64,000 nt of DNA, taken from positions 1 through 64,000 of the forward strand of contig JAJPES010000053.1 of the NCBI GenBank assembly GCA_021166725.1. The letters are read 5' to 3'. Shown in pieces: positions 1 through 64,000 of the stretch. The DNA is from Burkholderiaceae bacterium (GTDB lineage: Bacteria; Pseudomonadota; Gammaproteobacteria; Burkholderiales; Burkholderiaceae_E). Made by a program: the position numbers and the translations under genes. A model generated the notes under the pieces. It was not told where the DNA came from and searched no databases. It saw only the letters and a program-made list of their open reading frames with translations. Each line of letters opens with the position of its first letter. The stretch's first letter is position 1.

Positions 1-161
1 CTCCCCGCCCGGGCCGGGGGGCGGCCGGCGGCCCCCCCCGCCGCCGTGACCGCTTCGTCCTCGCGCTCCGCTGCCGGCTCAGCCCTTCGCCCATCCTGTC
101 GGGCGGGCGCGCCGGTGCCCGGCGACCCGCGCCGCGCGCAGGTTTCGCCTTCCGCACCCGA
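1..161. other. Left-edge intergenic DNA with a GC-rich hairpin
   Basis: No convincing gene is seen. The first 40 bases are almost pure G+C and can form a 7-bp stem (GGGGGGC at 16-22 with GCCCCCC at 31-37). There is no T-run after it, so a terminator call for a gene outside the window is weak. The rest is the leader of the YeiH-type gene; no clear -35/-10 pair is visible. Confidence 0.3.
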
Positions 162-1226
162 ATGAACACCCAGACGTCCACGTCGATGCCCCTCGGCGCA
201 GCCGCTCGAGCCTCCGGCCGGATGCGTCGCCTGCTTCCCGGCCTCGTGCTCTGCACGACGATCGCGCTCGCGGCATCGTTCGTCGCCAACCAGTACGGCG
301 GACCGAAGTTCCTGTACGCGCTGCTGCTCGGTATAGCGTTCCACTTCCTCGCCGACAACCCGAAGACGATGCCCGGGGTCGACGTGTCGGCGAAGAAGCT
401 CGTGCGCATCGGCGTCGGCCTGCTCGGCGCCCGCATCGCGTTCTCCGACGTCGTCGCGCTCGGGCTCGACGGGGTCGTGGCGCTGGTCGGCACGGTCGTG
501 TTGACCATCGGCTTCGGCGTGCTGTTCGCGCGCGCGCTCGGCCTGCCGCGCACGCTCGGCCTTCTCTCCGGCGGCGGAACCGGCATCTGCGGGATCTCGG
601 CCACGCTGGCCATTTCGTCGGTGCTGCCGCAGAGCCGCGAGAACGAGTACTACACGTTGCTCACGGCGATCGGCGTGGCGACGTTCTCGACCGTGGCGAT
701 GGTCCTCTACCCGCTGTTCGTGACGCTGATCGGGCTCGATGCGCTCGAGTCGGGGCTGTTCCTCGGCGGGTCGATCCACGACGTGGCGCAGGTCGTCGGT
801 GCCGGGTTCATGATCTCGCCGCAGGTCGGGGATACGGCGACGCTGACGAAGATGTTCCGCGTGGCGATGCTGGTGCCGGTCGTCTTCACGCTGGCGCTCT
901 GGTTTCGCGGGGGGAACGCGAGCCGCGCAGGCGAGCCGGGCAAGGGCGCGGGTCGCCCGCCGCTGCTGCCGTTCTTCCTGATCGCATTCGCAGCGCTCGT
1001 GCTGGTGAACAGCCTCGGCTGGATCCCTTCCCCCGTCCGTTCGGTTGCGTCGTCCGTCTCGAGCTGGTGCCTGGTGATCTCGATCGCCGCGTTGGGCGTG
1101 AAGACCTCGCTCGAGAAACTCGTCGAGCTCGGCTGGCGGCCGATCGCGTTGCTCGGCGGCGAGGCGGTGTTCGTCGCGTCGTACATGCTGCTCGTCGTCT
1201 ACGTTATGCGAGGCCTCGGCGGATGA
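162..1226 (+). CDS. YeiH/YadS-family putative sulfate exporter
   Basis: A 354-aa polytopic inner-membrane protein with about ten hydrophobic segments. The glycine-rich stretch LSGGGTGICGISATLA, near residues 135-150, is typical of the UPF0324/YeiH family (Cons_hypoth698). Members are annotated as putative sulfate exporters, although the substrate is poorly established. The ATG at 162 leaves a short basic N-terminus before the first membrane helix at about residue 24. Its stop overlaps the start of the following IclR regulator (ATGA), so the two are probably co-transcribed. With two TSUP exporters elsewhere in the window it could belong to removal of sulfur oxyanions, but that is inference. 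Confidence 0.85.
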   Translation: MNTQTSTSMPLGAAARASGRMRRLLPGLVLCTTIALAASFVANQYGGPKFLYALLLGIAFHFLADNPKTMPGVDVSAKKLVRIGVGLLGARIAFSDVVALGLDGVVALVGTVVLTIGFGVLFARALGLPRTLGLLSGGGTGICGISATLAISSVLPQSRENEYYTLLTAIGVATFSTVAMVLYPLFVTLIGLDALESGLFLGGSIHDVAQVVGAGFMISPQVGDTATLTKMFRVAMLVPVVFTLALWFRGGNASRAGEPGKGAGRPPLLPFFLIAFAALVLVNSLGWIPSPVRSVASSVSSWCLVISIAALGVKTSLEKLVELGWRPIALLGGEAVFVASYMLLVVYVMRGLGG

Positions 1227-2152
1227 AGCGGGACGAGCCGCCGGTCGGAACGAACGACGCTGCAGCCGACGTGGCGGCCGGCGAGCCGCGAGTCCGGGAA
1301 AGACAGTACATTGAGGCGTTCGCCCCCCGAGACGGCGGAGAAATGGACGACGCGCCCGAGCTGCAGGATGAAGAAAGCCGCATCGACGGCGAAACTCCGA
1401 CGCTGCGGCTGTTCGCGCTGCTCGAGCTGATCGCGTCGAAGGACGAGTTCGTAACGTTGCGCAGCCTGGTCGACGAGACCGGGCTGCCCAAGCCGACGCT
1501 GCACCGCATGCTGCACCAGCTCGAGTCGGCACGGCTGCTGCAGCGCGAGCCCGATGGCCGCAGCTACGGCACGGGTCCGCGCCTGCGGCAGTTCGCCAAG
1601 AACCTGCTGCTGAACGACACCGCGCACAGCGCGCGGCGCGGAGTGTTGCGCCGGCTCAAGGACGAGATCGGAGAGACCTGCAACATCACGACGTTGTCCA
1701 GCGGCAGCGTGCTGTACCTCGACCGGGTCGAGACCGCTGCGCCGCTGCGCTTCTACCTGCGCGCCGGCTCGCGCGTGCCGGCCCACTGCTCGGCGAGCGG
1801 CAAGCTCTTCCTCGCGCAGATGTCGCCGTCGCAGCGAACGCGCGTGCTCGGTGCCGAGCCCTTCGAGCGCTACACGCCGAAGACGATCACCGATCGCGAA
1901 ACGCTCGAGCGCGAGCTCGAGAGGGTGCGCCAGCAGCGGTATGCCACCGACGACGAGGAGTTCCTGCCGGGGCTCGTCTGCATCGCGGTGCTGGTGCCGT
2001 CGGCCGACGGCGGGCGCTCGAGCCTGGGGTTGGCCGTGCAGGCGCCGATCGTGCGCCTGACCGTCGAAGGCGCGGGCGCGCTGCTGCCGACATTGCGGCG
2101 CGCCGCGCAGCGGCTCGCCGAGGTGGAGGATTCGTGCGGCGAACGCGAGTGA
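1223..2152 (+). CDS. IclR-family transcriptional regulator
   Basis: DNA-binding regulator with an N-terminal winged helix (PTLRLFALLELIASKDEF, then the recognition segment GLPKPTLHRMLHQLE) and a C-terminal IclR effector domain (YLRAGSRVPAHCSASGKLFLA is characteristic). The ATG at 1223 overlaps the upstream exporter's stop and gives 309 aa. The in-frame ATG at 1343 gives 269 aa, closer to the usual 250-270 aa of the family, with GGAG just upstream, so the true start may be 1343. The TTTCG-N5-CGAAA palindrome at 19735 has the layout of an IclR operator, and this protein is one of two candidates to bind it. Confidence 0.9.
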   Translation: MKRDEPPVGTNDAAADVAAGEPRVRERQYIEAFAPRDGGEMDDAPELQDEESRIDGETPTLRLFALLELIASKDEFVTLRSLVDETGLPKPTLHRMLHQLESARLLQREPDGRSYGTGPRLRQFAKNLLLNDTAHSARRGVLRRLKDEIGETCNITTLSSGSVLYLDRVETAAPLRFYLRAGSRVPAHCSASGKLFLAQMSPSQRTRVLGAEPFERYTPKTITDRETLERELERVRQQRYATDDEEFLPGLVCIAVLVPSADGGRSSLGLAVQAPIVRLTVEGAGALLPTLRRAAQRLAEVEDSCGERE

Positions 2153-2218
2153 CGGGCATCGTTCGGCCGGCTTGTTTTCACCCGGCGGCACGCAGGAGCA
2201 TCATCGGCCGGGTGCGCG

Positions 2219-3034
2219 TCACCCTTCGTGCTTCGCCGCGAGGACGCCGGGGCTGCTGTACGTTCCGATCAGCGTCTCGCCGATCGAGGCGGCCGCATGG
2301 TTCAACACGGGCAGGTAGCTCCTGCAGCTCTCGATGCTCTGGCGCGGGATCGGCGCGTGCATCGCCACCGCTGCATAGATGTAGCCCGTGCGGTCGACGA
2401 CCGGCACCGCGATCGCCACCGAGTCGTCGAACAGCTCGCAGTCGTGGGTGCCGACCTTCGTCTCGCGCACGCGGTCGAGATCCTCGAACAGCACGTCGTA
2501 GCGCGTGATCGTGCGGCTGGTGTAGGCCTTCAGCGGTTCCGGTCCGAGCAGCCGGCGGATCTGCTCGTTGCTCATCTGGGACAGGAATAGCTTGCCGCTG
2601 GCCGTGCAGTGCAGCGGCACCCGCGTTCCGGGCTCGAGGTGCAGCCGAAGCGCTCGAGACGTCTCCACCCGATCGAGGTAGAGCACCTCGTCGCCCTCGA
2701 GGATCGTGAGGTTGCAGCTCTCTCCGGTGGCGGAGACGGCTTCCTCGAGCGCACGGCGCCACTGCGCGCGAAGCGTCGACTGCCGCCACAGGTCGAGCGC
2801 GAACGAGGTCAGGCGAGGACCGACCACGTAGCGCTTCGTCTGCGGCTCGCGTCGCAGCAGGTCGGCGGACTGCAGCAGGTTCAGGATCCGGAAGGCGGTA
2901 GCCTTGGGAAGATGGCTCGCGTGCGTGACGTCGTCGAGCGACATCGGCGCGCCCGCGCGCACGATTTCCTCCAGCACGCTGAAAGCGCGCAGGGCAATCG
3001 ATTCGGCAGGGGCGGGCTCGGGCCGCTCGTTCAT
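2219..3034 (-). CDS. IclR-family transcriptional regulator (last gene of TRAP/CoA operon)
   Basis: A 271-aa IclR protein. The winged helix lies around residues 12-70 (LRAFSVLEEIVRAGAPMSL, then HLPKATAFRILNLLQ), followed by the effector-binding domain with HLEPGTRVPLHCTASGKLFL. It shares the domain plan and several motifs with the regulator at 1223 but is clearly divergent. It lies 69 bp downstream of an acyl-CoA dehydrogenase on the same strand, so it probably ends the operon that starts at 12190. It could autoregulate that operon through the palindrome at 12217-12234 (inference). Confidence 0.92.
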   Translation of the reverse strand: MNERPEPAPAESIALRAFSVLEEIVRAGAPMSLDDVTHASHLPKATAFRILNLLQSADLLRREPQTKRYVVGPRLTSFALDLWRQSTLRAQWRRALEEAVSATGESCNLTILEGDEVLYLDRVETSRALRLHLEPGTRVPLHCTASGKLFLSQMSNEQIRRLLGPEPLKAYTSRTITRYDVLFEDLDRVRETKVGTHDCELFDDSVAIAVPVVDRTGYIYAAVAMHAPIPRQSIESCRSYLPVLNHAAASIGETLIGTYSSPGVLAAKHEG

Positions 3035-3103
3035 TTCCCTGGTGTGGGACGGGAAGGGTTCGTCCGGACGCCTGCTTCGAGCTCGCCGTTTCGCAAGGCG
3101 GTC

Positions 3104-4282
3104 TCAATAGGACTTCGGCAAGCCCAGCACCTTCTCGGCGAGGTAGCACAGCACGAGTTCCGGGCTGACCGGCGCGATCCGCGGGATCAGGCTCTCCCGC
3201 AGGTAGCGCTCGACATGGTACTCCTTGGCATAGCCGTATCCGCCGAGCGTCATCACGGCCCTCTGGCAGGCGTTGAATCCCGCCTCGCCGGCGAGGTACT
3301 TCGCCGCATTCGCCTCGGCACCGCACGAGCGTCCGCCGTCGTAGAGCGACGCGGCGTGGAACACCATCAGGTTCGCCGCCTCGAGCTCGGCCCAGCACTT
3401 CGCCAACGGATGCTGGATCGCCTGGTTCATGCCGATCGGGCGATCGAAGACGATTCGCTCCCGCGCGTAGGTCGTTGCACGCTGCAGCGCCGCGCGCCCG
3501 AGGCCCACCGCTTCGGCGGCCAGCAGGATCCGCTCCGGGTTCAGGCCGTGCAGCAGGTATTCGAATCCCCTGCCTTCCTCGCCGATGAGGTCGCCGACGG
3601 GCACCGGGAGTCCGTCGATGAACAGCTCGTTCGAGTCGACGGCCTTGCGCCCCATCTTGTCGATGCGGCGGATGTCCACGTATTCGCGGTCCAGGTCGGT
3701 GTAGAAGAGGCTCAGCCCCTCCGTGGGGCGCGCGACCTTGTCTGCCGATTGGGTGCGGGCGAGGATCAGGATCTTGTCGGCGACCTGCGCCGACGAGGTC
3801 CAGACCTTCTGGCCGTGCAGGACGTAGCGGTCGCCCTGGCGCACGGCGCGCGTCTGCAGCTTGAGCGTGTTCAGCCCGGTGCTGGGCTCGGTGACCGCGA
3901 AGCACGTCCGCTGCTCGCCGGAGATCAGCGGCGGAAGCATCCGCTTCTTCTGCTCGTGGGTGCCGAAGACGACGACGGGGTTGAGGCCGAAGATGTTCAG
4001 GTGGATCGTGGCCGCGCCGGTCATCCCCGCGCCCGACTCGCTGACCGCCTGCATCAGGATCGACGCTTCGGTGATGCCGAGACCCGAGCCGCCGTAGGCC
4101 TCGGGCATCGCGATGCCGATCCAGCCGGCGCGTGCCATGGCGGCGTGGAAGTCGAGCGGGTAGTCGCCGTCGCGGTCCTTCTGCAGCCAGTACGCGTCGC
4201 CGAAGCGACCGTCGCGCGAGCACATCGCGAGAACCGCCTCGCGAATCGAGCGCTGCTCTTCCGAAAGCGTGAAATCGATCAT
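3104..4282 (-). CDS. Acyl-CoA dehydrogenase family protein (atypical C-terminus)
   Basis: A 392-aa FAD-dependent acyl-CoA dehydrogenase with the usual helical N-domain (FTLSEEQRSIREAV), central beta domain (CFAVTEPSTGLNT) and helical C-domain (LGGYGYAKEYHVERYLRE). The family's Tyr-Glu-Gly-Thr motif, which carries the usual catalytic Glu, is replaced here by IAPVSPE. The base must therefore sit elsewhere or the reaction may differ. It probably introduces the alpha,beta double bond in an acyl-CoA that the adjacent enoyl-CoA hydratase (18 bp upstream) then hydrates. Substrate is unknown; the neighbouring TRAP transporters and CaiB-type transferase suggest an imported carboxylate. Confidence 0.9.
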   Translation of the reverse strand: MIDFTLSEEQRSIREAVLAMCSRDGRFGDAYWLQKDRDGDYPLDFHAAMARAGWIGIAMPEAYGGSGLGITEASILMQAVSESGAGMTGAATIHLNIFGLNPVVVFGTHEQKKRMLPPLISGEQRTCFAVTEPSTGLNTLKLQTRAVRQGDRYVLHGQKVWTSSAQVADKILILARTQSADKVARPTEGLSLFYTDLDREYVDIRRIDKMGRKAVDSNELFIDGLPVPVGDLIGEEGRGFEYLLHGLNPERILLAAEAVGLGRAALQRATTYARERIVFDRPIGMNQAIQHPLAKCWAELEAANLMVFHAASLYDGGRSCGAEANAAKYLAGEAGFNACQRAVMTLGGYGYAKEYHVERYLRESLIPRIAPVSPELVLCYLAEKVLGLPKSY

Positions 4283-4300
4283 CGATGCGTTTCCATGCGG

Positions 4301-5065
4301 CTAGCGACCCCGCCACACCGGCTTGCGCTTCTCGCGGAATGCCGCCGGACCTTCCTGCGCATCCTCGCTCGCGAGCACCGGCTCGAAGACGTGGTAGGCG
4401 GCGCGAAGCGCCGCGGTGCGGCCCATTTCGGTCGACAGGTAGACCATCTCCTTGGCGGCCGCAGCGGTGAGCGGCGCGCCGTCGACGATCTCGCGGGCGA
4501 GCTGCATCGCGGCGCTCATCAGCTGTCCCGGCGGGACCACCTGGTTGACGAAGCCGATCTCGTACGCGCGCTGCGCCGAGATCGACCGCCCGGTGAGCAG
4601 CAGCTCGAGCATCACGCGTTGCGGGATCATGTGGATGAGCGGCGGGGCCCAGACCATCCCCCGCCCGACCTTGACCTCGGTGATCGCGAAGGTCGCGTTC
4701 TCGCTCGCCACGCACAGGTCGCACATCTGCGCGAAGAGCCACCCACCCGCGTAGGCGGCACCGTTGACGGCGGCGATCACCGGCTTCGTCACCGAGACGT
4801 TGTCGCCGAGGATCGGCAGGAAGTCGCGCGGCAGGGATCCGAGCTTCTCCTGCGACATCTGCACGAGGTCCATCCCCGCGCAGAAGGCGCGTTCGCCGGC
4901 GCCCGTCAGGATGGCGACGCGCGCGTCCTCGTCGCGTTCGAAGCGCCGCCACGCGTCGTGCAGGCCCTCGCGTACTGCGTGGTTGATGGCATTGCGCCGC
5001 TCGGGCCGGTTGATCGTGACGACCACCACCCGGTCCTGCTTCTCGTAGAGGATCTCGTCCGACAT
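4301..5065 (-). CDS. Enoyl-CoA hydratase/isomerase (crotonase) family
   Basis: A 254-aa crotonase-fold protein. The ATG at 5065 was chosen because MSDEILYEKQDRVVVVTIN is a standard crotonase N-terminus; the open frame extends further upstream without family similarity. Oxyanion-hole segments are AFCAGMDL and NGAAYAGG. Both crotonase glutamates seem present, in ITEVKVG and MLELLLTG, so hydratase activity is plausible. It lies between the acyl-CoA dehydrogenase and a TRAP binding protein in the same operon. Confidence 0.9.
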   Translation of the reverse strand: MSDEILYEKQDRVVVVTINRPERRNAINHAVREGLHDAWRRFERDEDARVAILTGAGERAFCAGMDLVQMSQEKLGSLPRDFLPILGDNVSVTKPVIAAVNGAAYAGGWLFAQMCDLCVASENATFAITEVKVGRGMVWAPPLIHMIPQRVMLELLLTGRSISAQRAYEIGFVNQVVPPGQLMSAAMQLAREIVDGAPLTAAAAKEMVYLSTEMGRTAALRAAYHVFEPVLASEDAQEGPAAFREKRKPVWRGR

Positions 5066-5091
5066 CGCTGGTTCCGTTGCTTCCTGCCCAG

Positions 5092-6111
5092 TCACTTCAC
5101 GTCGCGCAATGCTTCGTTGAAGGCCTTCAGCACCTGCGTTCCGGGCTTGCCGCGGCGATCGAGCCCGCGCGCCCAGTCGGCTGCGATCGGCTCGAGCAGC
5201 GTCTTGAGCCTTTGCCTCTCCGCGTCGGGAAACGTCACGAGCGTGACGCCTTGCTTCTCGAGCTTCTTCAGGTTGGGCGCGATGTCCTTGTCGGCCATCT
5301 CGCAGGTGCGCCGCGTGGTCTCCTCGCCGGCCTGGAGCATCGCCTGCTGCACGTCGGCGGGAAGCGTCTTCCAGCGCTTCTCGCTGATCGCGTACGCCGC
5401 GATGAAGCTGCCGAAGTTCTCGCCGACGGTCGCGTACTTCACCAGCGGGTCCAGCTTGTAGTCGAGAAGCGCCGACAGCGGAAACACCGCGCCGTCGACC
5501 GTTCCGCGCGACAGCGACTCGTAGACCTCCGGAGCCGACATGCGAACCGGGACGGCCCCGAGCTTCTCGACCATGAGATCCATCGGTCCCCCGGTCGAGC
5601 GCAGTTTCAGGCCCTTGAGGTCGGCGGGCGTCCGGAGCTCGTGGCTGGCGAGATAGATCTGGTACGGCGCGAAGACGTAGGTGAACAGCACGCGCACGCC
5701 GTTCGGTGCGTACTCCTTCTGCGCGAGGATGCCGTCCTTCGCGAGCTTCCAGTAGGCCATCGTGCCTTCGCACGAAGTCGAGAAGCTACCGGGAAGTTCG
5801 GCGACCTGCGACAACGGAAGCTTGTCCGAGATGTAGGCCGGCCCGAGGTACGCGATGTCGGCCACGCCCGAAAGCGTCAGCGCGAGCATGTCCTTGGCCT
5901 TGCCCAGTTGCTGTGCCGGGTAGTACTCGAACTGCACGGCGCCTTTCGTCGCCTCGGTGACGGACTTCATCCAGTGCTTGGCCGCGTATTCGGAGATGAA
6001 GTGCCCTGCCGGCAGGTGGTCGGCGACGCGCAGCACCGTCTTTTCCTGCGCCGACGTGGACAGCGCGAGGGCGGCGAGCGCTCCCGCAGCCAGTTTTCCG
6101 AATGTCCTCAT
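5092..6111 (-). CDS. TRAP transporter solute-binding protein, DctP family (system 1)
   Basis: A 339-aa periplasmic binding protein with a short signal peptide (MRTFGKLAAGALAALALSTSAQ). The DctP fold is recognised from LRVADHLPAGHFISEYAAKHW, YYPAQQLGKAKDML and LKGLKLRSTGG, the last including the Arg that usually contacts the ligand carboxylate. A good ribosome site (GGAGGAGAC) precedes the ATG at 6111. It lies downstream of its probable membrane partners at 6167-7995, an unusual order because dctP is often first. The ligand is probably an organic acid. Confidence 0.9.
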   Translation of the reverse strand: MRTFGKLAAGALAALALSTSAQEKTVLRVADHLPAGHFISEYAAKHWMKSVTEATKGAVQFEYYPAQQLGKAKDMLALTLSGVADIAYLGPAYISDKLPLSQVAELPGSFSTSCEGTMAYWKLAKDGILAQKEYAPNGVRVLFTYVFAPYQIYLASHELRTPADLKGLKLRSTGGPMDLMVEKLGAVPVRMSAPEVYESLSRGTVDGAVFPLSALLDYKLDPLVKYATVGENFGSFIAAYAISEKRWKTLPADVQQAMLQAGEETTRRTCEMADKDIAPNLKKLEKQGVTLVTFPDAERQRLKTLLEPIAADWARGLDRRGKPGTQVLKAFNEALRDVK

Positions 6112-6166
6112 GTCTCCTCCTCTGGAACGACGGTACCGGCCTTGCGTGCCGGCGGTAACTGCGCTG

Positions 6167-7453
6167 CTATTGCATCGTGGATGGCAGCCACAGGATGATC
6201 TGCGGGAACGCGGCCAGGATCGCCAGCAGCACGACGTGCGCGACGACGTGCGGGAAGACCCCGGAGAAGATCTCGCCGAGGGCGCGTCCGGTGTACCTGG
6301 CCACCACGAACACGTTGAGTCCGAGCGGCGGCGTGACCATGCCGATCTCCGCCGTCAGGATCACGAGCACGCCGAACCAGACGGGGTCGAAGCCGAGGGT
6401 CTTGACGATCGGCAGCACGATGGGCACGGTGAGGATCAGGATCGCGACCTGGTCCATGAAGCAGCCCAGGATGATGTAGATCGCCAGCAGCAGGGCCAGG
6501 ATCGTCCAGCGCGAGAGGTCGAGCGCGCTGACTGCGGCGACGAGGTCCTGCGTGGCCTGCGTCATCGTGACGAAATAGCCGAAGACGTGCGCGCCGAGGA
6601 TGATCATGACGATCATGCAGCTCGTGCGGGCGGCGTGCAGCAGCGAGACCAGCGTCGTCCTCCACGTCACGCGGCCTGCGAGCGCGGCGAGAACGAAGGC
6701 CCCGAAGGCGCCCAGCGCCGAGGCCTCGGTCGGCGTGGCGACGCCGAGGTAGATGACGCCGGTGACGACCATGAACAGCGAGACCATCGGGCCGACGACG
6801 CGCAGCGACGCGAACTTCTCGCCCCACGTGTATCGCCGCCCCGACGGTGCGCGGTCGGGACGCAGGAGCACGAGCAGCAGCACCGTGAGCGCGATCGTCA
6901 ACGTCACCAGCATTCCGGGGACTATGCCGGCGATCAGCAGCTGCCCGATGTTCACGTCGGCGATGAGGCCGTAGAGGATCATCGCCACGCTGGGCGGGAT
7001 CAACATCGCGAGCGTGCCCGAGATCGCCACGACGCCGCAGGCGAGCTTCGGTTCGTACCGGTGGCTGAGCATCGCAGGGATGCTCGTCGCCGAAAGGGTC
7101 GCTGCCGCCGCCGTGCTCGACCCGGAGATCGCGCCGAAGCCCGCACCAGCGACCGCCGTCGCCATGCCGAGCCCGCCGGGCACGCGGCCGACCCAGGCCG
7201 CGGCCGCCTTGAAGAGGTCGTCGGCGACGCCGCTGAGGATCACGAACTGCGCCATCAGCAGGAACATCGGGATCGTCACCAGCTCGTAGGAGCTGGCGGC
7301 CGACAGCGGAGTGGTCTCGAGCACGCCGAGCACCATTCCGACCCCCCCCTTCAGGTACAGCCCGGCCGTCCCCGCGATCGCGAGCGCGAAGCCGACCGGT
7401 GCGCCGATGGCGAGCAGCAGCAGCAGAAATGCGGTGATCAGGAGCGCGAGCAT
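6167..7453 (-). CDS. TRAP transporter large permease, DctM family (system 1)
   Basis: A 428-aa DctM-type subunit with about twelve membrane helices. The N-terminus MLALLITAFLLLLLAIGAPV and the motif GAGFGAISGSSTAAAATLS are hallmarks of the family. The ATG at 7453 overlaps the stop of the small permease (ATGA), supporting this start over the longer open frame. It forms the sodium-driven transport channel with the DctQ subunit at 7453-7995 and the binding protein at 5092. Confidence 0.93.
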   Translation of the reverse strand: MLALLITAFLLLLLAIGAPVGFALAIAGTAGLYLKGGVGMVLGVLETTPLSAASSYELVTIPMFLLMAQFVILSGVADDLFKAAAAWVGRVPGGLGMATAVAGAGFGAISGSSTAAAATLSATSIPAMLSHRYEPKLACGVVAISGTLAMLIPPSVAMILYGLIADVNIGQLLIAGIVPGMLVTLTIALTVLLLVLLRPDRAPSGRRYTWGEKFASLRVVGPMVSLFMVVTGVIYLGVATPTEASALGAFGAFVLAALAGRVTWRTTLVSLLHAARTSCMIVMIILGAHVFGYFVTMTQATQDLVAAVSALDLSRWTILALLLAIYIILGCFMDQVAILILTVPIVLPIVKTLGFDPVWFGVLVILTAEIGMVTPPLGLNVFVVARYTGRALGEIFSGVFPHVVAHVVLLAILAAFPQIILWLPSTMQ

Positions 7454-7995
7454 CAGGCGGTGTCTCCGCCCCTGCCGGCGATCGCGGTCGCCGTGCGCAC
7501 GACGTCGATCGCCAGGCGCAGAACGAGCAGTGCCACGCCCAGCGGAATGAAGACGTGCGAAATCCAGGCGGGCCACGGGATGCTGCCCGCCACGACGTCT
7601 CCCGCGCTCCAGCTGCTCCAGGTGGTCCGGATGCTCGTGCAGAGGATCGCCGCGAACACTGCGAGCGCCAGGACCGAGGAAACGAGGTCCATCCATCGGC
7701 GCGCTCGCGCAGGCGCCTTCGCGTACAGGATGTCGACGCGAACGTGTTCGTCGGCCCGAAGGGTGTCGGACAGCATCAGGAAGAACAGGCCGGTCATCAG
7801 GTACATCGAGACGACGTCGAAGGCCCACGGCAGGGGGGAGTTCAGCAGGTAGCGCGAGACGACGTCGACGACGATGATGATCATGATCGCGAACAGGAAC
7901 ACGGACGCGGCCGTCCTCCAGGCACGCTCGAAGAGCCGCACGATGCCGGCCGCGCCTTGCTCGTCCGGTTGGCGGTCGACTTCGGGATCGCGCAT
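7453..7995 (-). CDS. TRAP transporter small permease, DctQ family (system 1)
   Basis: A 180-aa protein with four predicted membrane segments and the DctQ signature around VVSRYLLNSPLPWAFDV and ADEHVRVDILY. It ends inside the start codon of the DctM gene, so translation is probably coupled. It sits 21 bp after the DctM gene of system 2, so the two TRAP systems are one transcription unit. Confidence 0.9.
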   Translation of the reverse strand: MRDPEVDRQPDEQGAAGIVRLFERAWRTAASVFLFAIMIIIVVDVVSRYLLNSPLPWAFDVVSMYLMTGLFFLMLSDTLRADEHVRVDILYAKAPARARRWMDLVSSVLALAVFAAILCTSIRTTWSSWSAGDVVAGSIPWPAWISHVFIPLGVALLVLRLAIDVVRTATAIAGRGGDTA

Positions 7996-8016
7996 CGGGG
8001 TGCCTCGTCCGGTTCT

Positions 8017-9303
8017 TCAGTGCATCAGCGACGGCAGGTACGTCGACAGCACCGGAAACGCGAGCAGCAGGATCAGCGTCACGAACTCGAAGGTCAGCAT
8101 CATCCCGATGCCCCTGAATACCTCGCCCAGCGGCACGCCGGTCTGGCCGCTGACGACGAAGGCGTTCATCCCGAGCGGCGGCGTGACGAGGCCGATCTCG
8201 ACAAGCTTCACGACGATGATCCCGAACCAGATCTCGTCGTATCCGAGCTGGGTCACCAGCGGGAACGTCAGCGGCAGCGTGATGAGCAGGATCGCAATCT
8301 GGTCGAGGAAGCAGCCGAGGACGAGGTACAGCACGATCAGCGCGAGCATCACCGACCAGGGCGGGATCCCGGACGACGAGATCGCCTGGATGAGCGCCTG
8401 CGATGCCTGCGTGATGGTCAGGAAGTAGCCGAAGATCATCGCGCCGATGATGATCGTGAAGATCATCGCCGTGGCCAGCACCGTTCGCTCGACGGCGCGA
8501 AGCACGCCGCGGGCATCGATCGAGCCGGTTGCCACGCAGATCCCGAGTGCGCCGAGTGCGCCCAGCGAAGCGACCTCGGACGCCGTGGCGATGCCGGAGT
8601 AGATGCCGACGATGACGAGCAGCACGAGCACGAGGAAAGGCCAGATGCCGCGCAGTGCGTCGTTGCGCTGCTTCCACGTCGCGCGGGCCAGCGTCGGCAT
8701 CGCCGTGCCGGTGCGGCGCGCCCACGCGCTGATCCCGATCGAATAGACGAGCGCGGTGAGGATTCCGGGAATGATGCCGGCGATCAGCAGCTGCCCGATC
8801 GAAGTCTCGGTCGTGATGCCGTAGATGATCAGCGGGACGCTGGGCGGGATCATGATGGCGAGCGTTCCGGCCACCGCCACGATCCCGGCCGCCACTCCGC
8901 GTGCATAGCCGACCTTGACCATCTCCGGAACCGCGATGCGCGAGATGGCGGCGGCGGCTGCGATGCTGGATCCGCAGACGGCGCCGAAGCCGGCGCCGGC
9001 AAAGACCACCGAGATTCCCACGCCGCCTCGCCGATGGCCCAGCCAGCGCGTGGCCAGCGTGAACAGCGGCCCTGCCAGGTTGCCGTTGGAAGCCAGCTCC
9101 GCCATCAGGATGAACATCGGCACCGTGGTGAGCGTGAAGCTCGCCACCGTCCGGTAGGGAGCGGTGCTGAGGATCGTGAAGAGGCTGTCGAAGCCGCTCG
9201 TGATCGCGAGGCCGACGGATCCTGCGATCGCGAGACTGAAGGCGACGGGGATTCCCAGCGCGAGCAGCGCGCAGAGAAGAAGGACGATCAGCGAGAGCAG
9301 CAC
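8017..9303 (-). CDS. TRAP transporter large permease, DctM family (system 2)
   Basis: A 428-aa DctM subunit, the same length as the system 1 copy and clearly homologous but diverged. It has GAGFGAVCGSSIAAAAAIS and the C-terminal FPVLSTYLPSLMH. The GTG at 9303 is preferred because family alignment begins at LLSLIVLLLCALLALGIPV, 22 bp after the DctQ stop; upstream in-frame residues have no similarity. It partners the DctQ at 9326 and DctP at 9888. Confidence 0.92.
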   Translation of the reverse strand: MLLSLIVLLLCALLALGIPVAFSLAIAGSVGLAITSGFDSLFTILSTAPYRTVASFTLTTVPMFILMAELASNGNLAGPLFTLATRWLGHRRGGVGISVVFAGAGFGAVCGSSIAAAAAISRIAVPEMVKVGYARGVAAGIVAVAGTLAIMIPPSVPLIIYGITTETSIGQLLIAGIIPGILTALVYSIGISAWARRTGTAMPTLARATWKQRNDALRGIWPFLVLVLLVIVGIYSGIATASEVASLGALGALGICVATGSIDARGVLRAVERTVLATAMIFTIIIGAMIFGYFLTITQASQALIQAISSSGIPPWSVMLALIVLYLVLGCFLDQIAILLITLPLTFPLVTQLGYDEIWFGIIVVKLVEIGLVTPPLGMNAFVVSGQTGVPLGEVFRGIGMMLTFEFVTLILLLAFPVLSTYLPSLMH

Positions 9304-9325
9304 CGGGGGCTCGCGACGGGAGGGC

Positions 9326-9886
9326 TCATTCGAACGACGGCGTCCCTTCGGCTTCGTCGCCGCTCGGCGCGACGAAGAGCGACTGCAGCAGCCGAAGGGC
9401 GAGCAATCCGCAGCCGACCACGACCAGCGCGTACGCGGGTGCAAGCGGGTACTGCAGCAGGTTGCTGGAGAATTCTCCGATGCGGATCGCCCGCAGCGTC
9501 GTGTCGAACGCGCCGGCGGCGATTGCGCCCACCACGACGGCGGCGGCCGCAGCGCTCACGCGTTCGAGAACCCTGCGCAGGCGCCGGGGAACGAAGCGCG
9601 TGAAGCTCGTCACGCGGACGAACGCGCCTTTGCGGTACGAATGGCTCAGGCCCAGGAAAACGAGGATCACCATCAGGTAGTCCTCCGTCAGCTCGTACGC
9701 CCCGGTGATCGGCGAATCGAGCACGAAGCGGCCCAGCGCATCGGCGCTCACGAGCAGCATCATCGCCACGACACCGGCGCAGCTCAGGCGGAAGCACAAG
9801 CGCTCGGCGCCGTCGAGCAAGCGGCCGAACGGCCCTGGGCCGCCGGTTCGGTCGGTCTGCCCGGTCTGCGGCCTCGCGTCGGTCAC
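9326..9886 (-). CDS. TRAP transporter small permease, DctQ family (system 2)
   Basis: A 186-aa four-helix membrane protein with the DctQ-like segment SADALGRFVLDSPITGAYE. The start is a GTG at 9886, one base after the stop of the upstream DctP gene. The C-terminal tail (GDEAEGTPSFE) is hydrophilic. It links the binding protein and the large permease of system 2. Confidence 0.88.
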   Translation of the reverse strand: MTDARPQTGQTDRTGGPGPFGRLLDGAERLCFRLSCAGVVAMMLLVSADALGRFVLDSPITGAYELTEDYLMVILVFLGLSHSYRKGAFVRVTSFTRFVPRRLRRVLERVSAAAAAVVVGAIAAGAFDTTLRAIRIGEFSSNLLQYPLAPAYALVVVGCGLLALRLLQSLFVAPSGDEAEGTPSFE

Positions 9887-9887
9887 T

Positions 9888-10922
9888 TCACTTGCCGTCG
9901 GCGTTCGCCAACGCGCTGCGGAACTCGTCCAGGACCTGCTTGCCCGGCAAGCCGCGGCGGTCCATGTCGCTCGACCACTTGTCCTGCACCGGTCGGAGCT
10001 TCTCGAAGAGGCGCTTCTGCTCGTCTGCGTTCAGGTGCTTGATCTTCATCAGCCCCGACTGCTCCCACTTCTGCGCCAGCGCCTTTTCGCGCACCGCGAG
10101 CGCTTCGTTGAGGTGGTCCATCGTCTCGAGTCCGGCCTGCGTCAGCACGTCCTGTGCATGCTTCGGCAGCGATTCCCAGACGCGCTGGTTGATGCAGTAC
10201 AGGTTCGTGAACGAGCCGAGCGGAGCACCGAAGGTCCCGAACTTGACGACCTCGTCGAGCCGCTGGCCGGCTGCCACCACGTAGTTCGCGAAGGTTGCGT
10301 CGAGCACGCCCTTCTGCATCGCCTCGTACGATTCGTTCGCCGGCATCGAGACTGGCGTCGCGCCGAGCACCGCCGCCGCGTTCTCGAAGGTCCCTCCCGG
10401 CGACCGGATCTTGATCCCCGCCAGGCTGTCGACCCGTTCGATCGGCGACGTCGACAGGACCTGGTAGGTCGGCGTGAGTACCGCCACCAATGGGCGGATG
10501 CCGCGCTTGCGCAGTTCCTTCTCGTACACGGTCGTCGAGACGACTTTCCAGACCGCGCGGCTCGCGGCGACGGCATCGACGTACATGCCCGGGAGGTCGC
10601 CGACCGTGGCGAGCGGCAGCTTGCCCGGGTACCACGACGGCCCGACGAACGAGATGTCCGCGATCCCGCCGCGGGCGAGCACGTCGAGCGTGTCCTTCGA
10701 CTTCCCGAGCTGCTCGGCCGGGTAGTGATCGATCCTGATCTTGCCGCCGGAGATCGCCGCGACGCGCTTGATGAAGTACTGCGCGCCTTCGACGGACACG
10801 GGGTGCGTGATCGACTGCGTGTCGGCGAGCCGCAGCGTGATCGCCTTGTCGTCGGCTGCCCGCGAGGGCGCTGCTGACGCAAGGGTGAGGGCCGCTGCTG
10901 CTGCCGCTAGATATCGCTTCAT
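9888..10922 (-). CDS. TRAP transporter solute-binding protein, DctP family (system 2)
   Basis: A 344-aa periplasmic binding protein. The ATG at 10922 is chosen because a strong ribosome site (AGGAGG, six bases ahead) precedes it and it begins a good signal peptide (MKRYLAAAAAALTLASAAPS). DctP features include YPAEQLGKSKDTLDV and LAGIKIRSPGGTFE with the ligand-contacting Arg. It resembles the system 1 binding protein in layout and in the closing MDRRGLPGKQVLDEFRSAL, consistent with old duplication. It is the second gene of the operon, after the CaiB-type transferase. Confidence 0.92.
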   Translation of the reverse strand: MKRYLAAAAAALTLASAAPSRAADDKAITLRLADTQSITHPVSVEGAQYFIKRVAAISGGKIRIDHYPAEQLGKSKDTLDVLARGGIADISFVGPSWYPGKLPLATVGDLPGMYVDAVAASRAVWKVVSTTVYEKELRKRGIRPLVAVLTPTYQVLSTSPIERVDSLAGIKIRSPGGTFENAAAVLGATPVSMPANESYEAMQKGVLDATFANYVVAAGQRLDEVVKFGTFGAPLGSFTNLYCINQRVWESLPKHAQDVLTQAGLETMDHLNEALAVREKALAQKWEQSGLMKIKHLNADEQKRLFEKLRPVQDKWSSDMDRRGLPGKQVLDEFRSALANADGK

Positions 10923-10945
10923 CCGAGCCTCCTGTTGGCCGTCCG

Positions 10946-12190
10946 TCAAATCACGCCGTCCGCATGCAGGCGATCGCGCTCGGCTTCCGGGATGCCGAGC
11001 AGGTCGCCGTAGATCTCGTCGTTGTGTTCGCCCAGCGAAGGCCCGGCGCGTTCGATCGCGGCCTGGCCCGAAGCGAAGCGGGGTACGACGGTCTGCATCC
11101 GGACATCACCGAGCTGGTTGTCGCGAACCGAAACGATCGCCTCGCGAGCCGCGAACTGCGCATCGCGAAACACGTCCTCGATCGTGTACACGGGGCTGAA
11201 GACCACTGCGGCCGAGTCCAGCGCCTCGCGAAGCTCGTCGAGGCGCTTGGATCCCGCCCACTGCCCGACGATCGCGTCGATGTCCTCGCGGTGCCGCACG
11301 CGTTGCTCGTTGGCCGCGAATCGCGGGTCGGCCAGCAGGTCGGGGCGACCCATCGCGCGCGCGAGGCGTTCGAAGATGCTCTGCGTGCTCGCGGCGATCG
11401 AAGCCCAGTGGCCGTCGGCAGTCCGATAGATGTTGCTCGGTGCGGTGTACTCGCTGAGATTTCCCGAGCGGCCGCGCACGACGCCGAGTTGATCGTGCTC
11501 GATCGCCAGGAAATCGAGCAGACGAAAGACAGCCTCGGTCGCCGCCACGTCGATTTCCTCGCCCGGGGCTTCGGGATCGTGCGCGCGGCGGTAGAGCACG
11601 CTGAGGATGCCGATCGCGCCGAAGAGCCCCGCGATGGAATCCCCGATCGGAAAGCCCACGTGCAGCGGCGGTCCGCCGGGCTGCCCGCAGATGCTGGTGA
11701 AGCCGGAGAGCGCTTCGAAGACGCGCGCGAAGCCCGGCCTCTCGCGGTACGGGCCGGTCTGCCCGAAACCGGAGACGCGCAGGATCGTCAGTCCGGGCTT
11801 CACTCGCCAGAGGAACTCCTTGTCGAGTCCCCACTTGTCGAGCGTTCCGGGCCGGAAATTCTCGACGAGTACGTCGAAGTTCGGAAGGAGCCTCTCGAAG
11901 AGCTCCCTCCCGGCGGGCTTGCGCACGTCGAGCGTGATGCCCCGCTTGTTGCGGTTTGTCACCTTCCACCACAGTGGAATGCCGTCCTTGTGCGGCGGCA
12001 GTCCGCGGAAGGGATCGCCCTGTCCGGGCAGTTCGACCTTGACGACGTCGGCGCCGAGGTCGGCCAGGAAGGTGGCGGCGACCGGTGCCGCAATCATCGT
12101 GGACAGGTCGAGGATGCGGAGCCCGTTCAACGGACCACTGGACGCGGATGCCGTCCCGCGGGTTTCGATCGGGTGCTCGTCGAGAGCCAA
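10946..12190 (-). CDS. CaiB/BaiF (family III) CoA-transferase
   Basis: A 414-aa family III CoA-transferase, which moves CoA between carboxylic acids through a mixed anhydride on an Asp. The probable nucleophile is in PIGDSIAGLFGAIG, and the N-terminal ILDLSTMIAAPVAATFLADLGADVVKVE is diagnostic. The start is taken as TTG at 12190 because GGAGG lies six bases upstream and similarity begins soon after; the open frame extends to 12274 but that stretch overlaps the promoter. As first gene of the operon with two TRAP importers, it is the likely activation step for the imported acid. Confidence 0.9.
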   Translation of the reverse strand: MALDEHPIETRGTASASSGPLNGLRILDLSTMIAAPVAATFLADLGADVVKVELPGQGDPFRGLPPHKDGIPLWWKVTNRNKRGITLDVRKPAGRELFERLLPNFDVLVENFRPGTLDKWGLDKEFLWRVKPGLTILRVSGFGQTGPYRERPGFARVFEALSGFTSICGQPGGPPLHVGFPIGDSIAGLFGAIGILSVLYRRAHDPEAPGEEIDVAATEAVFRLLDFLAIEHDQLGVVRGRSGNLSEYTAPSNIYRTADGHWASIAASTQSIFERLARAMGRPDLLADPRFAANEQRVRHREDIDAIVGQWAGSKRLDELREALDSAAVVFSPVYTIEDVFRDAQFAAREAIVSVRDNQLGDVRMQTVVPRFASGQAAIERAGPSLGEHNDEIYGDLLGIPEAERDRLHADGVI

Positions 12191-12216
12191 AGTCTTCCTC
12201 CGGTCTCCGTTTCTAA

Positions 12217-12234
12217 GAACGGTATATATCGTTC
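12217..12234. promoter_or_regulatory. Palindromic operator over the -10 of the CaiB/TRAP operon
   Basis: Inverted repeat GAACG-N8-CGTTC. The AT-only centre supplies a TATATA (12223-12228) that fits a -10 for minus-strand transcription, putting the transcript start about 20 bases before the TTG at 12190. A repressor bound here would block RNA polymerase. Gapped palindromes of this kind are common IclR targets; the operon's own last gene (2219-3034) is the obvious candidate. No second copy was noticed elsewhere in the window. Confidence 0.55.
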
Positions 12235-12317
12235 CGACCGAAGGAATGCTCGCACAGCGGCGAGTGAGTTTCAAGAAGAACGAAACGCCTCGTCTCGAAA
12301 AATGGACGGATAAGCGT

Positions 12318-13061
12318 TCAAGCGACGAGTACGATGACCGAGACCACGAGCATGAACACCGTGGTGAAGCGGCGGAAGCGCTGGTCGGTGAGGCGCGCGA
12401 AGACTTGCGAGCCGAGCACGACGCCCACCATGAAGAGCGGCGCCATCGCGGCCGCGTACGTCAGCACGCGGGCGTCGACGACGCCGCGCACGACCAGTGC
12501 GCCCAGCCCGATCGCCGAGCTCACGACGACGTAGAGCGTCAGGTTGGCGCGCGACACGTGGACCGGATCGGGCCCAGCGAGCAGGTACAGGATCACGGGT
12601 GGGCCACCGATGCTCGTGGCGCCCAGCATCGTCCCGCTGATGCCGCCCAGGCCGAGCGAGGTCGCCAGGCGCTGGCGGCCGTGGTATCGCACGCCGCGCA
12701 TCAGCAGGATCGAGAAGACGATGACGATGACTGCGATCGCGCGACGCAGCAGTTCGGGGTCGGCCGTCGCGAGCACCCAGGTACCGAACGGAACCGAGAC
12801 GAGCGCCGCCAGCGAGATCGGCAGGAGCACGGGCCAGTGCGCGATGCGCGTGGCGGCGGGGAGCATCGGGGCTGCCGCGAAGGTCTCGAGCATCAGCGTC
12901 ACCGGAACGGCAACCTGCGGACCGAGCATCAGGCTGAGCGGCGGCGTCATCACCATCGCCGCGCCGAAACCCGTGATGCCGCGAATCGCGCCGGCAACGG
13001 CGCCGATCGCTACGGCGAACAGCATCTGCAGGCTGAGCAACTCGGCCGCGAAGACGTCCAC
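12318..13061 (-). CDS. Sulfite exporter TauE/SafE (TSUP) family membrane protein
   Basis: A 247-aa TSUP protein with about eight helices and the family's two GxxGP-like halves (GAIRGITGFGAAMVMTPPLSLMLGP and GGISGTMLGATSIGGPPVILYLL). The start is GTG at 13061. TSUP members move sulfite, sulfoacetate, sulfolactate or other small anions. It lies 2 bp after the ABC ATPase of a taurine/sulfonate-like importer, suggesting export of a released anion such as sulfite; that is inference from context. Confidence 0.88.
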   Translation of the reverse strand: MDVFAAELLSLQMLFAVAIGAVAGAIRGITGFGAAMVMTPPLSLMLGPQVAVPVTLMLETFAAAPMLPAATRIAHWPVLLPISLAALVSVPFGTWVLATADPELLRRAIAVIVIVFSILLMRGVRYHGRQRLATSLGLGGISGTMLGATSIGGPPVILYLLAGPDPVHVSRANLTLYVVVSSAIGLGALVVRGVVDARVLTYAAAMAPLFMVGVVLGSQVFARLTDQRFRRFTTVFMLVVSVIVLVA

Positions 13062-13063
13062 GA

Positions 13064-13867
13064 TCAGTGAGTCCGGGCCGGCTGTGTGCCCTCGGCGTAG
13101 AGCTCCTCGTGGATCAGCTGCCGGATGTGCGCGCGCAGCTCGATGAATCCCGGTTGGTCTTCGCTACGCGGGCGCGGAAGATCGACGCGCACGCTCTCCT
13201 TCACGCGCCCGGGGCGACTCGACAGCACGACGATGTGATCGGAGAGCAGGATCGCCTCCTCGATGCTGTGCGTGACGAGGATCATCGTCTTGCGCGCGGA
13301 GGCATCGGCTTCGGCGAGGATGCGCCCCATCTCCTCCTGCATCATCGCCCGGTTCTGCGCATCGAGCGCGGCGAAAGGCTCGTCCATCAGCAGCACCTCG
13401 GGGTCGACGGCGAGCGCTCTCGCGATCGACACCCGCTGCTTCATCCCGCCGGAGAGCTGGTGCGGATAGCGGTTCTCGAAGCCGTTCAGCCCGACGAGAC
13501 GCAGATGGTGCGCGATGATCTCGCTGCGTCGCGCGGCCGGCACCTTCTTCATCTCGAGTCCGAAGGCGATGTTCCGTTCGACGGTCATCCACGGGAAGAG
13601 CGCGTAGTCCTGGAATACGACCGACCTCGTCCACGTCGGCTTGCCCACCGGCTTGCCCTCGACGAGGATCCGCCCGCCCGATGGCTTCTCGAATCCGGCG
13701 ATCATCGTGAGCAGCGTGGTCTTGCCGCATCCGCTGTGGCCGAGGATCGAGCAGAACTCCTGGTCGCGTACATCGAAGCTCACGCCGTCGAGCGCGAGCA
13801 CGGGCTCGTCGCTCGCGCTGTGGCCGGGATAGACCTTCGTCACCCGCTCGACGCTCACGGTGCTCAT
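13064..13867 (-). CDS. ABC transporter ATP-binding protein, TauB/SsuB/NrtD-like
   Basis: A 267-aa nucleotide-binding subunit with Walker A GHSGCGKTT, signature LSGGMKQRVSIARAL, Walker B LLMDEPFAALD and switch His in LVTHSIEEA. This class energises import of nitrate, taurine, alkanesulfonates, bicarbonate or aromatic acids. It is encoded 13 bp after its permease and just before the TSUP exporter. Confidence 0.92.
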   Translation of the reverse strand: MSTVSVERVTKVYPGHSASDEPVLALDGVSFDVRDQEFCSILGHSGCGKTTLLTMIAGFEKPSGGRILVEGKPVGKPTWTRSVVFQDYALFPWMTVERNIAFGLEMKKVPAARRSEIIAHHLRLVGLNGFENRYPHQLSGGMKQRVSIARALAVDPEVLLMDEPFAALDAQNRAMMQEEMGRILAEADASARKTMILVTHSIEEAILLSDHIVVLSSRPGRVKESVRVDLPRPRSEDQPGFIELRAHIRQLIHEELYAEGTQPARTH

Positions 13868-13880
13868 CGCGGTGCCCTCG

Positions 13881-14762
13881 TCACTGCATGGCGCGCGACC
13901 ACGGCAGGACGCGTCGCATGATTTCGCGGATCGTGGCGTCGATGGCCAGCCCGATGAGGCCGATGGCGATCATGCCGACGATGATGTAGTCGGTGCGCAG
14001 GATCGTGCGCGCGTCGTTGATCAGGAAGCCGAGGCCCGAGCTGGCGCCGACGAGCTCGGCGGCGACGAGCGCCATCCAGCCGACGCCGAGGCCGATGCGG
14101 ATTCCGGTGACGATCTGTGGCAGAGCGGCGCGCAGCACGACGCGCCAGAGGACCGACCACTCGCTTGCGCCCAGGCAGCGGGCGGCGCGAACGAGGTTCG
14201 GCTCGACGCAGCGCACGCCGGTGATCGTGTTCAGCAGGATCGGAAAAAAGATCCCGAGGAAGATGATGAACTGGTTCTGCGTGTCGCCCACGCCGAACCA
14301 GAGGATCGACAGCGGGATCCACGCGAGCGGGGGAATCGGGCGCAGCGTCTCGAGCAGCGGATCGAGCTGGTCGTTGACCGCCTTCCACCAGCCCATCGCG
14401 ACACCGAGCGGAACCGCGACCAGCGCCCACGAGAAGGCGACCGCCTCGCGCTTGAGCGAGTCGAGCGTGTGCCGAAGCAGATCGCCCGACAGCAGCAGCT
14501 CCCACGCCGCACCCAGGATGTTCGCGGGTGGGGGCAGCAGCACGCGCGTCATGTCGTCGAGCACCTCGGTGCTCACGTATTGCCACGCGAGCAGCAGCAG
14601 CGCGACGAGGCCGAGGTTCTTCACCTTGCCGAGGACTCGCACGACGATGCCGGGGCGGCGCTTCATGGCAAGCATTGCCGCGTGCGTCGCCGCCGCGTCC
14701 TCGCGAAGCGGCTGCTGCTGTTGAACCGTGGCGGCGACCTTGCCTGCCAGCGCGTCGCTCAT
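13881..14762 (-). CDS. ABC transporter permease, TauC/SsuC-like
   Basis: A 293-aa permease with about six helices and the BPD-type contact loop (RAARCLGASEWSVLWRVVLRAALP) that meets the ATPase. The ATG at 14762 has GGAGG eight bases upstream, which decides it over the longer open frame. The long N-terminal cytoplasmic tail is rich in Gln and Ala (QQQQPLRED). It forms the import channel with the ATPase at 13064 and binding protein at 14808. Confidence 0.92.
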   Translation of the reverse strand: MSDALAGKVAATVQQQQPLREDAAATHAAMLAMKRRPGIVVRVLGKVKNLGLVALLLLAWQYVSTEVLDDMTRVLLPPPANILGAAWELLLSGDLLRHTLDSLKREAVAFSWALVAVPLGVAMGWWKAVNDQLDPLLETLRPIPPLAWIPLSILWFGVGDTQNQFIIFLGIFFPILLNTITGVRCVEPNLVRAARCLGASEWSVLWRVVLRAALPQIVTGIRIGLGVGWMALVAAELVGASSGLGFLINDARTILRTDYIIVGMIAIGLIGLAIDATIREIMRRVLPWSRAMQ

Positions 14763-14807
14763 TGCGGACCTCCGCCGGCGGCGCCTCGCGCGCCGCCCGC
14801 ACTTCAC

Positions 14808-16091
14808 TCAAGGTTCGTACGTCTTGCCGTCGAACGACCAGGGCTTGGCCAGGTCATCCTTCTCGGGGAACGGCTGCGGCTGCTTGCTGTTCAGCGCGTG
14901 CATGTACTCCGGGTACGGCGGCTTGTCGGGCTGTCCGCTCCACCCCTCGGGAAGGAACGGCGGGCGCGCCGGAACCTTCCACCCGAGCTTCGCGAAGGTT
15001 GCCTTCATGAAGCGTTCGTCGACCGCCTGCGAGAAATCCTCGGCGTTCAGCGGGCGCGTGATGCGATTCTGCGCATGCAGCCAGTCGAAGATCGGCTCGT
15101 TGACCTTGCCCCAGAACTCGGCGTGCGGATAGATGAACGTCGGCTTGTAGAGGTTGCTGTAGGCCCGGATCTGCTGCAGCAGGATCTCCTTCGAGAAGTG
15201 CTGCAGGTTGGGGTCCTCGGCCATCAGGTCGGCGGTCTTCTCCGGGTTCAGTCGCGTCCACAGCGTCGACTCGGCGAAGGCGTCTGCGAAGGCCTGCGCG
15301 ACGTCGGGCGCGTTCTCGATCAGCTCCGAACGCAGGTAGAACTGCCCTTCGTACATGTTGTACGGGAAGATCGAGTCGATGATGCGGCCCGTCTTGCGCT
15401 CGCTGACGATCAGCTCCGGGGTCGGGTCCCAGGCGACGACGCCGGCGATGCCGCGCGGCATCGCGATCTGCTCGCCGGGCGGCATGTTCTTCAGGATGAC
15501 GTCCTTGCCCGGCGCGATCCCGTTCAGCTGCATCGCCATCTGGAAGTAGAACTCGCCGGAAGAGCCGGTCACGAGTCCCACCGTGGGAGGCGGATTCACG
15601 CCCTTGAGGTCATCGATGCTCTTCAGCGGCGAGTCGTTCGGCACGACGAGCGCGTGCAGCAGGTTCGGGCTGAGGATCGCGATCGCCTTGACGGGAATGC
15701 GCCGGTCGAGCAGCGAAGTGAAGGGGAAGTTGCCGCCGTTGCCGACCTGGTAGCGCCCCGAGACGAGCACCTCGTTGATCGCCGGGCCCGACGGGAAGGC
15801 GGTCCACTTCGCCTCGACGCCGCGCTTCTCGAGCAGGTCGAGCCGGTCCATCACGATGTTCACGGTGTTCTGGCCCGACCACGGAGCCTGGAAGGCGACC
15901 TGGATCGGCCACCACCCCTTCTCCTTGAGCCAGTCGATCGACTTCTGCGAAACCTGCTCGTAGGGCTGCGGCCAGCCCCACTGGGTGAACTTTTCCTGCG
16001 CCGCAGTCAGTGCCGGAATCGCCGACAGCGCCAGGCCGGCGAGCGCCGCGACTGCGCGGCGCCAGGACAGGCCGCTCGAAAGCCTCTGCAT
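14808..16091 (-). CDS. ABC transporter substrate-binding protein (SsuA/TauA/NMT1-like)
   Basis: A 427-aa periplasmic binding protein, larger than the usual 320-340 aa of SsuA/TauA, with a signal peptide ending near ALTAAQ. Recognisable segments are EAKWTAFPSGPAINEVLVSGRYQVGNGG and the hinge region around VGLVTGSSGEFYF. The ATG at 16091 follows GAGGAGG. The ligand cannot be read from sequence; the large size and Trp-rich surface hint at something other than a simple sulfonate. Confidence 0.88.
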   Translation of the reverse strand: MQRLSSGLSWRRAVAALAGLALSAIPALTAAQEKFTQWGWPQPYEQVSQKSIDWLKEKGWWPIQVAFQAPWSGQNTVNIVMDRLDLLEKRGVEAKWTAFPSGPAINEVLVSGRYQVGNGGNFPFTSLLDRRIPVKAIAILSPNLLHALVVPNDSPLKSIDDLKGVNPPPTVGLVTGSSGEFYFQMAMQLNGIAPGKDVILKNMPPGEQIAMPRGIAGVVAWDPTPELIVSERKTGRIIDSIFPYNMYEGQFYLRSELIENAPDVAQAFADAFAESTLWTRLNPEKTADLMAEDPNLQHFSKEILLQQIRAYSNLYKPTFIYPHAEFWGKVNEPIFDWLHAQNRITRPLNAEDFSQAVDERFMKATFAKLGWKVPARPPFLPEGWSGQPDKPPYPEYMHALNSKQPQPFPEKDDLAKPWSFDGKTYEP

Positions 16092-16148
16092 GGGTACCTC
16101 CTCGGTTGGTTGGAACGTCACGGCCGCTGTGCGGCTCTCGTGTTCTTT

Positions 16149-16169
16149 CGGTACGGCCGGGCCGTACCG
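16149..16169. repeat. Perfect 10-bp inverted repeat between carboxylase and ABC genes
   Basis: Arms CGGTACGGCC and GGCCGTACCG are separated by a single G. In RNA this gives an 8-10 bp stem with a tight loop, between the carboxyltransferase stop (16174) and the binding-protein start (16091). There is no T-run on either strand, so it could be a weak terminator, an RNA-stability hairpin separating two expression levels, or a protein-binding palindrome. Confidence 0.4.
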
Positions 16170-16173
16170 CGCA

Positions 16174-17622
16174 CTACGTCGAAAAGCTCATCTCCACGCC
16201 GCCGAGGCGAATCCGCGTCTGGCGTACGTCCTTTCTCGAATCGAGGAAGCGCAGCAGCTCGAGCAGCGGCGAGGTTTCGAATCGATACGCAGCGGCAGGC
16301 TTGCGCAATGGCGCAATCAGTTCGGGTGGGTAGAACGCCGTCAGCAGCAGGTCTTCGTCGGTCGCGTCGGCGCCGAGATCCTCGCGCAGGCCTGGAAGCG
16401 CAGGCCGCAGCTGCGCGGCCGGAGGACTGTCGGAGATCTGTTCGGGCCGGATGCCGGCGCGCTCGAGGAATTCGTCGGATGGCTGCGCGGCGAGGCGGCC
16501 GTAATGCCCCATCGCGTACTTGCGCACCTCGTCGGGGATCGTGCGGTAGCGCTCGCCTTGCACGACGTTGAGCACCGACTGCGTGATGATGTACTGCGCG
16601 AACGGGCTGACCAGGATCGGGTAGCCGAGGTCGCAGCGCACGCGTGCGGCTTCCTCGAGGATCTCCGGGAGGCGGTGCTCCATGCGCATCGTCTGCAACT
16701 GCGAGCGCAGGTTGGAGATCATCCCGCCCGGCACCTGGTGCTCGTACAGCGCCGGGTCGTACTCGGCCTTCCTGCCGATCGGCTTGCCCTCGCGCCGGGC
16801 GAGGCAGGCGAAGTAGGCCGAGACGTCGGACAACGCGCCGCGGTCGATTCGCGTCGTCGCGCCGAGCGCGCGCGCGCGTTCGTCGACCTCCTCGGTTGAC
16901 GGTAGCGAAGCGCCGTTGGCGAGTGGCTCGGACGCCGTGTACCCGTAGCGGAAACCCGAGCGCACGGCGACGCCGTAGACCTCGGGGGCGAGCCCCGACT
17001 GGCAGTGGGAGTGCAGCTGCACCGGAATGCCGCCGGCCGCCGCGACGACGGCGGGGAACAGCGTCTCGGCCCGCTGCGGCGTGAGCAGTCCCGTCGGGTC
17101 CTTGATCGAGATGAAATCGGCCTTCAGCGCGACGAGCTCGCGCGTGCGCTCCACGTAGTACGCGTCGGTGTGTACCGGCGACAGTGTGTAGGTCATCATC
17201 GCGTTGACCTGCATGCCGGCCTCGTGACCCGAGCGCACCGACGACTCGATGTTCCGGTTGTCGTTCAGCGCGTCGTAGACGGTGAGCACCTTCAGGCCGC
17301 GGCGCGCGAGCACGTGCGAGTTCAGCTCGACGACGTCGTCGGGGAACAGCTCGAAGGTGTACAGGCTCTGCCCGCGCGTCAGGCCATCGCACGGCGTTTG
17401 CAGCCGCTCGCACAGCAGGCCGACGCGCTCCCACGGGTTTTCCTGCAGGAAGCGCACCGAGACGTCGAAGACGGCGCCGCCCAGGATGTTGATGTAGTCG
17501 TATCCGACGCGGTCGATCGCGCCGAGGATCGGCGCCATCATCGCGGTCGTCATGCGCGTCGACCACAGGCACTGGTGCCCGTCGCGCAGCGTGACGTCGA
17601 TGAATCCGAAATCGCGGCTCAT
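16174..17622 (-). CDS. Pyruvate/oxaloacetate carboxylase-type carboxyltransferase subunit
   Basis: A 482-aa DRE-TIM carboxyltransferase. Near the N-terminus is VTLRDGHQCLWSTRM, matching the pyruvate carboxylase metal/substrate motif; Lys174 (IKDPTG) corresponds to the carbamylated metal-ligand Lys and His204/His206 (LHSHCQSG) to the metal histidines. Unlike OadA or PycB it has no C-terminal biotinyl domain: no MKM-like motif follows. The ATG at 17622 overlaps the biotin carboxylase stop (ATGA). It should transfer CO2 from the BCCP at 19033 to a 2-oxo acid or related acceptor. The exact substrate is unknown. Confidence 0.9.
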   Translation of the reverse strand: MSRDFGFIDVTLRDGHQCLWSTRMTTAMMAPILGAIDRVGYDYINILGGAVFDVSVRFLQENPWERVGLLCERLQTPCDGLTRGQSLYTFELFPDDVVELNSHVLARRGLKVLTVYDALNDNRNIESSVRSGHEAGMQVNAMMTYTLSPVHTDAYYVERTRELVALKADFISIKDPTGLLTPQRAETLFPAVVAAAGGIPVQLHSHCQSGLAPEVYGVAVRSGFRYGYTASEPLANGASLPSTEEVDERARALGATTRIDRGALSDVSAYFACLARREGKPIGRKAEYDPALYEHQVPGGMISNLRSQLQTMRMEHRLPEILEEAARVRCDLGYPILVSPFAQYIITQSVLNVVQGERYRTIPDEVRKYAMGHYGRLAAQPSDEFLERAGIRPEQISDSPPAAQLRPALPGLREDLGADATDEDLLLTAFYPPELIAPLRKPAAAYRFETSPLLELLRFLDSRKDVRQTRIRLGGVEMSFST

Positions 17623-18995
17623 CGGCCCTCCTTCAGGAACTGGTCCACGTAGCGGGTGTGAACGTCGCCGCGCTGGAACGCGGGGGTGCGAATCAGTCGC
17701 TCGAGGAACGGTGCCGTGGTGCAGACGCCGTCGATGCGCAGTTCGCCGAGCGCGCGTCCCATCCGGTCGAGCGCCTCTCGCCGGTCCCGGCCCCAGACGA
17801 TGAGCTTGGCGAGCAGCGAGTCGTAGTACGGAGGCACCCGATAGCCGGCCTCCACGTGCGAGTCGACGCGCACGCCCGGGCCGCCGGGCCAGCGTACGGC
17901 CTCGATCCTTCCGGGGCAGGGCGCGAAGTCGGCGTCGGCGTCCTCGGCGTTGATCCGGCATTCGATCGCGTGGCCGCTTGTTCGGAGGTCGTCCTGCGCG
18001 ATCGACAGCGCTTCGCCCTGCGCGATGCGGATCTGCTCCTTGACGATGTCGACGCCGGTGATCATCTCCGTGACCGGATGCTCGACCTGCACGCGCGCGT
18101 TCATCTCCATGAAGTAGAACGCGCCGGAGTCGGGCTCGACGATGCACTCGACGGTTCCCGCGCTTCGGTACCCGGCGTGCCGGCACAGGCGGGTTGCCGC
18201 CTCGCCGATGCGCGCGCGCAACCCCTCGTCCAGCACGGGGGACGGCCCTTCCTCGACGAGCTTCTGGTTGCGTCGCTGCAGCGAGCAGTCGCGCTCGCCG
18301 AGGTGCAGGACGCGATGCCCGTCGGAGATCACCTGGATCTCGATGTGCCGGATGCGCGGCAGGAATTTCTCGACGTAGATCGCACCGTCGCCGAACGCGG
18401 CCTTCGCCTCGCGCGCCGCGTCCTCGTAGCGCGCAACGAGGTCTTCCGCGCGGTGCACCTCGCGCATTCCGCGGCCGCCGCCGCCGGCGGCGGCCTTGAG
18501 CAGCACCGGGTAGCCGAGCGCTTCGGCAATCGAGCGCGCGTGCCCCGCGTCCGACACGGTGCCGCGCGAGCCCGGCGTCGTGGGCACGTCGGCCTCTTCG
18601 GCCAGCGCGCGCGCGCGCGCCTTGTCGCCCATCGCCTCGATTGCCTCGGGACCCGGTCCGATGAAGACGATGCCTTCCTGGGCACACAGTCGCGCGAAGG
18701 CGGCGTTCTCGGAGAGGAATCCGTAGCCCGGGTGGATCGCCTGCGCACCAAAGACGCGGGCCGCGGACACGAGCGCTGACGCGTTCAGGTAGCTGTGTGC
18801 CGAGCGCGCGGGGCCGATGCAGACGGCGTGGTCGGCCTGTCGCACCGGCAGGCTGTCGCGGTCGGCTTCCGAATAGACCTGCACCGTCTCGATGCCCAGT
18901 TCGCGGCACGCGCGCTGGATCCGCAACGCGATCTCGCCGCGGTTCGCGACGAGGATCCGACGAAAGCGGCGTGCATCGGGCGGGGGTTCGATCAT
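17619..18995 (-). CDS. Biotin carboxylase (AccC-like)
   Basis: A 458-aa ATP-grasp biotin carboxylase of standard length. Motifs are ILVANRGEIALRIQRACRELG, HPGYGFLSENAAFA, the glycine-rich AAAGGGGRGMREV, and FMEMNARVQVEHPVTE with the bicarbonate/biotin site residues. It carboxylates the biotin on the BCCP encoded 37 bp upstream and hands over to the carboxyltransferase. This is probably an accessory, pathway-specific copy rather than the housekeeping acetyl-CoA carboxylase, judging by the partner subunit. Confidence 0.93.
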   Translation of the reverse strand: MIEPPPDARRFRRILVANRGEIALRIQRACRELGIETVQVYSEADRDSLPVRQADHAVCIGPARSAHSYLNASALVSAARVFGAQAIHPGYGFLSENAAFARLCAQEGIVFIGPGPEAIEAMGDKARARALAEEADVPTTPGSRGTVSDAGHARSIAEALGYPVLLKAAAGGGGRGMREVHRAEDLVARYEDAAREAKAAFGDGAIYVEKFLPRIRHIEIQVISDGHRVLHLGERDCSLQRRNQKLVEEGPSPVLDEGLRARIGEAATRLCRHAGYRSAGTVECIVEPDSGAFYFMEMNARVQVEHPVTEMITGVDIVKEQIRIAQGEALSIAQDDLRTSGHAIECRINAEDADADFAPCPGRIEAVRWPGGPGVRVDSHVEAGYRVPPYYDSLLAKLIVWGRDRREALDRMGRALGELRIDGVCTTAPFLERLIRTPAFQRGDVHTRYVDQFLKEGR

Positions 18996-19032
18996 CCGGG
19001 GAATCCTTGCGACGTCCAGACGGGCCGCCGGC

Positions 19033-19614
19033 TCACTGCGGACGAACGACGATCAGCGGCTGGCCGTACTCGACGGCGTCGCCGTCGTCGACGAGGATCT
19101 GCGCGACGGTGCCGCGGCAGCCCGCCGGAAGCGAGTTCATCAGCTTCATCACCTCGATGATGCAGACGGTCGTATCGGCTTCCACGTGCTGCCCGACCTC
19201 GACGAACGGCGCTGCGCCCGGCTCGGGCGCGCGGTAGAACGTCCCGACCATCGGCGAGCGGATCAGGACGCCTTCGACCGGTTCGACGGGCGCTGCGGCG
19301 GGACCCGGTTTCGACGCAGCAGGAGCCCCGTGCTCGTTGCCCAGAGCAGCGAGTTGCGCGACGTTCTGCGCAGCGGTGGCGGCTCGGGCGGGTGTCGGTT
19401 CGGGCGTCGCGGCCGGTCGAGCAGGGAGCGTCGCTGGTGCACGATCGAGCGGTGCAGGCGCACCGTCGAGGCTGGGCGACTGCGACGTGTCGCCGCGCCG
19501 CAGCTCGATCTCGAGGTCGCCCGAACGGAACCGGAACTCCCGGAAGTGCGACGAGGATTCGATCAGCTCGACGAGTTGCAGGAGTTCCCGGTATCCGAAG
19601 TTCTGCGCAGGCAC
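19033..19614 (-). CDS. Biotin carboxyl carrier protein (AccB-like)
   Basis: A 193-aa BCCP. An N-terminal helical part (FGYRELLQLVELIESSSHFREFRF) resembles acetyl-CoA carboxylase BCCP, followed by a long Ala/Pro-rich linker (about residues 55-105) and a C-terminal lipoyl-like domain. The biotin attachment site is EVMKLMN with Lys157. It is first in the carboxylase operon, divergent from the BKACE gene across a 141-bp regulatory region. Confidence 0.93.
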   Translation of the reverse strand: MPAQNFGYRELLQLVELIESSSHFREFRFRSGDLEIELRRGDTSQSPSLDGAPAPLDRAPATLPARPAATPEPTPARAATAAQNVAQLAALGNEHGAPAASKPGPAAAPVEPVEGVLIRSPMVGTFYRAPEPGAAPFVEVGQHVEADTTVCIIEVMKLMNSLPAGCRGTVAQILVDDGDAVEYGQPLIVVRPQ

Positions 19615-19650
19615 GTGCCTCTCCAGCCGTTACGCGTTTCGCGTGCAAGA

Positions 19651-19674
19651 TTTCACTGAGCGGAACTAAAGATC
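19651..19674. promoter_or_regulatory. Operator-like repeat, copy 1 (accB side)
   Basis: Contains TTTCACTGAGCGGAAC then TAAAGATC. It matches copy 2 at 19735-19758 at 20 of 24 positions in the same orientation, about 84 bp apart. The core is an imperfect version of the TTTCG-N5-CGAAA palindrome. It lies about 37 bases upstream of the accB start codon and downstream of the predicted minus-strand promoter, as expected for a repressor site. Confidence 0.5.
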
Positions 19675-19689
19675 TCGCTTGTGAAAATC

Positions 19690-19719
19690 ATTGCATATGT
19701 TTACGGTGGTTGCAATAAT
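19690..19719. promoter_or_regulatory. Overlapping divergent promoters between accB and the BKACE gene
   Basis: On the plus strand TTGCAT (19691-19696) and AATAAT (19714-19719) are separated by 17 bp, a good sigma-70 arrangement leading to the ATG at 19756. On the minus strand TTGCAA (19716-19711) and AATGAT (19692-19687) are 18 bp apart and would serve accB. The face-to-face arrangement creates an ATTGCA-N15-TGCAAT inverted repeat. The segment is much more AT-rich than its surroundings. Confidence 0.5.
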
Positions 19720-19734
19720 GTTTGAGACGAATCA

Positions 19735-19758
19735 TTTCGATGAGCGAAACTAGAGATG
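19735..19758. promoter_or_regulatory. Operator-like repeat, copy 2 (BKACE side)
   Basis: Contains a perfect palindrome TTTCG-ATGAG-CGAAA (19735-19749), then CTAGAGATG; the last three bases are the start codon of the BKACE gene. It matches copy 1 at 19651. Its position between transcript start and start codon suggests a roadblock repressor site. The 15-bp gapped palindrome is compatible with IclR-family operators; the IclR genes at 1223 and 2219 are candidates. Confidence 0.55.
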
Positions 19759-20601
19759 AGTGAGCTGGTCATCATCACAGCCGCAATCACCGGGGCCCTG
19801 CCACGGAAGAAGGACAACCCGGCCGTACCCGTGACGCCGAGCGAGCAGGTCGAGTCGACGCACGAGGCTTTCGAGGCCGGGGCGTCGCTCGTGCACGTGC
19901 ACGTTCGCGCACCGGATGAATCGCCGAGCTCCGACCCGGAGCTGTTCGCCCGCGTGCAGGAGGGCGTGCGCAAGCACTGTCCCGGGATGATCATCCAGTT
20001 CTCCACCGGCGGGCGCGGACGCGAACAGTCGGCGCGCGGCGCGATGCTCGGCCTGCGTCCCGACATGGCGTCGCTCGCCACCGGCTCGGTCAACTTCCCG
20101 GCGAGCATCTACGAGAATCCGCCCGAGTTCGTCGAAGGGCTCGCGCGCACGATGCTCGAGCTCGGCATCAAGCCCGAGATCGAGGTGTTCGACGTCGCGA
20201 TGCTCTACAACGCAGTGGCGCTGGTGAAGAAGGGCTTGCTGAAGGCGCCGCTGCACGTGCAGTTTGTGCTCGGCATCCAGAACGCATTGCCCGCGCGCCG
20301 CTCGGTGTTCGACTTCCTGCGCAGCGAGCTCGCCGAGCTGATGCCCGAGGCTACCTGGGTCGCGGCGGGCACCGGGCGTTTCCAGTGGGAGGTCAACCAG
20401 TGGTGCCTCGAGGCCGGCGGCCATTGCCGCACCGGGCTCGAGGACAACCTCAGGTTCGACGCGACCCGGATGGCCACGAGCAATGCCGAGCTCGTGAAGA
20501 AGATCGCCGACGGATGCGAGCGGTACGGCAGGCGCGTCGCGACCCCGGCCGAGGCGCGCGAACTGCTGCAACTCGCGCCGATCGGGCAAGCGGTGCACTG
20601 A
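19756..20601 (+). CDS. Beta-keto acid cleavage enzyme (BKACE, DUF849)
   Basis: A 281-aa zinc-dependent TIM-barrel of the 3-keto-5-aminohexanoate cleavage (Kce/DUF849) family. These enzymes condense a beta-keto acid with acetyl-CoA and split the product into acetoacetate and an acyl-CoA. Zinc ligands are visible as HVHVR (His47, His49); TAAITGA at the N-terminus and STGGRG are family motifs. The side-chain specificity pocket cannot be assigned by eye. It begins an operon with an acylating aldehyde dehydrogenase and a thioesterase, so the acyl-CoA it makes or uses may be reduced, oxidised or hydrolysed there. Confidence 0.92.
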   Translation: MSELVIITAAITGALPRKKDNPAVPVTPSEQVESTHEAFEAGASLVHVHVRAPDESPSSDPELFARVQEGVRKHCPGMIIQFSTGGRGREQSARGAMLGLRPDMASLATGSVNFPASIYENPPEFVEGLARTMLELGIKPEIEVFDVAMLYNAVALVKKGLLKAPLHVQFVLGIQNALPARRSVFDFLRSELAELMPEATWVAAGTGRFQWEVNQWCLEAGGHCRTGLEDNLRFDATRMATSNAELVKKIADGCERYGRRVATPAEARELLQLAPIGQAVH

Positions 20602-20635
20602 GCCCGTCGTCCGCCACCTTCCAGGATCGAGAGAG

Positions 20636-22066
20636 ATGCAGGCGAACCCCCAGCCCAGCGGCGAGCGCGACGAGGCCGCGCGGAAGATCGTCGCGACGCT
20701 CGTCGAGCGCGCGCGCGCGGCGCAGCGCGTCTACGAGCGCTGCGACCAGGCACGCGTCGACGAAGCGGTTCTCGCGGCCGGATGGGCGATCATGGAGCCG
20801 TCGCGCAACCGTGCGCTCGCGGAAATGGCCGTCCGCGAAACCGGGCTCGGCGTCGTCGAGGACAAGATCCAGAAGAACTACCGCAAGACCCTCGGCCTGT
20901 TGCGCGACCTGAAGGGCGTGCGCAGCGTGGGCGTGATCTCCGAGGATCCTCAGCTCGGGCTCGTGGAGATCGCTCGACCGGTCGGCGTCGTCGCCGCGAT
21001 CACGCCGTCGACGAACCCGGCCGCGACGCCGGCCAACAAGATCATCAACGCGCTGAAAGGGCGCAACGCGGTCATCGTTGCCCCGTCGCCGAAGGGCCTG
21101 GGCACCTGCGAGGCGCTCGTCGGCTACGTGCGAGACGAGCTCGAGGCGCTCGGGCTGCCGGGCGACCTCGTGCAGCACCTTCCGGGTCCCGTCACGAAGG
21201 CCACGACGCAGGAGCTGATGCGCCAGTGCGACCTCGTCGTCGCCACCGGCTCGCAGAACAACGTGCGCGCGGCGTATGCGAGCGGGACGCCGGCCTTCGG
21301 CGTGGGCGCCGGGAACGTCGCATCGATCATCGATGCGTCGGCCGCTCTCGACGACGCGGCCACCGCGATCGCGGCGTCGAAGTGCTTCGACAACGCGACT
21401 AGCTGCTCGTCCGAGAACAGCGTCGTCATCGTCGATGCCGTCTACGACGATGCGATGGACGCGCTCGCGCGCGTCGGCGGCGTGCTGCTGGGTGCCGACG
21501 AGAAGGAGCGCCTCGGGCGCACGATGTGGCCGCAGGGAAAGCTGTCGAGCGCCGTGATCGCGCAGAGCGCGCCTCGCATCGCGCAGCTGGCCGACCTGTC
21601 GAGCGAGGCTGCGAAGGAAGCGCGCTTCCTGATGGTCGAGGAGTCCGGAACGGGCGCGGGCTGTCCGTTCTCGGGCGAGAAGCTCGCTCCGGTACTCGCG
21701 GTGTACCGGGCGCGCGACTTCGACGACGCGTGCCGGATCGTCGCGGCCATCTACGGGTATCAGGGCGCCGGACACTCGGTCAGCGTGCACACGCAGGACG
21801 ACGGGCACGTCCTCGAGCTCGGCCTCGAGCTGCCGGTGTGCCGCGTCATCGTCAACCAGGCGCACTGCTTCGCCACCGGCGGAAGCTTCGACAACGGGCT
21901 GCCGTTCTCGCTGTCGATGGGCTGCGGCACCTGGGGCCGCAACAACTTCTCCGACAACCTGAACTATCGGCAGTACCTGAACATCACGCGCATCTCACGG
22001 CGGATTCCGGAGCGCATGCCGAGCGAGGCGGAGATCTTCGGGGAGTTTTTGGCGAAGCGGCGGTAG
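20636..22066 (+). CDS. CoA-acylating aldehyde dehydrogenase, sulfoacetaldehyde dehydrogenase-like
   Basis: A 476-aa aldehyde dehydrogenase of the acylating (EutE/AdhE-like) branch, converting an aldehyde plus CoA and NAD(P) to an acyl-CoA or the reverse. The catalytic Cys257 is in ATSCSSENS, and ITPSTNPAATPANK is typical of the acylating group. The C-terminal GTWGRNNFSDNLNYRQYLNI is recalled from proteins annotated as sulfoacetaldehyde dehydrogenase (acylating), SauS, so that activity is a reasonable guess but not proven. It follows the BKACE gene by 34 bp. Xsc, the usual sulfoacetaldehyde-consuming enzyme, is not in the window. Confidence 0.85.
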   Translation: MQANPQPSGERDEAARKIVATLVERARAAQRVYERCDQARVDEAVLAAGWAIMEPSRNRALAEMAVRETGLGVVEDKIQKNYRKTLGLLRDLKGVRSVGVISEDPQLGLVEIARPVGVVAAITPSTNPAATPANKIINALKGRNAVIVAPSPKGLGTCEALVGYVRDELEALGLPGDLVQHLPGPVTKATTQELMRQCDLVVATGSQNNVRAAYASGTPAFGVGAGNVASIIDASAALDDAATAIAASKCFDNATSCSSENSVVIVDAVYDDAMDALARVGGVLLGADEKERLGRTMWPQGKLSSAVIAQSAPRIAQLADLSSEAAKEARFLMVEESGTGAGCPFSGEKLAPVLAVYRARDFDDACRIVAAIYGYQGAGHSVSVHTQDDGHVLELGLELPVCRVIVNQAHCFATGGSFDNGLPFSLSMGCGTWGRNNFSDNLNYRQYLNITRISRRIPERMPSEAEIFGEFLAKRR

Positions 22067-22080
22067 GGCGGCGCGGCGCG

Positions 22081-22509
22081 ATGGAACAGAACACGCACCG
22101 ACGCGCCGATGCCGACCTCGTCGGGCGGCCGACGCAGCTGGGGGAGGGCAGCGCCACCGTGGAGTTGCGCACGACCGAGCGGATGGCGGTCGACGAGCAC
22201 GGGCTGGTGCACGGCGGTTTCGTGTTCGGGGTCGCCGACTATGCGGCGATGCTCGCGGTGAACGACGAGTACGTCGTGCTCGGCAAGGCCGAGTCGCGCT
22301 TTCTCGCGCCGGTGCGCGCCGGGGAGACCGTCGTCGCGCATGCGCGCATCTTGAACGTCGAGGAACGCAAGCGCCACGTCGAGTGCGAAGTGCTCGTGGG
22401 CAACTCGCGCGTCTTCGTCGGCAGCTTCACCGCGGTGATCCTCGGACGCCACGTGCTCGACAACGGCGCGGGAGCCGCCCGACGCGGCGCTCCCACCGGA
22501 AATTCCTAG
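22081..22509 (+). CDS. Hotdog-fold thioesterase (PaaI-like)
   Basis: A 142-aa single hotdog-domain protein with the PaaI-type active-site helix (DEHGLVHGGFVFGVADYAAMLAVN) and the strand GKAESRFLAPVRAGE. It probably hydrolyses an acyl-CoA. The ATG at 22081, 14 bp after the aldehyde dehydrogenase, is chosen over a longer frame that reads through the dehydrogenase gene. Its stop overlaps the end of the convergent acyl-CoA dehydrogenase by 4 bp. Confidence 0.85.
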   Translation: MEQNTHRRADADLVGRPTQLGEGSATVELRTTERMAVDEHGLVHGGFVFGVADYAAMLAVNDEYVVLGKAESRFLAPVRAGETVVAHARILNVEERKRHVECEVLVGNSRVFVGSFTAVILGRHVLDNGAGAARRGAPTGNS

Positions 22510-23648
22510 AGCCCCAGCGCCTTCCCGATGATCTGTCGCTGGATCTGCGAGGTGCCCGCGCCGATCGTCGCGAACTGGCAATCGCGCAGGAACCGCTGTG
22601 CGTGGTACTCCATCGCATACGAGTAGCCGCCGAGCACCTGCATCATGTTCCGGGTGAGCCGGATCACGAGCTCGGACGCGAAGAGCTTGGCCATCGACGC
22701 TTCCTTGCGGCACTCCTGCTTCGCGTCGAAGCGCTGTGCCGCCCGATAGGTGAGCAGGCGGGCGGCGTCGAGCTCGGTCTGCATCTGCGCGAAGATCTCG
22801 CGGATCTCGGCGAAGCGTCCGATCGGCTTGCCGAACTGCGTGCGCGTCTTCGCGTACTCGAGTCCGTAGTCGAGCGCTTCCTGCGCGAAGCCTACCCAGC
22901 GAGCCGCCGCGCCGATGCGGTCGAGCTCGAGGCTGTGGCTGACGACCCCCCAGCCGCGGCCGACGCCACCCACCACGCGGTCGGCGGGGACGCGCACGCC
23001 GTCGAAGAACACCGCGCAGTACGAACTGGCCTTGACGCCGAGCTTGCGGATCGGCTGCACGCGAACCCCTTCGGCGCGTGCGTCGACGATGAATGTGGTG
23101 ATGCCCTCGCGGGCCGGCGCGTCTCGATCGGTGCGCGTCGAGACGAGCAGGTAGTCGGCAATGTCGGCGCCGGTGATGAAGATCTTCTGCCCGTCGATCC
23201 GGAAGCCGTCGCCGTCGCGCACGGCAGCCGTGCGGATAGACGCCGCGTCGCTTCCGGCGTCGGGCTCCGTGTAGGCGATCGAGAACTTCGTCTCGCCGCA
23301 CGCGAGCGGCGGAAGGAAGCGCTCCTTCTGCTCGTCCGAGCCGAGATCGAGGATCGCGACGCCGGCGGCGAGGATCGACACCTGGAACGTCATCTGCAAC
23401 GGCAGCAGTCGCTTGCTTAGCTCCTCCTGGAACAGCGCCGACTCGACGCAGCCGAGGCCGGCGCCGCCATATTGCTCGGGCAGCGGGATCCCGATGAAAC
23501 CGAGCTCGCCCATGCGGCGGTACAGGTCGTCCGGGTAGTACGCCTCCTCGTCCATTCGCCGGAAGAGGTTCTCGTCGCACTCGAGACGCACGAAGCGCGC
23601 GACCGAGTCGCGCAGCATCTCCTGCTCGGAGGTCAGGCTGAAGTCCAT
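22506..23648 (-). CDS. Acyl-CoA dehydrogenase family protein (Glu replaced in EGT motif)
   Basis: A 380-aa acyl-CoA dehydrogenase, standard length. FAD/substrate segments are FSIAYTEPDAGSDAASIRTAA and GQKIFITGADIADYLLV. At the usual catalytic position the protein has TIGAGTSQIQRQIIGKAL, with Ala where most relatives have Glu. Some acyl-CoA dehydrogenases keep the base on another helix, so inactivity should not be assumed. The ATG at 23648 gives the canonical start MDFSLTSEQEMLRDSVARFV. It is the last gene of the 12.6 kb operon beginning at 35114. Confidence 0.9.
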   Translation of the reverse strand: MDFSLTSEQEMLRDSVARFVRLECDENLFRRMDEEAYYPDDLYRRMGELGFIGIPLPEQYGGAGLGCVESALFQEELSKRLLPLQMTFQVSILAAGVAILDLGSDEQKERFLPPLACGETKFSIAYTEPDAGSDAASIRTAAVRDGDGFRIDGQKIFITGADIADYLLVSTRTDRDAPAREGITTFIVDARAEGVRVQPIRKLGVKASSYCAVFFDGVRVPADRVVGGVGRGWGVVSHSLELDRIGAAARWVGFAQEALDYGLEYAKTRTQFGKPIGRFAEIREIFAQMQTELDAARLLTYRAAQRFDAKQECRKEASMAKLFASELVIRLTRNMMQVLGGYSYAMEYHAQRFLRDCQFATIGAGTSQIQRQIIGKALGL

Positions 23649-23673
23649 CGTCGTTGCGCTCCCTTTCCCGTGT

Positions 23674-24480
23674 CTATCCGTTGTTCGTGCGCCGGCGCAG
23701 GATTCCGCCCGGATCGACGCGCTCGCGCAGCAGGCGCAGCTCGGCGGCGGTGGGCGCCTCGGTCTGCGGGACGTGCGGCGGAACAATCGGCTCGAACCCG
23801 GTGTTGCGAAGCACGTCGTCGACGCTCACGCCCGGGTGAAGCGAGTGCAGCCGCATGCGCTTGCTGCGCTCCTCGAAGTCGAAGACGCACAGTGGCGTGA
23901 TGCAGAAGCGCGGGCCTCCCCCGGGGAAGCCGAGCCGCTCCCGGTGGTCCCCGCCTTTGCCCCAGCCGAAGGTCGAGACGAAGTCGCACCGGTCGACGAA
24001 GATGCGCCGGTCGTGCGAGGCGACGTAGAGGTAGTAGCGGCCGATCGATACCGCGGCGCTCGGCGTGCCGACGGCGCCCGGTCCACGGAAGCGCAGGCGA
24101 CCGTGATCGTCGCCGACGCCGATCAGGTTCGCGTTTCCATGCGCATCGATCTGCAGCGCGCCGACCGCGAACAGGTCGGTCATCTTGTCGAAGGCGTCGA
24201 AGACCTCGTCGTGGATGTACTGCGACTCGGCCCAGCGCGATTGTCGCCAGTCGGTCAGCGAGTCGAAACCGGGCAGGCGGGGTTCGTCGTACAGGTTCGT
24301 TCGTGTATGCGCGAGCATCACGATCATGTTCGGACCGTGATGCAGGTGGGCGAGCAGGACTCCCGCGCGCGGAACTGGAACGTTCGCGCCGACGAGTGCG
24401 CGCTCGCCGTCCGCGATCTGCCTCGACAGGAAGACGGCGTTCAGTTCGTCGACGGTGCAGGGAGCTTCGGTGGCGTTCAT
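23674..24480 (-). CDS. CoA-transferase beta subunit (GctB/IpdB-like)
   Basis: A 268-aa family I CoA-transferase beta-type subunit. DEVFDAFDKMTDLFAVGALQIDAHGNANL, GPGAVGTPSAA and FGWGKGGDHRERLGFPGGGP are characteristic. It lies 18 bp after the alpha subunit. IpdAB proteins of similar sequence are ring-opening hydrolases in steroid catabolism rather than CoA-transferases, so function depends on active-site Glu placement that cannot be settled by eye. Confidence 0.85.
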   Translation of the reverse strand: MNATEAPCTVDELNAVFLSRQIADGERALVGANVPVPRAGVLLAHLHHGPNMIVMLAHTRTNLYDEPRLPGFDSLTDWRQSRWAESQYIHDEVFDAFDKMTDLFAVGALQIDAHGNANLIGVGDDHGRLRFRGPGAVGTPSAAVSIGRYYLYVASHDRRIFVDRCDFVSTFGWGKGGDHRERLGFPGGGPRFCITPLCVFDFEERSKRMRLHSLHPGVSVDDVLRNTGFEPIVPPHVPQTEAPTAAELRLLRERVDPGGILRRRTNNG

Positions 24481-24498
24481 CGTGGTTCGCTGCTGCGT

Positions 24499-25404
24499 TC
24501 AGTACTCGGAGAGCGACAGCAGCCGTCGCAAGCCGATCGTTTCGAGATAGTCCACGTGGTCCTTGGGGCCGTGCACGTATCGGTCGAGGTACGCGTCCAG
24601 CGGCTGCGGATCGCCCGAGCGAACGAGCGACCGGCAGGCAGCCAGGTACTCGCGCAGGTGCTCCTCGTCGGCCAGGTAGCAGCCGGGGCTCGCGAACGGG
24701 TGCGCTCCGAACGGCGCGCGAACGACGCCGTATGCGCCGGGAATCGAGGTCCGCGCCGGATCGCGCCGGATCTCCTCGTTCGCCACGATCTTCTCGGCGA
24801 AGACGACCGTGCGTTCGGCTGCGCGGTACAACGACCGGTCGCCGTAGCCCGTGCCGATATGCTGCGCGTTGCCGTAGGCGTCCGACACGGCGGCGTAGAC
24901 GAAAGCCACGTCGGGACGGATCGCCGGGATCGCGAGCAGCGACTCGCCGCGGATCGGGTCGACGAACGGCTTCAACGCGGGGTTGACGTCCGGATAGCTC
25001 GTCCCGACGCCGGCGCGTACCGGCAGGAACGGCAGTCGCTGCGATCCGGCGTGCAGCGCGGCGTAGTACATTCCTTCGTCGCACTCGAAGATCTCGATCT
25101 CGCCGCGCTGCGCGGCGTGCTGGATCATCGGCGAGATCGGTGCGAGCGTTTCTGCGCCGAAGTAGCAGCTCACGAGCGTTCGCACGCAGCCGCCGGCGAC
25201 CAGCAGGTCGAGATCGAGGCCACCGGAGGCCGGACCGACGATCGTCAGCGCCTTGCGCCGCCGCCGGATCAGCTCGCGCACGACGGGCATCGGGTGAGCG
25301 CTGTTGATGAACCCGCCGACGGCGACGGTCATGCCGTCCTCGACGAGATCGGCGGCCTGCGCCACCGAGAGGAACTTCTCCTGCCTGCGTGCCGTGATGG
25401 TCAC
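24499..25404 (-). CDS. CoA-transferase alpha subunit (GctA/IpdA-like)
   Basis: A 301-aa alpha subunit. SVAQAADLVEDGMTVAVGGFINSAHPMPVVRELIRR is the CoA-binding N-terminus; later AFVYAAVSDAYGNAQHIGTGYGD and ANEEIRRDPARTSIPG are typical of the glutaconate CoA-transferase A/IpdA group. Its start overlaps the stop of the ADP-forming synthetase gene by 4 bp, showing tight coupling. Two alternative acid-activating systems thus sit side by side. Confidence 0.87.
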   Translation of the reverse strand: MTITARRQEKFLSVAQAADLVEDGMTVAVGGFINSAHPMPVVRELIRRRRKALTIVGPASGGLDLDLLVAGGCVRTLVSCYFGAETLAPISPMIQHAAQRGEIEIFECDEGMYYAALHAGSQRLPFLPVRAGVGTSYPDVNPALKPFVDPIRGESLLAIPAIRPDVAFVYAAVSDAYGNAQHIGTGYGDRSLYRAAERTVVFAEKIVANEEIRRDPARTSIPGAYGVVRAPFGAHPFASPGCYLADEEHLREYLAACRSLVRSGDPQPLDAYLDRYVHGPKDHVDYLETIGLRRLLSLSEY

Positions 25405-27572
25405 GCGCTCGCGCCCTGCGATGCCGGCGGCACACCGCTTTCCACGGGCTGCACGACCATCAGCGCATCGAGCGGCACCGCTCCGCGGCCTCGCTCGAGC
25501 ACGCGCATCGGGTTGATCTCGATCTCCGACACCTCCGGGTGCTCGAGCATCAACTTCGCCACGCGTTCGACGCAGGCGGCGAGCGCGTCGACGTCCGCCG
25601 GCGGCTTGCCGCGTGCGCCGGCGAGCAACGGATGCACGCGCAGCGAGCGGATCAACTCCGCCGCTTCGCCTTCGGCGAGCGGCAGGACGCCGATCGCCGC
25701 GTCGCGCAGCACCTCGGCGTAGATTCCGCCCGAGCCGACGAGGACGACCGGACCGAAGACGCTATCGCGCCGCGCCCCGACGATCACTTCGACGCCGTCG
25801 TCGGCCATCGGAGAGACCAGCACGCCGTCGACGTCGAGCCCCGGCGAGTGGTGCCGGGCGCCGTCGAGAATGCGGCGGTAGGCGGCTCGCACTGCGGCTT
25901 CGTCGCGCAGGTTCAACGCGACCGCACCGGCCTCGGTCTTGTGCAGGAGGTCGGCCGCGCAGACCTTCAGCACGACCGGATATCCGATCGAGCCCGCGCT
26001 CGCGACCGCGTCGTCCTCGCTGCGGGCCAGCGACTCGGGAAGCCGGCGAATGCCGTAGCGCTCGAGTAGCGACTTGGTCTGCGCCTCCGAGCAACGTCCG
26101 GCGCTTCCCGAAGGCACGACGAGCTCGGCCGGAGACTCGTCGATCGAGAACGAGCGCGGCCCGCGTGCGTGCGCTTCGCCGAAACGCGCGAGCGCGCCGA
26201 GTGCGCGGATCGTTCGCGTCGGGCTCGGCAGGACGGGAACGCCTTCGGCCCGAAGCTGCGCGATGACGGCTGCGGGACCGGCGATCCATGCGACGAGCAA
26301 CGGCTTGGCGGCTCTCCCACTCACCTCGCGCAACGTCTGTGCGATCTGCTCGCCGTACCGCCGGCCGAGCCCGAGGAACAACACGACGGCATCGACGTTG
26401 GCGTCGTCGAGCAGGCATTCGAGCGCCGCCTCGAGCATTGCGGGTTCGCTCAGGAACTGGCCGGTCAGGTCGACCGGGTTTCGCGTCGAGCCGAACTCGG
26501 GGACGATCCGCCCGAGGGCGGTCTCGGTTCCGGGGTCGAGTCGCGCGAGCTCGAGTGCGTTGTCCTCGAGCGCGTCGGCGATCAGCACGCCTGCGCCGCC
26601 GGACATCGTCAGCACGCCCACGCGGCGGCCGTGCATCGGCTTGTGCGACCGCATCAACGTGACGACGTCGAGCATTTCCTGCTCGTCGTCGACGCGGATC
26701 GCGCCCGTCTGCCGGAAGACCGCCTCGTAGACCTCGTCGGCGCCGGCGATTGCCGCGGTATGCGAAAGCGCGGCCGCGCTGCCGCCGGCGGTTCGACCGC
26801 TCTTGACGAGCACCAGCGGCTTTCCGCTCGCACGGGCCTTCTCGCAGACCTGCAGGAACCGGCGACCGTCGCGCACGCCCTCGACGTAGCCGGCGACGAG
26901 GTCGACTTCGTCGTCGTCGATCATCGCGTCGATCAGTTCGCTCACGGTGATGTCGCCCTCGTTGCCGGTCACCGCGAAGTACTTGAAGCCGAGTCCCTGC
27001 TCGGCGCTCAGCGTGAAGATGAAGGTGCCGAAGGCGCCGCTCTGCGAGACGAAGCCGGCCCGTCCGGTGCGCAGGACGCCTGCGGGCAGCTCGAAGGCCT
27101 GTCCGAAGTTCGCGATGAATCCGGACGAGAGGTTTGCCACGCCGAGCGAGTTCGGCCCGAGCAGGCGCGTGCCGCTGCCGGCGAGCGCCTGCAGGATCGC
27201 CTGCTGGCGCCGCGCGCCCTCGGCGCCCGTCTCCGCGTAGCCGGAGCTGAACATCACGATCTGCCGCACGCCCTTGCGCACGCACTGCTCGACCACCGAC
27301 TGCGCGTGCTGGTACGGAACCGCGAGGATCGCCACGTCGACCGGCCCTTCGATCGAGACGACGTCGGGGTAGCAGCGGTGACCGCCGATCTCCTCGTAGC
27401 GGGGGTTGACCGGGCAGACTCGTCCCCGGAAGCCGAACTCGCGCAGGAATCGGATCGGCTTGCCGCCGATCTTGTTGTCGTCGGGCGATGCGCCGACCAC
27501 CGCCACGGTGTCTGCGTCGAGAAGAACGGTGCCGTTGCGGGCTCGTGCGGTGATGTCGTCCATTCCGGTCAT
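25401..27572 (-). CDS. ADP-forming acyl-CoA synthetase (fused alpha-beta)
   Basis: A 723-aa NDP-forming acetate-CoA ligase-type enzyme, converting a carboxylic acid, CoA and ATP to acyl-CoA, ADP and phosphate. Domain order: CoA-binding (TVAVVGASPDDNKIGGKPI), succinyl-CoA-ligase-like part with the phospho-His candidate in LSHTAAIAG, then a C-terminal ATP-grasp domain beginning near the SLLERYGIRRLPES segment. It is 4 bp into the CoA-transferase alpha gene and 31 bp after glutaryl-CoA dehydrogenase. The substrate is probably the dicarboxylate or acid imported by the TAXI system. Confidence 0.9.
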   Translation of the reverse strand: MTGMDDITARARNGTVLLDADTVAVVGASPDDNKIGGKPIRFLREFGFRGRVCPVNPRYEEIGGHRCYPDVVSIEGPVDVAILAVPYQHAQSVVEQCVRKGVRQIVMFSSGYAETGAEGARRQQAILQALAGSGTRLLGPNSLGVANLSSGFIANFGQAFELPAGVLRTGRAGFVSQSGAFGTFIFTLSAEQGLGFKYFAVTGNEGDITVSELIDAMIDDDEVDLVAGYVEGVRDGRRFLQVCEKARASGKPLVLVKSGRTAGGSAAALSHTAAIAGADEVYEAVFRQTGAIRVDDEQEMLDVVTLMRSHKPMHGRRVGVLTMSGGAGVLIADALEDNALELARLDPGTETALGRIVPEFGSTRNPVDLTGQFLSEPAMLEAALECLLDDANVDAVVLFLGLGRRYGEQIAQTLREVSGRAAKPLLVAWIAGPAAVIAQLRAEGVPVLPSPTRTIRALGALARFGEAHARGPRSFSIDESPAELVVPSGSAGRCSEAQTKSLLERYGIRRLPESLARSEDDAVASAGSIGYPVVLKVCAADLLHKTEAGAVALNLRDEAAVRAAYRRILDGARHHSPGLDVDGVLVSPMADDGVEVIVGARRDSVFGPVVLVGSGGIYAEVLRDAAIGVLPLAEGEAAELIRSLRVHPLLAGARGKPPADVDALAACVERVAKLMLEHPEVSEIEINPMRVLERGRGAVPLDALMVVQPVESGVPPASQGASA

Positions 27573-27603
27573 GCGTGTCGTCTGGGGTCGGTCGATTGTC
27601 GGT

Positions 27604-28824
27604 TCAGGAGGTGAACGCGGAGATGCCCGTCTGCGCGCGCCCGAGCACGAGTGCGTGGATGTCGCGCGTGCCCTCGAGCGTGTTGACCACCTCGAGGTTC
27701 ATCATGTGGCGGACGACGTGGAACTCGTCCGAGATGCCGTTGCCGCCGAGGATGTCGCGCGCCTCGCGCGCGATGTCGAGCGCCTTGGCCGCCGTGTATC
27801 GCTTCAGCAGCGAGATCATCTCGGGCGCGGCCTTGCCCTGGTCGCGAAGCTGGCTCAGGCGCAGGCACGACTGCAGCCCGACGGCAATCTCGGTCTGCAT
27901 GTCGGCGAGCTTCTTCTGCACCAGCTGGTTGGCGGCGAGCGGCCGGCCGAACTGCCTGCGTTCGAGCGCGTAGTTGCGTGCCGTGTGCCAGCAGAACTCG
28001 GCCGCACCCCAGGCGCCCCAGCAGATGCCGAAGCGCGCGTTGTTCAGTCCGGCGAACGCTCCCTTCAGGCCGACGACGTTCGGCAGCACGTTCTCGTCGG
28101 ACACGAAGACGTCTGCGAGGATGATCTGCCCCGTGGGAGACGCGCGCATCGAGAACTTGCCCTCGATCTTCGGCGTCGACAGGCCCTTCGCGCCGCGCTC
28201 GACGACGTGGCCCCGAACGACGCCATCGTCGTTCTTCGCCCACACGACGAAGACGTCCGCCACCGGCGCATGCGTGATCCAGGTCTTCGTTCCGTTGAGC
28301 ACGTACCCGCCCGGCGTCCTGCGCGCGCGCGCCTTCATCGACGCCGGATCGCTGCCGTGGTCGGGTTCGGTCAGGCCGAACGCGCCGACCAGCTCGCCGG
28401 TGGCCATCCGCGGCAGGTACTTTTCGCGATGCGCCTCGCTGCCGAAGTTGTAGAGCACGTCCATCACCATCGTCTGGATGTTCGCCGACGACCGGTAGGC
28501 GGTGTCGACGCGCTCGAGCTCGCGCATGATCAGGCCGCTCGCGACGAAGCCGATGCCCGCGCAGCCGTAGCCGTCGATGAACGCGCCGAGGAATCCGAGC
28601 TCGCCCATCTCGTTCAGGATCTCGCGGTCGAATTCCTCGTGCCGGTTCTGCAGCAGGATGCGCGGCATCAGCCGTTCCTGCGCGTAGCGGTGCGCGCTGT
28701 CGCGAATCATCCGCTCGTCGTCGGTGAGCTGCTCCTCCAGCAGCAGCGGGTCTTCCCAGCGGAACCGGCCCGATACGAGGCGGTGGTTCGCCGACGCCGC
28801 CGCGTCGGTGTTCGGGGTTTGCAT
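27604..28824 (-). CDS. gcdH: Glutaryl-CoA dehydrogenase
   Basis: A 406-aa FAD enzyme matching glutaryl-CoA dehydrogenase along its length. [20 protein letters not shown], the [20 protein letters not shown] block, [19 protein letters not shown] and the C-terminal [20 protein letters not shown] with catalytic Glu384 are all typical. It oxidises and decarboxylates glutaryl-CoA to crotonyl-CoA, an end step of lysine, tryptophan and benzoyl-CoA-type catabolism. The ATG at 28824 has AGGAG eight bases upstream. A related non-decarboxylating dehydrogenase is possible but less likely. Confidence 0.9.
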
Positions 28825-28856
28825 TGTCTGCTTCTCCTGCGCTTCAGTAGCGGTTC

Positions 28857-30791
28857 TCATCGCGCGACCGAGGACTCGAGCCCGACGGTCGACCCCGGTG
28901 GCGTTCGCGTCCTGGCCTGCGCGCGCTGCGAGCGCAGCTGCATCGCGAGCAGCACGGCGAACGAGGCGCAGCCGAGCGCGAGCATCGGGTACTCGAGCGG
29001 CCATTCGTCTACGTGACGGAACGACGCATATCCCACCATCATCGCGGTGCAGAACACCGCCAGCGCGCGCTCGCGCCAGTTGAAGAGCGTCAACCCGCAG
29101 CCGTACAGCGCGGCGGTGAGCGTGGTCATCCCCAGTGGAACCGCAATCAGCGAGCCGAGCGCCCAGACCCAGTCGGTCTGGCGCAGCACGAGGACCGGAT
29201 TGAAGACGATCAGGAAGGGAATGATGAATCCGGAGATCGCGAGTTTGAATGCGCTGAGCGACGTCTTGAAATAGTTCGCTCCGGCGATCCCCGCTCCGGC
29301 GAGCGCCGCGAGCGCGACGGGTGGCGTGAGCGCCGAGATCACCGCGAAATAGAACGCGAAGAAGTGCGCGGACATCGGCTCGACGCCGAGCTTCGTGATC
29401 ATCGGCACGACGACGATGGCCACCAGGGCGTAGGCGGCGGTCGTCGGAACGCCGCAGCCGAGCACGATCGAGACGACCATCGTCGCCACCAGCGCGATCA
29501 GCAGGTTTCCTGCGCTGATGATCTCGACCAACCCGGCGATCTTCGTGCCGAGGCCGGTGGTGATCAACGTCTGCGCGATCAGCCCGACGATCGCGAGCGA
29601 GATCGCGATCTGCGCGCCGATGAGGGCGCCTTCGGCCAGGCAGCGCAGCAGGGCGAGGAACTTCGGCCGCGTCTCGCGTCCGATATAGCTCAGGCCGATC
29701 GACAGCAGGATCGCCCAGAATGCCGCGAGCGCCGGGCTGTACTGCATCAGCAGCATCACGACGAGTACCGCGAGCGGCAGCGCGAACAGCGGGAGCCGCC
29801 GCAGGATCAGCTTGAAGTCGACCGCCTCGTGCGGCGCGCGGATCCCCTGGCGCACGGCGAGGAACTGCACGCCGAGCATCACGCCCCAGAAGTACAGGAT
29901 CGCGGGAATGATCCCGGCGACCATCACGTCGGCGTAGGGCACGCCGAGGAACGACGCCATCATGAAGGCGGCCGCGCCCATCACCGGCGGCATCAGCTGT
30001 CCGCCGGTCGACGCCGTCGCCTCGATGGCGCCGGCGTATTCGGGCTTGTAGCCGACCTTCTTCATGAACGGAATCGTGAAGGCGCCGGTGATCGCGACGT
30101 TGGCGACCGCCGCGCCGGAGACCATGCCCACGAGCGCGCTCGAGACGACGGCCGTCTGTCCCGGCCCGCCCTGCATCACACGCCCGGGGATCTTGCCGGC
30201 CTCGAAGAAGAAGTCGTTGACGCGGATGACGCCGAGCAGCGCGCCGAACACGACGAAGAGGAAGACCTGGTTCGCCGAGATCGACAGGAAGGTGCCGTAG
30301 ATCCCGGACAGCCCGATGCTCAGGTACGAGACGATGTACTCGACGGTGAACGGGCGGTGGTGCAACTGGCCGGTCAGGTGGTGCCCGAACACGAAGTAGG
30401 CGACGAACAGGCCGGCGACGATCGGCAGTGTCAGGCCCCACGCCTGTCGCGTCGCCTCGACGACCAGCACGATCAGAAGGATGCCGACGAGAAGGTCGGT
30501 CGGCTCGGGATACCCGATCACCTCCTCGAGATGGCCGAGGTTCAGCTGCACGTAGACCGTCGCCGCGAGGCTGAGCAGGACGAGCACGCCCTGCAACGCC
30601 ATCCCCCAGCCGGTCTTCGCCTTGCGCATCCCGTTCAAGAACAGCAGCACCAGCGTGAACGCGAGATGCACGTTCTGGTGCTCGTACGCCCCGAGGAACA
30701 GGTACTGCGTCGATACCATGTGATAGCCGAACATGGCGAGGCCCAGCGCCAGCAGCAGCCAGTCGACCGTCTTTCGATTGTTGCCTTCCAT
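28857..30791 (-). CDS. TRAP transporter fused permease (4TM/12TM, TAXI-type)
   Basis: A 644-aa membrane protein fusing DctQ-like and DctM-like parts, the form that usually works with TAXI binding proteins. [41 protein letters not shown] and [21 protein letters not shown] are diagnostic. GAGGAGACGAGGTC precedes the ATG. The TAXI binding protein at 31512 is its likely partner, separated only by the DsbA-family gene. Imported acids would feed the CoA-activating enzymes in the same operon. Confidence 0.93.
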
Positions 30792-30868
30792 GACCTCGTC
30801 TCCTCGGCGGCTGGATCCCTCTGCGAGGCCGAGGCCGGCTTCGCGGGATCACTGGTGATCGTTGCGTA

Positions 30869-31486
30869 CTACTGGCCGAGCTTCAGGATCGCGTCGCGCA
30901 CGAGCGGCATCCGGTCGTTGCCGAAGTACATGTCGATGCCGGCGACGAAGGTCGTCGGCGATCCGAAGCCGCCGCGGGCGATCAGCTCGTCGACGTTGCG
31001 ACGAAGCTGCGCCTTGATTTCGGGATCGGCGATCCCGGCGAAGTAGTCGTCGCGATCGAGCCCGCATCGCGCGCGGATCGCATCGAGCACTTCGGGTTTC
31101 GAGATGTCGAGGTCGTCGCGCCAGTACGCCTCGAAGACGGCGCGCGCGTGCTCGACGAGACGTCCGTTGCGGGCCGCGACCAGGCAACCGCGCATCGCGG
31201 ACACGCTGTTGACGGGGAACACCGCCGGCGGCCAGACGATGCGCAGGGCGTACCGACCGGCCCAGTCGGCAAGGTCCTTCGCGACGTAGGCTTCCTTCGG
31301 CGCGACGCGGTTGCGCCGCGCCTCGTACTGCGAAGGGTTCACCGCATTGAACACGCCGCCGACGAGGATCGGGCGCCATTCGATCGCGGCGCCGGTTTCG
31401 CGCGCGACCCGCTGGACCTCCTCGAAGGCGAGGTAGGTCCAGGGGCTCGAGCAGTCGAAGAAGAACTCGACGACCGGGGAGCTCAC
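30869..31486 (-). CDS. DsbA-family/2-hydroxychromene-2-carboxylate isomerase-like protein
   Basis: A 205-aa thioredoxin-fold protein of the HCCA isomerase/GST-kappa group. [21 protein letters not shown] replaces the Cys-X-X-Cys of DsbA with SSPW, as in glutathione-dependent isomerases, and [21 protein letters not shown] is the typical C-terminal cis-Pro and substrate region. Starts available are GTG at 31486 or others upstream; 31486 fits homology best. Known members act in naphthalene and related aromatic catabolism, so its presence hints that the operon handles an aromatic or alicyclic acid. Confidence 0.85.
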
Positions 31487-31511
31487 GGCGGCTCGCGGAA
31501 CGTTCCGGCGC

Positions 31512-32543
31512 TTACGGCTTGATGACGCCCGCTTCGCGGTACGCCCGCAGGGCACCCGGGTGGATGTCCTTCGTCTCCCAGCCGTAGGCCATCGCCTCAG
31601 GCGACATCAGCTTGCCGAGCGCGTGCACTTCGCCGAAGGTCTTGATGTTCTCGATGACCATCTTCGTCACCTCGTAGGCGATGTCCTCGGGGAACTCCGG
31701 GGCGACCATCCACGCAGCCGTGTCGGCGAACACCTCGAGCGGCTGCGAGACGCCTTCGATGGTGTTTGCCGGGATCGTGATCGGCACCATGTTCATGCCG
31801 TGCGCGATCGTCTTCTTGACGGCAGGCGTTCCCCACTGCAGGTGCGTGACCTTGCGGCCCGAGGCGAGGAATTCGACGGTCTGCGGGCTGAGCTCGAGTT
31901 TGTTGGTAAGCGGGTCGAAGTAGCCCCCCACCACCGCGGCGTCGGCGGTGCCGTCGAGAAGTGCGTCGATCGCTTCCTTCGGTCCGACGTACTGGATGTC
32001 TACCTTGCCCTTGGGCAGGTCCCAGCCGTAGCGCAGTGTCCACTCCGGTTGCACGGTCCAGTTGATCTGGGGCGCGCGACCCAGCGCAACCTTCTTGCCG
32101 GCGAGGTCCTTCATCGACTTGATGTTCGGATCGAGCGTCGCGAGCCAGACGGCGGTGAGGTTGTAGTTCGCGATCAGCTTCAGCGGCGGGTACTTCTTGT
32201 CGAAGGGCTTCTCGCCGGCGGTGGCCAGGCCGCTGACGCCCGATCCCGAGCCGATGATCATCGTCTTCTTCAACGCCGGCTCCTTGTCGAGCCTGCGGAT
32301 GTTGAAGACGAAGCCCGGGCTTTCCGAGTGCGTGATGCGCAGCCACGGGTGTTTCTTCTTCGAGATCTCCTCGAGGGCCGAGCCGAGCACGTAAGAGCCC
32401 GTGCCGAAGGGTGCGCTGATGTGCCCGATGTCGACGGGCGGATGTTCGGCGGCGTGCGCCGTGCCGAAGCCTGCGGCCAGCGTCGCCGCGACGCCGGCGC
32501 GCAGTACGACTCTTCGGCCCGATTGGAACCGGTCCTGATTCAT
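31512..32543 (-). CDS. TAXI-family TRAP transporter solute-binding protein
   Basis: A 343-aa periplasmic binding protein of the TAXI type: GHISAPFGTGSYVLGSALEEIS is the conserved N-terminal block, and LAGKKVALGRAP and YVGPKEAIDALLDGTADAAVVGGY follow. The signal region has a twin-arginine look (SGRRVVLRAGVAATLAAGFGTAHA), although Sec export is also possible. AGGAGG precedes the ATG at 32543. It works with the fused permease at 28857. Confidence 0.9.
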   Translation of the reverse strand: MNQDRFQSGRRVVLRAGVAATLAAGFGTAHAAEHPPVDIGHISAPFGTGSYVLGSALEEISKKKHPWLRITHSESPGFVFNIRRLDKEPALKKTMIIGSGSGVSGLATAGEKPFDKKYPPLKLIANYNLTAVWLATLDPNIKSMKDLAGKKVALGRAPQINWTVQPEWTLRYGWDLPKGKVDIQYVGPKEAIDALLDGTADAAVVGGYFDPLTNKLELSPQTVEFLASGRKVTHLQWGTPAVKKTIAHGMNMVPITIPANTIEGVSQPLEVFADTAAWMVAPEFPEDIAYEVTKMVIENIKTFGEVHALGKLMSPEAMAYGWETKDIHPGALRAYREAGVIKP

Positions 32544-32676
32544 GGATCTGCCTCCTGTCGCCAGGCCGAAGCCTGCCTTGATGTCGGGCTCGCGCCCGGA
32601 GCGGGTCACCGCCTTTCTCGACGGGCGGCGTTCCCGGGTGGATTCGAAGCGCGTTCGGTTGTCCGGACTGCGCTTC

Positions 32677-33096
32677 TCAGGCGGGCCGGAAGCGGGGCAC
32701 CCCCGCCTCTTCGCTGATCGCCTCGAAGTGCGCGTGCACCGGCATGCCGATGCGGACGTCCTCGAGGGCGCAGTCGGTGAGCTGCGCGTACATCCGCGGA
32801 CCGTCGTCGAGGTCGACGAGGCACAGGATCAGCGGCAGCTCATCCTTCCAGCCCGGCAGGTTCATCATCACCGTCGTGGCCGTCGTATGCGAGTAGACCT
32901 TGCCGGTGGGGCGTACCTCGACCCACTGCAGGCCGCGCTGGCCGCATTCGACGCACCACGGCTTCGGAAAGAAGTCGAGCGTGCCGCACCGAGGGCACTT
33001 CTGCATGACGAGCCTGCCTTCGCGCGCCGCGCTCCAGAACGGACGCGTGAGTTCGGTGATTTCGGGAAGCGGCTTCCCGTTGGACGACTGGCGCAT
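32677..33096 (-). CDS. DUF35 zinc-ribbon/OB-fold acyl-CoA-associated protein
   Basis: A 139-aa DUF35 protein: an N-terminal helix, a rubredoxin-like zinc ribbon with Cys34, Cys37, Cys48 and Cys51 (CPRCGTL and CVECGQ), and an OB-fold. Such proteins pair with thiolase-like enzymes, including the Ltp2 steroid aldolase, and help bind acyl-CoA. It begins 3 bp after the thiolase-like gene, so the two are probably one complex. Confidence 0.9.
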   Translation of the reverse strand: MRQSSNGKPLPEITELTRPFWSAAREGRLVMQKCPRCGTLDFFPKPWCVECGQRGLQWVEVRPTGKVYSHTTATTVMMNLPGWKDELPLILCLVDLDDGPRMYAQLTDCALEDVRIGMPVHAHFEAISEEAGVPRFRPA

Positions 33097-33099
33097 GGA

Positions 33100-34308
33100 T
33101 TACCTCTCCGAACCGAGAATGATCGTGATGCAACTGCGGCCGGGGCGGCCATACGGGATTCCGCCGAAGCCGAGCGAAGTGGTGATGGAGACGTCCTTGA
33201 TCTGGCGCTCACCTGCCTCGCCGCGCAGCTGGGTGACCGCCTCGATCATCCCCATGAATCCGCCGATCGCGCCGCCGGGCTGTCCTCCCGAGAGCTGCCC
33301 GCCATCGGTCGACAACGGGAAGTCGCCGTCGAAGCGCAGGTTGCGCTCCTCGACGAAGCGGCCGCCTTCGCCCTTCTTGCAGAAGCCGCAGTCCTCGAGC
33401 TGCATCACGACGACGAAGGGGTAGTCGTCGTACGGCTCGAACAGATCGACGTCCTTGTGCGTCACGCCGGCCATGCTGAACGCGTCGGGGGCCGCGCGGA
33501 CGAACCCGGTGCAGGTGATGTCGGGTCGCGTGCGCGAGCCGTGGTAGTAGTTGTTCGCCTCGCCGAAGCCGAGCAGGTATGCGGGCCGGTCGGTGATCGA
33601 GCGCGCCGACTTCGCCGACGTCACCACGTACGCGAGACCGCCGTTGACGATCGGCACGCAGTCGAGCAGTCGAAGCGGCGCCGACAGCACGCGCGAGTCG
33701 AGGTAGTCGTCGACCGTGATCGGCTTGCGGTAGATGGCGCCGGGGTGCAGCGAGGCGTGATAGCGCGAGGTGACCGCGATCTTGGCGAGTTGCTCGTCCG
33801 TGAGCTCGTGCTCGTGGCGATAGCGCGTCTGGATCAGCCCGAACTGCGCGGTGGCGCCCATGACGCCGAACGGACCCTGGAAGTCCCAGTAGGTTCCGCG
33901 CGAACGCTCGGGCGACAGCGGCAGGCCCGGTGCCACCGAGGGCAGCGTGAGCGGCGTGTCGGCGCCGACGACGAGAACGCGATCGACGATTCCCGCGTGG
34001 ATCATCGCCGCCGCGCGGATCAGCATCGACGACGCCGAAGCGCCGCCCTGGTCGGCGCGTAGCAGCACCTTAGGTGAGATGCCGAGCGTCTCGGCGACCG
34101 AAGCCGACCAGTTGACCGTGTGGCCCGCCTCCGAGTGCGAGACCGCCAGCCCCTGGCCGTCGAAGTCGTTCTTCGACATGCCCGCTCGCTCGAGTGCGAG
34201 GTCTGCCGCCCAGGCGATGTATTCGTCGACCGTAAGGACCGGTTCGCCCGGTTTAACGCGGCTGTAGGGCGTACGCCCGTAGCCGACGATTGCCACCTCT
34301 CCACGCAT
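33100..34308 (-). CDS. Thiolase-like protein lacking the nucleophilic Cys (Ltp2/SCP2-like)
   Basis: A 402-aa thiolase-fold protein. The segment where thiolases carry the acyl-accepting Cys reads ADQGGASASS (residues 85-94), so the Cys is missing. The C-terminal half has DVDLFEPYDDYPFVVVMQLEDCGF and STDGGQLSGGQPGGA, typical of SCP2-type lipid-transfer thiolases. With a DUF35 protein next door, the best analogy is Ltp2 aldolase, which splits a beta-hydroxyacyl-CoA by retro-aldol chemistry. A non-catalytic scaffold is the alternative. AGGAGAGA precedes its ATG. Confidence 0.85.
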   Translation of the reverse strand: MRGEVAIVGYGRTPYSRVKPGEPVLTVDEYIAWAADLALERAGMSKNDFDGQGLAVSHSEAGHTVNWSASVAETLGISPKVLLRADQGGASASSMLIRAAAMIHAGIVDRVLVVGADTPLTLPSVAPGLPLSPERSRGTYWDFQGPFGVMGATAQFGLIQTRYRHEHELTDEQLAKIAVTSRYHASLHPGAIYRKPITVDDYLDSRVLSAPLRLLDCVPIVNGGLAYVVTSAKSARSITDRPAYLLGFGEANNYYHGSRTRPDITCTGFVRAAPDAFSMAGVTHKDVDLFEPYDDYPFVVVMQLEDCGFCKKGEGGRFVEERNLRFDGDFPLSTDGGQLSGGQPGGAIGGFMGMIEAVTQLRGEAGERQIKDVSITTSLGFGGIPYGRPGRSCITIILGSER

Positions 34309-34331
34309 GCTGTCTCTCCTTTCTTGCCGAT

Positions 34332-35114
34332 CTACACGCCGCCGAAGCGCGCTAGCCGCTTCTCGAGAAATGCCGCGACCCCTTCCTGCTTGTCCGGGCT
34401 CGCCAGGCAGATCTGGAACCAGCGGTGCTCGTTCTCGATCGCCTGGTCCACGGAGAGGTCCGCACCGCGCACGACGCAGTCGAGAACAGCCCGCGTCGAC
34501 ACCGGCGCGAGTTGCGCCAGCCGGTCGGCCAGCGCCCCGACGCGAGCGTCGAATTCATCGGCGGGAACGACCCAGTTGACGAGACCGATCCGCTCCGCCT
34601 CGCGCGCCTCGACGGTTTCGGCGAGCAGCATCATCTGCAGTGCGCGACCCTGGCCGACGAGTCGAGGCAGGCGCGCGGTTCCGCCGTTGCCGGGCATGAT
34701 CCCGAGCCGTGTTTCGGGGAGGCCGAGCTTCGCGTTCTCGCTCGCGATGCGCAGGTGGCAGGCGAGCGCGAGCTCGAGCCCGCCGCCCAGCGCCGTGCCG
34801 TTCAGCGCAGCGACGGTCGGGAACGGCGCGCTCTCGAGCCGTCGCGCCAGTTCGCGCCGCGGGCCGAAGTCGAGGTCGGTCCAGATCGTCCGTTCCTGCA
34901 TCTCGACGAGGTCGGCTCCGGCGGCGAAAGCGCGGTCGCCGGTTCCGCGCAGGACGAGCACGCGCGTCTCGGGTGCAATCCGGCCGAAGACGTCGAGCGC
35001 CTCGTCGATGAGCTCGCGGTTCAGCGCGTTCAGCACCGCGGGGCGATCGAACCAGAGAAAGGCCTTCTGCCCGTCCTGCTCGAATCGAATGCAACGGTAC
35101 GCGTCGGTGTTCAT
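34332..35114 (-). CDS. Enoyl-CoA hydratase/isomerase family (first gene of operon)
   Basis: A 260-aa crotonase-fold protein. Oxyanion-hole segments are AFAAGADL and NGTALGGGLELALACH. One glutamate is kept in LPETRLG, but the position of the second crotonase Glu appears to be Met (GRALQMMLLAE), so isomerase or an altered hydratase reaction is possible. It is the first gene of the operon and is followed after 23 bp by the thiolase-like gene. Hydration followed by retro-aldol cleavage would be a coherent sequence. Confidence 0.88.
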   Translation of the reverse strand: MNTDAYRCIRFEQDGQKAFLWFDRPAVLNALNRELIDEALDVFGRIAPETRVLVLRGTGDRAFAAGADLVEMQERTIWTDLDFGPRRELARRLESAPFPTVAALNGTALGGGLELALACHLRIASENAKLGLPETRLGIMPGNGGTARLPRLVGQGRALQMMLLAETVEAREAERIGLVNWVVPADEFDARVGALADRLAQLAPVSTRAVLDCVVRGADLSVDQAIENEHRWFQICLASPDKQEGVAAFLEKRLARFGGV

Positions 35115-35219
35115 GCTCTCTTCCCCGATCGGAAGGGGAAGGCTAGAACGCGTGCCTTCTTCGGTCTAATGGATTATCGTGAAGACCATCATTGATCTGG
35201 TGAATCTGACGGGACGAGC
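35115..35219. promoter_or_regulatory. Divergent promoter region between operon and LysR gene
   Basis: The 105 bp hold both promoters and should carry the LysR binding site. The most AT-rich stretch is 35168-35207. Within it ACCA (35185-35188) and TGGT (35198-35201) form a short inverted repeat around ATTGATC, and ATNAT-like half sites are present. No site can be named confidently. Confidence 0.3.
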
Positions 35220-36143
35220 GTGAACCTTCGCAGCATCGACCTGAACCTGCTCACGGTCTTCGATTCGATCATGACCGAGGGAAACCTGACGCGGGCCGCC
35301 GACAAGCTCGGCATGAGCCAGCCGGCGATGAGCAACGCGCTGGCGCGCCTGCGCGCTGCGGTGGACGACCCGCTCTTCGTGCGCAGCGCCCAGGGAATGA
35401 CGCCGACGCCGCGGGCGCGCCTGCTCGCGGGCCCGGTGCGCCAGGCGCTCGACTTGATCCAGGCCGGGCTGCGCACGCGCCGCCGCGGCGAGGTCTTCGA
35501 CCCAGCGTCGTCGACGCGCTCGTACCTGATCTCGGTCGAGGACTACGGCGAGACTGTGATCATGCCGCGCTTCATGGACTGGCTGATGCAGTCGGCGCCC
35601 GGCGTGCGCATCCGCATCCGCCCGGAGCCGGGCCTGACGCTCTCGCGCAAGCTGGGCGACGGGACGGTCGCGCTCGCGACGCGATACGCCGCGCCGCAGG
35701 ACAGCGAACTGAACGTGCGCCATCTGCTCGACGAGAGTTTCGTCTCGCTGGTGCGCCACGATCACCCGAGTGTGGGCGACAGCCTCACGCTGGCGCAATA
35801 CCTGTCGCTGCCGCACGTGGTGTTCGGACGGCTGGGGCGGAAGGGAATCCGCGGATCGGTCGTCGACGCCGCGCTGCGGGGCATGGGGCTGAAGCGGGAC
35901 ATCGTGCTGCAGGTTCCGGGCTTCCAGTCGATGCCCGTGATCGTGCGCAACACGAACTTCATCTGCACGATGCCGCGCCGCATGGCTCAGGTCTACGCCC
36001 ATCACTACCGGCTCAAGGCACTGAAGACGCCGCTCGAGCTGCCGCCCTTGCCGGTCTATCTCGTCTGGGGAAAGGCGATGGATGCCGATCCGGAACACGA
36101 GTGGCTGCGCAGCTCCTTCTACGAGATCTGCCAGCGGCTCTGA
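35220..36143 (+). CDS. LysR-family transcriptional regulator
   Basis: A 307-aa LysR regulator with an N-terminal winged helix (residues about 8-66, LTRAADKLGMSQPAMSNALARLR) and a periplasmic-binding-protein-like effector domain. The NodD/NahR-type wording of the helix (LNLLTVFDSIMTEGNLTRAA) is seen in regulators of aromatic degradation. The GTG at 35220 gives a full-length protein. It is divergent from the 12.6 kb catabolic operon and is its probable activator. Confidence 0.92.
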   Translation: MNLRSIDLNLLTVFDSIMTEGNLTRAADKLGMSQPAMSNALARLRAAVDDPLFVRSAQGMTPTPRARLLAGPVRQALDLIQAGLRTRRRGEVFDPASSTRSYLISVEDYGETVIMPRFMDWLMQSAPGVRIRIRPEPGLTLSRKLGDGTVALATRYAAPQDSELNVRHLLDESFVSLVRHDHPSVGDSLTLAQYLSLPHVVFGRLGRKGIRGSVVDAALRGMGLKRDIVLQVPGFQSMPVIVRNTNFICTMPRRMAQVYAHHYRLKALKTPLELPPLPVYLVWGKAMDADPEHEWLRSSFYEICQRL

Positions 36144-36171
36144 CGATCGGGCGGGCGCGTCGGGTGAGCGG

Positions 36172-38490
36172 CTATCCGGCGTGGAGTGCATGCCACACGC
36201 GCTCGGCGGTCAGCGGCATCTGCAGCGCCAGCGCGCGCTCTCCGGTGCCCGCTCGCCACAGCGCGTCGACGACGGCGTTGACCACGCAGGGCGTCGCGCC
36301 GATCGTTCCCAGCTCGCCGACGCCCTTGACGCCGAGCGGGTTCGTTCGGCAGGGAATCGAGGTGTCCATTTCCATTCGGAAGGTGGGCACGTTGAGCGCG
36401 CGCGGCAAGGCGTAGTCGAGGAAGCTCGCCGAGAGCAGCTGCCCGCTGTCGGCGTCGTAGATGACGCGTTCGCACAGCGCCTGCCCGATGCCCTGTGCCG
36501 CGCCGCCTTCGAGCTGCCCGCGAACGATCGTCGGATTGACGACGCGCCCGACGTCGTTCATCGAGACGTACGAGACGAGCCCCACCTCGCCGGTTTCCGG
36601 GTCGACTTCCGCTTCGCAGACATGGCATCCGTTCGGCCAGCTCGCGCCCGCGACTGCCGTCGTCGAGTCGACGTGGATGCGCCGCTCGGGCTCGCGCGCG
36701 GCCAGCTCGAACAGCCCGATCGTGCGATCGGTGCCGACGATGCGGAACATGCCTTCCCGGTATTCGACGTCGTCGATGGCGGTCTCGAAGTGATCGGCGG
36801 CCAGCGCCTGCGCCTTGCGTACCGTCTTCGTCGACGCGACCTGCAGCGACGAGCCGGCGGTGAACAGCGAGCGGGACGCGGCGCTGCCGAAGCCGGCGCC
36901 GCGATCGGTGTCGCCCTGCACGATGCGGATGCGGTCGATCGGCACCTGGAAGACGTCGACCGCCAGTTGCGCATACGAGGTGGCGATGCCCTGTCCCATC
37001 GCCTGCGTCGCCGACGCGATCTCGATGATTCCGTCGGGGGTCACGTCGACGGTGACGCGTTCCTCGAGCGCGTTGCCGCCGGTCCATTCGAGGAAGGTGA
37101 CCAGGCCGCGGCCGCGCAACCGGCCGCGCGCTCTCGATTCCGCCAGCCGCGCATCGAAGCCCTCCCAGTCCGACAGCGCGAGCGCCTGGTCGAGCATCGA
37201 CTCGAAGTGGCCGCTGTCGTAGACCTGCCCCATCGGATTGCGGTACGGCATGCGCTGCGGCGCGATCAGGTTGCGTCGCCGCAGCTCGACCGGGTCGAGC
37301 GAGAGCCGATGCGCGGCCGCGTCGATCAGTCGTTCGATCAGGTAGATCGCTTCGGGCCGCCCCGCGCCGCGGTAGGCGCCGGTCGGCGTGGTGTTGGTGA
37401 GCACCGCGCGGAACTCGAAGTCGATCGTCGCGATGTCGTAGACGCTCGTCTGCACCCACGGGCCGATCAGCAGCGGGATCGCCACGCCCGTGGGGGTCGC
37501 GTACGCGCCGACATTCGCGTTCGAGCGCACGCGCAACGCGAGGATGCGCCCCTGTGCATCGAGTGCGAGCGACGCTCGGCTGTGCAGGTCGCGACCGTGC
37601 ACCGCGCCGAGGAACTCGTCGCTGCGGTCGGCGCGCCACTTGATCGGGCGTTGCAGCTCCTGCGCACACCAGGCGACGACCGCGTCTTCCGGGTACAGGC
37701 CGGTCTTCATGCCGAAGCCGCCGCCGACGTCGCCGGCGAGCACGCGGATGCTTTCGATCGGTCGTCCGAGCAGCGCCGCCAGCGAGTCGCGCGCGCCGCC
37801 CGGCATCTGCGTGCTCATGCGCACCGTCAGGCGGCCGCTGTCGCGATCCGGTATCGCGAGCACGGTGCGCGGTTCGAGCGGCGACGGCGCGAGCCGCTGG
37901 TTGACGATCTCCTGCTCGACGACGTGTGCGGCCGACGCGAAGGCCGCGTCGGCCGCAGCGCGGTCTCCGTAGCGCGTCGTCGCCGCGACGTTGTCCGGCG
38001 CGCCGTCGCAGATCGGCGGCGCATCGGGCGCGAGCGCCTGCTGCGCATCGACCATCGCCGGCAGCGGATCGTAGTCGACGATGATCGCCTCGCGCGCTTC
38101 CTCGGCGGCAGCGGCCGTTTCGGCGACGATCGCGGCGACTGCTTCGCCGACGAAGCGCACGCGTTCGACGGCGAGCGCTCGCCGCACGGGCGACGCGGCG
38201 GGCGATCCGTCGGGGCGTTCGAATGGCGGGCCGGGGAACGACGCAACGCCGGCGGCGACGAGGTCTTCGCCGCTGAAAACGGCGACGACGCCCGGCATGC
38301 GGCGAGCCGCGTCGGCGTCGACCGACACGATCCGTGCGTGCGCATGCGGGGAGCGCAGCAGGCACAGGTACGCCTGCCCCGGCGCGTCGAAATCGTCGGC
38401 GAAAGCGCCGCGCCCGGTGACCAGAGTGTGGTCCTCGAGTCGTCGCACCGCCTGGCCGCTGCCGAAGCGTCCGTACGTGGCTGAACTCAC
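36172..38490 (-). CDS. Orphan CoxL/xanthine dehydrogenase-type molybdenum subunit
   Basis: A 772-aa large subunit of the xanthine oxidase family. It has the N-terminal GSGQAVRRLEDHTLVTGRG and GDVGGGFGMKTGLYPEDAV for molybdopterin binding. The active-site loop is AYRGAGR rather than the AYRCSFR of true CO dehydrogenase, so it belongs to the form II/aldehyde-oxidase-like group. GGAGG lies eight bases before the GTG. The FAD (CoxM) and iron-sulfur (CoxS) partner genes are not beside it. It must share subunits encoded elsewhere or be a relic; the frame is intact. Confidence 0.88.
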   Translation of the reverse strand: MSSATYGRFGSGQAVRRLEDHTLVTGRGAFADDFDAPGQAYLCLLRSPHAHARIVSVDADAARRMPGVVAVFSGEDLVAAGVASFPGPPFERPDGSPAASPVRRALAVERVRFVGEAVAAIVAETAAAAEEAREAIIVDYDPLPAMVDAQQALAPDAPPICDGAPDNVAATTRYGDRAAADAAFASAAHVVEQEIVNQRLAPSPLEPRTVLAIPDRDSGRLTVRMSTQMPGGARDSLAALLGRPIESIRVLAGDVGGGFGMKTGLYPEDAVVAWCAQELQRPIKWRADRSDEFLGAVHGRDLHSRASLALDAQGRILALRVRSNANVGAYATPTGVAIPLLIGPWVQTSVYDIATIDFEFRAVLTNTTPTGAYRGAGRPEAIYLIERLIDAAAHRLSLDPVELRRRNLIAPQRMPYRNPMGQVYDSGHFESMLDQALALSDWEGFDARLAESRARGRLRGRGLVTFLEWTGGNALEERVTVDVTPDGIIEIASATQAMGQGIATSYAQLAVDVFQVPIDRIRIVQGDTDRGAGFGSAASRSLFTAGSSLQVASTKTVRKAQALAADHFETAIDDVEYREGMFRIVGTDRTIGLFELAAREPERRIHVDSTTAVAGASWPNGCHVCEAEVDPETGEVGLVSYVSMNDVGRVVNPTIVRGQLEGGAAQGIGQALCERVIYDADSGQLLSASFLDYALPRALNVPTFRMEMDTSIPCRTNPLGVKGVGELGTIGATPCVVNAVVDALWRAGTGERALALQMPLTAERVWHALHAG

Positions 38491-38689
38491 CGTCGTGTCC
38501 TCCGGATGCAGGCGTTGCCGCGAAGAGCTGCAACAGGTCGTCCGATGCTACTGCCAACGTGCACGTGCCGCAGGCAACAGGGGCGCAACCGCTGCGCGCG
38601 GATTCCGCTCGCGCGAGCGATCCCAGGCTTGCGCAGGAAAGCGAATCGGCAGACGATTGCCTTCCCCGTAACGCATCGAACGAACCGAC

Positions 38690-39259
38690 ATGCGCCCGAC
38701 CGCTGCAGGCTTCGCCGCCGGCTGCGCCGCGCTCCTGCTCTCGAGCGCCGGTAGCGCCGCTGCCTTCGAACTCTCCAGTCCCGAGTTGAAACCGAACGCG
38801 ACGATTCCCGAGAAGAACGTCTACAACGGTTTCGGCTGCAAGGGAGACAACATTTCCCCGGCGTTGTCGTGGAAGGACGCGCCGAAGGACACGAAGAGCT
38901 TCGCGTTGATGGTCCACGACCCGGACGCGCCCACCGGCGGTGCCGGCTGGTGGCACTGGGTCGTCTACAACCTGCCCGCCGACACCATGTCGCTGGCCGA
39001 CGGTGCCGGCTCGGTGGACGGCAAGAACCTGCCGCAGGGCGCGGCGCAGCAGACCACCGATTTCGGCGTGCCGGGTTGGGGCGGCCCGTGCCCGCCGGCC
39101 GGCGACAAGCCGCATCGCTACGTGTTCACGGTGTACGCGCTGAAGGTGGACAAGCTCGACATTCCGGCCGGCGCCAGCGCGTCGTTCGTCGGTTTCATGA
39201 TCAACGCGAACGCGCTGGGCAAGGCGCGGCTGACGGCGAAGTACGCACGCCCGAAGTAG
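38690..39259 (+). CDS. YbhB/YbcL family PEBP-like secreted protein
   Basis: A 189-aa phosphatidylethanolamine-binding-protein fold. A signal peptide (first ~27 residues, ending SAGSAAAF) precedes the domain. Family features are GDNISPALSWKDAPKDTKSFALMVHDPDAPTGG, WWHWVVYNLPA and the closing YALKVDKLDIPAGAS segment. Bacterial members are periplasmic with unknown ligands. It stands alone: 199 bp of non-coding DNA separates it from the CoxL gene and 176 bp from the next gene. Confidence 0.92.
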   Translation: MRPTAAGFAAGCAALLLSSAGSAAAFELSSPELKPNATIPEKNVYNGFGCKGDNISPALSWKDAPKDTKSFALMVHDPDAPTGGAGWWHWVVYNLPADTMSLADGAGSVDGKNLPQGAAQQTTDFGVPGWGGPCPPAGDKPHRYVFTVYALKVDKLDIPAGASASFVGFMINANALGKARLTAKYARPK

Positions 39260-39435
39260 AAGCTGCGGGGCGTCCGTAAGTTTTTCGGCATCGGCCGCGC
39301 CGCTCGGGCCCGCCGGCGCGCGCTGCGCGGCCTTCGCCGGGCACTCCGTTTGAGGCAGGAAGCGATTTGCCATCGGGCGCCGCGCGCTGCAGTCGTGCCG
39401 CGGCGGCCGTAAATCCTCCTTTCGCCGCCGCGCCG

Positions 39436-42246
39436 ATGTCCGCCGAAGCGCCCGCCTTCGGGCGCAACAACCTGATCATCGACACGCTGTGGACGGTGCT
39501 GCGCCGGCATCGCCGCGACGCACTGATCGCCGCGTTGTTCCTCGTTCTCGCCAAGGTGGCGAGCGTGGCGGTGCCGCTCGTTCTCAAGCGCATCGTCGAC
39601 GAATTCACCATTGCGGAAGGCGCGCGCAACGCGGCGCTGTCCGGCCAGCCGCCGGCGATCGCGCCGCTCGTTGCCGTGCCGGTGTTCCTGCTGATCGGCT
39701 ACAGCCTGCTGCGCTTCTCGAGCACGCTGTTCGTCGAGTTGCGCGACATGAGCTTCGTGCGCGTGACGCTCGATTCGATTTCGGGCACCGCCGAGCGATC
39801 GCTGCTGCACCTGCTGCGGCTCGGGCCGCGCTTTCACGCGAGCCGCAATTCGGGGTCGCTGCTGCACGACGTGAATCGGGGAACCGCCTCCGTCGGCTTC
39901 CTGCTGGGCGCTGCGCTGTTCACGCTGCTGCCCACGCTCGTCGAGATCGGCGGCGTGCTGGTCGTGATGATCGCCGGCTACAGCCTTTGGTTCACCGCGA
40001 TCATCGTCGCCACCTTCGGCGTCTACGCTTTCTACACCTTCGTGATGACGAAGCGTCGCGTCGAGTTCGAGGCGCGCGTGAACGCGACCGGCGCGCGAGC
40101 CGAAGGCAGCCTGCTCGACAGCCTGCTGAACTACGAGGCGGTGAAGGTCAACGTGCGCGAGCGACACGAGTCTCGCCGCTACGCGGCGCTGATGGACGAG
40201 TGGTCGCAGCTCAGCGTGCAGAGCCAGTACGCGCTGTCGCGCCTGCACATCGGGCAGGGCGCGATCATCGCCGCCGGGGTTGCCGCGATCATGCTGCTCG
40301 CCGGCGAGTACACGATGCAGGGCGCGATGACGGTGGGTGACCTGGTTCTGGTCAACGCCTACGTGCTGCAGATCTGCATGCCGTTGAACGCGCTCGGTTT
40401 CCTGTTCCGCGAGACGCGAGACGCGATGGTCAACATCGACCGACTCGCGGTGCTGCTGCGCAACCCGGTGGAGTCCGACGAGGATCCGCCGCATCGCGCG
40501 CTGCTCGAAGGCAACCGGCCGCGCGTGGCCTTCGAGGAGGTCGAGTTCTCCTACGAGCCGGGCCGGCCGATCCTGCAGGGCGTGAGCTTCACCATCGAGC
40601 CCGGACGGACCGCCGCGGTGGTGGGCGGCAGCGGTTCCGGCAAGTCGACGCTCGCGCGGCTGCTGATGCGCATGTACGAGCCGGACGGCGGACGGATCCT
40701 GGTCGACGACACCGACATCCGTCGCATCGGGCTGCCGAGCCTGCGCGGTGCGATCGGCGTGGTGCCGCAGGACACCGTCCTGTTCAACGACACGGTCGCC
40801 TACAACATCGCGTATGGACGCGTGGGCGCCACGCATGCCGAGGTGATCGAGGCGGCGAAGGCGGCGCAGCTGCACGAGCTGATCATGTCGCTGCCGCAGC
40901 AGTACGAGACGGCGGTGGGCGAGCGCGGGTTAATGCTCTCCGGCGGCGAGCGCCAGCGGCTGGCCATCGCGCGCGCCTTGTTGAAGGACCCGCCGATGCT
41001 GATCTTCGACGAGGCGACGTCCGCACTGGACACCCGCGCCGAGCGCGCGATCCAGAGCGAGATCGATCGCATCGCGCGCGATCGCACGACGCTGATCATT
41101 GCGCACCGGTTGTCGACGATCGTCGATGCGGACGAGATCATCGTGCTCGATCGCGGTCGCATCGTAGAGCGAGGCCGGCACGACGATCTGCTCGGGCGGC
41201 GCGGGCTGTACGCGCAGTTGTGGAACCTGCAGCAGCAGCAGCTCGATGTCGAGCGCACCGAGCGGCGGCTCGCGCGCCAGCCGGTCAACCTCGGCGTCGT
41301 GCTGGCCAGCGTGCTCGACGGCGTGCGCGGCATCGTCGACGAGCGCTCGATCCAGATCTTCACCGACATCGAACCGGCGCAGGCGCGCATCACCGGCGAC
41401 CCGAGCGTGCTGTCGCAGGCGCTGTGGGACCTCACGCTGCACGCGTTGAATGCGACGCCCGATGGCGGGCGCATCGAATGGGCGATCACGCGGCACGATG
41501 GATCGGCGCGGCTCGTGCTGACCGACGGATGGCACTCGTCGGGCGAGTTGCGCGCGCCGCCACCGGATGGCGTTGCGTCGGCCGATCCGCTGCAACTGCG
41601 CAGCGTGTTCGAGCGACACGGCGGCCGTTTCACGATCGAGCCGCCCGGGCCGGGGCACGGCACGCGCTACGTCGTGGAACTGCCGTTGCGCGCGATCGAC
41701 GCGGGCGATGTTTCGGTTCGCGAGTCGGCGCAGCGGGCGCCGGCTGCCGAACGCCGGCTGGGCGGCCTGTACATCGTGGCGATCGACGACGTTGCCGACG
41801 TGCGCGAAATGCTGCAGCTCACGCTCGAGCACGAGGGCGCGGAAGTCGTCACCTTCGAACACGGCTTCGAGGCGCTCGAGTGGCTGTCTTCGGTCGCGCC
41901 CGCCCGCTGGCCGGACGTCATGCTGTGCGACATCGCGCTCGGCGACGAGGACGGACACGACATCGTACGCGCACTGCGCCAGCTGGAGGCGCGTCTCGGC
42001 GTGGCTCTAGATCAGCGGATGCCGGCGATCGCTCTCACCGGGATGGCGAAGTCCGAGGACCGGTTGCGCGCGCTGATGGCGGGCTTCCAGGTGCACCTGG
42101 CCAAGCCCGTGCAAGTGGACGAGCTGGTCGCGACGATTCGCCGGGTGGCGCCGGCGAAACGCGCGCCGGCGTTCGACGACGACCGGGCGCACGCCGGCGA
42201 CGATGAGCCTACCGAACCTTCGGCTTCGACAGGAGACGAGCGATGA
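39436..42246 (+). CDS. ABC exporter fused to kinase-like ATPase and response-regulator receiver domains
   Basis: A 936-aa fusion. Residues about 20-310 are a six-helix exporter domain of the Atm1/HMT1 type. Then comes a nucleotide-binding domain (Walker A GGSGSGKST near 396, signature LSGGERQ near 502, IFDEATSALD). After a Gln-rich joint (LQQQQLDVE) a histidine-kinase-like ATPase domain follows (about 600-725) whose N-box has His for Asn (LTLHALNATPDGG) and whose G-box is DGWHSSG, so ATP binding is doubtful. Finally an intact receiver domain has Asp832 (CDIALGD), Thr in ALTG and Lys near 888 (AKPV). The ATG at 39436 lacks a clear ribosome site; a TTG at 39367 is possible. Signal input could gate export. 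Confidence 0.9.
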   Translation: MSAEAPAFGRNNLIIDTLWTVLRRHRRDALIAALFLVLAKVASVAVPLVLKRIVDEFTIAEGARNAALSGQPPAIAPLVAVPVFLLIGYSLLRFSSTLFVELRDMSFVRVTLDSISGTAERSLLHLLRLGPRFHASRNSGSLLHDVNRGTASVGFLLGAALFTLLPTLVEIGGVLVVMIAGYSLWFTAIIVATFGVYAFYTFVMTKRRVEFEARVNATGARAEGSLLDSLLNYEAVKVNVRERHESRRYAALMDEWSQLSVQSQYALSRLHIGQGAIIAAGVAAIMLLAGEYTMQGAMTVGDLVLVNAYVLQICMPLNALGFLFRETRDAMVNIDRLAVLLRNPVESDEDPPHRALLEGNRPRVAFEEVEFSYEPGRPILQGVSFTIEPGRTAAVVGGSGSGKSTLARLLMRMYEPDGGRILVDDTDIRRIGLPSLRGAIGVVPQDTVLFNDTVAYNIAYGRVGATHAEVIEAAKAAQLHELIMSLPQQYETAVGERGLMLSGGERQRLAIARALLKDPPMLIFDEATSALDTRAERAIQSEIDRIARDRTTLIIAHRLSTIVDADEIIVLDRGRIVERGRHDDLLGRRGLYAQLWNLQQQQLDVERTERRLARQPVNLGVVLASVLDGVRGIVDERSIQIFTDIEPAQARITGDPSVLSQALWDLTLHALNATPDGGRIEWAITRHDGSARLVLTDGWHSSGELRAPPPDGVASADPLQLRSVFERHGGRFTIEPPGPGHGTRYVVELPLRAIDAGDVSVRESAQRAPAAERRLGGLYIVAIDDVADVREMLQLTLEHEGAEVVTFEHGFEALEWLSSVAPARWPDVMLCDIALGDEDGHDIVRALRQLEARLGVALDQRMPAIALTGMAKSEDRLRALMAGFQVHLAKPVQVDELVATIRRVAPAKRAPAFDDDRAHAGDDEPTEPSASTGDER

Positions 42247-42836
42247 CGACGACACCTACCCCCGCCGTCCTGCGCAGCGAGCTCGGCGTGCGGGGCAGCT
42301 GGTACGCCGACCGCGCCTGCGCGCAACGGGCGATCGAAATGGCACTGCCGGCGATCGAGGCGGCCGTCGCGCGACCGGAGGTGAGCGGCGGCGGCTTTCT
42401 CTCGATCGTCGTTCTCGACCCGGCGCTCGCGCCGGGCGATTGCACCTTCGAAGAGGCGATCCTCGCCGAGCACCAGATCGGCGATCGCGCGCAATGGGAC
42501 GCCGACTACCTCATGTTCGCGCGCGCGAAGGCGCGGCAGGCATGGTTGCACGCGGCCGACACGCATCGGCTGCTCGCGTTGCAGCCGCATCGCCTGCGCG
42601 TGGGCGACGTCGCCGTGTGGGGCGCGGTCTGCCTCGACGGCATCGTCGTCGGCGTGAGCGGCGCTCATCCGTGGTACGACGAAGCTTTCGCGACGATGAT
42701 CGCTGCGACGCTGCGCGCGCTGGTGAAGGAAGCCGCTGCAGGGCAGCACGAGCCTTTCGTCGGACCGCGCCCGGTCGGCGGTGACGCAGCGAGCGACAGC
42801 GAACATCGAACGCCGCCGGGCGCTGCACCGCAGTAG
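42243..42836 (+). CDS. Hypothetical protein coupled to the ABC-receiver fusion
   Basis: A 197-aa soluble protein not recognised. The start ATG overlaps the fusion's stop (ATGA), so the pair is translationally coupled and probably acts together. It has no signal peptide or membrane helix. The middle is rich in Trp and His (WLHAADTHRLLALQPHRLRVGDVAVWG), and the last 30 residues are a low-complexity Gly/Pro/Ala tail. An effector, ligand sensor or adaptor for the transporter are all possible. Confidence 0.7.
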   Translation: MTTTPTPAVLRSELGVRGSWYADRACAQRAIEMALPAIEAAVARPEVSGGGFLSIVVLDPALAPGDCTFEEAILAEHQIGDRAQWDADYLMFARAKARQAWLHAADTHRLLALQPHRLRVGDVAVWGAVCLDGIVVGVSGAHPWYDEAFATMIAATLRALVKEAAAGQHEPFVGPRPVGGDAASDSEHRTPPGAAPQ

Positions 42837-42999
42837 GAATTGCCGCACGGAAGGAGTTGTTGCGCGGTCCGAGCAGCGCTTCGGTAAAGCGAGCGCTCGC
42901 CGCGAGGAGATGTCGCTGCCGCGCGCGGGCACGTTCTCTGCTTCGTTCGGGAACGACAGGCTCTCCGCTTCGGATCCTGTCCCGAAGAAGAGAGAGTTC
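42837..42999. other. 163-bp leader upstream of the GT4 gene
   Basis: No gene is recognised. The frame of the GT4 gene is open upstream to 42781 but the residues have no family similarity. An in-frame ATG at 42910 directly after GAGGAG is a weaker alternative start. The purine run AAGAAGAGAGAG before 43000 serves as the ribosome site of the following gene. Confidence 0.35.
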
Positions 43000-44373
43000 A
43001 TGCGAACTATCGCGATCGTCAGCGAGCATGCTTCGCCGCTTTGTGCCGTGGGCGGCGTCGACGCTGGCGGACAGAACATCTACGTTGCCAACGTGGCGCG
43101 CGAGCTCGCCCGCCTCGGCCTGCAGGTCGACGTCTATACGCGCAGCGACAACGCTTCGCTCGCCCGCGTCGTGGACTTCGCACCGGGTGTGCGCGTGGTC
43201 CACGTGCGCGCCGGTCCGCAGGCGGAGCTGCCGAAGGAGAAGCTGCTCGCGCACATGCCGGCCTTCTCGGCCGCGATGCATGCTTTCGTGCGCGAGCACA
43301 GGCTGCGCTACGACATCGTCCACGCGAACTTCTTCATGTCGGGCTGGGTCGGGCTGCGCTTCGCGCGTACCTTTCGCACGGCGCTCGTCACCACCTTCCA
43401 TGCGCTCGGGCGCGTGCGCCGCCAGCACCAGGGTGCCGACGACGGCTTCTCCGACGCGCGCTTCGACATCGAAGACGAGCTGGTGCGCGAGTCGCACCGC
43501 ATCGTCGCCGAATGTCCGCAGGACCTGCGCGACATGATCGAGCACTACGGCGCCGACTCGTCGCGCATCGACATCGTGCCCTGCGGCTTCGATCCCGCCG
43601 AACTCGAGCCGGCGGACCGGCAGGAGGCGCGCGCGCAGCTGCAATGGCCGAGCGACGCATTCACCGTGCTGCAACTCGGCCGCATGGTGCCGCGCAAGGG
43701 CGTCGACAACGTGATCCGCTCGATCGCGGTGTTGAAGAACCGCTTCGGCCATGACGCGCGGCTGATGATTGCGGGAGGCAATTCCAGCAACCCGGCGCTG
43801 AACCGCACGCCCGAGCTCGAGCGGCTCGCGCGTATCGCGCGGGCCGAGGGCGTGGCCGATCGCGTCGAATTCATCGGCCGTTGCGATCGCGATCGGCTGC
43901 GTACGGTGTACAGCGCTGCCGATGTGTTCGTCACGACACCGTGGTACGAACCCTTCGGCATCACGCCGGTGGAGGCGATGGCCTGCGGATGTCCGGTGGT
44001 CGGCGCGGCGGTCGGCGGCATCCAGGACACCGTCGTCCACGGGCGCACCGGCTATCTGGTTCCGCCGAACGATCCGGTCGCGCTGGCCGAGCGCCTGGCG
44101 CAGCTCGGGGCGAAGCCGGAGCTGGCGCTGCGGATGGGTCGTGCAGGTCTGTCCCGCGCCAAAAGATTGTTCACCTGGGCGCGCGTCGCGCGCGGGCTGC
44201 TCGACGTCTATCGCAGCGCCGCGGCATGCGCTCGCGCGCCTACATCCGCGCTCGCCGATGCCGATGCGATGCCGGCGAAGGTGGCACGCCTGCCGCTGCG
44301 CGCGGCACGCGCCCGATCGACATCCGAAGCAGGAATGAGGAGAAGCAATGCAGCAGCCGTCGGCTGGAAGTGA
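43000..44373 (+). CDS. GT4-family glycosyltransferase
   Basis: A 457-aa retaining glycosyltransferase of the GT-B fold. The N-terminal GGVDAGGQNIYVANVARELARLG is the acceptor-side motif shared with MshA and sucrose-phosphate synthase-like enzymes. The C-terminal domain has LQLGRMVPRKGVDNVI and the donor-binding EPFGITPVEAMACGCPVV with the E-X7-E motif. The ATG at 43000 fits family alignment. It heads the glycan gene group and overlaps the SDR gene by 26 bp. Confidence 0.9.
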   Translation: MRTIAIVSEHASPLCAVGGVDAGGQNIYVANVARELARLGLQVDVYTRSDNASLARVVDFAPGVRVVHVRAGPQAELPKEKLLAHMPAFSAAMHAFVREHRLRYDIVHANFFMSGWVGLRFARTFRTALVTTFHALGRVRRQHQGADDGFSDARFDIEDELVRESHRIVAECPQDLRDMIEHYGADSSRIDIVPCGFDPAELEPADRQEARAQLQWPSDAFTVLQLGRMVPRKGVDNVIRSIAVLKNRFGHDARLMIAGGNSSNPALNRTPELERLARIARAEGVADRVEFIGRCDRDRLRTVYSAADVFVTTPWYEPFGITPVEAMACGCPVVGAAVGGIQDTVVHGRTGYLVPPNDPVALAERLAQLGAKPELALRMGRAGLSRAKRLFTWARVARGLLDVYRSAAACARAPTSALADADAMPAKVARLPLRAARARSTSEAGMRRSNAAAVGWK

Positions 44374-45127
44374 AAGTGCGTCAGATGCGCACCCCGCGCC
44401 GCCGGTCGCCAGCCTCGACAAGCGCGTCGTCGTCGTCACCGGCGGCGCGAGCGGGCTCGGCGCCGCCACCTGCGCGGAACTCGGTGCCGCGGGGGCGCGC
44501 ATCGTCGTTGCCGATCTGGCGAAGGAGCGCGCACAGCGTGGCGCGTCGCAGCTGAGCGAGAACGGCGTCGAGGCACTTGCCGCCGCAGTCGACGTAGGCG
44601 ACGAAGCCCAGGTGCAGCGCCTGTTCGGCGCGGCGATCGAGCGCTTCGGTGCGGTCGACGCCGTCGTCAACAGCGCGGCGATCGACGTCACGGCGCCGAT
44701 CTCGGAGCTGTCCGCCGCCGACTGGGAACGCATAGTGCGCACCAACCTGAACGGCGTGTTCCTCGTCGCGCGGCAGGCCTGCGCAGCGATGCGCGAGCGC
44801 GGCGGCGCGATCGTCAACATCGCGTCCACCGCGTCGAAGCGCGCGTGGCCGAACGCGAGCGCGTATCACGCGACGAAGTGGGGCGTGCTCGGACTGTCCC
44901 ACGCGCTGCACGCCGAACTGCGACCGCAGGGGATCAAGGTCTGCGCGATCGTCGCCGGCGGCATGCGCACGCCGTTCCTGCTCGATCGCTTCCCCGACAT
45001 CGACCCGTCGGTGCTGCAGGATCCGCGCAACGTCGCGCGCGCGATCCGCTTCGTGCTCGAGCAGCCCGCCGAAACCGTCATCCCCGAAATGATGGTGCTG
45101 CCGATGCGCGAAACCTCGTGGCCGTGA
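44348..45127 (+). CDS. SDR-family NAD(P)-dependent oxidoreductase
   Basis: A 259-aa short-chain dehydrogenase. After a Pro/Ala-rich N-terminus of about 25 residues come TGGASGLGAAT (cofactor glycines), NSAAIDV, the catalytic Ser in NIASTAS and YHATK. Acidic Asp in VVADLAKE suggests NAD preference. GAGGAG lies six bases before the ATG. Between glycosyltransferase and phosphatase genes it may modify a sugar nucleotide or polyol. Confidence 0.88.
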   Translation: MQQPSAGSESASDAHPAPPVASLDKRVVVVTGGASGLGAATCAELGAAGARIVVADLAKERAQRGASQLSENGVEALAAAVDVGDEAQVQRLFGAAIERFGAVDAVVNSAAIDVTAPISELSAADWERIVRTNLNGVFLVARQACAAMRERGGAIVNIASTASKRAWPNASAYHATKWGVLGLSHALHAELRPQGIKVCAIVAGGMRTPFLLDRFPDIDPSVLQDPRNVARAIRFVLEQPAETVIPEMMVLPMRETSWP

Positions 45128-45717
45128 CCGTGCCGCGGCCGGCGGTCTTTCTCGACAAGGACGGGACCTTGCTCGTCGACGTTCCGTTCAACGTCGATCC
45201 GCAGCGCATGTGCTTCGCCGAAGGCGTGCCGCGGGCGCTCGCGCGCCTGGCTGCTTTGGGCGCGCCGTTGATCGTGGTCAGCAACCAGGCGGGCGTTGCG
45301 CTCGGGCGCTTCGACGCGTCCCGGCTCGACGCCGTGCGCGGGCATCTGGGCGCGATGTTCGCGCAGTGCGGCGCGTCGCTGACCGCCGTCTATTTCTGCA
45401 CGCATCATCCGCAGGGAAGCGTCGCCGCGCACGCCGTGGCGTGCGACTGCCGCAAGCCGCGGCCGGGCCTGCTGCAGCGCGCGGCGCGAGAGCACGCCAT
45501 CGATCTGCAGCGTTCGTGGATGATCGGCGACATCCTCGACGACGTCGAGGCGGGCAAGCGCGCCGGGTGCCGCTCGGTGCTCGTGTGCAACGGCAACGAA
45601 ACCGAATGGATCGGCGGACCCTTTCGCCGGCCCGACCATCTGGTGCGCGACCTCGGCGAGGCCGCCGCACTCGTCGAGGCAGCGGGCGTGCCGCGCGGCG
45701 TGCCGGTGGCCGCATGA
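45124..45717 (+). CDS. HAD-IIIA phosphatase (GmhB-like)
   Basis: A 197-aa HAD phosphatase like D-glycero-D-manno-heptose-1,7-bisphosphate 7-phosphatase. The nucleophile motif is FLDKDGTLL (Asp11, Asp13), motif II VVSNQAG, and later MIGDILDDVEAG. The zinc loop with CTHHPQGS, then CDCRKPRPG, matches the Cys-His-Cys-Cys cluster of GmhB. The GTG at 45124 overlaps the SDR stop (GTGA); GTG at 45118 is equally possible. Co-occurrence with two GT9 genes supports heptose metabolism. Confidence 0.85.
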   Translation: MTVPRPAVFLDKDGTLLVDVPFNVDPQRMCFAEGVPRALARLAALGAPLIVVSNQAGVALGRFDASRLDAVRGHLGAMFAQCGASLTAVYFCTHHPQGSVAAHAVACDCRKPRPGLLQRAAREHAIDLQRSWMIGDILDDVEAGKRAGCRSVLVCNGNETEWIGGPFRRPDHLVRDLGEAAALVEAAGVPRGVPVAA

Positions 45718-46838
45718 ACGAAGCATGGTCGAAGGCCGAGCGCGTGCTTTGCGTGCGGCTCGACAACATGGGCGACGTGCTGATGACGACGCCGGCGATT
45801 CGCGCGATCCGGGAAGCCATGCCGTCGCGGCACATCACGCTGCTCGGTTCGTCCTCGGGCGTGCGGGCGGCCGCGCACGTTCCCGAGATCGACGCGGCGA
45901 TCGGCTACGAGGCGCCGTGGATGAAGAACGAACGCACCGACGAATCGGGTGCCGACGCCGATCAGGCGTTCATCGACGTTCTCGCCGCACATCGATTCGA
46001 CGCTGCGGTGATCTTCACTTCCTACAGCCAGAGTCCGATCGCGCCGGCGCTGGTGTGCCGGATGGCGGGCATCCCGCTGCGGCTCGCGCACTGTCGCGAG
46101 AATCCGTACCTGCTGCTCACCGACTGGCTGGCGGAAACCGAACCGGTGCAGCAGGTGCGCCACGAGGTCGAGCGACAACTGGACCTGGTCGCCGGCTTCG
46201 CGCCGCGCCCCTCCGATCTGCGGCTGTCGTTCCGCGTGTCCGAGCCCGATCGGGCGGCGCTCACGTCGAAGCTGCGCACGGCCGGCGTCGATCCCGCTGC
46301 CGCGCGCATCGTCGTGCATCCGGGGGCGAGCGCGCCGTCGCGCCGATGGCCGGCGGCGCATTTCGCGCAGACCGTGCGCGAACTCGCGCAGTGCCAGCGC
46401 CGCGAGATCGTGCTCACCGGCGACGCCGGCGAAACCACGCTCGTCTCCGCCATTGCGGCGCAGGCGGGCAACCCCGAGTGCGTGCACGACCTGTCGGGGC
46501 GTTTGTCGCTGGGCGAACTCGGCGCGCTGCTCGAAGATTCCGACCTGCTGATCGCCAACAACACCGGACCGGTGCACGTCGCCGCCGCACTCGGCACACC
46601 GGTGGTCGATCTCTATGCGTTGACCAATCCGCAGCACGCACCCTGGCGGGTGGCCGCGCGCGTGCTGAACCGCGACGTACCGTGCCGCAATTGCTACAAG
46701 AGCGTGTGTCCGAACGGAACACAGGCGTGCCTGGTCGGTGTCGAGCCCCGCGAAGCGGTGGACGCCGCGCTCGCGCTGCTGTCGGCGCGGCGTTCGATGC
46801 GCGCGCTCGAAGAAAGATTCACCGACCAGGAGCATTGA
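45714..46838 (+). CDS. GT9 (heptosyltransferase-like) glycosyltransferase, copy 1
   Basis: A 374-aa GT9 protein. The start region VLCVRLDNMGDVLMTTPAIRAIREAMP, the mid VVHPGASAPSRRWPAAHFAQ and ANNTGPVHVAAALGTPVVDLYALTNP are heptosyltransferase motifs. A Cys-rich loop (CRNCYKSVCPNGTQAC) lies near the C-terminus. Its ATG overlaps the phosphatase stop (ATGA). It probably adds ADP-heptose or a similar sugar to lipopolysaccharide or another acceptor. Confidence 0.88.
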   Translation: MNEAWSKAERVLCVRLDNMGDVLMTTPAIRAIREAMPSRHITLLGSSSGVRAAAHVPEIDAAIGYEAPWMKNERTDESGADADQAFIDVLAAHRFDAAVIFTSYSQSPIAPALVCRMAGIPLRLAHCRENPYLLLTDWLAETEPVQQVRHEVERQLDLVAGFAPRPSDLRLSFRVSEPDRAALTSKLRTAGVDPAAARIVVHPGASAPSRRWPAAHFAQTVRELAQCQRREIVLTGDAGETTLVSAIAAQAGNPECVHDLSGRLSLGELGALLEDSDLLIANNTGPVHVAAALGTPVVDLYALTNPQHAPWRVAARVLNRDVPCRNCYKSVCPNGTQACLVGVEPREAVDAALALLSARRSMRALEERFTDQEH

Positions 46839-46843
46839 ACCGG

Positions 46844-47950
46844 ATGGCAGCCTTGCCCGTTGAACCGATGAACCATGAGCGCGCGCCGCGCATCGCGGTG
46901 TTCCGCGCGCTGCAGCTGGGTGACCTGCTTTGCGCAGTGCCGGTGTTGCGCGCGTTGAGACACGCGCATCCGCGAGCGCACGTCACCCTGATCGGACTGC
47001 CTTCGTCCTCAGCTTTCGCACGGCGATTCGACCGCTATGTCGACGACTGGCTCGGCTTTCCCGGCGCGGCCGGACTGCCCGAGCAGTCGCCCGAAGGCGT
47101 GCGTCTGCCGGAGTTTTTCGCCGAAGCCCGCGCGCGGCGCTTCGATCTTGCGCTGCAATTGCACGGCAGCGGCGAACGCACCAACGGCATCGTGCGGATG
47201 ATCGGCGCGAAGCGCAGTTGCGGTTTCGCTCCGGAACACGGCGTCGAAAGCGCCGGTGACGACTTCGTGCGCTGGCCCGAGGAAATATCGGAGATCGAGC
47301 GCCTGCTGCGCATCGTCGATCACCTCGGTATCGAAAGGCGCGGCAGCGAGCTCGAGTTCCCGGTGAGCGATGACGAGCGGCGCTCGTGGCGTCGCATCGC
47401 GCAACGTCGGTCGCTCGATCCGCAGCGTCTCGTGCTCGTGCACCCCGGCGCCCGCTTCGCGTCGAGGCGCTGGCCGGTGGGACGTTTCGCCGAGCTGGCC
47501 GACCGGCTGGTGTCGCGCGGCTGGCAAGTCGCGATCACCGGCACTGCCGACGAACGCGCGCTCGCCGCGTCGATGCGCGCTTCGATGCGGATGCAGGCGG
47601 CCGACCTGAGCGGCGCCACCGGGCTCGGCGAGCTCGGCGCCGCGCTCGAAAGCTGCCGGCTCCTCGTCTGCAACGACACCGGCGTGTCGCACGTGGCCGT
47701 CGGCGTCGGCACGCGCAGCGTCGTCGTTGCCAGCGGCAGCGAGATCCGGCGCTGGAGGCCGCTCGATCGGCGACTGCATCCGATGCTCGCCGTCGACATG
47801 GACTGCCGACCGTGCGCGCACCCGAGCTGTCCGCGCGTCGGCCATCCGTGCGCGACCGCGGTCGGCGTCGATGCGGTGTTCGAACTGGCGCTGCACCAGT
47901 TGACGGCCGGTGCTTCGCGGCCGTCGCCGGCACTGGCGCCGGCCGCCTGA
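46844..47950 (+). CDS. GT9 (heptosyltransferase-like) glycosyltransferase, copy 2
   Basis: A 368-aa GT9 protein with IAVFRALQLGDLLCAVPVLRALRHAHP, VLVHPGARFASRRWPVGRFAELADRL and CNDTGVSHVAVGVGTRSVVVASGSE. It has its own Cys cluster (CRPCAHPSCPRVGHPCA), a feature shared with copy 1. The ATG at 46844 is 5 bp after copy 1; a second ATG at 46868 is possible. It differs enough from copy 1 to suggest a separate acceptor. Confidence 0.87.
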   Translation: MAALPVEPMNHERAPRIAVFRALQLGDLLCAVPVLRALRHAHPRAHVTLIGLPSSSAFARRFDRYVDDWLGFPGAAGLPEQSPEGVRLPEFFAEARARRFDLALQLHGSGERTNGIVRMIGAKRSCGFAPEHGVESAGDDFVRWPEEISEIERLLRIVDHLGIERRGSELEFPVSDDERRSWRRIAQRRSLDPQRLVLVHPGARFASRRWPVGRFAELADRLVSRGWQVAITGTADERALAASMRASMRMQAADLSGATGLGELGAALESCRLLVCNDTGVSHVAVGVGTRSVVVASGSEIRRWRPLDRRLHPMLAVDMDCRPCAHPSCPRVGHPCATAVGVDAVFELALHQLTAGASRPSPALAPAA

Positions 47951-47958
47951 GAGCGCCA

Positions 47959-48924
47959 GTGCCCAGGCCGGACGGCTCGCGCCTGCAGGTGCTCACCTGG
48001 CACGTGCACGGCAACTACCTGTACTACCTGAGCCAGGCGGCACACGACTTCCATCTCGTCACGCTGCCGGGTCATCCGCCCGGTCATGCGGGGCGCGTCG
48101 GCATGCTGCCGTGGGGACCGAACGTGCACGAGGTCCGCGCCGAGGACGTCGCCGGCCGGCGCTTCGACTGCGTGCTGTACCAGTCGCGTCGGCACTGGGA
48201 CGACGATCGCCTGCGATGGCTGAGCGACGCGCAGCGCGCGTTGCCCGCCGTGTATCTCGAGCACGATCCGCCGCAGCAGCATCCGACCGCCACGCGTCAT
48301 CCGGCGGCCGACAGCGACGCGCACATCGTGCACGTGACGTCGTTCAACGCGCTGATGTGGGACAACGGCAGTGCGCCAACGCGCGTCATCGAGCACGGCG
48401 TGCTCGTGCCCGACGAGGTTCGCTATCGCGGCGACCGCGACGAGGGCGTCGTCGTCGTCAATCATCTGCGCGAGCGCGGGCGCCGGCTCGGCGCCGACCT
48501 CTTCGAGCAGGTGCGCGAGCGCGTTCCGCTGACGCTGGTCGGCATGGGTTCGCAGGCGATCGGCGGTGAGGGCGAGATTCCGAACCTCGAGCTCGCCGGA
48601 TTCGTTGCGCGCTTTCGCTTCTTCTTCAATCCGATCCGTTATACGAGCCTGGGCCTGTCGGTACTCGAGGCGATGACCGTCGGCATGCCGGTGGTCGCGC
48701 TCGCCACCACCGAGATGCCGATGGTGATCCGCAACGGCGTGAACGGCTACGCCGATACGGATCTAGACGCGCTGGTCGACGTGATGCAAACGCTGATCGC
48801 CGACCCCGGTCTTGCCCGGCGCTGGGGCGAGGCGGCGCGCGCCGATGCACTCGCGCGCTTCTCGATCGAGCGCTTCGCGCGCGACTGGACGCAGTTCCTG
48901 AGCGAAGTGGCGCGCGACGGGTGA
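47959..48924 (+). CDS. Glycosyltransferase, GT-B fold (GT4-like)
   Basis: A 321-aa protein recognised by its C-terminal domain: YTSLGLSVLEAMTVGMPVVALATTEMP, then NGVNGYADTDLDALVDVMQTLIADP, the usual donor-binding and end pattern. The N-terminal half is unusual: HVHGNYLYYLSQAAHDFHLVTLPG and EHDPPQQHPTATRHPAADSDAHIVHVT. The GTG at 47959 is 8 bp after the GT9 gene. It closes the plus-strand group. Confidence 0.8.
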   Translation: MPRPDGSRLQVLTWHVHGNYLYYLSQAAHDFHLVTLPGHPPGHAGRVGMLPWGPNVHEVRAEDVAGRRFDCVLYQSRRHWDDDRLRWLSDAQRALPAVYLEHDPPQQHPTATRHPAADSDAHIVHVTSFNALMWDNGSAPTRVIEHGVLVPDEVRYRGDRDEGVVVVNHLRERGRRLGADLFEQVRERVPLTLVGMGSQAIGGEGEIPNLELAGFVARFRFFFNPIRYTSLGLSVLEAMTVGMPVVALATTEMPMVIRNGVNGYADTDLDALVDVMQTLIADPGLARRWGEAARADALARFSIERFARDWTQFLSEVARDG

Positions 48925-48945
48925 GTTCCGGCGCGCCGCGCTGGG

Positions 48946-50175
48946 TCAGGCGGCTTCGGCCGGCACCGCACTGGCGATCAGCGACTGCCAGCCGTCGGCA
49001 TCGGCAGGCCATGCGCGTTCGCCGTTCGCCTGCAGTTGTCGCAGGATCTGTCCGAGCTGCCAGGTGGGCGGCTGCCCCAGTGCCGCCGGTCGCTCGCGCC
49101 AGATCCGCCGGACGATGTTGTCGCCCACCGCGAAGCGCTGCGCGATCGCTTCGATCGTCGCGCGATCCTGTCCGGCGTCGATCGCCCGCTTGAGCGCCGC
49201 GGCCCAGTACAGGCTGTGCACGCTGCGTTCGCGCGCGGCGATGGGACGCAGCTCGAAGGTCGTGCGGGTTGTCAGGGAGGTCGCAAGGGTGTCGTCGGGT
49301 TGCGGCTCGTCGGCTGCATCGCGCTGCGGACAGCTTGCGTCGATCGGCACCAGCGCATCGGCGAAGAAATTCGCGAACGACGGCAACCTGGCGAGCAGGT
49401 GCGCGCGCGGTGCCGCATGCCGCGCATCGATGCGCAGCCAGTTGTAGCAGCCCAGGTGCAGGCCGGCGCCGGTCTTCGACAACTTCGCGAGCGTGACCGG
49501 GTCGAGCGCCGATTCGAGCACCGCACGAACGCGCCCGTCGATCGCGTCCTCGCGCAGGTCGACCGAACGCAGTGCGCGTCCATAGAAGTCGACGTCGATG
49601 ATCTCGTCGCGCAGCGCCGCGCGCAGGCTGGCGAGGAAATCGGGATGACGTCCGGCGCGATCGAACAGCGACCCGGCCGCGTGCGGTTCGATGCGATGCT
49701 CGCGGTCGAGGTGCCGCCCCCAGTCGTCGCGGCGGCGATCGAGCGTGGTGAGCATCTCGTCGGCGAGCGACGCGAAGAGCAGGTCGAGCGCGTCGTTGTC
49801 CGGCCGAGGCGCGCCCGGCGCCACCTCGCTGCGCGCGAGCACGTCGACCAGCAGGCGCAGCGTGCGATCGGACAGCAGGGCGCGGAAATCGTAGACCAGC
49901 TGGTCGCGATCGACGCCCACGAAGCGCACGTTCAGCCCCCACGCGCGGGTGAGGTGCGCGAAGATCGGGTTCGTCATCAGCGACAGGCGCGACGCGAGCG
50001 GCAGCATCACGACGAACAGGCGCCAGTCGGAGGACGGATCGCGAACGACGATCGCCCGCGGACTGTTGGCATAGCTCGCCGCCAATTGCGCGAGCTCGGG
50101 ACCCGTGTTGCCGGGGTCCTGCAGGTCTCGGTCGATCGGGACCGCATCGACCGTGAAAAACTCGACGTCCTTCAA
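48946..50175 (-). CDS. Hypothetical protein, 409 aa
   Basis: No family is recognised. The only plausible full-length start is TTG at 50175. The protein is mostly hydrophilic and alpha-helical, with a hydrophobic stretch (SDWRLFVVMLPLASRLSLMTNPIFAHL), a Cys/Trp segment (GLHLGCYNWLRIDARHAAPRAH) and a C-terminal part whose GDNIVRRIWRERPAALGQPPTW suggests a helix-turn-helix. No signal peptide is visible. It is convergent with the glycan genes and downstream of a 58-aa membrane protein. Function is unknown. Confidence 0.65.
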   Translation of the reverse strand: MKDVEFFTVDAVPIDRDLQDPGNTGPELAQLAASYANSPRAIVVRDPSSDWRLFVVMLPLASRLSLMTNPIFAHLTRAWGLNVRFVGVDRDQLVYDFRALLSDRTLRLLVDVLARSEVAPGAPRPDNDALDLLFASLADEMLTTLDRRRDDWGRHLDREHRIEPHAAGSLFDRAGRHPDFLASLRAALRDEIIDVDFYGRALRSVDLREDAIDGRVRAVLESALDPVTLAKLSKTGAGLHLGCYNWLRIDARHAAPRAHLLARLPSFANFFADALVPIDASCPQRDAADEPQPDDTLATSLTTRTTFELRPIAARERSVHSLYWAAALKRAIDAGQDRATIEAIAQRFAVGDNIVRRIWRERPAALGQPPTWQLGQILRQLQANGERAWPADADGWQSLIASAVPAEAA

Positions 50176-50199
50176 GGCGGGAAACGCGCTCGGAGCCTG

Positions 50200-50376
50200 C
50201 TAGTCGGCCTGCTTGGCGAGAAACAGCAGCCCGCCGCCGAACAGCAGCAGCGCGGTGGCCATCAGGATGCGGGCGATCGATCCGCGCCACAGCGCCTCGG
50301 CTGCGAAGAGGACTCCCGCCGTGAGCACGATGCGTGCGGTACCGGCGGTACGTTGCGCGGGACTGAGGCGGGTCAT
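50200..50376 (-). CDS. Small membrane protein, 58 aa
   Basis: A short open frame from ATG 50376 to TAG, between the hydratase and the 409-aa gene, 9 and 24 bp from them. The translation has two hydrophobic stretches (ARIVLTAGVLFAAEALW and ILMATALLLFGGGLLFLA) separated by RGS and flanked by basic residues. This is a believable two-helix inner-membrane hairpin. Tight spacing and same strand support a real gene. Function is unknown. Confidence 0.6.
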   Translation of the reverse strand: MTRLSPAQRTAGTARIVLTAGVLFAAEALWRGSIARILMATALLLFGGGLLFLAKQAD

Positions 50377-50385
50377 GTCGGTAAT

Positions 50386-51270
50386 CTACCGTAGAACCGG
50401 CGGCGATGTCCGGGATTCACCGACGGTGCGAATGTCGAGCCCGGACAGTTCTACTCCTTCGATCCGACTCGTCCAGCGCTGCCCGACGAACAGCGGTTGC
50501 GCATCGGTGAGCGTGCCGGTGGTGACGAGCGATCCCGGCTCGATCGAATGACCGCGCAGCGCCAGTTCGTGCGCCAGGTGCGCGACCGCATGCAGCGGTC
50601 CGTCGAGCGCTTCCCGACCGTAACCCTGCGCCACCTCGACGCCGTCGCGGCGCAACTCGACCCTCAGCGCCGAGAGCCGTTCGATCACCTGAAGGACGTC
50701 TTTGCCGAGCGCTTCGATCGGCCGGCGCGGACCGACGATGAGCGCGCCGTGCAGGCTCTGCGCGGCGAAGGCTTCGGCCGCGGTGAAGCGCCAGTCGGGA
50801 TACGGGCTCTGCACGATCTCGAAACCGTGCGCGAACCATTCGGCGGCCTCGTACACGGCTTCCGCGGTGGGCGCACGCGGCGACGCGCGCAGGCCGATGA
50901 CGATCTCGGGTTCGAGCCGCGGCTGCGAGAAGCGGCAAAGGTCGACGTCGACGACGTTGGTCTCGCTGCCGTTGCGCGCTTCGGCGACGCGCAGCGTCGT
51001 GTTCCAGACCGGGCCCCAGATCGGATGGAACACCCCGTACAGCGGCCATATCGATCGATTGGTGAAGCCGATCTTGTAGCCGACCGGCCGTTCGCCGCGC
51101 GCGATGCGAGCGACGACGATGCCGGTCTGCATCGCCTCGGCCCGGGCCAGGTCGGACAGCGGCGCAAAGGCGTCGCGCGCGAGCGTGCGCGCGTGATCGC
51201 CGGCGTCGAGAAGGAGCTCCGCGGACAGTTCGGCGGACATCGGAAGACTGGGCGGCAGGACGTCAGGCAT
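50386..51270 (-). CDS. 2-keto-4-pentenoate hydratase/fumarylacetoacetase-fold protein
   Basis: A 294-aa member of the FAH superfamily, closest in layout to MhpD/TesE-type hydratases that add water to a 2-hydroxypenta-2,4-dienoate. Visible features are GYKIGFTNRS, the metal-ligand region QPRLEPEIVIGLR, and GSLVTTGTLTDAQPLFVGQRW. The start could be 51270 or the internal ATG at 51240. No meta-cleavage partners are adjacent, so the substrate remains open. Confidence 0.82.
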   Translation of the reverse strand: MPDVLPPSLPMSAELSAELLLDAGDHARTLARDAFAPLSDLARAEAMQTGIVVARIARGERPVGYKIGFTNRSIWPLYGVFHPIWGPVWNTTLRVAEARNGSETNVVDVDLCRFSQPRLEPEIVIGLRASPRAPTAEAVYEAAEWFAHGFEIVQSPYPDWRFTAAEAFAAQSLHGALIVGPRRPIEALGKDVLQVIERLSALRVELRRDGVEVAQGYGREALDGPLHAVAHLAHELALRGHSIEPGSLVTTGTLTDAQPLFVGQRWTSRIEGVELSGLDIRTVGESRTSPPVLR

Positions 51271-51305
51271 AAGTCTACCGGTGCGTCGTCGCGCCGGGTT
51301 GTACA

Positions 51306-52124
51306 GTGCCGGTCCGGAGGTGCTTGCAACTGAGCGTCATCGAGATCGTCGTCATCGTCGTCGCCGGCTTCCTTGCCGGCGCGGTCAATTCGGTGGCCGG
51401 CGGCGGAACCTTCTTTTCGTTTCCGGCGATGCTCGCCGTGGGCGTGCCTCCGGTCATCGCCAATGCGAGCAACGCGGTGGCGCTGTGGCCGGGCAGTCTC
51501 GCCGGGGCGTGGGCCTTCCGGCGCGAACTGCGCCGTTTCTCCACGAGCCTGCCGGCATTGTCGGCGATCGCCCTTGTCGGGGGCATCGCCGGCGGGCTCC
51601 TGTTGCTGCGCACGTCGAACGAGCGCTTCTCGGCGCTGATTCCGTGGCTGCTGCTGCTCGCCACGCTGCTCTTCGCGTTCAGCGGCCCGTTGTCGAGCGG
51701 CATGCGCGCGTTGCTGCGCCGGCCGACCGAGCGCGAGCACTCGCTTGCGGCGCCCGTGCGGCATTTCGGCGTCGGCGGATATCTCTTCCAGGGCGTGGTC
51801 TCGATCTACGGCGGCTTCTTCGGTGCCGGCATGGGCATCCTGATGATCGCCGCGCTGGCGATCCAGGGCTTCGACGACCTGTACGAGATCAATGCGCTGA
51901 AGAACTGGCTGTCGGCGGTGATCTACAGCGTTGCGGTGGTGACTTTCGTTCTGGCCGATGCGGTGTTGTGGCCGCACACGCTGGTAATGCTCGTCGCGGC
52001 GACGCTCGGCGGCTATCTCGGCGCGGCCTGGGCGCGGCGGATCCCGGCCCTGTGGTTGCGCCGCTTCATCATCGGTTTCGGCGCGTTGCTCACCGCCTGG
52101 TACTTCCCGGATGCCTTTGCGTGA
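51306..52124 (+). CDS. TSUP (TauE/SafE) family membrane protein, copy 2
   Basis: A protein of up to 272 aa with about eight helices. The first half has AGAVNSVAGGGTFFSFPAMLAVGVPP and the second GGYLFQGVVSIYGGFFGAGMGILMIAAL, the paired TSUP motifs. The GTG at 51306 opens the frame, but GGAGG at 51316-51320 would suit a start slightly later, such as TTG at 51324. The transported anion is unknown. The gene is divergent from the hydratase across only 35 bp. Confidence 0.88.
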   Translation: MPVRRCLQLSVIEIVVIVVAGFLAGAVNSVAGGGTFFSFPAMLAVGVPPVIANASNAVALWPGSLAGAWAFRRELRRFSTSLPALSAIALVGGIAGGLLLLRTSNERFSALIPWLLLLATLLFAFSGPLSSGMRALLRRPTEREHSLAAPVRHFGVGGYLFQGVVSIYGGFFGAGMGILMIAALAIQGFDDLYEINALKNWLSAVIYSVAVVTFVLADAVLWPHTLVMLVAATLGGYLGAAWARRIPALWLRRFIIGFGALLTAWYFPDAFA

Positions 52125-52441
52125 GGACGGGCCGGCGTCCGCGGCGCAACCCCGGCGGGCAGTGTCCGTGCCGGTCTTCGCGCGGTATGCCCGGTGTAAA
52201 CTGGGCAACCCTTTTCGTGCCGGGATCCCGCCTCGCTGGCGCGCCACGAAACACTGCGCTAGGAGGCTGTCGGGCTATGGACAGCCTCCTGGATCCCGGC
52301 CGCTGCTTTTGCGGCTCACGGAGCCGGCATGCCGAATCAGCCGAGAAGAATTTGCGGCGCGTTCCGTCGCGCAGGCGCACGGAATGCGGCGTGGCAAGGC
52401 TAACGCCGTTGCCCGAAGATTCCCATCAAGGAGATTGACCC
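52125..52441. other. 317-bp pckG leader region
   Basis: No gene is seen. The stretch from 52219 to 52315 contains nested perfect inverted repeats described separately. A TGTAAACT near 52195-52202 could be a -10 for pckG but lacks a convincing -35. The ribosome site is probably AGGAG at 52429-52433 before ATG 52442. Confidence 0.4.
52219..52315. repeat. Nested inverted repeats upstream of pckG
   Basis: An outer pair GCCGGGATCC (52219-52228) and GGATCCCGGC (52291-52300) encloses an inner perfect 11-bp hairpin, AGGAGGCTGTC (52261-52271) with GACAGCCTCCT (52280-52290), loop GGGCTATG. A third stem GCCGC/GCGGC (52299-52303, 52311-52315) follows with loop TGCTTTT. The inner stem buries AGGAGG. Possibilities are an RNA control element for pckG, terminator of the upstream TSUP gene, or a small palindromic repeat element. 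Confidence 0.6.
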
Positions 52442-54388
52442 ATGTCCCAGGTTCGCGCCGGAGCGCCTTCGAATCGACCGTCGGCCGCCAGTGCCGCCAT
52501 CGATGCAGGCGGCATCGCCCCGCACGAAGCCGAAGCGACATTGCGCTCGCGCTTCGGCGCTCCGGACTGGATGCGCAATCGCCGGCTGCTCGAATGGGTC
52601 GGCCGCATTGCCGAACTCGCGAAGCCCGAGCGCGTCCACTGGTGCGACGGCTCGCAGGCCGAGTACGACCGGCTGTGCCAGACGATGGTCGAAGCGGGCA
52701 CGCTGCGCCGGCTCGATCCGAAGAAGCGACCGAACTCGTTTCTCGCACTGTCCGACCCGAGCGACGTTGCCCGCGTGGAAGACCGCACCTTCATCTGCAG
52801 CGAGAAGCGCGCCGATGCGGGTCCGACCAACCACTGGGTCGACCCCGACGAGATGCGCGCAACGCTCGAGCAGCTGTTCGAAGGCTGCATGCGCGGACGC
52901 ACGCTGTACGTCATCCCGTTCTCGATGGGGCCGCTGGGCAGTCATATTTCGCACATCGGCGTCGAGCTCACCGATAGTCCGTACGTCGTCGTGAGCATGC
53001 GAACGATGACGCGCATCGGCCGCGACGTCGCGGAGCTGCTCGGCGAGGACGGCGGCTTCGTGCCGTGCGTGCATTCGGTGGGTGCGCCGCTCGCCGCGGG
53101 CCACGCCGACGTGCCATGGCCCTGCAACGACACGAAATACATCGTGCACTTTCCGCAGACCAGCGAGATCTGGTCCTACGGTTCGGGCTACGGCGGCAAC
53201 GCGCTGCTCGGCAAGAAGTGCTTCGCGCTGCGCATCGCATCGAACATGGGACGGCAGGACGCCGAGCGCGGCGGCCCGGGGTGGCTTGCCGAGCACATGC
53301 TGGTGCTCGCCGTGACTTCGCCCGAAGGAAAGCGCTATCACGTTGCTGCCGCCTTTCCGTCGGCCTGCGGCAAGACGAACTTCGCGATGCTGATTCCGCC
53401 GAAGGGCTTCGACGGCTGGACGGTATCGACCATCGGCGACGACATCGCGTGGATCAAGCCGCACACCGACGGGCGGCTGTACGCGATCAACCCGGAGGCG
53501 GGCTTCTTCGGCGTGGCGCCCGGCACCAGCGAGAAGACCAATCCGAACTGCGTGGCGATGCTGCGCGAGAACACGATCTTCACCAACGTGGCGCTCACGG
53601 ACGACGGCGACGTCTGGTGGGAAGGCCTGTCCGAGCCGCCCGCGCACCTCACCGACTGGCGCGGCAACGACTGGACGCCGGCCGACGGCAAGGCAGGGCG
53701 CAAGGCGGCCCATCCGAACTCGCGCTTCACCGTCGCCGCGGCCCAGTGCCCTTCCATCGACCCGAAGTGGGACAGCGTCGACGGCGTGCCGATCGATGCG
53801 TTCATCTTTGGCGGACGGCGTTCCACCACGGTGCCGCTCGTCACGCAGGCGCGCAACTGGACCGAAGGCGTCTACATGGCGGCGACGATGGGTTCGGAGA
53901 CCACCGCCGCGCAGGCGGGCGCCACCGGCGTCGTGCGCCGCGACCCGTTCGCGATGCTGCCGTTCTGCGGCTATCACATGGGCGACTACTTCGGGCACTG
54001 GCTGGCGCTCGGCGAGCGCCTCGAGGCGAGCGGCGCGAAGCTGCCGGCGATCTTCTGCGTGAACTGGTTCCGCACCGACGAGAACGGCCGGTTCGTCTGG
54101 CCCGGTTTCGGCGAGAACATGCGCGTGCTGAAGTGGATGATCGATCGCATCGAGGGTCGTGCCGACGGTTTCGAGCATGTGTTCGGCACGAGCCCGCGTT
54201 ACGAGGATCTGCACTGGGACGGGCTGACGTTCTCGCGCGAGGCCTACGAGCGCATCACGTCGATCGACCGCGGCGCCTGGGAGCAGGAGTTCCGACTGCA
54301 CGGCGAGTTGTTCGATCGCCTCGCGCCACGGCTGCCGGAAGCGCTGGCAGAAACGAAGACGCGACTCGAGCAGCGGCTGATGGGCTGA
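52442..54388 (+). CDS. pckG: Phosphoenolpyruvate carboxykinase (GTP)
   Basis: A 648-aa GTP-dependent PEP carboxykinase, slightly longer than the usual ~600-620 because of a 25-residue N-terminal extension. It converts oxaloacetate and GTP to PEP, CO2 and GDP in gluconeogenesis. Diagnostic are [13 protein letters not shown] with the P-loop and reactive Cys309, [12 protein letters not shown], and [26 protein letters not shown]. Gluconeogenesis fits an organism living on imported organic acids. Confidence 0.96.
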
Positions 54389-54399
54389 TCGAACTGCGG

Positions 54400-55086
54400 T
54401 CAGCGCCGGGCCAGGTAGTAGGCTTCGTCGAACAGGCAAACGCGGCCCGGCGCGAACACGACCAGCAGCGTGGTCAGCATGCCCTCGATCCAGGCTTCGC
54501 CGGCGGACAGCAACAGCGCGTAGGGCAGCGCCAGTCGCAGTTGCTGGGCGAGCGCGTGTGTCGACGCGGTATCGGCGCCGACACCTTGCGCGCCGAGCGC
54601 CAGCACGTCGATCAGTCCGATGGCGAGCAGCGGCAGCGCATAGGCGACGAACAGGCCGAGGAAGCCGACGCCGAGCAGGAAGATGAAGAGATTCGGCGGC
54701 AGGTGTTGGCGGCAGGCGCGAGCGAGCGCCCACATCAGCCATGCGGGTGCAACCGCGAAAAACAGGATGTCGAGGCCGAGTACGGCGAACGACCGGCTTC
54801 CCGCGAGCGTCTCGATCGCCATCACGGCGGCCACCGAGACCACGGCGCGCGGGTAGCCCAGCAGCAGCGTCAGCCAGGCGGTTCCGGCGTACTGCAGCGT
54901 GACGTCGCCCGGCATTGCTACCGTTGCCTGCCGAACGACGAGGAACGCTGCGGTGGCGATTGCCCACGTCGTTCGGTCGGTGCTCGACGAGATCCATCGT
55001 GCGCGTCGCGCCGCGTCGATCAACGCCGCCGCTGCTAGCGCCGTACTTAGCCAGAAAATCACCGCGGGAAAGGCGGCTTGAGACAA
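54400..55086 (-). CDS. CbiM/ECF-type transporter permease-like membrane protein
   Basis: A 228-aa membrane protein with about six helices. RQHLPPNLFIFLLGVGFLGLFVA and the closing GMLTTLLVVFAPGRVCLFDEAYYL match proteins annotated as energy-coupling factor (CbiM-like) permeases in betaproteobacteria. No ATPase (CbiO) gene is adjacent. The start is TTG at 55086, or GTG at 55062. Cobalt or nickel import is the family theme, but the solo form is uncharacterised. Confidence 0.75.
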   Translation of the reverse strand: MSQAAFPAVIFWLSTALAAAALIDAARRARWISSSTDRTTWAIATAAFLVVRQATVAMPGDVTLQYAGTAWLTLLLGYPRAVVSVAAVMAIETLAGSRSFAVLGLDILFFAVAPAWLMWALARACRQHLPPNLFIFLLGVGFLGLFVAYALPLLAIGLIDVLALGAQGVGADTASTHALAQQLRLALPYALLLSAGEAWIEGMLTTLLVVFAPGRVCLFDEAYYLARR

Positions 55087-55108
55087 GCGGGCGCTCGCTT
55101 ACTTCCCG

Positions 55109-56101
55109 TCAGCGAGCTGCTGCAGAGGGCACTGCGGCGCTCAGCGCGCTTGCCTGGCGGATCGCTGCGACGAGGCTTCTCGCGTCTGCCAGTCCGTGTC
55201 CGTCGGGGCCGGATCGGCCGGCCTTGTCGAAGGCGGTACCGTGGTCGGGACTCGTACGCACGAAGGGCAGACCGAGCGTGACGTTCACGCCGTCGTCGAT
55301 GCCGAGGTACTTCACCGGAATCAATCCCTGGTCGTGGTACATCGCGACCACGAGGTCGAATTCGCGCATGCCGCGGGCCCGCATGAATACGGTGTCGGGA
55401 GCGAAGGGGCCGCTTACTTCGATTCCTTCGGTACGGGCCTTAGCGATCGCCGGGGCGATGATCTCGATCTCCTCGCGGCCGAACAGCCCACCTTCGCCGG
55501 CGTGCGGATTCAATCCGGCCACCGCGATGCGCGGCCGCTCGATGCCGGCGCGGCGCATCGAGGCGTCCGCGATGCGGATCGTCTCGAGGATGCTGCCGCT
55601 GTCGAGCCGCTCGACCGCCTCGCGCAATGCGACGTGGATCGACACCAGCACGACGCGCAACTCGGGGTTCGCCAGCATCATCCGTACGTCGACGCCGCCG
55701 GCGAGTTCGGCGAGCAGTTCGGTGTGGCCGGGAAAGTGGTGCCCCGCGGCGTGCATCGCCTCCTTTGCAATCGGGGCAGTGACCAGCGCGCGCGCTTCGC
55801 CGCGCAGGGCCAGTTGTGCCGCGCGCACGATGCAGCGCCAGGCGGCGTCGCCGGCGCGCGCATCGATGCGTCCGACCGGCAGGTCGTCGGGCAGGCGAAC
55901 CGCGTCGTCGACCTCGGACGGCATCGGCAACGACAGGCGCACTGCCTCGCGGGCCAGCCAGTGCGCATCGCCGACGATGCGAAGCGGAACGTCGAGCGAG
56001 CGATCGGCGCAGGCCTTCAGAACGATTTCCGGGCCGATTCCACAGGCGTCGCCCATGGTGACGACGAGCGGGAGCGAGTGGCGGGCGGCGGCGCGAAGCA
56101 T
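55109..56101 (-). CDS. pdxA: 4-hydroxythreonine-4-phosphate dehydrogenase
   Basis: A 330-aa PdxA, NAD-dependent enzyme of pyridoxal phosphate biosynthesis. Recognisable are [17 protein letters not shown], the metal-ligand segments [25 protein letters not shown], and [10 protein letters not shown]. PdxA2-type paralogues act on other hydroxy acids; the lone setting, not next to surA-ksgA as is common, leaves that possibility open. Confidence 0.92.
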
Positions 56102-56214
56102 TCGATCGATTCTACGGCCGTGCTGCCGGTCCGGGCATCGGCACGAGGCTTAGACTCGAGGAAGAGGCACCGGACATTGTGCGCGAGGCGTCGACAGGCG
56201 CAGGAGACGAGCGA

Positions 56215-57798
56215 GTGAACAGCGGCAGCGATCGAGGCGACATCATGGTGCAGGCACGGCAGGCCGGTGCGAGCGCGGAAGAGTTCACCAGCAAGGCGGC
56301 GCCGATCGAGGTCGGGCACTGGATCGGCGGCGCCGTTGCGCCGCCCCGTGCCGACGCACGTCATGCGCCGTTGTGGAATCCGGCAACCGGGCGTCAGCGC
56401 GGCCGCGTTGCGCTGGCGACACCCGAGGAGGTCGACGCAGCGGTAACGGCCGCAGCGAACGCCTTCGCCGGCTGGGGCGCCACGCCTCCGGTGCGCCGGG
56501 TGCGCGTGATGTTCCGCTTCCGTGACCTGGTCGAGACGCATCTGGACGAGCTCGCCGGATTGATCGTCGCCGAGCACGGAAAGATTTTCTCGGACGCGAA
56601 AGGCGAGGTGCAGCGGGGGCTCGAAGTAGTCGAGTTCGCCTGCGGCATTCCGCAACTGCTCAAGGGTGAATACAGCGAGCAGGCCGGCCCCGGAATCGAC
56701 GCGCATTCGGTGAGACAGCCGCTCGGCGTATGCGTCGGCATCACGCCCTTCAATTTTCCGGCGATGGTCCCGATGTGGATGTTTCCGGTGGCGATCGCCT
56801 GCGGGAACACCTTCGTGCTCAAGCCCTCGGAGCGCGATCCATCGGCTTCGCTGCTGATTGCACAGTTGCTGCGCAGCGCCGGCTTGCCCGATGGCGTCTT
56901 CAACGTCGTGCAGGGTGATCGCGAGGCGGTCGAGGCGCTGCTGGCGCATCCGAAGGTCGCCGCCGTGAGCTTCGTCGGTTCCACCGCCATTGCGCGGTCG
57001 GTCCACGAGACGGCGTCTCGGCACGGCAAGCGCGTGCAGGCGCTGGGCGGCGCGAAGAATCACATGGTCGTGATGCCGGACGCCGACCTGGACCAGGCGG
57101 TCGATGCGCTGGTCGGCGCCGCCTATGGTTCGGCCGGCGAGCGCTGCATGGCGGTGTCGGTCGCGGTCGTCGTCGGCAGCGTGGCCGACGCGCTCGTTGC
57201 ACGGCTGGCCGAGCGGGTGCCGGGCATCCGGGTAGGCGCGGGCACCGATGCGGGCGTCGAGATGGGGCCGCTCGTCACTGCAGCGCATCGCGAGCGCGTG
57301 CTTCGCTACATCGATGCCGGCATCGAAGAGGGGGCGAAGCTGGTGGTCGACGGGCGCGAGACGGCCGCCCCCGACGGCAGCGACGGCTTTTTCGTTGGGG
57401 GCACGCTGTTCGATCATGTCGCTCCCGAAATGACGATCTATCGCGACGAGATCTTCGGGCCGGTGCTGTCGATCGTTCGTGTCGAGTCATTTGAGCAAGC
57501 GCTCACTCTCGCTAACAACCATGAATACGGCAATGGTGTCGCGATCTTCACGCGCGATGGCGATGCGGCTCGCGAGTTCGCCTCGCGCGTGCAGGCCGGC
57601 ATGGTCGGGGTGAACGTGCCGATCCCGGTGCCGATGGCCTTCCATTCGTTCGGCGGCTGGAAGGCGTCGCTGTTCGGCGACCATCACATCTACGGACCGG
57701 AGGGCGTTCGCTTCTACACGAAGCTGAAGGCGGTGATGCAGCGCTGGCCCACGGGCATCCGTGCGGGCGCCGACTTCTCGATGCCTACCTCGCATTGA
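56215..57798 (+). CDS. mmsA: CoA-acylating methylmalonate-semialdehyde dehydrogenase
   Basis: A 527-aa aldehyde dehydrogenase of the MmsA type, converting methylmalonate or malonate semialdehyde with CoA to propionyl- or acetyl-CoA. [40 protein letters not shown] with the catalytic Cys, and [17 protein letters not shown] are diagnostic. The GTG at 56215 is chosen because AGGAG lies eight bases upstream; 56179 and ATG 56245 are alternatives. Usual partner MmsB is absent. Confidence 0.9.
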
Positions 57799-57828
57799 AC
57801 CGACATTTCCTGCTTCGGAGAAACGGCA

Positions 57829-59292
57829 ATGACGATGCAACTGAAGGACATGCGCTTGCTCAAGCGCAACGGCTACGTCGACGGCAAGTGGATCGACTCG
57901 GATTCGGGCAAGAGCTTTCGCGTGACCGATCCGGCGAGCGGGCAGACGATCGCGGAACTCAGCGACATGGGTGTCGCCGAAACGAAGCGCGCAATCGATG
58001 CAGCGGCGCGCGCGTTGCCTGCCTGGCGGGCGAAGACGGCGAAGGAACGCGCGACGATCCTGCGTCGCTGGTACGACCTGGTGCTCGTGCACGCCGACGA
58101 TCTCGCGCTGCTGATGACCACCGAGCAGGGCAAGCCGCTCGCCGAGGCGCGCGGCGAGGTCGCCTACGGCGCCTCCTTCATCGAATGGTTCGCCGAGGAG
58201 GGACGGCGCGCGTATGGCGACATCATTCCGAGCAATGCACCCGATCGGCGCCTGCTCGCGATCAAGCAGGGAATCGGCGTCTGCGCTGCGATCACGCCTT
58301 GGAACTTTCCGATCGCGATGATCACGCGCAAGGTGGCGCCGGCCTTCGCGGCCGGTTGCACGGTGGTCGCGAAGCCGGCCGGTGCAACGCCGCTGTCGGC
58401 GCTGGCGCTGGTCGAGCTGGCCGAGCAGGCCGGCTTTCCGGCAGGCGTCTTCAACATGATCGTCACCGGATCGCAGTCGTCGAAGATCGGCGAGGAGATG
58501 TGCACCAACCCGATCGTGCGCAAGGTGTCGTTCACCGGCTCCACCGAGGTCGGTCGCATTCTGCTGCGCCAGTCGGCCGACACGATCAAGAAGCTCTCGC
58601 TTGAACTCGGCGGCAATGCGCCTTTCATCGTCTTCGACGACGCCGACCTCGATGCGGCGGTCGAGGGGGCGATCGCTTCGAAGTATCGCAATGCCGGTCA
58701 GACCTGCGTCTGCGCGAATCGCATCTACGTGCAGGCTGGCGTCTACGACGCCTTCGCCAGGAAACTCGCCGCGCGCGTGTCGCAATTCAAGGTCGGCCCG
58801 GGCGTCGAGGAGAACGTCGTGATCGGTCCGCTGATCGACGACAAGGCGATCGAGAAGGTCGAGGAACACGTCGCCGATGCGCTCGCGCAGGGTGCGAAGA
58901 TCGCGTTGGGTGGCAAGCGTCATCCGCTCGGGGGGCTGTTCTTCGAGCCGACGATTCTCACCGGGGTGCGCTCGTCGATGCGTGTTGCCCGCGAGGAAAC
59001 CTTCGGACCGGTGGCGCCGCTGTTCCGCTTCGAGACCGACGAAGAAGCGATTGCGATGGCCAACGACACCGAATTCGGGCTCGCGGCGTATTTCTATTCG
59101 CGCGACATCGGCCGGATCTTCCGCGCGGCCGAAGCAATCGAGTCGGGCATGATCGGCGTCAACACCGGGCTCATCTCCACCGCGGAGGCGCCGTTCGGCG
59201 GCGTGAAGCAATCGGGGTTGGGCCGCGAAGGTTCGCGCTACGGCATCGAGGAGTACCTCGAGATCAAGTACCTGTGCCTGGCCGGCATCTGA
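57829..59292 (+). CDS. Succinate-semialdehyde dehydrogenase-like (GabD family)
   Basis: A 487-aa non-acylating aldehyde dehydrogenase of the GabD type. ITPWNFPIAMITRKVAPAFAAGCT, LELGGNAPFIVFDDADLDAAV and NAGQTCVCANRIYVQ with the catalytic Cys are typical. It oxidises succinate or glutarate semialdehyde with NAD(P). It lies 30 bp after mmsA and before an alcohol dehydrogenase. Glutarate semialdehyde oxidation would link to glutaryl-CoA dehydrogenase in the same window (inference). Confidence 0.9.
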   Translation: MTMQLKDMRLLKRNGYVDGKWIDSDSGKSFRVTDPASGQTIAELSDMGVAETKRAIDAAARALPAWRAKTAKERATILRRWYDLVLVHADDLALLMTTEQGKPLAEARGEVAYGASFIEWFAEEGRRAYGDIIPSNAPDRRLLAIKQGIGVCAAITPWNFPIAMITRKVAPAFAAGCTVVAKPAGATPLSALALVELAEQAGFPAGVFNMIVTGSQSSKIGEEMCTNPIVRKVSFTGSTEVGRILLRQSADTIKKLSLELGGNAPFIVFDDADLDAAVEGAIASKYRNAGQTCVCANRIYVQAGVYDAFARKLAARVSQFKVGPGVEENVVIGPLIDDKAIEKVEEHVADALAQGAKIALGGKRHPLGGLFFEPTILTGVRSSMRVAREETFGPVAPLFRFETDEEAIAMANDTEFGLAAYFYSRDIGRIFRAAEAIESGMIGVNTGLISTAEAPFGGVKQSGLGREGSRYGIEEYLEIKYLCLAGI

Positions 59293-59326
59293 GGCCGCGA
59301 CGCGAACCTGGGGGAGGGAGGGGACG

Positions 59327-60475
59327 ATGACGATGCGCATGCGCGCGGCGGTGCTGCGCGAGATCGGGCGGCCCGCGCCGTACGAGAAGAGTCGCCCGCT
59401 GTCGATCGAGGAAGTCGTACTCGACGGGCCGGGGCATGGCGAAATCCTCGTGCGGATTCATGCCGCGGGTTTGTGCCACTCCGACCTCTCCGCGATCAAT
59501 GGCGATCGCCCGTGGCCGCTGCCGATCGTGCTTGGGCACGAGGCGGCGGCCGAGGTGGTCGAGCTCGGCGAGGGCGTCGATGATCTTGTGGTCGGTGACC
59601 ACGTCGCGCTGGTCTTTCGCCCGGGCTGCGGGAGTTGCGCGCGCTGCGCGGTGGGCCGCCCGGCCTTGTGCATCCCCGGCGGCCAGGCGAACAACGATGG
59701 GGCGCTGCTCGGCGGGCATCGAAGACTGCACGCACGGGTCGCCGGCGGCGCCGATGGGAGGCTGAACCATCATCTCGGCTGCGCTGCGTTCGCCGAGTAT
59801 GCGACGGTCTCGCGCCGATCGGCCGTTCGAATCGATCGCGAACTGCGCTGGGAGGAAGCGGCGCTCTTCGGCTGCGCGGTGATTACCGGCGCAGGCGCCG
59901 TCATCAACACCGCAAAAGTCGAGGCGGGATCGACAGTGGCCGTCGTCGGGTTGGGCGGGGTGGGCTTCTCGGCCGTTCTCGCGGCGCAAACGGCCGGCGC
60001 TCGAACGGTCATCGCGGTGGACAGGCTCGCTTCCAAACTCGCAAAGGCGCGCGAATTGGGCGCAACCTACTGCTTCGACGCCGCATCTCCCGACATCACC
60101 AGCCAGGTCAAGGACGTCACGGGAGGCGGCGTCGACTACTCGTTCGAGATGGCCGGCAGCGTGGATGCGCTCGAACTGGCCTACCGACTCGCCTGCCCAG
60201 GGGGCACGACGGTCACTGCCGGCCTGCCGAATCCGAATGCCCGCTGGTCGCTGCAGGCGGTATCGCTGATCGGCGAGGAGCGAACCGTGAAGGGAAGCTA
60301 CCTCGGGTCATGCGTGCCGACCCGTGACATCCCGCGCTACATCGCGCTGTATCGGGCGGGTAGTCTTCCGGTCGACCGTCTGCTGTCGGAGCAGATCGGT
60401 CTGGACGAGATTCATCCGGCGCTCGACCGGCTGGCCCGAGGCGAGTCGATTCGCCAGGTGATCCGAATGAGCTGA
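59327..60475 (+). CDS. Zinc-dependent alcohol dehydrogenase (class III-like)
   Basis: A 382-aa medium-chain dehydrogenase. Catalytic zinc ligands lie in AAGLCHSDLSA and VLGHEAAAEVVELG; structural zinc Cys residues are in CGSCARCAVGRPALC. The NAD site is VVGLGGVG. A good ribosome site (GGAGGGAGGGG) precedes the ATG. Together with the two aldehyde dehydrogenases it could oxidise a diol, hydroxy acid or alcohol stepwise. Confidence 0.9.
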   Translation: MTMRMRAAVLREIGRPAPYEKSRPLSIEEVVLDGPGHGEILVRIHAAGLCHSDLSAINGDRPWPLPIVLGHEAAAEVVELGEGVDDLVVGDHVALVFRPGCGSCARCAVGRPALCIPGGQANNDGALLGGHRRLHARVAGGADGRLNHHLGCAAFAEYATVSRRSAVRIDRELRWEEAALFGCAVITGAGAVINTAKVEAGSTVAVVGLGGVGFSAVLAAQTAGARTVIAVDRLASKLAKARELGATYCFDAASPDITSQVKDVTGGGVDYSFEMAGSVDALELAYRLACPGGTTVTAGLPNPNARWSLQAVSLIGEERTVKGSYLGSCVPTRDIPRYIALYRAGSLPVDRLLSEQIGLDEIHPALDRLARGESIRQVIRMS

Positions 60476-60492
60476 TCGAACGCTCCGCCTTC

Positions 60493-60508
60493 TGTTTCAC
60501 GTGGAACA
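60493..60508. other. parS-like site 1
   Basis: TGTTTCACGTGGAACA differs from the parS consensus TGTTTCACGTGAAACA at one position. It sits in the intergenic space before the FAD-oxidoreductase gene, about 1.9 kb upstream of mnmG. ParB would bind here and load onto DNA for origin segregation. Confidence 0.85.
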
Positions 60509-60559
60509 TCGCCGCCTGTTCGACGCCGTGCTTTGCCGGGTTTCCTGGTTTTTCCTTCT

Positions 60560-61672
60560 ATGGATCGAGTCGAGACCGTCGTCGTAGGAGCAGGGGTAGT
60601 CGGGCTCGCCGTTGCTCGCGCGCTGGCCGTCTCGGGTCGTGAAGTGGTCATTCTCGAGCGCGAGCGCACCTTTGGCACGATTACCAGCGCGCGGAACAGC
60701 GAGGTGATCCACGCCGGGCTCTACTACGCGCCGGGCTCGTTGAAAGCGAGGCTGTGCGTGGACGGCGCCCAGCGCTTGTACGCTTTCTGCGAGAAGTGGA
60801 ATGTGCCGCATCGTCGTTGCGGCAAGCTCATCGTCGCCTGCAGTGCCGGCGAGCGCGACGGGTTGGAGGCAATCGCGCAACGAGCGGCGACCTGCGGCGG
60901 TGGCCCGCTGCAATGGATAGACCGACCGCAACTGTTGAAGCTGGAGCCGGCGCTGCGCGCCGACGCCGCTCTGCTGTCGGCGAACACCGGCATTGTCGAC
61001 AGCCACGCATTGATGCGCGCGCTGCTGGCGGACGCCGAGGACCACGGTGCCACGCTCGCTGTCATAAGCGAGGCGATCGGGGCCGAGATCGGCGGGGACG
61101 GCATCGAGTTGCGGGTCTTGTCGGGGCACACCGAATCGCGGCTGGTGGTTCGCGAACTGGTGAATGCTGCCGGACTGGGGGCCCAGGCTTTCGCTGCGGG
61201 GATCGACGGGCTCTCGCCGCAGACGATCCCGCGCCTGCACCTGGCCAAGGGCAGCTATTTTGCCGCCTCGGGACCGGCACCGTTCTCCCGGCTCGTCTAT
61301 CCGTTGCCCGACAGTGCCGGGCTCGGCGTGCACCTGACGCTGGACCTGATGGGCAGTGCGCGCTTCGGTCCGGACGTGGAATGGGTGTCCGACGTCGACT
61401 ACCGAGTCGACGCCGGGCGCGCAGACGCCTTCCAAGAACGGATTCGCCGCTATTGGCCGTCGCTGCCCGACAAGGCCCTGCAGCCGGGGTACTCAGGGAT
61501 CCGACCGAAGCTCGCGGGCCCCGGCGAAGGCTCCGCCGACTTTCGCATCGACGCTGCGGAAGTACACGGCGTGCCAGGACTCGTCTGCCTGTACGGCATC
61601 GAATCCCCGGGGTTGACTGCGTCGCTGGCGATTGCGGCGCGGGTGGTCGAGGCGCTCGATCTGTCTCGCTGA
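60560..61672 (+). CDS. FAD-dependent oxidoreductase, L-2-hydroxyglutarate dehydrogenase-like
   Basis: A 370-aa DAO-superfamily flavoprotein. The dinucleotide fold is VVVGAGVVGLAVARALA, followed by ITSARNSEVIHAGLYYAPGSLKA, the segment that identifies LhgO/L2HGDH, and a C-terminal LQPGYSGIRPKLAG. It would oxidise L-2-hydroxyglutarate to 2-oxoglutarate, passing electrons to quinone. The ATG at 60560 removes a short nonhomologous extension beginning at TTG 60533. Confidence 0.88.
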   Translation: MDRVETVVVGAGVVGLAVARALAVSGREVVILERERTFGTITSARNSEVIHAGLYYAPGSLKARLCVDGAQRLYAFCEKWNVPHRRCGKLIVACSAGERDGLEAIAQRAATCGGGPLQWIDRPQLLKLEPALRADAALLSANTGIVDSHALMRALLADAEDHGATLAVISEAIGAEIGGDGIELRVLSGHTESRLVVRELVNAAGLGAQAFAAGIDGLSPQTIPRLHLAKGSYFAASGPAPFSRLVYPLPDSAGLGVHLTLDLMGSARFGPDVEWVSDVDYRVDAGRADAFQERIRRYWPSLPDKALQPGYSGIRPKLAGPGEGSADFRIDAAEVHGVPGLVCLYGIESPGLTASLAIAARVVEALDLSR

Positions 61673-61695
61673 CATTTCCGGTTCGTCGCCGTGAG

Positions 61696-61782
61696 AGCGG
61701 GGATTCCGGCCCGTCGAGCGGTTTCGCCCCTTCCCGGTTCGGCGTCCGCAAAGGAGTGGAATTTCGTTCCGGCATCCCCGCT
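61696..61782. repeat. Imperfect inverted repeat downstream of LhgO-like gene
   Basis: AGCGGGGATTCCGG (61696-61709) and CCGGCATCCCCGCT (61769-61782) pair at 13 of 14 positions with 59 bp between. It begins 23 bp after the stop codon. It may be a dispersed intergenic repeat of the kind common in betaproteobacteria or part of a terminator; no T-run follows. The rest of 61783-61937 shows nothing recognisable. Confidence 0.35.
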
Positions 61783-61937
61783 GCGCGGCAGGATGTTAGC
61801 GTCGCAGCAATACTGGCCCACTGGATTTCAAGCGACGTCGAGAGCAGGCAGCCTTGTGTTAAGGCGACAGCCCGTCCGCGGCAGAGCAAGGCCAGCTTTA
61901 CAGGACGCCAACCGGCCTGGCGATTTCCGTTGCGCGC

Positions 61938-62138
61938 TCAGGCTTCGCTTCGATTCATCGAGCCGGTGCTCAGGCCCAGCATCTTGTACACCGGGCAGCG
62001 TCCGATGAGCCCGGTGGCCAGCGGTATGAGGCCGATCCAGCCCCAGGCTCCGATCGTTCCCATCAGGGTCAGGGCGATCAGCACAACGCCGGCGACGATG
62101 CGAATCGCGCGATCCCAGGATCCTACGTTGCGGTTCAT
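61938..62138 (-). CDS. DUF2892 (YgaP-like) inner-membrane protein
   Basis: A 66-aa protein with two membrane helices. The N-terminal MNRNVGSWDRAIRIVAGVVLI and IGLIPLATGLIGRCPVYKMLGL, with one Cys, are typical of DUF2892 proteins. Related domains sit at the C-terminus of rhodanese YgaP. It is flanked by intergenic DNA and convergent with the LhgO-like gene. Confidence 0.88.
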   Translation of the reverse strand: MNRNVGSWDRAIRIVAGVVLIALTLMGTIGAWGWIGLIPLATGLIGRCPVYKMLGLSTGSMNRSEA

Positions 62139-62239
62139 GGAGGCCTCTTCGAGGTGTGCGTAGCTTCATTCTCATCCGGGCGGGAAAGGGCACTTTGAGG
62201 CCGATCAAGGCTCGCGGCTGAGGTGACCCGGCTCGTCGC

Positions 62240-62255
62240 TGTTTCACGTGGAACA
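62240..62255. other. parS-like site 2
   Basis: TGTTTCACGTGGAACA, identical to site 1 and in the same orientation. It lies 168 bp before the mnmG start codon in the intergenic region. Confidence 0.88.
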
Positions 62256-62301
62256 TCGGGGATGGAACGAGCGTGCTCAATCGCGCGAGAGAGTGACCCA
62301 A

Positions 62302-62317
62302 TGTTCCACGTGAAACA
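62302..62317. other. parS-like site 3
   Basis: TGTTCCACGTGAAACA, the exact reverse complement of sites 1 and 2. It is 46 bp after site 2, making an inverted pair ahead of mnmG. This clustering next to mnmG, which in many bacteria precedes rsmG-parA-parB, supports centromere function. Confidence 0.88.
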
Positions 62318-62382
62318 CCTGCAACCCATTCGCTGCCAGACCAGGCAGTCCGCTTCGATCCATGCCGAAACGGGCCTCGCCC

Positions 62383-62388
62383 TATAAT
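62383..62388 (+). promoter_or_regulatory. Probable -10 of mnmG
   Basis: A perfect TATAAT 36 bp before the GTG start. No strong -35 is found at 16-18 bp spacing, so the promoter may be activator-dependent or rely on an extended contact. Transcription would begin close to 62395, giving a leader of about 29 nucleotides. Confidence 0.5.
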
Positions 62389-62423
62389 CTTGCCCTGACC
62401 CCCATTTGCTTCGTGTTGCTTCC

Positions 62424-64000
62424 GTGCATTCGATCGACTATCCGCAAGTCTTCGACGTCATCGTCGTCGGAGGAGGGCATGCGGGCACCGAAGCGGCACT
62501 CGCTGCCGCGCGGATGGGGGCGCGCACGCTGTTGCTGACGCACAGCATCGAAACGCTCGGCCAGATGTCGTGCAATCCATCGATCGGCGGCATCGGCAAA
62601 GGGCACCTGGTGAAGGAGGTCGATGCGCTGGGTGGCGCGATGGCGCTCGCCACCGACGATGCGGGGATCCAGTTTCGAATCCTGAACCGCAGTAAAGGTC
62701 CCGCCGTGCGTGCGACCCGGGCGCAGGCCGACCGCGTTCTCTATCGGCAGGCGATCCGCTCGCGAATCGAGGGTCAACCGAACCTGTGGTTGTTCCAGCA
62801 AGCCGTCGACGATCTGATGCTCGACGGCGACCGCGTTGCGGGCGCCGTCACGCAACTCGGCGTGCGATTCAGGGCGCGTACGGTCGTGCTCACCGCCGGC
62901 ACTTTTCTCAACGGACTCGTGCACGTCGGGCTCTCGCATCATCCGGCTGGACGTGCCGGCGACCCGCCGTCGATTTCGCTCGGCCGGCGCCTGAAGGAAC
63001 TGAAGCTGCCGCAGGGGCGCCTGAAGACCGGAACGCCGCCGCGCATCGACGGACGGACGATCGACTTCTCGCGTTGCGACGAGCAGCCGGGAGATCTCGA
63101 TCCGGTGCCGGTCTTCTCGTTTCTCGGTCGCCCGGAGCAGCATCCGCGCCAGTTGCCCTGCTGGGTGACGCATACCAACGAGCGAACGCACGAGATCATC
63201 CGGGGCGGACTGGACCGCAGCCCGCTCTACACAGGGGTGATCGACGGCATCGGACCGCGCTACTGCCCGTCCATCGAGGACAAGATCCAGCGCTTTCGCG
63301 ACAAGAACGCGCACCAGATCTTCCTCGAGCCCGAAGGCCTGACGACGCACGAGTTCTACCCGAACGGCGTCTCGACCAGCCTGCCTTTCGACGTCCAACT
63401 CGAGATGGTGCGCTCGATCGCCGGCCTGGAAAACGCGCATCTTCTGCGCCCGGGATACGCGATCGAATACGATTATTTCGATCCGCGCGCGTTGCGCCGT
63501 TCGCTCGAAACGCGAGCGATCGGCGGGCTGTTCTTCGCGGGTCAGATCAACGGCACCACCGGCTACGAGGAGGCGGCGGCGCAGGGTCTGCTGGCGGGGA
63601 TCAACGCGGCGCTGCAGGTGCAGGAGCGCGATCCCTGGTGTCCGCGGCGCGACGAGGCCTATCTCGGCGTTCTCGTCGACGACCTGGTGTCGCGCGGCGT
63701 GACCGAGCCCTACCGGATGTTCACCAGCCGCGCCGAATATCGGCTCAGTCTGCGCGAAGACAATGCCGATCTGCGGCTGACGGCGGCGGGACGATCGCTC
63801 GGTTGCGTCGACGACGAGCGCTGGGCGGCCTTCGAGAGCAAGCGCGAGGCCATCGAGCGGGAGTTGCAACGGATGCGCGGTACGCGGCTCGGCTCGCTGC
63901 CGACGAGTGCCGAGATCGAGCGGCTCGCGCTCGATCGCGAGCAGTCTCTTGCCGATCTGATGCGCCGGCCCGAGTTCGACTACGACGCCCTCGCGCGCCT
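62424..64000 (+). CDS. mnmG: tRNA uridine-5-carboxymethylaminomethyl modification enzyme, 5' part
   Basis: The open frame runs off the right edge after about 525 codons of an expected ~620-650. It encodes MnmG (GidA), the FAD protein that with MnmE modifies U34 of certain tRNAs. Clear features are [21 protein letters not shown] (FAD fold), [47 protein letters not shown] and [17 protein letters not shown]. The GTG at 62424 is preferred: similarity begins a few codons later and the -10 leaves no room for an earlier start. No ribosome site is obvious. Confidence 0.96.

Follow-up and report, generated by a model that had tools for sequence, protein, structure and literature searches.

ABC half-exporters of the Atm1/ABCB7 type, such as plant Atm3 (7n58) and Novosphingobium Atm1 (4mrn), combine a transmembrane half with an ATPase. 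Hybrid histidine kinases are built in the order PAS-HisKA-HATPase-REC, and their receivers work as relays; receivers in general usually act on transcription, signalling enzymes or motility. By analogy, the nearest precedent for receiver-controlled export would be the EpsW-EpsZ pair of Myxococcus xanthus, where the single-domain response regulator EpsW, once phosphorylated, shifts the glycan-initiating enzyme EpsZ towards its dimer and thereby activates it, such that a receiver acts post-translationally on a membrane enzyme of a glycan pathway (PMC12802240). The Pseudomonas LPS core cluster contains msbA, a PIG-L gene, the carbamoyltransferase gene wapO and waaC/waaF (PMC8005017). Finally, DUF336 proteins with known roles include sensors, among them HbpS (haem; upstream of a sensor kinase) and EfgA (formaldehyde) (PMC8153426; PMC4991794).

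The window analysed here, a stretch of 64,000 nucleotides, carries a gene that brings elements of these systems together in one polypeptide. Its exporter half resembles Atm1/ABCB7-type half-exporters, and its tail aligns with the ATPase domain and then the receiver of hybrid histidine kinases, in the same order. In contrast to EpsW, a separate single-domain protein acting on a phosphoglycosyl transferase (PMC12802240), the receiver is built into the exporter itself. The features of the fused gene are as follows.

39436..42246, + strand: fused gene of 936 aa, ABC exporter half, ATPase, pseudo-kinase ATPase domain and receiver (open frame)
39523..40386, + strand: transmembrane domain, residues 30-317 (PF00664)
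40528..41235, + strand: nucleotide-binding domain, about residues 365-600 (Pfam, alignment of relatives)
41206..41274, + strand: predicted helix, residues 591-613, linking the ATPase to the tail (structure model, alignment)
41278..41688, + strand: degenerate kinase ATPase domain, residues 615-751 (profile match, alignment, structure model)
41773..42141, + strand: receiver domain, residues 780-902 (PF00072)
41929..41931, + strand: codon of Asp832, the phospho-acceptor position (58/58 relatives)
42103..42105, + strand: codon of Lys890, the receiver lysine (58/58 relatives)

The single frame that the earlier note had described for the exporter half, ATPase, kinase-like domain and receiver is indeed open from 39436 to 42246, encoding 936 residues. 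A Pfam scan of the protein placed ABC_membrane at residues 30-317 (E 4.9e-28), ABC_tran at 380-529 (E 1.5e-34) and Response_reg at 780-902 (E 9.6e-19), with HATPase_c appearing only below threshold (residues 654-697, E 0.0066, 17.3 bits against a cut-off of 26.4). In a structure model built with 34 aligned sequences (mean pLDDT 81.1, pTM 0.64), the exporter half is followed by a long helix (591-613) leading out of the ATPase, an alpha/beta domain (615-751) and a receiver (779-904) with alternating strand-helix order. The model is poorly defined at residues 702-706 and 710-712, the expected position of a kinase lid, and at 754-772.

One explanation for such a protein is that an assembly or sequencing error had fused two genes, and the window's genome is available as a draft of 88 contigs with 88.97% completeness. 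However, when genome contigs were scanned with the tail, 262 relatives were confirmed, the best 80 of which comprised 62 full-length fused exporters and 18 that were not. These 62, together with 15 from other searches, gave a set of 77 ORFs, reduced to 58 non-redundant sequences by dropping those more than 95% identical. Full-length relatives were present in 4 of the 18 genomes of the genus, the window's genome included, and in 7 of the 399 genomes drawn from the order. In this order draw 45/399 genomes passed E 1e-172, and 38 of these matches stopped at residues 602-632. E 1e-180 was passed by 3/398 genomes of a draw from the phylum, all three fused and all three from the window's order. Additionally, 18 of 72,556 plasmid records matched at E 1e-100, 8 of the 18 covering at least 80% of the protein. 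Named carriers belong to Burkholderia, Paraburkholderia, Caballeronia, Cupriavidus, Ralstonia, Bordetella, Achromobacter, Pigmentiphaga, Pusillimonas, Rhizobacter, Methylibium and Azoarcus, all Betaproteobacteria by record title; the other carriers come from the window's order. The same join in 58 non-redundant sequences, including named isolates and complete plasmid records, leaves a joining error with practically no probability. The search across genomes that the earlier note had called for therefore found the architecture in many assemblies, which excludes both outcomes set against it there, a joining error and its absence from related genomes.

The exporter half has what is expected of an ABCB-like ABC half-transporter, namely a transmembrane domain and an ATPase with Walker A, signature and Walker B. 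Walker A K403 and Walker B D525/E526 were present in all 77 relatives and the Q-loop glutamine Q445 in 76, the remaining one being a gap; residues W596, L598 and Q599 of the linker helix were likewise kept in 77/77. The nearest solved relatives were of the Atm1/ABCB7 type, with ABCB4/ABCB1 close behind, and the matches to Atm3 7n58 and Atm1 4mrn covered residues 19-605 and 26-601 of the window protein, stopping before the tail. In a tree made by a quick method without bootstrap, 30 Atm1-like exporters of the order formed one clade (SH-aLRT 100) with the fused exporters outside, and the tailed proteins stood apart from these 30 together with the three nearest tail-less exporters. On this tree the tail would have been gained or lost twice; a single origin may also be possible. 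Unlike the fused exporter, the sampled Atm1-like exporters lacked a glycan cluster in 4/4 neighbourhoods (L139, L140, L143 and L147). We therefore rejected a plain Atm1/HMT1 exporter, since the protein lies outside the sampled Atm1-like clade and sits in a glycan cluster; the earlier assignment to the Atm1/HMT1 type holds for the nearest solved structures, but not for clade membership. MsbA (TIGR02203) was also rejected: the window protein scored 405.3 bits against a cut-off of 602, and another protein of the same genome scored 727.5 bits, above it.

We then compared the tail with kinases. Its profile matched many receivers as well as the catalytic regions of kinases with solved structures (8avv, 9jfj and 6qrj). 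However, unlike hybrid histidine kinases, the fused protein has no DHp domain, G2 box or lid, and its tail sits on an exporter. The Pfam scan of the window protein gave no HisKA match (PF00512) ahead of the kinase-like domain, and a DHp profile built from 10 kinases gave zero hits against all fused ORFs. In the window protein the N-box Asn is replaced by H669, G1 is altered, and the lid and G2 box are missing; across the 58 relatives the N-box position is Asn in 15, His in 14 and another residue in 29. Fifteen relatives aligned with 10 intact kinases start after the DHp domain and share the altered G1 and the loss of G2 box and lid, with the sequence flanking the missing elements still present. 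HATPase_c was found in 18 of 34 scanned members at E 0.01. The protein lacks both the DHp domain with its phospho-acceptor His and the intact N, G1 and G2 boxes and lid of a histidine kinase and, judged by these motifs, the kinase domain is probably dead, its catalytic boxes having decayed. The broken kinase ATPase domain recognised earlier is thus borne out by the matches to kinase structures, the alpha/beta fold modelled at 615-751 and the degenerate N- and G-boxes.

All 58 non-redundant relatives retain D785, D832 and K890 of the receiver, with T or S at position 868; position 784 is occupied by D in 56 of them and by E in the other 2. The full set of an acidic residue, phospho-acceptor Asp, T/S and Lys was present in 58/58, and Response_reg was found in 34/34 scanned members. 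Asp832 stands as the phospho-acceptor proposed earlier, the conserved lysine, placed there near 888, is K890, and the description of the receiver as functional is to be read as a prediction from these site residues. Mean column identity (n=58) was 0.70 for the ATPase, 0.55 for the transmembrane part, 0.49 for the receiver and 0.34 (0.335) for the pseudo-kinase. When the window gene was compared with its two closest relatives, dN/dS was lowest in the ATPase (0.08-0.09), followed by the membrane part (0.12-0.14); the linker plus pseudo-kinase gave 0.165 and 0.202 and the receiver 0.155 and 0.207, whereas the last 31 residues (906-936) were unconstrained (1.2 and 0.43). The tail is therefore constrained up to residue 905.

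Three observations from these comparisons count against our best explanation. At the depth of the genus, constraint on the receiver does not exceed that on the pseudo-kinase part, and residues 906-936 are free of it. Distances in the exporter correlated with those in the pseudo-kinase (rho 0.59) and, to a moderate degree only, with those in the receiver (rho 0.37), with 0/999 permutations as high, as expected if the parts mostly travelled together.

Downstream of the exporter the window contains a row of genes on the same strand.

42243..42836, + strand: protein of 197 aa, of a family that appears weakly related to HbpS-like proteins (DUF336, PF03928) (family profile)
43000..44373, + strand: GT4 glycosyltransferase, start inferred, frame open from 42781 (best NCBIfam MshA)
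44348..45127, + strand: short-chain dehydrogenase/reductase, SDR (domain match)
45124..45717, + strand: HAD-family phosphatase, relatives annotated HAD-IIIA
45714..46838, + strand: GT9, heptosyltransferase family
46844..47950, + strand: second GT9, heptosyltransferase family
47908..48924, + strand: GT4-type glycosyltransferase, start approximate

The row thus runs HbpS-like gene, GT4, SDR, HAD, two GT9 and another GT4; the first GT4 scored 310.6 bits on the MshA model, under the cut-off of 462.5. A carbamoyltransferase and a GT2 are encoded in the same genome on a different contig from the exporter. Of the 58 non-redundant loci, 14 were dropped for short flanks, and neighbouring genes were counted in the other 44, all of which have 7 kb or more on either side. 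Carbamoyltransferase was present in 38, GT4 in 38, GT9 in 36, HAD in 35, GT2 in 33, SDR in 32, the HbpS-like gene in 30 and PIG-L in 19. With GT9, HAD phosphatase and carbamoyltransferase each in at least 35 of the 44 loci, this is a heptose/carbamoyl cluster, which in the window's genome is spread over two contigs. Clusters of this kind also surround the three nearest tail-less exporters (55-56% identity), gene context having been examined for 6 of the 38 exporters of the order draw that lack the tail.

From this gene content and these neighbourhoods, the fused protein is probably the exporter of the glycan or glycoconjugate that the neighbouring cluster produces, and the cargo is likely to be a heptose-type, often carbamoylated glycoconjugate. 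The arrangement recalls the Pseudomonas LPS core cluster, which also has an exporter gene alongside heptosyltransferases, a carbamoyltransferase and a PIG-L deacetylase, but the available text mentions no tail on Pseudomonas MsbA (PMC8005017), and MsbA of the window's genome is encoded elsewhere, apart from the fused exporter, so that the cluster looks like a second system. Carbamoyltransferase was rejected as a strict partner of the tail: it was found in 7/7 fused genomes of the order draw, yet also in the tail-less genomes G075, G157 and G241, and a fused genome, G006 (83% complete), gave no match. Two of the tail-less genomes, G075 and G241, have carbamoyltransferase clusters without a fused exporter, suggesting that synthesis of the product may not depend on this pump.

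The first 4 bases of the gene at 42243-42836 overlap the exporter stop. Its family appears weakly related to the DUF336 proteins HbpS, EfgA and GlcG (PMC8153426; PMC4991794): PF03928 was matched weakly by 6 of 30 members (best E 3e-4), and the window protein itself, which gave no match in a Pfam scan, was not among them. A solved-structure profile search with the family gave no meaningful match and no HbpS hit, and the structure model of the window protein was confident (mean pLDDT 88). HbpS-like genes lay near the exporter, all on its strand, in 30/44 loci; 14/44 were without one nearby. In the order draw the family was present in 9/399 genomes, namely 7/7 fused and 2/392 others (G401, and a 41-position fragment in G056), and in the genus it was found in 3/4 fused genomes and 0/14 others, G012 (83% complete) being the fused genome without a match. 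Pooling the 399 and 18 genomes, four of which are shared, gave 413 distinct genomes, with the family in 9/10 fused and 2/403 others; the exporter, HbpS-like and carbamoyltransferase counts were taken as referring to the same 399 genomes on the basis of equal size and matching labels. These co-occurrence counts are not independent, owing to the kinship of the genomes and to a profile built solely from genes near fused exporters. In three genomes the gene lies away from the exporter, at about 400 kb (G115), about 60 kb (G340) or on another contig (G367), and a phylum draw of 339 gave further matches in G569 and G629, at about 1e-31. The family was matched in none of the five genomes having the cluster but no fused exporter (G253, G369, G157, G075 and G241). 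Together with the pooled counts, this indicates that the HbpS-like gene follows the tailed exporter and not the cluster. The gene, whose conservation the earlier note had proposed to check, thus matters, and the HbpS-like protein is most likely a ligand-sensing partner of the exporter tail, with which it would make contact.

Where might the phosphate come from? The genome has 31 HisKA matches, none of them on the window's contig, in agreement with the earlier remark, for kinases of this type, that none is encoded nearby; its 6 Hpt matches, in 3 ORFs, also lie on other contigs. A DHp-bearing ORF was found near the exporter, over 9 kb, in 11/66 loci (not de-duplicated), and the linked kinases that were scanned had the forms CheB-CheR-PAS-kinase-REC (L109 and L022) and PAS-kinase-REC (L020). 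A linked cognate kinase was therefore rejected as a general rule, so that the phosphate would have to come from an orphan kinase or from a small phosphodonor. Carbamoyltransferases of this type usually take carbamoyl phosphate as their substrate. Acetyl and carbamoyl phosphate are both named as possible phosphodonors of a receiver protein in PMC12802240.

Taken as a whole, we favour, with a probability of about 0.52, a model in which a receiver that gets its phosphate in trans gates glycoconjugate export and the HbpS-like protein serves as the sensing partner. The invariant receiver site keeps the phosphorylation gating proposed in the earlier note as the leading candidate. Further points in favour are the broken kinase part, the retained ATPase motifs of the transporter, the constraint on the tail, the conserved cluster, the co-occurrence of the HbpS-like gene, the separate MsbA and the EpsW precedent. 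Besides the three observations above, the points against are that kinases are linked in only 11/66 loci, that an HbpS-like match is missing from G012 and from the vicinity of 14/44 exporters, that carbamoyltransferase and GT2 of this genome sit on another contig, and that G075 and G241 have such clusters but no fused exporter. According to this model the pump would be a dedicated ABC exporter for the cluster's glycan or glycoconjugate, presumably a homodimer. An ancestral exporter would have acquired the C-terminal half of a hybrid histidine kinase, arriving at the present state in which the phospho-acceptor helices are absent, the ATPase domain has decayed and the receiver appears intact. The phosphate on Asp832 would come in trans, either from an orphan kinase or from a small donor such as acetyl or carbamoyl phosphate. 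Since a homodimer would put two receivers near two ATPase domains, their pairing could set the ATPase cycle: phospho-Asp832 would alter receiver pairing or docking beside the ATPases, and export would be either permitted or blocked. The HbpS-like protein would sense a ligand as the partner of the tail. A more elaborate version, which we regard as speculative and rather doubtful, is that the DUF336-type sensor reads a metabolite and sets the exporter's receiver, with the dead kinase domain as coupler and carbamoyl or acetyl phosphate as donor, which would let the cell adjust export of a carbamoylated glycan to the availability of that glycan's own building block without a dedicated kinase.

The tail could instead be a scaffold for assembly, docking to the glycosyltransferases or to the HbpS-like protein, with phosphorylation irrelevant. 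The set of cluster enzymes conserved around the exporter and a pseudo-kinase part predicted to keep its fold without catalytic boxes are consistent with this idea, but a scaffold has no need of D832, K890 and T/S868, which are kept in 58/58 at a receiver column identity of 0.49, and we consider it the less probable account, at perhaps one chance in five. It is also conceivable, though unlikely, that information flows in reverse, the transporter acting as the sensor and the receiver as a phosphate sink or relay for another pathway. Such a role would suit the relay function of hybrid-kinase receivers and a genome with Hpt matches in 3 ORFs and 31 HisKA matches; the lack of either on the window's contig argues thinly against it, and the signalling hub suggested in the earlier note has gained nothing beyond the architecture itself. 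We give least credence, among these, to a neutral fusion, in which the tail is a functionless remnant of a fused hybrid kinase. That the pseudo-kinase is the least conserved domain would fit, yet a remnant is hard to reconcile with a receiver site kept in every relative, dN/dS of about 0.2 or less over the tail to residue 905, Response_reg in all scanned members and carriage of the fusion by many genera.

Narrow searches of the open-access literature, subscription journals lying mostly outside, found no description of an exporter-receiver fusion, judged by title and opening of the abstract, nor, in the literature searched, of this Burkholderiales glycan cluster. As far as we have seen, the exporter and receiver halves are known, and what is new is that they persist together, joined through a dead kinase domain and accompanied by an HbpS-like protein, the phosphorylation site of the exporter-bound receiver being kept across several bacterial families. 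If gating by the receiver is correct, two-component chemistry would control export directly and fast, and the model would tie an uncharacterised HbpS-like family and a Burkholderiales glycan cluster to a common purpose. Because it centres on a single aspartate in a single pump, this idea of control is open to a direct test.

In loci from Cupriavidus, Ralstonia sp. and Paraburkholderia, a large CheB-CheR-PAS-kinase-REC protein is encoded near the fused exporter. It is a possible kinase donor, with this candidacy limited to those lineages.

CheB-CheR-PAS-kinase-REC proteins at five loci with relatives of the fused exporter, and the basis of each assignment
L109:2656-6750, domain scan
L022:13787-17866, domain scan
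L096:2573-6748, BLAST similarity
L092:2737-6864, BLAST similarity
L021:2352-6452, BLAST similarity

In Burkholderia multivorans, a gene for a PAS-HisKA-HATPase-REC hybrid kinase (locus L020:4408-5991) lies on the upstream side of the fused exporter; a relative of this kinase is present at another locus, L135.

Two Ralstonia relatives (L115:8075-11197 and L117:8033-11206) carry a long Pro/Ala-rich insert where the ATP lid was lost. The Burkholderia cenocepacia plasmid copy (L025:7932-10672) lacks a single open frame and aligns as three pieces. Elsewhere in the window's genome, a separate exporter (L004:678-2423) fits the model for a cyanophycin-metabolism-associated ABC transporter (1220.7 bits; cut-off 880).

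Immediately 5' of the fused exporter, on the same strand, is a gene for a PEBP/YbhB-like protein (38690-39259). L056 and L057, the two closest relatives, were the only ones among the 66 longer loci in which this neighbour was found. For the GT4 of the surrounding glycan cluster (43000-44373), the closest model was mycothiol MshA, at 310.6 bits and below its cut-off, and a PIG-L deacetylase was found near the fused exporter in 19 of the 44 non-redundant loci. It is possible that the cluster includes GlcNAc transfer and a deacetylation step.
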